Below, piece after piece: positions 1 through 30,462 of a stretch of DNA of 30,462 nt. Source of the DNA: a virus. Position numbers and translations under genes: made by a program. The stretch's first letter is position 1; the number at the start of each line of letters is the position of its first letter. The stretch is taken from positions 1 to 30,462 of IMG/VR virus record IMGVR_UViG_3300030382_001802, one strand, 5' to 3'. Below the pieces are notes generated by a model. The model searched no databases. It was not told the DNA's origin and was given only the letters and a program-made list of their open reading frames with translations.

Positions 1-1
1 T

Positions 2-274
2 GGAGCTGCTGTTGGATATGCAGCAGGTGGTGCTGGTGCAGTAGCAATTGCATGGATACTAAAGAAGATTCCAAATTCTGTGATTAAAGCAAAGTTTGGC
101 AGATTGATGTATGGACTAGGAGTAACTTGTACACTTGGTCTATCAAAATGGAAATTCACAAAGAAATTCTGGAATAAAACAATCGAGCCTTGGATAATCG
201 ATGCAATCGATAATATTGTAGCGAGTGGTATAAAATCATTCTGTGATGGAATGAGAAGTGATAACGAAGGATAG
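2..274 (+). CDS. C-terminal part of a small membrane-like protein, cut by the left edge
   Basis: The reading frame is open from base 2 to the TAG at 272-274, so the start lies outside the window. The visible part begins with a Gly/Ala-rich hydrophobic stretch (GAAVGYAAGGAGAVAIAW), followed by a basic, Trp/Lys-rich amphipathic segment and an acidic end. This suggests a membrane-associated or membrane-inserting phage protein, but I do not recognise the family. It overlaps the next gene by 17 bases, which places it in the same + strand transcription unit as the structural genes. An internal GTG at 80 is possible as a start, but the continuous hydrophobic upstream sequence makes a longer gene more likely. 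Confidence 0.6.
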   Translation, partial: GAAVGYAAGGAGAVAIAWILKKIPNSVIKAKFGRLMYGLGVTCTLGLSKWKFTKKFWNKTIEPWIIDAIDNIVASGIKSFCDGMRSDNEG

Positions 275-578
275 TCCATTGGTGCTTAGTCTTGAAAATA
301 CAAAAAAGAGCAAGGATGTTTTCCAAGCTTTTAATGTTCAAGGAAGAAAGAACTTTCTAGAGAAACCAACTCTATGTCCTTTGTGTGGTTTTCATGAGAT
401 GGGTGCTGTAGAATTGCTTGGTGTAAAGCCGGGTCCCTTCTTCTGGGAATGTGAAAGATGTAATTCCCGTTTCTTAAGATATACATTCAGGGAAACCAAG
501 AAGCTTCTCAAGGAGTCTGAGAAATTATGGTATGACTTGGATGGACTTGATACTATTTGGCTTGATTTACCAAACTGA
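258..578 (+). CDS. Small zinc-ribbon protein of unknown function
   Basis: A protein of 106 residues beginning at a GTG that overlaps the end of the upstream gene. Two Cys pairs are visible, CPLCG (C40, C43) and CERC (C65, C68), spaced as in a treble-clef or zinc-ribbon knuckle. The C-terminal 35 residues are charged and probably helical. Its TGA stop overlaps the ATG of the large tail gene (TGATG), so the two are probably translationally coupled. Small zinc-ribbon proteins in phage structural modules can act as assembly or DNA-packaging accessories, but nothing in the sequence decides the role. Existence of the gene is well supported; function is not. Confidence 0.7.
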   Translation: MITKDSPLVLSLENTKKSKDVFQAFNVQGRKNFLEKPTLCPLCGFHEMGAVELLGVKPGPFFWECERCNSRFLRYTFRETKKLLKESEKLWYDLDGLDTIWLDLPN

Positions 579-3500
579 TGCCTAAAGAATTACACGAGAT
601 AAGTAAGTTCATGGCAGGAACTGTTACGGTTCCTACCGAGACAGATATATCAGATGATACTGCCTCTTATAGTCTTAATATTGACCCTGTAGCTGAGGAT
701 GGTATTTTAAAAGGGATTCCTGATGACTTTCTTGTTATTATAAAGAATGAGAGTGTGAGTAGTCCATCTACTCAGGATTGGGCTAATGGGGTTGACTTAA
801 TTACAACAGATAGTACCTCAGGATTTACCGACCCTGGTGAGAGTTCAACGGCTTACCTTTATGTTGAAGATGATACTGGTGAGGCTATGATACTTAGTTA
901 TACAGATATAGATTCTGGGGATTTCACTGGAGTAACTTGGTTAGGGCCTGGTTCGGGGAATATAGATAATAATGATGCTATTTTTCAGGTTCCAGATATA
1001 GTAGCACATAAAATGGCTATGATAAATGACGATGGAACTCATAGGGTAGTTTATTTTGACGATGCTGATGATAAGATAAAAAAGATTGACGATATACATG
1101 GCACAGTGGGTACTACTGCAGCACTTTCTGCTTCAGCCGAATCTAAGACTGGTATTCCTACTATGCAGGTTAATAATACAGAGGTTCATATAGGAATGGG
1201 CAAGGGAGTTACAGATAGAGCAAGATGGTGTGGAATACCTCAATTTAAACAGTTTGGAGTTGAAACGACAGCACTCACATTAGAGAATGCTGAACTTAAT
1301 ACACCATCACCTTTTTCACAGTTTACTAAGGTAGTTACAGATGGTACATATATTTATGCCTTTAAAAGGGACGATACTTATCTTTATAAATTTAAGATTA
1401 GTACTGGAAGGCTTGAGTTGAGGTCAGGAGCAAATTGGTCAAGTATGAAATCTATATGTATGCATGCTACTGATAGCAGTTTCCTTTGGGTATATGACAA
1501 TGATACAGATTTAACTTATAATTATTCTTTGGATAAAGTCTCGACCGAGACTTTAGAAGTTTCTGAAGAATATTTATTCGATGCAGAACCCGAAGTTACT
1601 GGGGGAGCATCTCCATCGGCTGCTGATATCTTACATACAGTTGATAATACTAGTACTTATGGATATATGTGGTGTTTTGGATATAATGATGCTCATATAC
1701 ACAGAGGTTATCACTGGGAACTTCCTGCATTTGGAACAGTCATAGATAGGAATGCTGGTAATTGTCATCCTGATGTAACTGGAGGTGGTATTTATGATGC
1801 TTCTGGTAATGCTATGTGGTTCGATAGTCCTGGTGGTAGTGTATGGAGAAATATAAGTTATGGTAGTACTACTGGCATTGTGGCTAGTTTTCCAACTGGG
1901 GCATTTTTATTTAAGCCTACAGGTGGACTCCAGACTAACTCTTATTGTGGAATGTATTTAATTTTTAATACTGGGTGGACAACTGGAGCCGCTGCTAATA
2001 GTGTTTATTATGTTCATTCTAGTGGTGGTACTTCTGGCTCAGGAGACCATTCTTCAAGATTTAAAATATCTACTGCAGATGACTATTCTGTCCCAATGGG
2101 TGCAATTTTTAGGGATGACACTCCGAGCTCAGCTCCGTTTGGGACTAATGATATAACTATATTCCAGATTCCATTTGATAATAGTAAAACTGATTATGGC
2201 GGGAATATAAATGCTAATTATGCTGACCATAGGACCATGAATGGTACAAATGATGATACAACTTTTGTAAGTGCAAGAAATAAATCAGATGCTGACGAAT
2301 CTGATTATTATACATTTACAAATCCAGCGTATAATATAGCTCAAGGTGGTTCTGTAACTGATATTAGTGCTATTACAACTGACAGTGAATTAAAACATAC
2401 CGTTGGAGTTGTAGATAAGGATGAAAGCACTGTAAAGGTGCATATGTTTGAAGGGGATGGGTCTTCTCAAGCGAGATGGGCTTATGGGACATTAGCTAGT
2501 CCAGAGGCAAAATTAGAGACTTTTATAAAACTAACTCCAGTACATGCTGCTACTGGTGGAACGCTTACTCATTTAAATACATATTATTATAAAGCTTCGT
2601 TTGTTTATGATGGATATCAAGAATCACCATTGACTCATCAGGTTTTATTAACTCATGACCCAAGTGCTTCTGCAACAGAAGCTAAAAATACTATTACTAT
2701 AGACTTTAAGGGCTTAGCTGTTCTGCCAAAAAGAATTACTCATCTGAATATATATGTAGCCGAAAGTGATGATGCTGCTTCTGAACCAGAAGGGTTTTAC
2801 AGACTCTTGGAAAATATACCAATAGATTATGGATGGGCTACTTTATCGGATGCTACTGCAACTACAGTTTTTAATAGTACTTATCGACAAAAGGTAATTG
2901 TAGATATAGGAAAAAGAACGGGTGCATCATATGAGGCTGAAACTGGTATATCAGAAGTAGTACAAGATACAATGCCAAATTATGCTTTATCAACTCAACT
3001 TAATAATCAGCAATTTGTAGCCGATTGCTATCATCCTGATTTACACAGCGTTCCTAACTATATGTTTAAATCAAAACCTTATAATTTTGACCAATTTGAT
3101 TGGAGTATGGATTTACTTAGACTTCCTACAAAACCCACAGCTTTAGCATCTTTCAATGGAAGAGTATATGCATTTGGTGAAAATAATACTTATCGTATAG
3201 AACCTCAAAGTTTTTATATAGAAGATACTTTTGAGGGGGTAGGATGTATGGGGCCAGATGCAGTCGTTGTTACTGAATATGGAATGTGCTTTGCTGATAA
3301 AAACAATATATATTTACATGATGGAAGACAACCAGTTCCTATTGGAGATTCAATACTTAGGGGTGACAATAAGAGTTGGCAAAATAGAGACACAGCATGG
3401 ACTTCTAAAATAGTCTTTGATGCAGAAAGAAATAGTTTTGTGGTTATGTTTAAATATTCAAGTAATTATTATGCTTGGGTTTTTAATATTGCTCGTAGAA

Positions 3501-3910
3501 GATGGGATTTGTGGGAAATGTTTGGAACCACAGAACCTTTAGGTACTCTTTCTGGTAAAAATGGAGAAATGTTTATAAGTGACGGTACAAATCTAAAACA
3601 TTATCTAGGGCATGCTTCTACATATAGAAATTGGGATTGGTATAGTAAAAAGCTTACAATGGGAGCGGATACTCAGACTAAGGTTTTTAAAAGAACTAGG
3701 ATTGCTGGTAGCACGAGTGCTCGTATTGATACTTTTGTTAGTTCTGAAGGGACCCCTACTAATAGTGGGGCTATAGACGGAAGCACTGGATATGTTTATA
3801 CACTAAAAGGTGCAGCTTCAAGAGCTAAATGGTTACAGTATAAAATTACAGCCGAGGCAAATACAGTAGATGCTATTGGAACTATATTTAGAAGGAGACC
3901 AATAAGATAA
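578..3910 (+). CDS. Large propeller-like tail/virion structural protein
   Basis: A protein of 1110 residues rich in Gly, Ser, Thr, Asp, Asn and aromatics, with almost no long helices, typical of beta-structured virion proteins. The C-terminal third contains short repeated blade-like segments, such as ASFNGRVYAFGENNTYRIEP, VVVTEYGMCFADKNNIYLHDG and FNIARRRWDLWEM. These resemble the propeller part of phage tail nozzle or packaged-DNA stabilisation proteins. No signal peptide or enzymatic motif is seen. It starts by TGATG overlap and ends by TAATG overlap with the next gene. The likely role is a tail nozzle, hub or stabilisation protein of a short-tailed virion, inferred from composition, size and position before the ejected-protein genes. 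A receptor-binding role is the main alternative. Confidence 0.65.
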   Translation: MPKELHEISKFMAGTVTVPTETDISDDTASYSLNIDPVAEDGILKGIPDDFLVIIKNESVSSPSTQDWANGVDLITTDSTSGFTDPGESSTAYLYVEDDTGEAMILSYTDIDSGDFTGVTWLGPGSGNIDNNDAIFQVPDIVAHKMAMINDDGTHRVVYFDDADDKIKKIDDIHGTVGTTAALSASAESKTGIPTMQVNNTEVHIGMGKGVTDRARWCGIPQFKQFGVETTALTLENAELNTPSPFSQFTKVVTDGTYIYAFKRDDTYLYKFKISTGRLELRSGANWSSMKSICMHATDSSFLWVYDNDTDLTYNYSLDKVSTETLEVSEEYLFDAEPEVTGGASPSAADILHTVDNTSTYGYMWCFGYNDAHIHRGYHWELPAFGTVIDRNAGNCHPDVTGGGIYDASGNAMWFDSPGGSVWRNISYGSTTGIVASFPTGAFLFKPTGGLQTNSYCGMYLIFNTGWTTGAAANSVYYVHSSGGTSGSGDHSSRFKISTADDYSVPMGAIFRDDTPSSAPFGTNDITIFQIPFDNSKTDYGGNINANYADHRTMNGTNDDTTFVSARNKSDADESDYYTFTNPAYNIAQGGSVTDISAITTDSELKHTVGVVDKDESTVKVHMFEGDGSSQARWAYGTLASPEAKLETFIKLTPVHAATGGTLTHLNTYYYKASFVYDGYQESPLTHQVLLTHDPSASATEAKNTITIDFKGLAVLPKRITHLNIYVAESDDAASEPEGFYRLLENIPIDYGWATLSDATATTVFNSTYRQKVIVDIGKRTGASYEAETGISEVVQDTMPNYALSTQLNNQQFVADCYHPDLHSVPNYMFKSKPYNFDQFDWSMDLLRLPTKPTALASFNGRVYAFGENNTYRIEPQSFYIEDTFEGVGCMGPDAVVVTEYGMCFADKNNIYLHDGRQPVPIGDSILRGDNKSWQNRDTAWTSKIVFDAERNSFVVMFKYSSNYYAWVFNIARRRWDLWEMFGTTEPLGTLSGKNGEMFISDGTNLKHYLGHASTYRNWDWYSKKLTMGADTQTKVFKRTRIAGSTSARIDTFVSSEGTPTNSGAIDGSTGYVYTLKGAASRAKWLQYKITAEANTVDAIGTIFRRRPIR

Positions 3911-4209
3911 TGGCAATATCAAAGAAAAGAGCACCAGTAACTAAAGATTCAGAATTAAATAGGGTTTTTAGTAAAATATATGATGATATGAATGAACTTA
4001 TAAATGCAGTTAATCAGGGCGGTACAAGTAAAAAGAAAGAATCATTTAGTGGAAAAACTGGAGATTTAAGGGTAATAAAGGATGCAAATAAGAAATACTT
4101 CCTTGAAGCAAAAACGGATGAGGGCTGGATTAGGAATGTTGATAATGTCAGTCTTTCCGGGGGTGCAGAGACTGTAGATGTTGGTTTTAAATTTAGAGAA
4201 AAGGATTAG
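3910..4209 (+). CDS. Short virion protein, fibre- or attachment-like
   Basis: A protein of 99 residues whose start overlaps the previous stop (TAATG). Residues 13-37 form an amphipathic helix (LNRVFSKIYDDMNELINAV) that could trimerise. This is followed by GKTGDLRVIKDANKKYFLEA and EGWIR, a small beta-rich domain of a kind common in short phage fibre or head/tail accessory proteins. There is no catalytic motif. The next gene is 76 bases away, so this closes a translationally coupled group of three genes. Function is inferred from position only. Confidence 0.6.
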   Translation: MAISKKRAPVTKDSELNRVFSKIYDDMNELINAVNQGGTSKKKESFSGKTGDLRVIKDANKKYFLEAKTDEGWIRNVDNVSLSGGAETVDVGFKFREKD

Positions 4210-4230
4210 TAAGTCTTGGTTATAAAGCAA

Positions 4231-4243
4231 AATATTTTTAAAT
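4231..4243 (+). promoter_or_regulatory. AT-rich 13-mer shared by the two + strand gaps
   Basis: AATATTTTTAAAT lies 42 bases before the 4286 start. The identical 13-mer occurs at 17271-17283, directly after the SET gene. These are the only two sizeable non-coding gaps between + strand genes. It could be a promoter element for a phage or host RNA polymerase, but AT richness makes chance plausible. Confidence 0.25.
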
Positions 4244-4285
4244 TGTCCCTAGAACCCTATGTTTTACAAAAAGGAATAAAAAGTT

Positions 4286-4999
4286 ATGCCTAGTCCACGC
4301 GGTGGTTCACAGTGGGGTTATCTTGACCCAAATTCTGTTCGAGAGAATATGCTTCAGGGTATGCCTACTGGAGAATTTGGTGCTCTAGCTAGTCAATATG
4401 GTAGACGTGCTGGTCAACAATTTGGCATGCAAAGTCAATTGTTTAATCAGGGTATGGGACTTATGCAGGGAGATAGTCCTATACTCCAAGCAATGAGACA
4501 GCAGCAGGGACAACAACTTGGCGATATTGGTAGCCAGCAAATGAGAGGACAGAATCAAGCATTAGCCGCTCGTGGTATGGGCGGTGGTGGTTTGTCTGGT
4601 ATATTAGGTCAAAAAACTGCAAGTACTTTAGGAGAGCAATCTAGACAAGGTCTTCTTGGAATTCAACAATATGGTTTACAAGCTGGTTCAACAATGACCG
4701 GACAGGCACAGGGCTTCGGTCAGATAGGAATGCAAGGAATGGCAGGACAAGGAAATGCACTCGGTTCATTAGGAGCTATGATGAGTCAGGCTAATCAGTC
4801 TCAGAATGTACAAATGCAGACTAATGCTGCTAACCAAGCTAGTTGGTTACAGGCTGAAGCTGCTAGAAAAAAAGCTGAAGCTGCAAAAAGAGGTGGACTA
4901 CTTGGTGGAGTCGTAGGAGGAATAGGAGGATTCTTATTAGGGGGTCCAGCAGGAGCACAACTAGGTTATACAATGGGCAGTTCTATTGGTAGTGGCTAA
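4286..4999 (+). CDS. Gln/Gly/Met-rich predicted internal virion (ejection) protein
   Basis: A protein of 237 residues, extremely rich in Gln, Gly, Met and Ala (for example QAMRQQQGQQLGDIGSQQM). It ends in a glycine-zipper hydrophobic segment (about residues 205-235, GGLLGGVVGGIGGFLLGG) that could insert in a membrane. Low-complexity Gln/Gly proteins with such tails are typical of proteins packaged in short-tailed phage heads and ejected with the DNA. The start follows AAGGAAT. It heads a run of four genes of increasing size that all look like internal virion components. The ejection role is inferred from composition and context, not homology. Confidence 0.6.
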   Translation: MPSPRGGSQWGYLDPNSVRENMLQGMPTGEFGALASQYGRRAGQQFGMQSQLFNQGMGLMQGDSPILQAMRQQQGQQLGDIGSQQMRGQNQALAARGMGGGGLSGILGQKTASTLGEQSRQGLLGIQQYGLQAGSTMTGQAQGFGQIGMQGMAGQGNALGSLGAMMSQANQSQNVQMQTNAANQASWLQAEAARKKAEAAKRGGLLGGVVGGIGGFLLGGPAGAQLGYTMGSSIGSG

Positions 5000-5018
5000 A
5001 AATTAAAAGGAGAAAAAA

Positions 5019-5750
5019 ATGGCACAAGATAATTGGTATTTAGGAAAAAACGTAGGAGTTCCAGCAGGAACTTGGAAAAGTATGGGTAAAAAACTTGGTT
5101 TTGGCTTATCTGAACAAGAAAAGGTTGATAGACAAAGAGCCCGTAGAATAAGTAGAGGAAGAGCTACTCGACAGGAGCAACTTGAAAGAGTTTCTGGAAG
5201 ATTAAATGAACAGGGACAGTATGGTGAATATGATATTGTAAACCCGGGTCAGGCAAGATATGCTAATCAATATGCTGCTCAGCAAAGAGCTGCAGGTAGA
5301 ATGAGTCTTGGCCCTAGTGGAAAACCATTAGCAGAATGGACCTCTGATGAAGTTAAGGAAATGCAGAGAAATCTGAATGCAGGTGGATATGTTGATGCTA
5401 AAGGCGAACAATTAAAAGTAGATGGAATGGTTGGTGCAAAAACAGTAGCTGCAATGCGTAGCGTGCAACAGGCTCACTTTGGAGATGATATGGGTCCGAG
5501 GGGTGATTATAGTGAAGAACGAAGCGGAATAGGTGCTGGAGAAGAAGCTATTAGAGGCGGAGCAAGAGGTGGAATATATGGCACAGGCGATAAGTATATC
5601 CCCGGTGGAGCAGCTACCCCAGAAGACTTTGACCCGTCCATTAGAGAAAGTGCAGGAACAGTTCTTGGAAGTTATGGGAACTGGATACAAGGAGATGAAG
5701 GTTGGATTCCTGATATTTTACAGAGACAATGGAGAGAACGTAGGAGATAA
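5019..5750 (+). CDS. Virion protein with peptidoglycan-binding-like domain
   Basis: A protein of 243 residues with a strong ribosome binding site (AAGGAG). Residues about 108-152 fit the PG_binding_1 fold: WTSDEVKEMQRNLNAGGY, then LKVDGMVGAKTVAAMRSVQ, with the usual helix, VDG.xG.KT and helix pattern. The rest is basic or Gly-rich and probably flexible. No hydrolase motif is visible, so it probably binds rather than cuts cell wall, perhaps holding ejected proteins at the wall during genome entry. It lies two bases before the next start and belongs to the internal virion protein block. Confidence 0.65.
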   Translation: MAQDNWYLGKNVGVPAGTWKSMGKKLGFGLSEQEKVDRQRARRISRGRATRQEQLERVSGRLNEQGQYGEYDIVNPGQARYANQYAAQQRAAGRMSLGPSGKPLAEWTSDEVKEMQRNLNAGGYVDAKGEQLKVDGMVGAKTVAAMRSVQQAHFGDDMGPRGDYSEERSGIGAGEEAIRGGARGGIYGTGDKYIPGGAATPEDFDPSIRESAGTVLGSYGNWIQGDEGWIPDILQRQWRERRR

Positions 5751-5752
5751 TA

Positions 5753-7342
5753 ATGGCTTTTTATAATCCACCCGGAGCACCAGCACAAGGGGGTTTGACG
5801 GTTGATGCTAGTAGATATCAGAATCTTCAAGCTCATCAGTATCAACCCGTTCCAAATCCATTTGCAAAAGCTTATGAATTAAAGAAGCAGGCTATGGAGA
5901 TGAAGCGTGCTGAAAGAGCTGAGACTGAAGCTATCTCTGGTGAAGTATTAGCTAAGATGCAGAATGAGATTTTCGCTATGGGAGATGATGCTTCACATTT
6001 CAATCCAGATGATATCCTTCAAGGAGGAAAATTTAACAAGTCCGAATTAGAGAAGAGAAGATTCACCTCAACTTTGAAAAGTGCTGCTTGGACAAAGTAT
6101 CAGAGAGATGCTAAAACTGCAGGAGGTGTAGCCAATAGAGAATCTTTTGAACAAGTCTGGGGGGCAGCAAAGAAAAAGGAAGATAGTAAAATTATCAATG
6201 AGATGTGGGCGGATGTTCAGTCCAATAGGATGACTGAAAAGGAGTTTAATCTTGCTGTAAGAGATGAGGGTGGAGAAGTATTTAGAGACTATTATAAAGA
6301 CATAAGTCAACCAGCTAAAGAACAGCTTCAACTTTCATTAGAACAAGCTAAATGGGATGCTTATACTCCGGGCTATGAAACTTTCTGGGAAGGAATGTTT
6401 AACACAGGACCTACTGATACTGAATTATCAGATAAAGCTTTATCGCCTGCTGTAATAGGAACAACTGTTACTGCTGGTTTAACAGCCGCAGGACTAAGTC
6501 CTACAATAAGAGGGGCTGTGGCTGCACCTTTTAAATCTGTTTACGGAGCGTCTGGCGGAAATTTAAGAGCTTTTAAGGTGGAGACTAATAAGTTAAAGAC
6601 ATTGCGTCAGGAAGCTAGGGCTCTTGGATTCAATCCCGATACAGGTAAAATAATAAAAGGGACAAAGGCCAGTCCATCCCTTCAAATGAAGTATAATGCT
6701 TGGAATAAAAGTGCAGACGGAGGAGTTGAATTAAAAAGATTAGAAAGTCTTGAAAAAGCTGGTACTAAGGTTAATCAAGACAAACTAAAAGAATTACAAT
6801 CGAAAAGAAATAAATTCAAATCTGATTTATCTTCTAATAAACAAAAGATTGACAAAGCTAAAAAGAAATTATCAGCACAACAAAAAGTTGTTGCAGATAA
6901 AAAGAAACTTTATAGAAGTAAAGGCAAAGGCTTTACTCCTAGAGGTGTTCCTCAGGGAACGGGTGCTGCAGCCATGACAGGACTTCGCGGTCAGTTTATG
7001 GGTGAAATAGCTGCTATGCCTACCAGAATGTTACTTGGAGATGAGACCAAGGGTGCAAAATTAACGAACGAAGCTATTGAAACTTTAGGAACTCAGGCTG
7101 GCATGGGCTCTGGTCAGATAGCTATGCTTTCTAAAATTAAGAACAAGATTCAAAAGAATGGCATGACTTGGGCTTTGAAAAAGATAGCACAAAAAGGCGG
7201 TTTTAAACTTGCTTTGAGTGTGGGAGGAAAAGCTATACTTGGGACTGCTGGAGGTTTAGTCTCTGGTGGTGTCTTGACAGGGGTTAGTGCAGCTATGCTT
7301 GCAAAAGATTTATACGATATTTACAATATTTTAGCTGAATAA
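5753..7342 (+). CDS. Predicted internal virion protein with coiled coil and hydrophobic C-terminus
   Basis: A protein of 529 residues. The N-terminal half is helical and charged. About residues 225-265 are Ala/Gly/Thr-rich and could be membrane active. A long Lys-rich coiled coil spans about 335-395 (LKELQSKRNKFKSDLSSNK). The last 45 residues are hydrophobic with glycine spacing (LALSVGGKAILGTAGGLVSGG). Such proteins in podovirus-like genomes are ejected with the DNA and line or extend the injection channel. It ends three bases before the giant gene, so the two are co-expressed. I recognise no enzymatic domain. Confidence 0.6.
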   Translation: MAFYNPPGAPAQGGLTVDASRYQNLQAHQYQPVPNPFAKAYELKKQAMEMKRAERAETEAISGEVLAKMQNEIFAMGDDASHFNPDDILQGGKFNKSELEKRRFTSTLKSAAWTKYQRDAKTAGGVANRESFEQVWGAAKKKEDSKIINEMWADVQSNRMTEKEFNLAVRDEGGEVFRDYYKDISQPAKEQLQLSLEQAKWDAYTPGYETFWEGMFNTGPTDTELSDKALSPAVIGTTVTAGLTAAGLSPTIRGAVAAPFKSVYGASGGNLRAFKVETNKLKTLRQEARALGFNPDTGKIIKGTKASPSLQMKYNAWNKSADGGVELKRLESLEKAGTKVNQDKLKELQSKRNKFKSDLSSNKQKIDKAKKKLSAQQKVVADKKKLYRSKGKGFTPRGVPQGTGAAAMTGLRGQFMGEIAAMPTRMLLGDETKGAKLTNEAIETLGTQAGMGSGQIAMLSKIKNKIQKNGMTWALKKIAQKGGFKLALSVGGKAILGTAGGLVSGGVLTGVSAAMLAKDLYDIYNILAE

Positions 7343-7344
7343 AT

Positions 7345-10300
7345 GTGCCTTTATTACCACAATTTAATCCATATATACCAGAGCAAGAGCTTTCCAAGGC
7401 TTTAGCTCAATATAAACAATCCCCAGATTCGTTCTCTGACAAGGACGTAGAAACCCTTAAAAATCATGCAAGGTACTATAATGTACCCTTTGCAACTGAT
7501 GAAAGTCGTCATCAAGGACGTATAGGCGGTCTAATATCCCAACTTGGCAGTGGTTTTACTGAGGGTTGGACTACATTCAATGTTTTTAAAGATAAGCCAA
7601 GGGACGAATATGAGGCTATAGCAAGGAATATAGGTCATCTTGCTGGTTTTGTAGGTTATATACCAGCGGCTCCATTTAAACTATTAGGTTTAAAAACTCT
7701 TGCTGCTGCGGCTAAGAAAGCAAAGGGTCGTTCTGTGCCTATGTGGGCAGCTAAACTAGCAACTGAAAAGGCTAGTAAAATAGTTGGCCCAGCCCTGAAA
7801 GGTGCTGTAATTGCCCGGGCAGGTGCTGTTGGTTCTGCAGCAACTTTTTTAAGTAAACCACTCGTAAAAGACATCGTAGAGGGAAGTTTTCATCTTGGTG
7901 TTGCAAGTAGTGTCTCAAGTTGGCAGGGTGGTGTCGATGAAATGATGAGGTCTTTTGTTGGTGGTGCTAAGACTGGTGCTGTCTTTAGAGGTATTGGTAA
8001 TATAATAAAAACAGATAGTGAGACTGCTAATAAAATCCTAAGAGGATTATCGTCGAGTATGTATATGGGTCTTCCTGCTACAGCTCAAGGAGCTACAACT
8101 CCAGAACAAGTCTATGAATATCTATTGGGTGCTTATTTTGGATGGAAAGAGATGCCCTATCATAGAAGAGCAGCTGGGAAGCATCTTAATAAGATGGTTG
8201 AGCAAAGAAAGACTGACCCAGAGATTGTAAAAGGATGGGAAGATTTAGATGCCAAGACCCAGAAGTATGCGAAAGAAAAGTCTATAAAGACATTTGGGAC
8301 TCGTGAAGAAAATCTTGCCATAGGTTATAAACTAGCAAAAGACCAAGGAGTTGACGTTGAACAGCAACAGGAATATGCTGAAAACTATGCTAATGAGGTC
8401 GAAGCAAGAGCAAGGGCAACTGCTGGACCAATGGCTGAAACTGATGAGAGCAAAGAGGCTGCAGAGGTTAATAAGGAAAGAACTGCCGAAACGGAGCGTG
8501 GTTCTTCTACAGTAGAGGGACAGGAAAATCTTGATACTGGCTCTGAACTTGTAGAAATACCCAGTTTTTCTTATCAAACAGAAAATTATGTTAGAAGAAC
8601 CTTTGAGGACATTTATGAAAAGGCACCATCAAAGTCTCAGAAGATAGCTGAGATAGCTGGTGACCTTGAACAAACTTGGGAAAGCATGATTGAAAGGGGT
8701 AGGGTAGACAATGTAAATCCTTCAGATGATATGGTTAATTATATCAATGAGACATATGGAAGAAAGTTAGATTATAATGAGGCTATCTTCTGGAGAAGTC
8801 TTGGCAATAGAAGGCTCAAAGAAAAAAGAGTTCCTTTACTCACTTGGCATAATGGAAGAATAGACCCCATTCTTGAAGACAAATCAGGAGCTGGTCTTGT
8901 TCCTACTAATCTTGCTGGTAATAGAAAAGCTTTGTATGAAGAACCAAAGATTATAGATAAGGTTTATCAGGAAGAATCTGGGACTACTAATTCAGCTTAT
9001 ATGGTATTAGACCATGCGATATTCAAAGGAAATAGAGGGATTGAAGAAGTTCCATTAACTGACCTTGATAAGCATTTCCGTAGGGAACTCCAAAGAGACC
9101 CGCAAATGAAAGAACTCTCTGAGAGTGGTAATTGGGAAGATAGGCAAATGTTCTGGCAGGCAGTCGATGCAAAGAAAGCTGCCTTTAATAGGGATAATAT
9201 GCTGAATATGGATGCTAAAGAAGGAGGTTTCTATTATTTCGGAGGAAGAGGAGATGCTGCTCGTCATTATTATGTAAGATATCATCCTAGGGTTGGAAAT
9301 ACTCCTGAAGCAGTTAATAAAAACCTTAATCTTATAAGAGATTTGTATGCTGCTAAAGGCATAATGAAGAATGGTGAAAGAATAAGCAATGCTGATTTTA
9401 ATAGGATGTATAGTCGAGCAAAAGGCAATTGGATGAAAGAGTATTCAGCTGATGATGGAAAAGAATTGGCTCGTATGGGTGAGATTTTTGATAAAGCCTT
9501 TGTATCTAATATGTTTTATGAAGTCAATATGAACGGATTACAGATTAATAGAGCTGGGCTTAGTAAGGTATTGGATGTTGGTTTTATAAATGATGCTAAA
9601 GATTTAAACAAGCGTTCTCAGATATGGCTTACCACGGGTATATCCTCAAACCCTGACTTTATAAATGCAAGATTAGTCGACTCCAAAGTTCCATTGGATA
9701 GAGAAGGAAATTATAATATTAAGATAGTAGAGGACTTTGATGAGAAACTTTATAGCGATGGTGCAATTATTGGGCATCCAGATGTAATCGATGCTATGAA
9801 CGCTGATTATGGTTTGCCAGATAAGGGCGGTACTGTAAAGTCCTTTATGGTTTCTCCGAATTCAAAGCATGGAGCTTTGCTTGGTAAATATATGATTCAC
9901 TCAGCTCCTAAGAATATACAGCTCTGGATGGAAAAACATAATGTTCATATGATAGTTCCAAGGTCAGCAGCGAAGCAGCTGGGTACAAGAGGCGAACTCC
10001 GAGTTAAAGATGGTAAGCCCCACAGAACTCTTGGAAGATTAACTTGGAAAGATGGTGGTATAGCCTTAGAGGGGACTAAAAAAGAAACGGATACCTATAA
10101 GGTTCATTCTTTCGACTTTAAAGGAGTCTTCTCTGAAAAGAACGATGAGCATACTCTCAGAGATGTAACTCTTCCTAAACAGATGCAGTCTAATCTAACT
10201 CCTTATACTTACAGTACTATGCAAGTTCCGGAAGGAAAAGAACGTGATGAGATAGTGGCACGAAATCGTGAAGTTATAGATGATATGTACGATACTCTTT

Positions 10301-13300
10301 CTGGGAGAGGTTTTGAAGGGGACGCAGAGATGAATAGGAAAGCACATTTATTAATGGCTGACCCAAAAAAGAATAACTATTTAATGGGGGAACTTGAAAA
10401 GGGGTTTGAAGATATTGGTGTTCCCACGCTTATAGAGGCTATGAAATCTCCGGGCAATGAAAGATTTGCTAATATGGCTTATAACAAGATTCAAAGGGCT
10501 AATGATTCTTTTATAGCAACTCTGGTTGAAGAAGGCGAAATGCGGTTTGAAGATGCTGACCTCTATCGGAATGAAGTTGCTGAACAGTTAAAGGTTCATG
10601 AAAAGCTTATGCAGTATAGTCCTGATAGCTTAGCTGGTATCTTTCATAAGTATGGAAGAGACTACAGAATGAACAGCACAAGGAATTATGTTGTTAAGAG
10701 GCTTACCAAGCCTAAGGTTGGTAATAGTTTCTCTTCAAGAATGCGTCCTTATGATATTGAATTACAAAATAGAACTGACCCAGAAGGGCCAACCTCTACC
10801 TTAAAAGGTGGTTTAGACCCAGTTATAAGAGATAAGGCTGCTGTTAATGTAGCAGATTTAATGTTTAAAAGAGTAACAAAAGCTAAAAAAACAGATAGGG
10901 CTGTTTTTAATGAAACAGATGTTCCTGTTAGAAATAATGTAAGTGGAACTGTTCATCTCGATAATATAATTAGTGGTGGAGGTATAGTTGGGAGAAAAGG
11001 TGTAAAGGGAGCTTATAAAGTTGAAAAAGTAATAGGTGATAAGTATAAAATATATGAAATTACTGAACCAGATATTATTAGTGGAGAAAATTTATTCTTT
11101 CTTGATGAGGGATTTAAGGATTTTGAACTTTATTCTACAGTCTGGGGTGGAAAAGGTAAACGACTTGAGGATGTCTGGAATCAATTTAATGGAGAAGGAT
11201 ATGGAGCTTCCCAAGAGAAAGTAAGAGAAGTATTAAGGACTGCCTTAACTCGTGTCCCTATGGACAGTATTAGCGGTTCACATATTCTGAACTTTGGAGG
11301 ATTTACTGGTGTTCGTGGTTATGGAGTTTTGTTGCATCCTAGGACAATGGATGCTCTTGGTGGTGCCGACCTTGATGGTGATAAAGCCTTTGGATTCTTT
11401 GGTTCTGAAAATTATGGCTTTAAAAAAGCATGGAAAGATTTATACCATAGTAATAAGAACGAAGGAGAAGGGTTAACCTCTGACCAATTAAAGGATAAGT
11501 ATCGAGAAACATTTGTTCATGGAATGGATGCTAAGGGAGAAGAATTTGGTGATGCCTTTCATCAGTATTCTCCTCATACTAGACTTAATATATCCGAAGC
11601 TGCCTTTGTTGGGAGACATAGTTTAGGCCCTACTGTTGTTAACCGTGCTACGCTTAATGCAGCATGGTCTGCTATTAGAGGAAGTAAAGATGGGTTCTTT
11701 GATTATGAAACTTCAATGAAAGGATTGACTGTTACTCCTAGTGAAGGTATTAGACCTGTCCCAGTAGATGACCCTGCAAAACCTTTAATGAGCAGTTTAC
11801 CTGTTAAAGGTAATACTCCAACAATGTTTTATACTGGCGTAGGCTCTAGAGATGTTCCTAAGGAAGTAAGAAGTGAAATGGCTGCTCTTGCAAGGGAATT
11901 GGAAAAAGCAGGATATACTTTAAGAACAGGAGATGCTAAAGGTTCTGATGCTGCTTTTAGGGCTGGTGCAAGAAAAAAAGAAGTTTATAAAGCATCTGAT
12001 GCTAATGACCGTGCAAGAGCAATAGCACAAGAAGTACATCCAGCATGGGGAAATTTAAAAAGTGATTACGTAAAAAACTTAATGGCTCGTAATACTTTTC
12101 AAGTATTTGGAAAGGACTTAGGATTACCTTCTGACTTTGCTGTAGTCTGGACTAAAGGAGGAGAAGAGAGTTATACACAAAGAACCTTTAAGACTGGTGG
12201 AACTGGTCAGGCTATAGAACTTGCCTCAAGAAGAGGAATACCAGTTATAAATCTTTCTAATCCTAATTGGCGTACTAAGTTAGATGCTGTGTTATCTGGT
12301 AAGACTGAAACTGAACTTCCGTCATATCAAGCTGAAGGAGCTATCAAAGTTAGAATGACTCCTTTAATGGATGCTGAGAATATGAAACTCTTTAGAGAGA
12401 AAGCAAGGGCTGCTATCAGCTTTGCGTCTGACCCTATGGATGAAGGGGGCTTAAAAAACAGGAATGTATTCTTTGATGAATTAGCTAGGCATCTTTTTAA
12501 ATGGGAAGTCTACGACCCCCGTACTGGTGAGATTATTAAAGACCTTACCAATAGTTATAATAACCATACCATAGGGTCATTTAATAAAAACAGAAGAACT
12601 GGTATTGTCAAGATAATGTCTGATATCAATAGCAAACTCTATGGTAAGAATGTTATGGAGAACAGAAGGTGGCAATTTTATGAGGTACAGGAAGCTCTGA
12701 GAGCGGGAGAAAAGATTGATGCTTTTGGTAGGAATAATATGCTTTCAAAGCTTGCCCATTCTTTAAACGGGGTTGATTATTCAGATGGAATATTTAACAG
12801 AGTCAACTTTAATAAACTGTCTGAGATGTATCAATCCCATGAAGAAGCAGTTAAAAGCGACCGATTTAGATGGTTAAAAGATATTCTTGGAAGAAAGAGT
12901 ATGTTTGTTAGGCAGGGATGGTTTACAGATTTTATTATTGAACATAAACTAAATACTGAAGAAGGAATGAGTAAGGCTACAAATCCTAATTTACCCGAAT
13001 GGAATAAAGTTAACAAAGCTTTGCAAATAAGATATACTAAGGGTAAAGACAAGGGTAGATTTATATTCGGGATAATGAATCGTAACCAATACATGATTAA
13101 AAATATACAGGAGCCGGGTTACAGAAGGTATGTTCTTAACCATATCCTGAAACAAGCAGAAGATTTTGTAGTAAATGATATTTCTGATATAGCAAGCATG
13201 AATCTCTTAAAAAGATATGGCGATGCTATACCGAGTAAAGCCATTGTGGAAGATATTATCCTCAAAGTGGAAGAACTTAAAAGACGTAGTTATCTTATGT

Positions 13301-16300
13301 CAAGAAAGATGGCTGGCAGACAAAGTATAGAGGATATGAAGCTAAATCCAGAAGAGAAACAATTGCTCCGAAATATTCGAAGAGGATTAGGAGCTGAAGA
13401 CGTTCCCGCTGAACAGTTATTTTCTCAGACTGAGATTGATAATCAGATTGTAGAATACAAACGGAATAAAAATTTAACTCCACAGGAGTCGGCATTTATG
13501 GATGCTTTGCTATTAGGTAGTGTTAATCGTGGTTTTCATAAGGCAATTGAACAGATTGATGCTACTCTGCCTAAAGAAGGCAGGTCTGAATTATTTGAAC
13601 AGGAATATCAGAAGTTAAAGAAATTTAAGGAAAATACTACTGTCTCCAGATTAGGCTTTGCAAGTAATGCAGTCGATAGGGCTGTTCTGGCTGATTATAT
13701 GAAAGAATATAAGACTCTATGGAATAAGTCTTCTGCTATAGACCCCAAAGTAAAGTCAACAGTCATTGGTGAATCAAAGGTAGCTGAAAAAGATAGGCCA
13801 ATAGTTGATGAAAATGGTAACACAGTTGAGGGCTCTATTTTAGAAACTCCAGAACAGGATAAGATGACACAGCAATATCTTGATGAGGTTAAGCCTTTTG
13901 AAGGCTTGCATGATGGAGAGCTTAAAGGAGAGTCTAAAGAAGTATATTACTCTATGAAGAGTCATCTTGAGCATTACCAGAACAAAGTTGGAAAAAACTT
14001 ACAGGGTATAGTAAGGGATGTTGTAGGTAAAGATTTGAATTCCATGAATCTTGAAGACTGGAGAACTATGGATAGATATTTTAAACAGGTACGGACTGGT
14101 ACTTGGTATCAAAGAATGTTTGATAAAGTCTTATCAAAGTCACCAGAGATTAAGAAAAGATATCATCATATGTTTCCTGAAGCAATCAATAGGGACATGA
14201 TGAGATACGAACTTGAGCTTATGGATGTTAGAAGACCCTATATTGATAAGGATGGTAATGAACAGATAGGCCCAGCTTTAAGAGCTACTGGTGTAGTAGA
14301 TATGTTGCAGAGGGGTGTTTACTCTTCTCAAGAGAATGCTATTAATATTGAACAGTCAGAGAAGAAAAAACTGAAAGAAACATTGAGACCCTATGTAGAC
14401 AGTATACCCGAGGGCAGAGCTTTATATAGGATGGCTGTGAGGATAAGAGAAGAAGCTGGCTTTGGTAATGAGCAGTTTGATTATGGTAAGTATCTTAAGG
14501 ATGAAGCATTAAAACAGGACTGGGAGTCGTTAAAAGATAAAGAATTTGGTATAATCCTTCCTGATGGAACAAAAGATAAGATGACAGGTCGTAAAATTGT
14601 TGCTAATATAAATGATATTATTACTGAACAGAATAAAAAGGTGCATAAATGGCTTGTTGGTGATGAAGAAAAGATTAATTTTTATCTTGATATGGATGAT
14701 GGTACGCATGCAGGTCTTGTAAGATTAAAGAATAGATTCTTGGAAGACTTAAGAGAAGCAGCACGTAAAAACGAACCCATGGATATAGAACTTGGTATTG
14801 ATGGACTTAATAGGATTGCAAAAAGAATCTTAATCTCTCAAGTTCCTGAAGCTGGAAGGGAAGAAGCACAGAAAGCTTTAAGAGAAAATCTAAAGATAGG
14901 TGAGACTGGTGAGTTGAATCCTAATTTTTATTTTCCCCATGTGAACTTTGACCGTGGTCAAGCAAGAAAAAGACTTCTTGAAGCATTAGAGAATACTCTT
15001 GATGATAGGTCTCTTGAAAGTAGAGATAGAGAAATCAAAGTCCAGAAACTTATCCATCATTATAAGCAGATGACTGGTGACTGGGTTTCAAAAGATGAGA
15101 TGGGTGACCGCTGGGATGAAATAGGTGACCATTTAAGTGCTATAGCCGATAGAAAGACTGCTTCCAAGGAATATATACAATGGTATAAGTCTGAAATGAA
15201 AGTAGGGAACCAGTATAGTCGTTCGAAAGACCCAATACCCGGATGGGATATTGACCCAGAAGCCTATGAATTTTATATGAAAAATATAAGTGACACTTTT
15301 TATCGTATTACTTCACAGATAGCATCCCGCTCATTAATTAACGATTGGTCACAGGATTTTTACTTCAGGTCTAAAAAAGACAAAAAGCTTACTAATTCAT
15401 GGAGAAACTTCCTTAGGCTCTATGTTCAAGATAGTATGGGTTATCCCAGCCAAATACCAGAAAAGGTCCTTAATGACCCAAAAATGAAGCTTAAAGGCAC
15501 ACCCTATGCATGGTTGGCTGATAGTAATGTCTTAGACAGGGTAAATAACATAGCTTCTAAGCTTGGGGTAAGACAGAGGAATTTACCCAAAGAATTAAGA
15601 GGCTATGGCTATAAAGACCTTTCTGCTTGGACTAACCTTGAAGCAAAGTACCAACTGGCTACATTACTTGCCCATCCTAAGAGCTCAATAGCTAACTTTT
15701 ATGGTGGTACTTCCATGACTATAATAAATACTGGTTGGGAGAACTTTAGGAACGCTAGAAAGATTGAATATTTATCTAATACAGTCAATCCTAAGTGGAA
15801 TCGGATGCAGGATGTAGAGGACTGGGTTACATCACATGGTGTTATTGAAGAGTTTCTACGTTATGAGGCCGATATTAACCCTCAAGTTAAAGGAGAGAAA
15901 TGGAATCGTTTCTTTGAGGATGCCATGGCTAAGATTAGGAAAGACCCTAATATGGATGATAGCACTCTGTATGAATTAGCTAAGAAGCATCGTTTAACTG
16001 ATAAAGCATTTCAAGTAGCCGCTTCTTTTATGCGTGTCCCTGAAAGAATTTTGCGTAGAGATGCCTTTGTAGCCCACTATTTACAGGCAAAAGAGAAATT
16101 TGGGGGTGCTATAACCGATTTTAACGACCCTTTTCTAGTTGAGATGGCTAAAAAAGGTGTTAAAGCTACTCAATTTCTGTATTCAGCTCCTTTTAGACCG
16201 GCTTTTGCAAGGACTGCTCTGGGTAAGGTACTTACAAGGTTTCAATTATGGGCTTGGAATAGTGTAAGATTTAGAAATCAGGTTTTACGTGAGGCAGAAG

Positions 16301-16794
16301 TTAGAGGTTGGAGAGAGGGAACTCCTGAGTTTAAAAGATTCCAAAGATTAGCCACTCATGACTTCTTTGTCACTGGAATGGCAAGTATATTTATGTATTC
16401 TCTGTTTGAGAATGCTTTACCAGCTCCATGGAATTGGTTCCAAGATACAGCTGACTTGTTATATGGTGACGACAAGGAAAGAGAAAGAGCTTTCTTTGGG
16501 GCTTATCCTTATCCATTTCAGCCTTTACAAATGGCGACGCCTCCTATTGCAAGACTACTTCCTCCGCTTTTTAAAGGTATGGTCACTGATGACTATACGA
16601 AACTTTCTAATTATTATGTCTGGACTATGTTTCCATTTGGAAGACTTGCTAAGGATATAGCCGGCCCGGGCGGAGTAATAGATAATCCTGTTTATGGTGT
16701 GTCTAAGTTGACTGGTATTCCCTATATTCAGTTTGCAAAACATTTGAAGTCTGCTTTTAAACCAGAAGAAGAAGAGGAAGAAGAAAGTGCCTGA
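7345..16794 (+). CDS. Giant multidomain virion protein with predicted DPBB RNA polymerase and SLOG domains
   Basis: A single uninterrupted frame of 3149 residues starting at GTG 7345; an in-frame TGA at 7336 limits the start. About residues 75-250 are Ala/Gly-rich and hydrophobic, as in ejected virion proteins. Residues 804-848 read SDGAIIG, then GTVK (K832), then GALLGK. At 1342-1346 is DLDGD inside LGGADLDGDKAFGFFG. This order, a DG...K block followed by DxDGD, is that of single-chain double-psi-beta-barrel RNA polymerases (YonO, QDE-1-like, crAss-like phage virion RNAP). Residues 1494-1643 (MFYTGVGSRDVPKEV to GIPVINLSNPNW) look like a SLOG/DprA-like Rossmann domain. The protein ends in an acidic tail (PEEEEEEES). 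It probably enters the cell with the DNA and transcribes early genes. The polymerase call rests on motifs alone; a polyvalent toxin-like or purely structural role is the alternative. Confidence 0.75.
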   Translation: MPLLPQFNPYIPEQELSKALAQYKQSPDSFSDKDVETLKNHARYYNVPFATDESRHQGRIGGLISQLGSGFTEGWTTFNVFKDKPRDEYEAIARNIGHLAGFVGYIPAAPFKLLGLKTLAAAAKKAKGRSVPMWAAKLATEKASKIVGPALKGAVIARAGAVGSAATFLSKPLVKDIVEGSFHLGVASSVSSWQGGVDEMMRSFVGGAKTGAVFRGIGNIIKTDSETANKILRGLSSSMYMGLPATAQGATTPEQVYEYLLGAYFGWKEMPYHRRAAGKHLNKMVEQRKTDPEIVKGWEDLDAKTQKYAKEKSIKTFGTREENLAIGYKLAKDQGVDVEQQQEYAENYANEVEARARATAGPMAETDESKEAAEVNKERTAETERGSSTVEGQENLDTGSELVEIPSFSYQTENYVRRTFEDIYEKAPSKSQKIAEIAGDLEQTWESMIERGRVDNVNPSDDMVNYINETYGRKLDYNEAIFWRSLGNRRLKEKRVPLLTWHNGRIDPILEDKSGAGLVPTNLAGNRKALYEEPKIIDKVYQEESGTTNSAYMVLDHAIFKGNRGIEEVPLTDLDKHFRRELQRDPQMKELSESGNWEDRQMFWQAVDAKKAAFNRDNMLNMDAKEGGFYYFGGRGDAARHYYVRYHPRVGNTPEAVNKNLNLIRDLYAAKGIMKNGERISNADFNRMYSRAKGNWMKEYSADDGKELARMGEIFDKAFVSNMFYEVNMNGLQINRAGLSKVLDVGFINDAKDLNKRSQIWLTTGISSNPDFINARLVDSKVPLDREGNYNIKIVEDFDEKLYSDGAIIGHPDVIDAMNADYGLPDKGGTVKSFMVSPNSKHGALLGKYMIHSAPKNIQLWMEKHNVHMIVPRSAAKQLGTRGELRVKDGKPHRTLGRLTWKDGGIALEGTKKETDTYKVHSFDFKGVFSEKNDEHTLRDVTLPKQMQSNLTPYTYSTMQVPEGKERDEIVARNREVIDDMYDTLSGRGFEGDAEMNRKAHLLMADPKKNNYLMGELEKGFEDIGVPTLIEAMKSPGNERFANMAYNKIQRANDSFIATLVEEGEMRFEDADLYRNEVAEQLKVHEKLMQYSPDSLAGIFHKYGRDYRMNSTRNYVVKRLTKPKVGNSFSSRMRPYDIELQNRTDPEGPTSTLKGGLDPVIRDKAAVNVADLMFKRVTKAKKTDRAVFNETDVPVRNNVSGTVHLDNIISGGGIVGRKGVKGAYKVEKVIGDKYKIYEITEPDIISGENLFFLDEGFKDFELYSTVWGGKGKRLEDVWNQFNGEGYGASQEKVREVLRTALTRVPMDSISGSHILNFGGFTGVRGYGVLLHPRTMDALGGADLDGDKAFGFFGSENYGFKKAWKDLYHSNKNEGEGLTSDQLKDKYRETFVHGMDAKGEEFGDAFHQYSPHTRLNISEAAFVGRHSLGPTVVNRATLNAAWSAIRGSKDGFFDYETSMKGLTVTPSEGIRPVPVDDPAKPLMSSLPVKGNTPTMFYTGVGSRDVPKEVRSEMAALARELEKAGYTLRTGDAKGSDAAFRAGARKKEVYKASDANDRARAIAQEVHPAWGNLKSDYVKNLMARNTFQVFGKDLGLPSDFAVVWTKGGEESYTQRTFKTGGTGQAIELASRRGIPVINLSNPNWRTKLDAVLSGKTETELPSYQAEGAIKVRMTPLMDAENMKLFREKARAAISFASDPMDEGGLKNRNVFFDELARHLFKWEVYDPRTGEIIKDLTNSYNNHTIGSFNKNRRTGIVKIMSDINSKLYGKNVMENRRWQFYEVQEALRAGEKIDAFGRNNMLSKLAHSLNGVDYSDGIFNRVNFNKLSEMYQSHEEAVKSDRFRWLKDILGRKSMFVRQGWFTDFIIEHKLNTEEGMSKATNPNLPEWNKVNKALQIRYTKGKDKGRFIFGIMNRNQYMIKNIQEPGYRRYVLNHILKQAEDFVVNDISDIASMNLLKRYGDAIPSKAIVEDIILKVEELKRRSYLMSRKMAGRQSIEDMKLNPEEKQLLRNIRRGLGAEDVPAEQLFSQTEIDNQIVEYKRNKNLTPQESAFMDALLLGSVNRGFHKAIEQIDATLPKEGRSELFEQEYQKLKKFKENTTVSRLGFASNAVDRAVLADYMKEYKTLWNKSSAIDPKVKSTVIGESKVAEKDRPIVDENGNTVEGSILETPEQDKMTQQYLDEVKPFEGLHDGELKGESKEVYYSMKSHLEHYQNKVGKNLQGIVRDVVGKDLNSMNLEDWRTMDRYFKQVRTGTWYQRMFDKVLSKSPEIKKRYHHMFPEAINRDMMRYELELMDVRRPYIDKDGNEQIGPALRATGVVDMLQRGVYSSQENAINIEQSEKKKLKETLRPYVDSIPEGRALYRMAVRIREEAGFGNEQFDYGKYLKDEALKQDWESLKDKEFGIILPDGTKDKMTGRKIVANINDIITEQNKKVHKWLVGDEEKINFYLDMDDGTHAGLVRLKNRFLEDLREAARKNEPMDIELGIDGLNRIAKRILISQVPEAGREEAQKALRENLKIGETGELNPNFYFPHVNFDRGQARKRLLEALENTLDDRSLESRDREIKVQKLIHHYKQMTGDWVSKDEMGDRWDEIGDHLSAIADRKTASKEYIQWYKSEMKVGNQYSRSKDPIPGWDIDPEAYEFYMKNISDTFYRITSQIASRSLINDWSQDFYFRSKKDKKLTNSWRNFLRLYVQDSMGYPSQIPEKVLNDPKMKLKGTPYAWLADSNVLDRVNNIASKLGVRQRNLPKELRGYGYKDLSAWTNLEAKYQLATLLAHPKSSIANFYGGTSMTIINTGWENFRNARKIEYLSNTVNPKWNRMQDVEDWVTSHGVIEEFLRYEADINPQVKGEKWNRFFEDAMAKIRKDPNMDDSTLYELAKKHRLTDKAFQVAASFMRVPERILRRDAFVAHYLQAKEKFGGAITDFNDPFLVEMAKKGVKATQFLYSAPFRPAFARTALGKVLTRFQLWAWNSVRFRNQVLREAEVRGWREGTPEFKRFQRLATHDFFVTGMASIFMYSLFENALPAPWNWFQDTADLLYGDDKERERAFFGAYPYPFQPLQMATPPIARLLPPLFKGMVTDDYTKLSNYYVWTMFPFGRLAKDIAGPGGVIDNPVYGVSKLTGIPYIQFAKHLKSAFKPEEEEEEESA

Positions 16795-16888
16795 TAGAGA
16801 TGACCTATTTCCAGCATTAGCTGGAGGTAGCGTTGGTCTGTTGGGATGGGGAGCTTTGCAATTAGCAAGTACTCTAATGGAAGACTAG
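16787..16888 (+). CDS. 33-residue predicted membrane peptide
   Basis: A GTG at 16787, inside the last codons of the giant gene, opens a 33-codon frame ending at TAG 16886-16888. The product begins MPDRDDLFPALAGG and continues with one short hydrophobic helix (SVGLLGWGALQLASTL) and an acidic end. GAGGAAG upstream can serve as a ribosome binding site, and the SET gene starts at the next base. The frame fills the whole gap between two real genes, which supports it. It may be a holin-like or other small membrane protein; no family is recognised. Confidence 0.45.
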   Translation: MPDRDDLFPALAGGSVGLLGWGALQLASTLMED

Positions 16889-17266
16889 GTGGAATTGATA
16901 GTCCAAGAGGATGAGGACGGAATAAAAGGTGTATATTCTATAGATGGCTGTCTCGGTCTTACCAAGTCAATGCCATTTGTTTATAAGTTTGCTCCAGTAT
17001 ATATAGAAAAACCGACAAGAACCTCAATTCAGTTCAGAGAGAAACACTTTGAAGACAAGATTGGAAGGTTTATAAATCACAACTGTAATCCGAATACCAG
17101 AGTTTTACCCCTGAATGGAACTGGTGATATAGTCCTAGTACCAACAAGAGCTATAGCTAAGAATGAAGAGATTACGATTGACTATAATCGTACAGAGAAA
17201 AAACTGTCACACCCATTCGAATGTGACTGTCATGGTAGGCTTATCCAAGGACTGAGTCCTGTCTAA
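16889..17266 (+). CDS. SET-domain protein lysine methyltransferase
   Basis: A protein of 125 residues made almost only of a SET domain, so it should transfer methyl groups from S-adenosylmethionine to lysine side chains. Visible motifs are GRFINHNCNPNTRV (residues 59-72, matching the RFINHSCxPN signature that forms the SAM/pseudoknot site), AIAKNEEITIDYN (88-100, the GEELTxDY motif with Tyr99) and a post-SET-like CDCHG (C112, C114), although the third post-SET Cys is not obvious. The length is close to the small chlorovirus vSET protein. The start is a GTG immediately after the small membrane ORF. The substrate cannot be read from sequence: a host chromatin or ribosomal protein, or a viral protein, are possible. 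Confidence 0.85.
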   Translation: MELIVQEDEDGIKGVYSIDGCLGLTKSMPFVYKFAPVYIEKPTRTSIQFREKHFEDKIGRFINHNCNPNTRVLPLNGTGDIVLVPTRAIAKNEEITIDYNRTEKKLSHPFECDCHGRLIQGLSPV

Positions 17267-17282
17267 GATAAATATTTTTAAA

Positions 17283-17384
17283 TAAAGAGCATAGGGAGGG
17301 ATTAGCCTCCCTTATTACTTGGCTCAGGTCTTTGTAGAGTTCGGCTGACTTACGGGTCTGTCACCTCCACCTAAATGCTCTTTA
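17283..17384. ncRNA. Structured element between the convergent gene blocks
   Basis: TAAAGAGCAT (17283-17292) and ATGCTCTTTA (17375-17384) form a perfect 10-bp closing stem. Inside are the AGGGAGG/CCTCCCT hairpin (17293-17312) and GACU-UACG-GGUC (tetraloop stem near 17347-17358). It also holds TCACCTCC, which resembles the anti-Shine-Dalgarno end of 16S rRNA and could pair alternatively with GGGAGG. The strand of transcription cannot be decided. It may be a bidirectional terminator or a small RNA. Confidence 0.5.
17293..17312. terminator. Hairpin at the end of convergent transcription
   Basis: AGGGAGG-GATTAG-CCTCCCT is a perfect 7-bp stem with a 6-base loop, 26 bases after the SET stop and about 105 bases past the last - strand gene. 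There is no strong U tract on either side, so it is a weak intrinsic terminator at best. Its position between convergent transcripts supports a termination role. Confidence 0.4.
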
Positions 17385-17417
17385 CCGAATTTATAAAGCT
17401 TTACTAATATCATCGTA

Positions 17418-17714
17418 TTACTTTTCATGTTCATGATTTTTAATTTTCCAGTTTAACTGTTGTATATGCATTTCATTTTTTTCAATTGCATCAATCATTT
17501 TTAGTATATCCTTTTTAAGACTTTTTATTTCATCACAAGTATTTTTGAATTCTTTCTTAATTAAATAGCCTCGACGATGAATATCGGGAACTTTAACCTT
17601 TTTAGGTTCTTCCTCTTCAATTGCATCAGCATGTTCTTTACAAAAACAACAGATATCACTATCTGGATATCCGGGTTCTAAAAATAGTGCTCCACAACAA
17701 TTGGTTACTTTCAT
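17418..17714 (-). CDS. Small zinc-finger protein with coiled coil
   Basis: A protein of 98 residues, the last gene of the - strand run. The N-terminus MKVTNCCGALF and a following ICCFCKEH give a Cys cluster (C6, C7, C22, C23, C25) like the CCGA...CxxC zinc knuckles of small phage proteins. Residues about 55-95 form a charged helix, likely a coiled coil. AAAGGAT stands before the ATG. It is separated from its upstream neighbour by about 130 bases that hold a structured element. Function unknown; a nucleic-acid or protein-binding adaptor is plausible. Confidence 0.65.
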   Translation of the reverse strand: MKVTNCCGALFLEPGYPDSDICCFCKEHADAIEEEEPKKVKVPDIHRRGYLIKKEFKNTCDEIKSLKKDILKMIDAIEKNEMHIQQLNWKIKNHEHEK

Positions 17715-17746
17715 TGGTTATATCCTTTCATGGAAAGTTTAAAATA

Positions 17747-17842
17747 TTAGGGCAGTCAGTTTGCCAACCCAGCAATTACGTGTACTTGCCAGCTTTCATC
17801 AATAGAATAATTTTGTTATTGATTCAAGTTCTACTGCCCTAA
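17747..17842. ncRNA. Structured intergenic element with 10-bp closing stem
   Basis: TTAGGGCAGT (17747-17756) and ACTGCCCTAA (17833-17842) pair perfectly. ATCAATA/TATTGAT (17798-17804 with 17817-17823) form an inner hairpin, and a quasi-palindrome AATTACGTGTACTT lies between. It fills the gap between the MazG-like gene and the zinc-finger gene. Its closing stem could be mistaken for a tRNA acceptor, but no D or T arm exists. It may be a processing site, terminator or small RNA. Confidence 0.5.
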
Positions 17843-17844
17843 AT

Positions 17845-18192
17845 TTATTTTTTATCTATTTTCCCAGCGATAGCAATTTTTGATGCTAAATCTCGAAACT
17901 TTTTAGACGTTTTATTTTCACCTTCAATATATCTTGAGGCACTATAAGCATCCAGAGCTTTATATAACATTTCTACTTCGTCAGGATTAACAGGTAAAGT
18001 AATCGAAATTTCTTCATGTTCTTTAATTAATAATAATTTAGCAGAGAGATAGACACAAGCATCAAGTAACTCTTCTATACTCTCTTTAATCCAATCTCTG
18101 CCATCATCAGGTTTAAGCTCTTCTCCATATTTCTGAGCTCCGCCTTCAAGCCTGGTCTTGATTAAATCAATGATTTTTTGATTTGGAATCAT
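17845..18192 (-). CDS. MazG-like nucleotide pyrophosphohydrolase-like protein
   Basis: A protein of 115 residues. The N-terminal half, GAQKYGEELKPDDGRDW followed by IKESIEELLDACVYL, matches the first two helices of the all-alpha NTP pyrophosphatase (MazG/dUTPase-like) fold, with acidic residues E37, E40, E41 and D44 positioned to bind Mg. The second ExxD helix is less clear, so activity is uncertain. Such phage enzymes hydrolyse dNTPs or alarmone-type nucleotides to shape the nucleotide pool. A good AAGGAG site precedes the ATG. It lies in the distal part of the replication operon, which fits a role in nucleotide metabolism. Confidence 0.65.
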   Translation of the reverse strand: MIPNQKIIDLIKTRLEGGAQKYGEELKPDDGRDWIKESIEELLDACVYLSAKLLLIKEHEEISITLPVNPDEVEMLYKALDAYSASRYIEGENKTSKKFRDLASKIAIAGKIDKK

Positions 18193-18235
18193 TTTCTTTT
18201 TTCTCCTTGTTCATTTTATTGTCCTTTCTCGTTAG

Positions 18236-18454
18236 TTAATGTGACTTGAGTTTCAGAATCTGTGTGAACTTGTCCTCGAGTGTGTAGTAATCGGAGCCAA
18301 ACAGTATGGCTGTATCATCGTCATATTCGTTCTTTTCCTCGCTTGGTAGAGTAACTCCCTTATCACGAAGAAAGTTTTCCAGAACGTCCAATAGCTCATT
18401 TGCTATATGGCGTTCGCTAGACATTCCATTTTCATTACTGGTGTCGATACTCAT
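18236..18454 (-). CDS. Small acidic protein of unknown function
   Basis: A protein of 72 residues with no recognised family. It is acidic, with a central helical stretch (HIANELLDVLENFLRDKGV) and an Asp/Tyr-rich patch. Its ATG lies 20 bases inside the end of the upstream gene in another frame, an overlap typical of this operon. The ribosome binding site is weak, so expression probably depends on coupling to the gene before it. Confidence 0.5.
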   Translation of the reverse strand: MSIDTSNENGMSSERHIANELLDVLENFLRDKGVTLPSEEKNEYDDDTAILFGSDYYTLEDKFTQILKLKSH

Positions 18455-18692
18455 AGTCTTTTTGCCATAATTTTAGTGTTAAGTCCTTGATTCGTTTTTC
18501 GCCTTTTGTTCTGCTGTTATTTGGCGGTATTGAATCCCATGTGACTTCTCGCGGTACAAGATAAGCGGGAGTATCCGAATATGAAATTTCCCATCTATAA
18601 ACTTGATAATCTCCTATCTTTGGTATAACCATTTTTCCGTGATAATGTACTGAAACTTCAGCATTTTTGTCGATTGAAATATTCATTGACAT
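18435..18692 (-). CDS. Small protein of unknown function
   Basis: An 85-residue product. The ATG at 18692 is chosen because AAAGGAGGAAG stands just upstream and the ATG overlaps the stop of the HNH gene (TGATG). A longer frame upstream lies inside the HNH gene and lacks such a site. The sequence is beta-rich in the middle (IPKIGDYQVYRWEISYSDTP) and ends with a basic helix (RTKGEKRIKDLTLKLW). I recognise no family. Confidence 0.6.
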   Translation of the reverse strand: MSMNISIDKNAEVSVHYHGKMVIPKIGDYQVYRWEISYSDTPAYLVPREVTWDSIPPNNSRTKGEKRIKDLTLKLWQKDYEYRHQ

Positions 18693-19129
18693 CAGTATCT
18701 TCCTCCTTTTGCTAGTTTTCGTAAAAGATAATCTTTGACTTCCATAGATTGCTTTGAAATCCATTTTACAATCTTTAAGAAGTCCTCTTCTTTTAGAGGT
18801 CCTTTTCTACTATTACAACTTCTACAAATTAGCTGTAGATTTTCTTTAGTAGAGTCTCCTCCTTTGGATAAAGGAACGATATGGTCACAGACTATAGTAT
18901 TGATTCTCAGAACTTTATCGCAATAGCGACATTCTTTTCCGTAAAACATAAGGAACAATTCCTTTAAATCTTTACTGGAAATATCAAATACAACACCATG
19001 CTCATGTGACCTCCGCTTTAAAGAACTTTTTAATGTTGAAATTTTTCTTAAAAGTTTCTTGTGTACTCTTTCCCAAAATGTTTTGTGTATTGGAAAAAGC
19101 ACAAGCTTAAATCGTTCCTTTTCTATCAT
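18692..19129 (-). CDS. HNH endonuclease
   Basis: A protein of 145 residues. The C-terminal half carries a complete HNH/treble-clef motif: CRYC (C67, C70), CDHIVPLSKGG (D82, H83), then ENLQLICRSCNSRKG (N97, C102, C105, N106). The basic N-terminal 60 residues may bind DNA. It overlaps both neighbours by a few bases (ATGA upstream, TGATG downstream), so it is embedded in the operon rather than a free-standing insertion. It may be a homing-type or recombination/packaging-associated nuclease. The domain call is certain; the biological role is not. Confidence 0.85.
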   Translation of the reverse strand: MIEKERFKLVLFPIHKTFWERVHKKLLRKISTLKSSLKRRSHEHGVVFDISSKDLKELFLMFYGKECRYCDKVLRINTIVCDHIVPLSKGGDSTKENLQLICRSCNSRKGPLKEEDFLKIVKWISKQSMEVKDYLLRKLAKGGRY

Positions 19130-19353
19130 TCAGACATCATTTTATATTCAGCGAATTTTCGATTTGTTGACGCATCTATCATTGTCGTAGTTATCTTTAG
19201 GCCTTTTTGCCTAAGAGTATGGACAATTGCAGCCAGTCTAAATATGCCAAATCTATGTAAAGCCTCAATCGGTGTAATTGAATCTCCTCTTAGGAGTAGA
19301 TTTTCAATATTTTCTTCTTGAGTCATATGCCTCTCATTTGTTCTAAACCTCAT
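19126..19353 (-). CDS. Small helix-turn-helix protein
   Basis: A 75-residue product. The central part, TQEENIENLLLRGDSITPIEALHRFG followed by IFRLAAIVHTLRQKGLKI, fits a small winged-helix/HTH fold of the kind found in many phages. The start at 19353 overlaps the previous stop (TAATG). An alternative ATG at 19326, preceded by GAGAGG, would give 66 residues and keep the whole HTH. It may regulate this operon or act as a DNA-binding accessory in replication. Confidence 0.65.
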   Translation of the reverse strand: MRFRTNERHMTQEENIENLLLRGDSITPIEALHRFGIFRLAAIVHTLRQKGLKITTTMIDASTNRKFAEYKMMSE

Positions 19354-19538
19354 TAGTTGTCTACTCCAAGTTGTAAAGATATGCTTAACTTATAGAATCC
19401 GATACTAAATAGAACGAATCCTCCTCCTTCGTCATAAGATTGTTGAAAACCAAGTCTAATAAAAGTTAACAGGTTTATAAGGAATCCTCCTTTTACACCT
19501 ATAACATTAAACCAATGGTTAAATTTTTCTTCACTCAT
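19353..19538 (-). CDS. Small hydrophobic protein of unknown function
   Basis: A 61-residue product with ATGA overlap to the upstream gene and TAATG overlap to the HTH gene, which supports expression. It holds two moderately hydrophobic stretches (GGFLINLLTFIRLGF and FVLFSIGFYKLSISL) separated by an acidic turn. It could be a small membrane or a beta-rich protein. No family recognised. Confidence 0.55.
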   Translation of the reverse strand: MSEEKFNHWFNVIGVKGGFLINLLTFIRLGFQQSYDEGGGFVLFSIGFYKLSISLQLGVDN

Positions 19539-20107
19539 GACCTTCTAACCCTCTTTACTTTCCTAATTTGAATTCCTTCTGGCATAGATTTACCAGCTCT
19601 ATCTGCTGATATTGCTGCATTACGAGCTTTTACCCTATCAATACTCTCCTTTATTTCAACCTTTATAAAGTCTTTAGAAACAGTTGTTGTATCTACATCG
19701 ACTGACCCATAAGTTTCATAAAGTTTATATCTTGCAATATCCGTTTCCCATACACCATCTGCATTACCAACTTCTTCTATTACCATAGGAAGTAAGAATT
19801 TATTTACAAAGTCTTTGAATTTTCCTATAGACCGTCTTCTCATCTTTAATCTTTCAATTTCTTCCTTTAAAGCATCAACTTCGGCATCAATAAGATGTTC
19901 TTTCCTTTTTACTTCTAGAACAACACTGTCAACCCGTTTAATTTTTATACGAACTTCTTTTTGTAGCTCAGTTTTTACTTCATCATATCTAGTAATATCA
20001 TCTTTGTCTAAATGGTCTTTACTTTTTACAAGATATTCCATTCTATTTTCATTGTCAATATAGTCACCGACAATATCTCTTGTTGTTCGTTTAGCTAGCA
20101 TTGGCAT
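19535..20107 (-). CDS. Gp157-like coiled-coil protein of the replication module
   Basis: About 190 residues. The ATG at 20107 is preferred because GGAGG lies at the right distance, while an ATG at 20119 overlaps that site. Residues about 35-95 form a long charged coiled coil (LIDAEVDALKEEIERLKMRR), followed by a small alpha/beta domain ending in SMPEGIQIRKVKRV. This layout resembles the Siphovirus Gp157 family, found beside phage SSB/recombinase genes. It overlaps the end of the primase-helicase gene, which is its natural context. The molecular role of the family is not well defined. The assignment rests on overall layout. Confidence 0.6.
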   Translation of the reverse strand: MPMLAKRTTRDIVGDYIDNENRMEYLVKSKDHLDKDDITRYDEVKTELQKEVRIKIKRVDSVVLEVKRKEHLIDAEVDALKEEIERLKMRRRSIGKFKDFVNKFLLPMVIEEVGNADGVWETDIARYKLYETYGSVDVDTTTVSKDFIKVEIKESIDRVKARNAAISADRAGKSMPEGIQIRKVKRVRRS

Positions 20108-21914
20108 TTTGTCCTCCATTAGCTTTTTTTAATCGGAAAGATGGAGTCCATTCTAGATAATGGTCTTTAAATAAATCACCATCACTATTCTTGAATAGCT
20201 CCAATTTTTTAATGCTTTGTTTTGCATCCCCAGTGATTCCAAGAACTTTCCGGGATGCATTTTCTATGGCACCACTTCCTTTTCCTGCATACATGTCCAT
20301 AATTTGTTCTCTTGAATAAGAACGGCTGATTTGAGAAATCTGGATTATTATTAAATCCATGTTAATAGCCATATTACTTAAATGATGAGAAATATATCTT
20401 ATGGATTCATATTCTCCACGAATGTGTTTGGGTGGTTCAACAAGGTCAATGTAATCTATGATAACAAGTCTAGGGTCAGTTTTTCGTATCATTTCAGCTA
20501 TTTGTTCTACGCTGGGACTAACAGTAGTCACATTAATATGATTTAGTTCAGTCTTATGAAATTGCCACAACTCTTTCCAGTATTTCATTATATCTTTTTT
20601 AGATTTGTCACTCAATATCTGAAGATGTCTCCGATGCATATACCATTCTGATAACTCAAGAGATAGGAACAGGGTTGGAATCTGTAATGTTGGGTCTATA
20701 ATGTCATTTTTAACATCATATCCCAACGCTATATTTTGAGCCAGAGTAGTCTTTGAAGAACCTGTTGCTCCAAAAATTGTTACTAGTTCGCCCGGATATA
20801 TATCACAATCTATATTCTCTGGTAATCCAAGTAGTTTAGTTAACTGAACAGTTCTTCCTGAAAAGTTAGTTTCCATTCTTTGCTCTAAAGACTTTTGTAA
20901 ATCAACTGCTTGTAAAACATCAATAGTATAGTCTTTGTTTTTATAATAGACACACTTTGGATTACAATTAGCAGCCATGATAACATCATTACATTTGTAT
21001 ACATAGCCTCTGTTGTAAGTATCCTCTATCTTTTTTAGAACAAGCTGTTCATCTAAAGCTTTGTTATTCCAATGCAAGATTGCAGCTTTAGCAGCGTCTG
21101 ATGTTAAACCAGACTTTCTATAGTGGGCTGCTAGCCTTAAAATAGTATTATTCCTAGAACCCTGTACCGGGCCAAGCTTATAGACAGTTTGCATACATGT
21201 AACATACTTTGAAGGTTCAGTTACACTTGCTAAAGTTCTAATATCAGGAACGTCAGTTTTTATATACTCTTCGAGTTCACCCTCTCCACCTTTCTCTTCC
21301 CAATCAGGGCCTTTACCGTTTAACCAGCTTGTCTGAATCCTATTTTTAGCTATTTTATGAATATATTCTACATCTTTTCCAAAAAGCTCTTGTCTTTCAA
21401 GAGGGATTTTATATAAACCAGTTTTTTGATTAAGACTTGCATCGCATCTAAGCATCGCTGTTCTCATATAGACCGAGGGGTCGATATAATCGAACATTTT
21501 TCTCATTGTTTCTTTTACTATATAAGGAAGATTTCTATTTTTCTCAAAACCGAAAACATCATTATGAATCATTACATGATAACCGGTTCCACTAAAATAT
21601 ATACAATAATTACTCTCTTTAGCTCCGTATTCCTCTAATTCATAGATAAATCCTCTTGTTGTATCCAGAGTAAATTCATCCGTATTCTGTCCCTTGTCAA
21701 TATCGACAGGAATCCAGTCTATTCCTCTTATCCCAAGAAAATCCTTGAGACTCCCCTTGATTTTTCTATAATCCATAGCGTCTTCATAATAAAGATAGGT
21801 GCTACGGTATACAGCTTGCTTTTCACCCTCATTGTAAATCAAATCGGGTAAAGTATCAAGGGGAATCAACAGCCCTCGTTTCCGTGGACTGCCGACTGCC
21901 ACCTCAATATACAC
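20091..21914 (-). CDS. AEP (PrimPol-type) primase fused to a RecA-like replicative helicase
   Basis: A 607-residue protein starting at GTG. Residues 65-170 fit an archaeo-eukaryotic primase core: PVDID (D71, D73), YFSGTGYHVMI (H113), FDYIDP (D145) and a conserved Arg region near 156. Residues 240-321 form a helical domain with C240, C308, C317 and C321 that could bind zinc or an Fe-S cluster, similar to primase C-terminal/PriL-like domains. The helicase half has Walker A GATGSSKT (382-389) and Walker B LVIIDYIDLV (D487), with a GKGSGAIENASR segment near the end. It should prime and unwind the viral replication fork. The start follows the previous gene's stop by 11 bases. Confidence 0.8.
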   Translation of the reverse strand: MYIEVAVGSPRKRGLLIPLDTLPDLIYNEGEKQAVYRSTYLYYEDAMDYRKIKGSLKDFLGIRGIDWIPVDIDKGQNTDEFTLDTTRGFIYELEEYGAKESNYCIYFSGTGYHVMIHNDVFGFEKNRNLPYIVKETMRKMFDYIDPSVYMRTAMLRCDASLNQKTGLYKIPLERQELFGKDVEYIHKIAKNRIQTSWLNGKGPDWEEKGGEGELEEYIKTDVPDIRTLASVTEPSKYVTCMQTVYKLGPVQGSRNNTILRLAAHYRKSGLTSDAAKAAILHWNNKALDEQLVLKKIEDTYNRGYVYKCNDVIMAANCNPKCVYYKNKDYTIDVLQAVDLQKSLEQRMETNFSGRTVQLTKLLGLPENIDCDIYPGELVTIFGATGSSKTTLAQNIALGYDVKNDIIDPTLQIPTLFLSLELSEWYMHRRHLQILSDKSKKDIMKYWKELWQFHKTELNHINVTTVSPSVEQIAEMIRKTDPRLVIIDYIDLVEPPKHIRGEYESIRYISHHLSNMAINMDLIIIQISQISRSYSREQIMDMYAGKGSGAIENASRKVLGITGDAKQSIKKLELFKNSDGDLFKDHYLEWTPSFRLKKANGGQNANAS

Positions 21915-21925
21915 AGACTAACCTA

Positions 21926-22531
21926 TCAGAAGGGTACTGACGGATTCGTAGAGGAAGGGGTGTTCCCCTCTTGAGCAGTTTCGCCCGTGTATTCTTTTAG
22001 GATGTTTTTCTGCCGTAGGAAGGCTACATAGGACTTTAAGTCAGTTATCCCTTTGGTCGTATTCATAACGATTTTGGGACAAACTCTGGTGTATGCCTTT
22101 CCTTTGTCGGCAATCCATTCCTTATATACATATATATGATATGGATATGTTTCACTGTTTAATGCGTCGTCTTTTAGGTGGTTTTCGTTTAGATAATCGT
22201 CTATTTTTGGGATGATTATACCATCAGCATCTTCCCATTCACCCTTTACATTGGGACCACCCTTGAAACCAATAGCGTCGAATACATAATATATTCTATT
22301 TAACAAAGAGCAACTTTTAATGTTACCATTGTCTTCTCTATCATAGGTTCCTTTGAGAGAATAGTTTACTGGGTATTGGCTGACTGGTACTCTAAAAACA
22401 ACATCTATAAAAATGTCTGCCCAATCGAATTCGTCCGAACGGTCAACATATTCAACTATTTGACCTTCCATGAAACCTCCGAATTGGCTTCCACTACTGT
22501 TAGATGTTGCACTCGGTCTAAACCTTGGCAT
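21926..22531 (-). CDS. Replication-module protein, possible ssDNA-binding protein
   Basis: A 201-residue product. ATG 22531 is chosen for the AAAAGGAG just before it; this start overlaps the ATPase gene end by 14 bases. It begins MPRFRPSATSNSSGSQFGG and contains a beta-rich middle (DIFIDVVFRVPV, YPYHIYVYKEW) and an acidic, Ser/Pro-rich, disordered tail ending in Phe. A disordered tail with a terminal aromatic residue after a beta domain is the layout of many phage single-strand binding proteins. Its position between a Sak4-like ATPase and the primase-helicase agrees. No signature motif proves it. Confidence 0.5.
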   Translation of the reverse strand: MPRFRPSATSNSSGSQFGGFMEGQIVEYVDRSDEFDWADIFIDVVFRVPVSQYPVNYSLKGTYDREDNGNIKSCSLLNRIYYVFDAIGFKGGPNVKGEWEDADGIIIPKIDDYLNENHLKDDALNSETYPYHIYVYKEWIADKGKAYTRVCPKIVMNTTKGITDLKSYVAFLRQKNILKEYTGETAQEGNTPSSTNPSVPF

Positions 22532-23399
22532 TAGATTTCTCCTTTTCATAGGTTGAGATTTGTTCTTTAATTGACTCATAGCTAAGTTCTAATGTTTTCT
22601 GTGCAAGAGGTTTTAACCTACTGCCTACAGTTCTTTCATCATAAGCTTGAAAAGATATATAATATCCTTTGCTATCTTTATCTGCAGTACAATAACCAAT
22701 TACATCAGCTTTTGCAGTAAGAGCATAGGCTAATCCTCTTGGCAAATCAGGAGAAAGTTGAACTTTACTATCCTGAATTTGAGTACTTTTAGAATGACTT
22801 ATTAATATTAAGGCTGCTCCTTTACTTTTTAAGAAACTTTGAAATCTTTTAACAATATCAATATTCCTGCGTCTTGCTTTACCCCAGTCTGCACCCCATT
22901 GTCCCTCACCCATAGCATCAATATTTAATTCTTTTGTTACTTCCTTTTCAATCCATCCATTTACTTCGTCAATCGTATCAATTACTACGGTATCATACTT
23001 CAGTTTATCCCAATCATCGTGAAGCCACATAAAGATTTCTTGTAAAGAATAGACTTCCATTGGTTTCCCTTTGTTTTTACCTATTCTATGATAGAAACCA
23101 CGTTTTTCTGGCGATACGATTTTGGTTTGGGGTTGACCTTTTTTATTATATACCTGTTCACCTTTTTCTAATACATTTTCTTCTGGCGGGTTTAGACTTG
23201 CGACAGTTACTGTATTAGCTCCATCTACAAAGTCTACGCCTAGGTCAGTATCTAATAATAAGACACCTTTTTGACCTTGTTCACTCCACCCACTGGCAGC
23301 AGTAGTTTTACCCGTTTTAGGTTGACCGATAAAGTACCAAGTCAACCCTCCGGGCATTACTGACCAATCTGTAGAGATATTACGGACTTTTATATCCAT
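22518..23399 (-). CDS. Sak4/RecA-like AAA ATPase (recombination)
   Basis: A 293-residue protein. It has the Walker A motif GQPKTGKT (residues 25-32), LLLDTD after the second strand, and Walker B YDTVVIDTIDEV (D141). A downstream ALILISHSKSTQIQD segment matches the sensor strand of RecA-type phage nucleotide-binding proteins (AAA_24, Sak4 group). These act in single-strand annealing or recombination and often sit beside SSB genes, as here. GGAG precedes the ATG. The start overlaps the E1-like gene by 20 bases, coupling recombination to the ubiquitin-like cassette. Confidence 0.75.
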   Translation of the reverse strand: MDIKVRNISTDWSVMPGGLTWYFIGQPKTGKTTAASGWSEQGQKGVLLLDTDLGVDFVDGANTVTVASLNPPEENVLEKGEQVYNKKGQPQTKIVSPEKRGFYHRIGKNKGKPMEVYSLQEIFMWLHDDWDKLKYDTVVIDTIDEVNGWIEKEVTKELNIDAMGEGQWGADWGKARRRNIDIVKRFQSFLKSKGAALILISHSKSTQIQDSKVQLSPDLPRGLAYALTAKADVIGYCTADKDSKGYYISFQAYDERTVGSRLKPLAQKTLELSYESIKEQISTYEKEKSNAKV

Positions 23400-24162
23400 T
23401 TATACTCCATTCATTATATGTTTTTACTAAATTATCTTTTTCAAGATTTAACGGCAATAGACCAGCCCAAATATAAGAATAATAGGGCTTATTCGCAACA
23501 CAATTGAACACTTGATTCACTCCTAATCCACCTATAATACTGCTAGCAAATATCGTATGTTTCATTGTACACGGAGCTGGTTCAATCTGGCTATCTGGAA
23601 CCCAATGACTCTCATATATCTCGTCAAAGTTTTTATTTTCGTGATTTATGAATCCACCGGGTCTATGAGTAATAGTAATCATTTCTAAACTTAAGGCACT
23701 CATTCTTAAATCAATGAAGAATTGATTAGATTTTTCTACTGGATGGTCTGCATTAACCCATGTTTCATAAGCTTCCATTCTTGTATCCATATTATCTAGA
23801 CAAGTTATTACTTTAGGACCTATTCCTTCTTTGGAACTCCATTTACCATCTCCACATATGAACTTCGTCTGAGCCGCTGAATGACCAATTACTATCTCAT
23901 GAGCTGTCTTAACTTTAGGAAGACCAACAAAACGAGTTGGATAAGTTGTGCTGCTTAAATTATGTGTTTCTAATTTATCATCATCCCAACCTATTATCTT
24001 ATCCCAACCCATTATGGCTAAAAGGGTGACAACAGTAGAACCGATGCCACCCAAACCTATAACAGTAATCTCATCCAATAGATTTTGATTAATTAAATCC
24101 TTATTTCTAAGGAATCTGTTTTCTAGAGAAGCCATTCTAATACCTATATCCTGTTCTGCCAT
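23380..24162 (-). CDS. ThiF/E1-like ubiquitin-activating enzyme
   Basis: About 260 residues from ATG 24162 (GGTGGA upstream); 24204 and 24135 are other possible starts. The Rossmann nucleotide-binding motif is VIGLGGIGS (34-42). It is followed by GWDDDKLETHNLS (D60, N68), the adenylation lysine in VGLPKVK (K83), and CLDNMDTR (D123, D126). These are the hallmark residues of E1/ThiF/MoeB adenylating enzymes. EPAPCTMKHT (C198) is the candidate thioester Cys. The paired CxxC zinc site of MoeB/ThiF is absent, as in several prokaryotic E1-like families. It should adenylate the C-terminus of the ubiquitin-like protein at 26694-26903. It overlaps JAB by 26 bases and the ATPase by 20. Confidence 0.85.
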   Translation of the reverse strand: MAEQDIGIRMASLENRFLRNKDLINQNLLDEITVIGLGGIGSTVVTLLAIMGWDKIIGWDDDKLETHNLSSTTYPTRFVGLPKVKTAHEIVIGHSAAQTKFICGDGKWSSKEGIGPKVITCLDNMDTRMEAYETWVNADHPVEKSNQFFIDLRMSALSLEMITITHRPGGFINHENKNFDEIYESHWVPDSQIEPAPCTMKHTIFASSIIGGLGVNQVFNCVANKPYYSYIWAGLLPLNLEKDNLVKTYNEWSINGYKSP

Positions 24163-24910
24163 ATGTTGTTCCACCAAAGATAGCGTATGGATTTTTAATT
24201 CCAATCTTTTCCATTTCGTCCGTCATCGTGTGATAGTTCATGGTATTTTGAGGATTTTTGAATTTACTCCACAAATCCTTACCCTGTTGCAGAACATCAT
24301 CTTCATAAATGATTTGGTTTTCCCAGTCAAATACTTCTTGATGTCCATAACCATATCCGGTTCGTGCTGGAACATAAGTAGTAGTCTTAACCTGTTTCTT
24401 TATTTCCTCTGCAATCTCAACCCATTCTTCAGGAGCATCAGGTATACCAGTCATTTCAACATCACCTTTAAATACTTGGTGATTTTTATACTGGTCAAGA
24501 TAAGAGAATGCAAATGCAAACTGCTTATCAGCTTTAGTAGAAACTACCAAGCTAGGATAAAATCCTTTCTCCGGTGCCATTTCTTTTAAAGTATCCGTAT
24601 CCGTTCCTGAAAAGAACGCTCCCATTGAATGATGAGAATGCAATAACCCTATGTAACATTTCTTTAGCTTAATATTTTCTTTGTATTTCTTTTTAAGTAT
24701 CTTTGCAAAATCATCCGAATCCCATTCGGTACTAGCTGTATCACCCAAATCTAATGGGTGAAAATCAATAAGCTGAAAATCTAATGGGAAATTATCATCA
24801 TCGGATTCTAATGTTAGATACCATGCTGGTCCAGACCATTCTTTAGTTGGAAATGCTCTGAGGAAATAGTTCACTTTGTCCAGCAGAGCTTGTGTAATTT
24901 GTAAGTTCAT
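24137..24910 (-). CDS. JAB/JAMM metalloprotease (deubiquitinase-like)
   Basis: A 257-residue protein with AAAGGAG before its ATG. The zinc site is perfect: Glu24 in KEWSG, then HSHHSMGAFFSGTDTD, with H91 and H93, seven residues, S101 and D104 (HxH-x7-SxxD). The catalytic domain spans about residues 1-150. The C-terminal 100 residues are Tyr/Gly-rich and unlike other JAB proteins. Family knowledge says such enzymes cut after the terminal residue of ubiquitin-like domains or remove conjugates. The start lies 68 bases inside the E2-like gene and the end overlaps E1, so the three are tightly coupled. Phage JAB proteins in tail operons have NlpC partners; none is seen here. Confidence 0.88.
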   Translation of the reverse strand: MNLQITQALLDKVNYFLRAFPTKEWSGPAWYLTLESDDDNFPLDFQLIDFHPLDLGDTASTEWDSDDFAKILKKKYKENIKLKKCYIGLLHSHHSMGAFFSGTDTDTLKEMAPEKGFYPSLVVSTKADKQFAFAFSYLDQYKNHQVFKGDVEMTGIPDAPEEWVEIAEEIKKQVKTTTYVPARTGYGYGHQEVFDWENQIIYEDDVLQQGKDLWSKFKNPQNTMNYHTMTDEMEKIGIKNPYAIFGGTTYGRTGYRY

Positions 24911-26606
24911 CAGAGAACTCCTTTGTTAGGTTTGTTAGTCTATCAATTTCCCGTTCATATGATTGTTTAATCCAGCCATCCAGAAAACGCTCAAAATACT
25001 TGTAATTATTCAGCATTTTTAGGATATGTGCATTATAATAATCATCTTTTTCCCACGGGTAATCTTCTTCGAATGTACGTTTATCAAATTCTTCAGGAGA
25101 ACAAGACCTAAAATTCTTTAAATATATTTCATTTATTTTATCAACATTTCCTTGAGTACCAGAAGATAACTTTTCTGCAATAATACGATAATTTACATCA
25201 CTCGATTGGAAATCAATAATCTCTGTCCAATGAATAATATCTAAGTCATGATTTATATAATTCCTTATACAGCTTTTTGTTCTTTGTATCAAATCCGTAA
25301 ATGAAAACCTTAAGTTAAGATTAGAGTAGCAATTTGAAAGAGGAAGTCTATTTTCTTTCAATGACCAATCGTTATTTTGTAGCCTCCAAATTTTTCCATA
25401 ACCAATCTCATCTAACAATTTACCCGAAGGTTTATGTACTTCTGTATTATTTACTTTGATACCATGAATTTCATTCAAAATATCCATAGCTCTTTTGTCA
25501 TTTATTTTCCTCAAAATTAAGTAATCCTGATATTTAGCAAAGAATGTATCCGTATAAAATCCTGTTTCATGTTTCATTTGCATAGCTAATCGTGAGACAT
25601 TATGATTCCAGTCTTCTAGACGTATTCTAGACCAATTTATATTCAGATACATAGAATCTATAACATCCCAATGAGCATTTCTTCTTCCTTTGAAAACAGG
25701 AAATCGATAGGTATGCCTATATTGACGATTTATATTCCAGAATGGACTATTTATTGTCCAAGTGGAGAGATATCCTTTTAAATCTTTCATAAAAACTTGA
25801 GCAAAACCAAATTCACTGTCTCTATTTAATCTTGATTGCCATCCGCCTAGACATGGTTCACCATTGGAAATATGAGGATGAATAGCGTCTATTAAATTAC
25901 AATGTTTACTTTTAACTGCTTTATTCCTACATAACCACTTGACTTTTTGTGTTATACTAGTCACTTCAGTTTCAAAGAAATGATTATCCTCTGGATTAAG
26001 CTGATAAAAGTTACCTGTCGGTGTTCTTCTCGAATAAGTTCCTCCGGGCCACATATAGGTTGGCCATATCTTTACTCTGTGTGAACCTCGAATACTAACA
26101 TTATCAAATCTTACAGCAAATCGACTCTCAAGAAGATTATTCTTTTGAACTATTATAGGATGTAGACTAGAAAGATACCAGTATACCTCATCTATCCCTT
26201 TTAGAAAATCCTCCGCTAAATGATAACCATAACAAGTTTCATAATATTCCTTATTTATCATAGCAGTACCCGCATCATCATCAAACATGGGCAATTCTAA
26301 AGCTATCTTTTCATAGGCATACTCAATATAATCAGCCCTGAATGATAGTTTACTATTTTTTCCAGATATGTTCCATGGATTCCAGAATGCTCTATAATAC
26401 TTTTTCATTAAACAGATAAATCCTGATACAATAAAAATGTTATCTTTTTCTTTATCAGTTAATTCCTTTGAAGATTTAGCAAATTCTTTTTGCCACTCTA
26501 ATAAAGGAGGCTTTGGAATAAATTTAATATAATTCTCAAAACTCAGTTCATTCATGGCATCTATGACAATCTGTTTATTACCGTGTATATCTTTGTTAGT
26601 GTCCAT
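24843..26606 (-). CDS. Large protein with an E2-like ubiquitin-conjugating motif
   Basis: A 587-residue protein with AAGGAG before the ATG. At residues 243-256 it reads HPHISNGEPCLGGW. This corresponds to the HPN(I/V)...G..CL active-site loop of ubiquitin-conjugating enzymes and to the HPHV..G..CLG form of prokaryotic E2 families, with C252 as the candidate catalytic Cys. The preceding 80 residues (RFAVRF, RVKIWPTYMWPGG) could form the beta-meander of the UBC fold. The N-terminal 150 and the C-terminal 300 residues are Trp/Tyr/Asn-rich and unrecognised, and may select substrate. It lies between the ubiquitin-like gene and the JAB and E1 genes. The motif and context agree; the fold is unproven. 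Confidence 0.65.
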   Translation of the reverse strand: MDTNKDIHGNKQIVIDAMNELSFENYIKFIPKPPLLEWQKEFAKSSKELTDKEKDNIFIVSGFICLMKKYYRAFWNPWNISGKNSKLSFRADYIEYAYEKIALELPMFDDDAGTAMINKEYYETCYGYHLAEDFLKGIDEVYWYLSSLHPIIVQKNNLLESRFAVRFDNVSIRGSHRVKIWPTYMWPGGTYSRRTPTGNFYQLNPEDNHFFETEVTSITQKVKWLCRNKAVKSKHCNLIDAIHPHISNGEPCLGGWQSRLNRDSEFGFAQVFMKDLKGYLSTWTINSPFWNINRQYRHTYRFPVFKGRRNAHWDVIDSMYLNINWSRIRLEDWNHNVSRLAMQMKHETGFYTDTFFAKYQDYLILRKINDKRAMDILNEIHGIKVNNTEVHKPSGKLLDEIGYGKIWRLQNNDWSLKENRLPLSNCYSNLNLRFSFTDLIQRTKSCIRNYINHDLDIIHWTEIIDFQSSDVNYRIIAEKLSSGTQGNVDKINEIYLKNFRSCSPEEFDKRTFEEDYPWEKDDYYNAHILKMLNNYKYFERFLDGWIKQSYEREIDRLTNLTKEFSDELTNYTSSAGQSELFPQSISN

Positions 26607-26650
26607 ACTGTTCTCCTTATGGTTGTTTTAGATTGATTTTGCAACGAGAC

Positions 26651-26668
26651 AGGGGGCTTTCGCCCCCT
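26651..26668 (-). terminator. GC-rich GNRA hairpin between the Ubl and E2-like genes
   Basis: Read on the - strand, AGGGGGC-GAAA-GCCCCCT is a perfect 7-bp stem capped by a GAAA tetraloop, about 25 bases after the Ubl stop and 45 before the E2-like start. No U tract follows, so it may be a partial terminator or an RNA-stabilising 3' end that lets the Ubl be made in excess over the enzymes. Confidence 0.5.
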
Positions 26669-26693
26669 TATCAAGTTTCACTGCCGAAGTAGC

Positions 26694-26903
26694 TTAGCTA
26701 CCAGACTCGACCTTGGCTTTCTGAAAAGAAACCAAGTCACCATCACGAAGAGTGTGATTAGCTGATACCGCAGATTCATCTACATAAATCTTGGTATTTT
26801 CCAATCCCATTCCCATGGTTGCGGCGATTTGAGCCGGTGTATCTGCTTCAGCTTCCTGAGGGATACCTCCGTTAGTGAACGATATCACACTGACTTTTGC
26901 CAT
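26694..26903 (-). CDS. Ubiquitin-like (beta-grasp, ThiS/MoaD type) protein
   Basis: A 69-residue protein with a very strong ribosome site (AGGAGG). The pattern is a beta-grasp fold: VSVISFTNG strand-turn-strand, helix PAQIAATMGM, then TKIYVDESAV and the ThiS/MoaD/ubiquitin-type ending TLRDGDLVSFQKAKVESGS. The tail ends Ser-Gly-Ser instead of Gly-Gly, so either the terminal Ser is cut off by the JAB protease or the E1 accepts a different end. It heads the gene order Ubl, E2-like, JAB, E1. It is separated from the E2-like gene by the strong hairpin. Assigned from size, tail pattern and context. Confidence 0.75.
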   Translation of the reverse strand: MAKVSVISFTNGGIPQEAEADTPAQIAATMGMGLENTKIYVDESAVSANHTLRDGDLVSFQKAKVESGS

Positions 26904-26915
26904 AATATAGTCCTC

Positions 26916-27143
26916 CTATGCTGGCTGGTTAACAAATAAAGTAAGCAAGTATTTGTCTACTTTGTGTGAAGTTTCAGGTCTTAAAGAATGTTTAGTCGGT
27001 TCAATTACATACTCAACCGACCCATCTCTATTCCTGCTTTCTAATTTACTTTTTATAAATTCTGCTGCCTTTTCAGTAGCATAGATTCCTAGTAGCCTTT
27101 CACTGTGCGTTCGCGGGTGGATTATCACTATTTGATAGTTCAT
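26916..27143 (-). CDS. Small protein of unknown function upstream of the Ubl gene
   Basis: A 75-residue product. ATG 27143 is chosen because AAAGGAGG lies just before it; the frame is open further but without a start signal. The sequence (MNYQIVIIHPRTHSERLLGIYATEKAAEFIKSKL) looks like a small alpha/beta domain with a beta strand, a helix and a second strand (VEYVIEP), of the kind that lengthens or binds a partner. It ends 12 bases before the Ubl start, so it is co-expressed with the cassette. No family recognised. Confidence 0.65.
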   Translation of the reverse strand: MNYQIVIIHPRTHSERLLGIYATEKAAEFIKSKLESRNRDGSVEYVIEPTKHSLRPETSHKVDKYLLTLFVNQPA

Positions 27144-27345
27144 TACTAGAACCTCCTTTAGCCCGCATGACATCATTCATTTTGTCTCCAAGATTTTTTA
27201 GCTCGTTATTAGTTTTTACTGCTTTGTTTCTCCACCAATTTAACTTACGGTAGACTCCTCTGAATCTGAATAGAGTCAGAAGTTGCAGTAATATTACACC
27301 AGCCATCATCATGAATAATCCAATATGTATGAATGTTTCAGTCAT
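27100..27345 (-). CDS. Small single-pass membrane protein
   Basis: An 81-residue product with AAAGGAG before its ATG. Residues about 5-27 form a hydrophobic helix (FIHIGLFMMMAGVILLQLL), followed by a basic segment (RFRGVYRKLNWWRNKAVK) and a Asn/Ser-rich polar tail. The positive-inside rule would put the tail in the cytoplasm. It overlaps the next gene by 44 bases. It may be an accessory membrane protein of the virus; a spanin or holin role cannot be shown. Confidence 0.65.
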   Translation of the reverse strand: MTETFIHIGLFMMMAGVILLQLLTLFRFRGVYRKLNWWRNKAVKTNNELKNLGDKMNDVMRAKGGSSNELSNSDNPPANAQ

Positions 27346-27574
27346 GTTTTACTCCTTTGCTATTTATATTTATTTCAAAATCCTCATCCCAATCCCATAC
27401 TTTTAAATCATAAAAAGCACTCAAATCATCCGGGTCCATACTGTCTTTAGCTTGAGTATTTTTATAATTCAACAAGTTTACTGCCTCTTTAGTTGTCATT
27501 TTAGACATTGCATCAAGAGTCACGCCAAAATCTTTTAGTTTCTGGTGTATTTCTGACAGTTTAGGACCAGACAT
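27338..27574 (-). CDS. Small acidic protein of unknown function
   Basis: A 78-residue product starting at ATG 27574, which overlaps the stop of the upstream gene (TAATG) and has GGAG eight bases before it. An upstream TTG is less likely. The sequence has an N-terminal helix (LSEIHQKLKDFG), the segment TKEAVNLLNYKNTQ and an acidic Trp-rich end (YDLKVWDWDEDFEI). No family recognised. Confidence 0.6.
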   Translation of the reverse strand: MSGPKLSEIHQKLKDFGVTLDAMSKMTTKEAVNLLNYKNTQAKDSMDPDDLSAFYDLKVWDWDEDFEININSKGVKHD

Positions 27575-27921
27575 TACCGGATTCTCCAAATACGCATGAC
27601 TCTATGGAGTCCTTTAGTAGTATCTTCTAAACGAATTGTACGCATAGTGAACTTTTTATTTTTACTTATTGTGGAATTCCAGCTACCAAGTGTCATTGTT
27701 TTTTGAGCAGCATAAACAGCATTGACTAATCCAGCATAGGTATAAACATTACGTTTTCGTTTTCCCCCATACCCCTTTTTCTGCAATAGAGTGAGTTCTA
27801 CTGAATCACCTATTTCTAACTTACTCAAGAACGCATACTTAGTTTCACTGGTTTTCATTCGGTGGTGTTTGTTAGGAATCGGAACGTTTTTCTCTATTAC
27901 GATTGGTTCTATTTGGTCCAT
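27574..27921 (-). CDS. Small basic protein, first gene of the leftward operon
   Basis: A 115-residue product with AAAGGAGG before its ATG. It contains FLSKLEIGDSVELTLLQKKG and then GKRKRNVYTYAGLVNAVYAA, followed by basic strands (KKFTMRTIRLEDT, LHRVMRIWRIR). The pattern of 'F..l..GDS' followed by an HTH-like helix is common among small phage proteins of unknown role. It is the most upstream gene of the main - strand operon and faces the large structured non-coding region, so its promoter probably lies there. Confidence 0.65.
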   Translation of the reverse strand: MDQIEPIVIEKNVPIPNKHHRMKTSETKYAFLSKLEIGDSVELTLLQKKGYGGKRKRNVYTYAGLVNAVYAAQKTMTLGSWNSTISKNKKFTMRTIRLEDTTKGLHRVMRIWRIR

Positions 27922-27955
27922 TATGAACCTCCTTTTGTTTGTTATTAAGAAATTA

Positions 27956-28113
27956 TTGGGAATTGAAGGTGCTTTTCGGATTTGCTTGCTCGCGACCCTA
28001 AAAAGGCTTGAAGGCTTACATTGAGGGCGACTCTGAAGGCTAATGCACTTACGTTTACCTACAACTTTTGGATTTGCTAGTTATATATAGACTTCTCGCT
28101 TCACAATTCCCAA
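27956..28113 (+). ncRNA. Structured element A
   Basis: TTGGGAATTG (27956-27965) and CAATTCCCAA (28104-28113) pair perfectly over 10 bp. The interior holds AAGGCT three times, GGATTTGCT twice, and a GGTGC/GCACTT inner stem. A competing pairing, TAGACTT (28088-28094) with AAGTCTA (28228-28234), would link it to the next element. Confidence 0.5.
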
Positions 28114-28132
28114 ATTAAAGGTTCCCAACTTG

Positions 28133-28198
28133 AATGTCGTAGTGGCTGGGAGTCACTACTCGGAGGATACGCTTGCCGAGTTCTTCCTTGGAGACATT
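28133..28198 (+). ncRNA. Structured element B, three-way junction
   Basis: AATGTC (28133-28138) pairs with GACATT (28193-28198). It directly encloses GTAGTGGCT-GGG-AGTCACTAC (28139-28159, 9 bp with one G-U on the + strand) and TCGG/CCGA (28160-28163 with 28176-28179). Two of the three helices abut without unpaired bases. Confidence 0.5.
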
Positions 28199-28353
28199 GC
28201 TTATCCACTTGCTCCGCTTAGGAGGTAAAGTCTAAAAAAGTACGGGGGAAATGCATATATAGCTATTTTAACAGAAAGGAACACATCCCCCCGCTTACAC
28301 CCACACTAAACTTGGAGTCCTATTATATTTGCAAACTTATAAAAAGGAGTTAA

Positions 28354-28392
28354 ATGACCAACCCAATATCGTATTGGCTGATATTAGGTTGA
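28354..28392 (+). other. 12-codon micro-ORF coinciding with a hairpin
   Basis: AAAAAGGAG is followed seven bases later by ATG and a 12-codon frame, MTNPISYWLILG, ending at TGA. The same bases form CAACC(C)AATATC / GATATT(A)GGTTG, or alternatively CCAATA-TCG-TATTGG. It may be a leader peptide or simply part of the folded RNA. Confidence 0.3.
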
Positions 28393-28401
28393 TTTGGAAA
28401 A

Positions 28402-28470
28402 TTTTATGGGTGGATGCATAGCGTCAAACTACACCCTTTATGCCTTTAGCACGCTATGGCACCCATAAAA
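28402..28470 (+). ncRNA. Structured element C, long two-part hairpin
   Basis: TTTTATGGGTG (28402-28412) and CACCCATAAAA (28460-28470) form a perfect 11-bp stem, stacked on CATAGCGT/ACGCTATG (28417-28424 with 28451-28458), 8 bp. The loop of 26 bases is U/C-rich. Nineteen paired bases in a 69-base element make chance very unlikely. Confidence 0.6.
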
Positions 28471-28611
28471 AGATTGAGAGAGACCACGCTTGCCTGTCCG
28501 CCAAGTATGACAGGTTTCATTACCATTCGTATAGTACTGTCTAAGCAGCACGTATGGTGGGGCTAATATCTAACGGATGGTGGTTTTAGCCGTCAACTCT
28601 CTCAAATCTTT
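28469..28611 (+). ncRNA. Structured element D, four-way junction
   Basis: AAAGATTGAGAGAG (28469-28482) pairs with CTCTCTCAAATCTTT (28597-28611) with one bulged A. Inside are CCTGTC/GACAGG (28493-28498 with 28509-28514), ACCATTCG/CGTATGGT (28522-28529 with 28551-28558, one mismatch) and GGCTAA/TTAGCC (28561-28566 with 28586-28591). This is a cloverleaf-like arrangement, but much larger than a tRNA and lacking its loops. Confidence 0.6.
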
Positions 28612-28691
28612 AAACTGAGCTGTGGTTGCTATCCACGTACCTTTAATGAGCCTTACTCAATCATCTGAGGTCTTTGCTCGGTTTAAAGATT
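28605..28691 (+). ncRNA. Structured element E, 16-bp stem sharing bases with D
   Basis: AATCTTTAAACTGAGC (28605-28620) pairs with GCTCGGTTTAAAGATT (28676-28691) over 16 bp with one U-G pair on the + strand. Inside are GTGG/CCAC (28622-28625 with 28633-28636) and TGAG/CTCA (28647-28650 with 28656-28659). Its 5' strand overlaps the 3' strand of element D by seven bases, so the two closing stems compete. Confidence 0.6.
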
Positions 28692-28698
28692 ATTAAAT

Positions 28699-28796
28699 TT
28701 TCAGAATGATAGCCGGTTATCCTGCCAAGGCATTGGGTAGGCTTAGATGGCAAGAGCGAGGCGGTTTTATTCCTGCAAACTTCAACCATTCTGAAA
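28699..28796 (+). ncRNA. Structured element F
   Basis: TTTCAGAATG (28699-28708) and CATTCTGAAA (28787-28796) form 10 perfect pairs. Inside are GATA/TATC (28708-28711 with 28718-28721) and TGCCA/TGGCA (28723-28727 with 28748-28752). Confidence 0.5.
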
Positions 28797-28802
28797 TTAT
28801 TT

Positions 28803-28942
28803 GAACTGTATATACACAGATAGTACTTTTCAGTCTATCTCACCACAACCTATATCAAAGGTGTCCTCCCAAAACTTCGGACAATTCGGGCGTCGATGAT
28901 ATTTCCACTACTCTGCTTAACGCAGCTCCCTCTATACAGTTC
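28803..28942 (+). ncRNA. Structured element G with terminator-like end
   Basis: GAACTGTATA (28803-28812) and TATACAGTTC (28933-28942) pair perfectly. Inside are AGATAG/CTATCT (28818-28823 with 28835-28840) and TGTCC/GGACA (28862-28866 with 28879-28883). ATAATTTTTT follows the 3' strand, consistent with termination of a + strand transcript. Confidence 0.5.
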
Positions 28943-29014
28943 ATAATTTTTTAAGGAGGAAAAGGCATTAAGTAGGGTTAGGCTTATATTCCCTCCTATC
29001 TTTCATTTATTTAA

Positions 29015-29251
29015 TTAACCTTGAATCTCTATTTCACCCGAATAGAACTTCTGGTCTTTATTCATATACTTTATACGAACATGTTCCAGTTCAAGCACAG
29101 GACTACCATTCTCCATCCAGATAGCTGAAATGCAATCAGGATATTTCCGGGTAAACTCCTTAATGCTTATATTATTTAATCGATAAATGTTATCGTGTTT
29201 GGGCTTTTTCTTGGCTGAACGAGACTTCTTAGGTCTTATTTTATTATCCAT
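29015..29251 (-). CDS. Small basic protein, possibly nucleic-acid binding
   Basis: A 78-residue product with GAGAGGAATAAG before its ATG. The N-terminal 20 residues are strongly basic (RPKKSRSAKKKPKHD), followed by a small mixed domain (NIYRLNNISIKEFTRKYPD, ISAIWMENGSPVLEL) that looks alpha/beta. Such a basic tail suggests DNA or RNA binding. It stands alone between the 1-kb structured region and the small membrane genes; binding the neighbouring RNA is a guess only. Confidence 0.65.
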   Translation of the reverse strand: MDNKIRPKKSRSAKKKPKHDNIYRLNNISIKEFTRKYPDCISAIWMENGSPVLELEHVRIKYMNKDQKFYSGEIEIQG

Positions 29252-29269
29252 TACTTATTCCTCTCTCTG

Positions 29270-29398
29270 TTAATTCTCATCTGATTTCCAATCCTTTAGG
29301 CTAATGATAAAGCCAATCGAATAAATCCCAATGATAATTGCAACAAATATGACTGTTGATATGTACATATCAACGAGTGAACTTACAATTACTTCCAT
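29270..29398 (-). CDS. 42-residue single-pass membrane protein
   Basis: An ATG at 29398, with AAAGGAG ten bases upstream, opens a 42-codon frame ending at TAA 29270-29272. The product begins MEVIVSSLVDMY, has one long hydrophobic helix (VIFVAIIIGIYSIGFIISL) and a charged end (KDWKSDEN). It starts two bases after the stop of the gene upstream and its ribosome site lies inside that gene. This looks like a coupled pair of small membrane proteins. The role is unknown; holin-like or superinfection functions are possible. Confidence 0.65.
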   Translation of the reverse strand: MEVIVSSLVDMYISTVIFVAIIIGIYSIGFIISLKDWKSDEN

Positions 29399-29400
29399 TT

Positions 29401-29517
29401 TTACTCACTCCTTTCTTTTTCTAATATTATATACTGAATGTGAATGCATATGAATATAATAGCCATTATCAATACAAATATTATCATGTCTGCATAGTGA
29501 TGGATAAATTCTAACAT
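29401..29517 (-). CDS. 38-residue single-pass membrane protein
   Basis: An ATG at 29517 with AAAGGA upstream opens a 38-codon frame ending at TAA 29401-29403. The product begins MLEFIHHYADMI, then has one hydrophobic helix (IFVLIMAIIFICIHI) and a charged tail (EKERSE). It is followed two bases later by the second small membrane gene. The two proteins have similar layout but little sequence similarity. Function not recognised. Confidence 0.6.
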   Translation of the reverse strand: MLEFIHHYADMIIFVLIMAIIFICIHIQYIILEKERSE

Positions 29518-29565
29518 AATGCAAGTCCTTTCCTAGTTGATTAGATTAAAAATATAAGAAGGTCA

Positions 29566-29622
29566 AAGATGACCTCAAGCCTTACTGTACCAGATTGCAT
29601 ACAGTTGACTTTTGGTCATCTT
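29566..29622. ncRNA. Switch-like structured element in a gene-free stretch
   Basis: AAGATGACC (29566-29574) pairs with GGTCATCTT (29614-29622) around an inner ACTGT/ACAGT stem (29584-29588 with 29601-29605). The same TGACC can instead pair with GGTCA at 29561-29565 in a tight hairpin with AAGA loop. Two mutually exclusive folds are therefore encoded. The gap 29518-29744 has no gene. Confidence 0.4.
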
Positions 29623-29655
29623 ATTAAACCTACTTCTAGGCAGTTTGAAATATTG

Positions 29656-29700
29656 AGATGCCCAGTTTACTAACTGCCATTTATAGTAATGGGGACATCT
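29656..29700. ncRNA. Compact perfect three-way junction
   Basis: AGATGCC (29656-29662) pairs with GG-A-CATCT (29693-29700, one bulged A). It encloses CAGTT-TACT-AACTG (29663-29676) and CCATT-TATAGT-AATGG (29677-29692), with no unpaired base at the junction. An alternative pairing GGCAGTT/AACTGCC (29639-29645 with 29672-29678) would disrupt it. Confidence 0.5.
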
Positions 29701-29744
29701 GTGTGAGTGGGAATTCATTTTATAGTTTTTTCCCTTTCTTGAGA

Positions 29745-30056
29745 TTATAACTTACCAATCATTCGCAGATACCTTAACCGTGCCTGCGTCATTGTGTTCG
29801 CTTTAACGTGTACTGTTGAACCGTAACTCGTCAAAAAGAAGTAATTGTTACCGATTTTCGATACAAACATAAACCGTTTACCATTTCCTTCTGTACCTAT
29901 CCAAGGTTGGTACTTAACCCTTTTAAAGAATTGGGGACAGATTCTTGATGATATACTACTGTCGAACTGCGTACTGACAGCATTTTCACTGTCCCCAATG
30001 CTACTCTCCCGAGCAACTATCATCAAGACAAAATTAGTGGTAACAAAATGAGCCAA
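29745..30056 (-). CDS. Possible small basic protein; start uncertain
   Basis: A frame of up to 103 residues beginning at TTG 30056, or 92 residues from ATG 30023; neither has a clear ribosome site. The C-terminal 60 residues look genuine: KRFMFVSKIGNNYFFLTSYG, then HVKANTMTQARLRYLRMIGKL, a beta-beta-helix pattern with a basic helix. The N-terminal part overlaps the interleaved inverted repeats at 29930-30028 and may not be translated. Either a short real gene with an RNA element upstream, or coding sequence under RNA-structure constraint. No family recognised. Confidence 0.45.
   Translation of the reverse strand: MAHFVTTNFVLMIVARESSIGDSENAVSTQFDSSISSRICPQFFKRVKYQPWIGTEGNGKRFMFVSKIGNNYFFLTSYGSTVHVKANTMTQARLRYLRMIGKL
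29930..30028. ncRNA. Interleaved 11-bp inverted repeats (pseudoknot topology)
   Basis: ATTGGGGACAG (29930-29940) pairs with CTGTCCCCAAT (29989-29999), and TCTTGATGATA (29943-29953) pairs with TATCATCAAGA (30018-30028). All 22 pairs are perfect. The order 1-2-1'-2' is a pseudoknot. An inner CTGTC/GACAG hairpin (29959-29963 with 29976-29980) lies between. Confidence 0.55.
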
Positions 30057-30074
30057 AGCCCTACTTTGGACAAT

Positions 30075-30154
30075 ACATCTTGTTACCTGAACAGCAGGAG
30101 CACACTGCCGTGTGCCCCCGCTCCTGTGGCCACGGTAGTGATTTGTAAAGATGT
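30075..30154. ncRNA. Structured element with nested GC-rich hairpin
   Basis: ACATCTT (30075-30081) pairs with AAGATGT (30148-30154). Inside, CAGGAGC/GCTCCTG (30095-30101 with 30120-30126) encloses or competes with CACAC-TGCC-GTGTG (30101-30114). Further hairpins follow: ACCAGC/GCTGGT (30194-30210) and CTAGG-ATAA-CCTAG (30235-30248). The 314 bases from 30057 to 30370 hold no gene I can support. Confidence 0.45.
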
Positions 30155-30321
30155 TCTCTCACCTCGCCTTGCTCGTACGATGCAATGACGTTCACCAGCA
30201 AACCGCTGGTATTCTTACCGTAGCCCAGTTCTTTCTAGGATAACCTAGTAATAAAAATAGAGTGAGTGTTTTGTACTCACACATTGCCTTTAAGATTAAG
30301 AGTATGTCTACTATTAACAGG

Positions 30322-30359
30322 ATAAGGCTCACTCTTTCTTTTTCTTGAGCGAGCCTTAT
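30322..30359 (-). terminator. 13-bp hairpin after the right-edge gene
   Basis: On the - strand ATAAGGCTCGCTC pairs with GAGTGAGCCTTAT through 13 pairs, one of them G-U, around an A-rich loop. It begins 12 bases after the stop of the gene at 30371. On the + strand the wobble would be an A-C mismatch, so the - strand transcript is favoured. No U tract follows. Confidence 0.5.
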
Positions 30360-30370
30360 GCAATTGGTGA

Positions 30371-30462
30371 TTAACCAGCGACTTCGGTTTCAGGTGGTGC
30401 AAATACGAAGTATCTGAACTTGACTTCCCCAGTATCCTTATCTACGAAGTCATTATGTGAGC
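30371..30462 (-). CDS. C-terminal end of a gene cut by the right edge
   Basis: On the - strand the frame is open from the window edge to TAA at 30371-30373. The visible 29 residues (SHNDFVDKDTGEVKFRYFV, then FAPPETEVAG) look like real protein: balanced composition and a beta hairpin around a DxDTGE turn. It is followed by a strong hairpin at 30322-30359. Too little is present to name it. Confidence 0.55.
   Translation of the reverse strand, partial: SHNDFVDKDTGEVKFRYFVFAPPETEVAG

Follow-up and report, generated by a model that had tools for sequence, protein, structure and literature searches.

Bil systems, which serve bacteria as a defence, encode a ubiquitin-like protein (Ubl, BilA), an E2 (BilB), a JAB protease (BilC) and an E1 (BilD), in that order, and their Ubl is ISG15-like, with two Ubl domains. 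The PRTRC cassettes of plasmids and ICEs constitute operon type 6d of Iyer et al. (2006; PMC1779556). In the ubiquitin operon of Caldiarchaeum subterraneum, a Ubl precursor is processed by a JAMM/Rpn11 enzyme from the same operon (PMC5654768, PMC6043591). Phages also encode a Ub-like domain together with a JAB peptidase in the TAPI-TAPK proteins of lambda and T1, but without an E1 or E2 and among the tail-assembly genes (PMC1779556). The locus described here carries genes that resemble all four types in a phage genome.

The locus lies in an IMG/VR virus record (IMGVR_UViG_3300030382_001802), and "the window" denotes the whole stretch of DNA that was analyzed, 30,462 bp. The first-pass annotation had proposed consecutive genes for a Ubl, an E2-like protein, a JAB protease and a ThiF enzyme, and all four open reading frames were confirmed at the coordinates given, on the minus strand, in the order Ubl-E2-JAB-E1 (Table 1). 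A 69-residue Ubl and an E2-like protein with C252 are both as it had described them, and the JAMM residues that it cited (E24, H91, H93, S101 and D104) are correctly placed. The E1 residues that it listed, K83, D123 and C198, are also correct; its numbers differ from ours because it counted from ATG 24162, and the same residues are K97, D137 and C212 when numbered from TTG 24204. The E1 start itself is uncertain (TTG 24204, ATG 24162 or ATG 24135), with one of the two ATG codons probably being the true one. Elsewhere in the window, an open reading frame for 3,149 amino acids (7345–16794) has no Pfam match.

Table 1. Coordinates of the cassette and its operon neighbors in the window
Feature	Coordinates	Strand	Remarks
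Ubl, 69 aa	26694..26903	(-)	single beta-grasp domain; tail ...KAKVESG|S, S67-G68 invariant
E2-like, 587 aa	24843..26606	(-)	predicted UBC-like core ~155-300; H243-P-H245-I...C252-x-G254
JAB/JAMM metalloprotease, 257 aa	24137..24910	(-)	E24, H91-x-H93, S101, D104
E1/ThiF-type adenylyltransferase, up to 274 aa	23380..24204	(-)	GLGGIGS, K97, D137, candidate catalytic Cys C212
Sak4-like ssDNA annealing protein / AAA, next gene after E1	22518..23399	(-)	phrog_124 4.9e-24
Conserved protein, no assigned function, same operon	21926..22579	(-)	family F2, 79 loci
Primase / DnaB-like helicase, same operon	20091..21914	(-)	phrog_19 7.9e-28, primase 1.4e-17; family F3, 77 loci

Two of the four proteins were recognized by their sequences. 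The E1 matched Pfam ThiF (2.8e-11) and, in profile searches, UBA5 (6e-14); the solved structure of Citrobacter BubCD was a weak profile match. The JAB protein matched Prok-JAB (Pfam, 4.2e-6); profile searches linked it to CSN5 (E = 0.0017) and gave a weak match with Rpn11 structures. The window Ubl on its own gave no solid match in sequence libraries, and the Ubls of five relatives matched the ThiS family (best 5.9e-4). A beta-grasp fold for this protein, which had been set as a check on the original proposal, was predicted with confidence: the AF2 model has a pLDDT of 88.6 and the order E-E-H-E-E-E, and VIA ranked TtuB (Z = 9.0) and MoaD (Z = 8.8) as closest in structure, ahead of SAMPs, ThiS and ubiquitin.

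For the E2, neither the full-length sequence nor its core alone matched any known E2 when PDB and Pfam were searched by profile, so the assignment rests on a motif and a predicted fold of moderate confidence. A single site, HPH(I/V)-x5-C-x-G, is invariant in this protein, with helical, fast-evolving regions toward the N and C termini. The mean pLDDT of its AF2 model is 54, rising to near 71 over residues ~161–290 (core ~58–85) and to 82–85 over the active-site stretch 241–260. The top 13 VIA matches of the modelled core were all E2 enzymes (Z = 4.8–5.5), including UBE2S, Pex4, Ubc8, UbcH10 and Ubc13, and the aligned ranges ran to residue ~293–300. Foldseek alone returned nothing significant for the E2 model (E > 1). 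The UBC fold anticipated around C252 is thus supported by the VIA matches and limited by the quality of the model and by the Foldseek result, and we assign the 587-residue protein as a putative UBC-like E2 with moderate confidence.

Relatives were collected through the E1. A first search found 19 viral loci; an alignment-based query then gave 267 matching stretches, and the top 80 loci were retained. Among these 80, every non-duplicate IMG/VR locus whose contig extends 3.3 kb or more beyond the E1 on its upstream side (36/36) has the order Ubl-E2-JAB-E1, and loci with less upstream sequence lack only the genes that lie past the contig end. In reference phages, tblastn found 74 records for the E1 and 74 for the JAB protein, and all of the E1 records are crAss-like/Bacteroides or Flavobacterium phages. 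The order is the same in all four reference genomes NC_055884, NC_055883, NC_055832 and NC_031904 (Steigviridae, Flavobacterium Fipvunavirus). A primase is found nearby in the reference phages, and their Ubl carries a C-terminal extension. Existing annotation there calls the cassette genes only "ThiF", "metalloprotease" or "hypothetical", with the E1 also named "thiamine biosynthesis protein". The DAC15 E1 located 46 viral loci in a further scan; all four genes are present in order in 42 of them, and contig ends truncate the remaining 4. The marine and crAss-like groups align well as profiles for the E1 (6e-71) and the JAB protein (7e-54). The cassette is not peculiar to the window virus; it is common to at least two large phage groups, from the sea and the human gut. 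That these are tailed phages is concluded from a major head protein on a related contig; a search of the related contigs for Terminase_6N was negative.

A scan of 84,980 bacterial and archaeal genomes found one relative only, on a contig of 3.7 kb (L094) belonging to a Spirochaetia MAG. This contig looks like a fragment of a crAss-like phage, its ThiF gene preceding the same small genes as in the crAss-like loci, and was apparently binned with the bacterium. The scan was limited by its pattern and does not prove that bacterial homologues are absent.

The active-site residues are strongly conserved. In the window's group (best 80 loci), G-x-GG-x-GS, K97, D137, R142 and C212 of the E1 are kept in 60/60 sequences, apart from one G-to-S change in the glycine loop; the five JAMM residues in all 56–58 sequences that reach the site; H243, P244, H245 and C252 of the E2 in all 45 that do so, one fragment being misaligned; and S67 and G68 of the Ubl in 33/33, their entropy being zero in an alignment of 26 sequences. 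The invariance of C212 is partly circular, since one search pattern (used in the alignment-based query and in the bacterial/archaeal scan) contained that cysteine. Search bias does not account for the conservation of the E2, JAB and Ubl, which entered the sample solely through their position near the E1. When the window E2 was compared by tblastn with 50,697 phage records, no match was found, as the crAss-like E2s are too diverged; these were identified from their position and an HSH...PCLG motif. Their site reads H-S-H...C-x-G (first His in 41/42, second His in 42/42, Cys in 43/43), and profile alignment placed the active sites of the two groups in register, albeit weakly (E = 0.0065). The crAss-like E1s keep the cysteine in 46/46, and the JAMM residues are kept in the 41–42 sequences that extend far enough to include them, again with one misaligned fragment. 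Across dozens of non-redundant relatives, the catalytic residues of all three enzymes are essentially invariant down to ~25% identity, and this invariance, together with the unbroken order of the genes, goes beyond chance. The first-pass annotation would have been refuted had relatives failed to conserve C252, C198 (C212 here) and the JAMM residues; they always do. Some crAss-like genes are split: group I introns (Rfam RF00028, 66–70 bits) were found in JAB genes (L102, 3585–3844, and L119, 4271–4483) and in an E2 gene (L129, 2243–2474), and the JAB gene of L120 is similarly split, as is the Ubl gene of L100, neither with an Rfam match.

The C terminus of the Ubl is distinctive. In the window it reads Ser-Gly-Ser, a conserved single glycine with one trailing variable residue, and throughout its family the invariant Ser-Gly is followed by 0 to ~11 variable residues. 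The position after G68 is highly variable or absent, and two variants end exactly at the glycine. The crAss-like Ubls have K-(K/N)-I-x-S-G followed by more than 100 residues, with a glycine equivalent to G68 in 42/42. Whole Ubl profiles of the two groups give no significant alignment, yet both have the K-x-SG tail. An invariant Ser-Gly with variable trailing residues is the pattern expected if the glycine is the working C terminus and the remainder is removed. The JAMM enzyme encoded next door would be the natural candidate for this trimming; cleavage is inferred by analogy with the action of CsRpn11 on a Ub precursor (PMC6043591). The extensions themselves vary. That of uncultured phage cr126_1 (L021, 1428–2354) contains a ribosomal protein L7/L12 C-terminal domain after the Ser-Gly (Pfam, 5.1e-12), and a short end motif resembling S-x-x-E-I-x-x-M-F is commonly shared among crAss-like extensions (L098–L143), where it could be a docking peptide.

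The cassette had been placed within a replication operon, and the neighborhood of its relatives bears this out: in nearly all of them, Sak4 or a different small protein comes after the E1, and then the ~209-residue conserved protein and the primase/DnaB-helicase. Sak4 adjoins the E1 in most relatives; in L031–L037, L042–L043 and L060–L061, an unrelated family of 122 residues (F16) takes its place. The genes differ in their rate of change. Between the window and its relatives L007 and L008, respectively, identity is 96% and 90% for the Ubl, 88% and 86% for Sak4, 76% and 72% for the E1 and 68% in both cases for the JAB protein, and falls to 44% and 47% for the E2, where it is lowest outside the core. 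All four cassette genes are under purifying selection, with dN/dS of ~0.1–0.16 for the Ubl versus 0.31–0.36 for the E2. The pairing of a conserved tag with a rapidly diverging E2 would be in keeping with an E2 whose targets change; this is an inference.

Of the described systems, Bil/Bub has an equal set of activities, and the order Ubl-E2-JAB-E1 is that generally known for Bil. The phage cassette differs in lying in a core replication operon with no defence-island context, in its large, separate E2 with helical regions of its own and, relative to Bil, in a 69-residue Ubl with one beta-grasp domain instead of two. A resemblance to the PRTRC gene order had also been suggested, and the relative order does agree, but clear profile homology extends to the E1 only (hhalign against PRTRC ThiF, 97.3% probability, 1.9e-11, reaching the C-terminal Cys region). 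Both cassettes have separate Ubl, E2-like, JAB and E1 genes, with protein F inserted in PRTRC; both belong to mobile elements, and both Ubls have residues trailing the glycine. The upstream His, invariant in the phage E2, is missing from that of PRTRC (PMC1779556), and the plasmid locus contrasts with the phage replication operon. Identity with a PRTRC cassette was rejected. NCBIfam scores fell far under the PRTRC cut-offs (15.3 versus 144.75 bits for ThiF and 13.4 versus 101.8 for A; B and C were unlisted), and PRTRC B (E2) and C (Ubl) gave no profile alignment with the phage proteins (0.3% and 0.5%). A search of the record for PRTRC B was negative, with the control silent too. As the first-pass annotation had stated, no ParB-like or other PRTRC gene is present among the neighboring proteins scanned, which include no ParB-related, E or F protein. 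The C. subterraneum operon shares a precursor Ubl with residues past the terminal glycine (PMC5654768, PMC6043591); it differs in that no RING E3 is seen in the phage cassette, which sits in a phage genome and has a single Gly after Ser.

Among the general features of a conjugation system, the cassette has a beta-grasp modifier with a conserved C-terminal Gly, an E1 adenylation domain (GxGGxGS, K, D) with a catalytic Cys, itself partly pattern-selected, and a JAMM protease with E, HxH, S and D; a UBC-fold E2 with a catalytic Cys is only putative. The Ubl tail, SG versus the usual GG, counts against this reading. There is no biochemical evidence; even so, we consider it likely that the four genes form a complete, phage-owned, reversible Ubl-conjugation module that is core to the replication operon. 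The Ubl would be made as a precursor, from which the JAMM protease, where needed, would remove the residue(s) after Ser-Gly and expose the glycine, a step that is inferred. The E1 would adenylate this glycine and carry the thioester on C212; the residues are observed and the chemistry is inferred. The Ubl would then be handed to C252 in the HPHI-x5-C-x-G site of the E2, where the motif is evident, the fold moderately supported and the thioester relay presumed. The size and divergence of the E2 flanks suggest that these rapidly evolving regions may select the target, in which case no separate E3 would be needed. Deconjugation may also fall to the JAMM enzyme, again by inference. The likeliest target would be either a replication/recombination protein of the phage or a host protein encountered at an early stage of infection, between which the sequence does not decide.

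Other readings use the same genes differently. Hosts use Ubl-type conjugation against phages (PMC10097602), and host tags could be removed by a JAMM enzyme; the module might hijack or antagonize a host Ubl defence (Bil, CBASS Cap2/Cap3), for instance by stripping host tags or blocking the host E1/E2. We regard this as unlikely. One component would suffice for an antagonist, yet all four are intact with their catalytic residues; the Ubl belongs to the phage and is strongly conserved, and the genes keep a fixed location among those for replication instead of occupying a variable accessory locus. A role in shielding the infected cell from competing phages, as Bil does for bacteria, is still harder to accept. 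The agreement with the gene order generally known for Bil speaks for it, but the cassette is present, between replication genes, in every examined relative that has room for it, whereas defence cargo is usually patchy, and the Ubl here has a single domain.

Least credible, in our judgment, is that the Ubl serves as a ThiS/MoaD/TtuB-like thiocarboxylate carrier for nucleic-acid or cofactor modification. TtuB and MoaD being its best structural matches and the "thiamine biosynthesis protein" annotation of the E1 would suit such a carrier; a UBC-like E2 with an invariant Cys and a JAMM protease, however, are not needed in such a pathway, and of the window proteins that were scanned, none was a rhodanese/sulfurtransferase partner.

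We found no description of the phage module in the literature searched, including the main crAss-like genome papers (preprints and most subscription papers were outside its scope). Ubl conjugation in bacteria is known mainly as an anti-phage defence; here the full, intact set is carried by phages, beside their replication genes, which suggests that some phages tag proteins within their ordinary life cycle. We lean, with limited conviction, toward a broader proposal: that several large groups of tailed phages, among them cultured crAss-like phages of gut Bacteroides and Flavobacterium phages, use their own Ubl modification, with a processed precursor and with target choice residing in a rapidly evolving E2, as a normal and probably required step in replicating the genome or taking over the host. 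Carrier phages have cultured hosts in Bacteroides intestinalis, B. thetaiotaomicron and Flavobacterium psychrophilum, so what these phages tag, and why, is directly testable.
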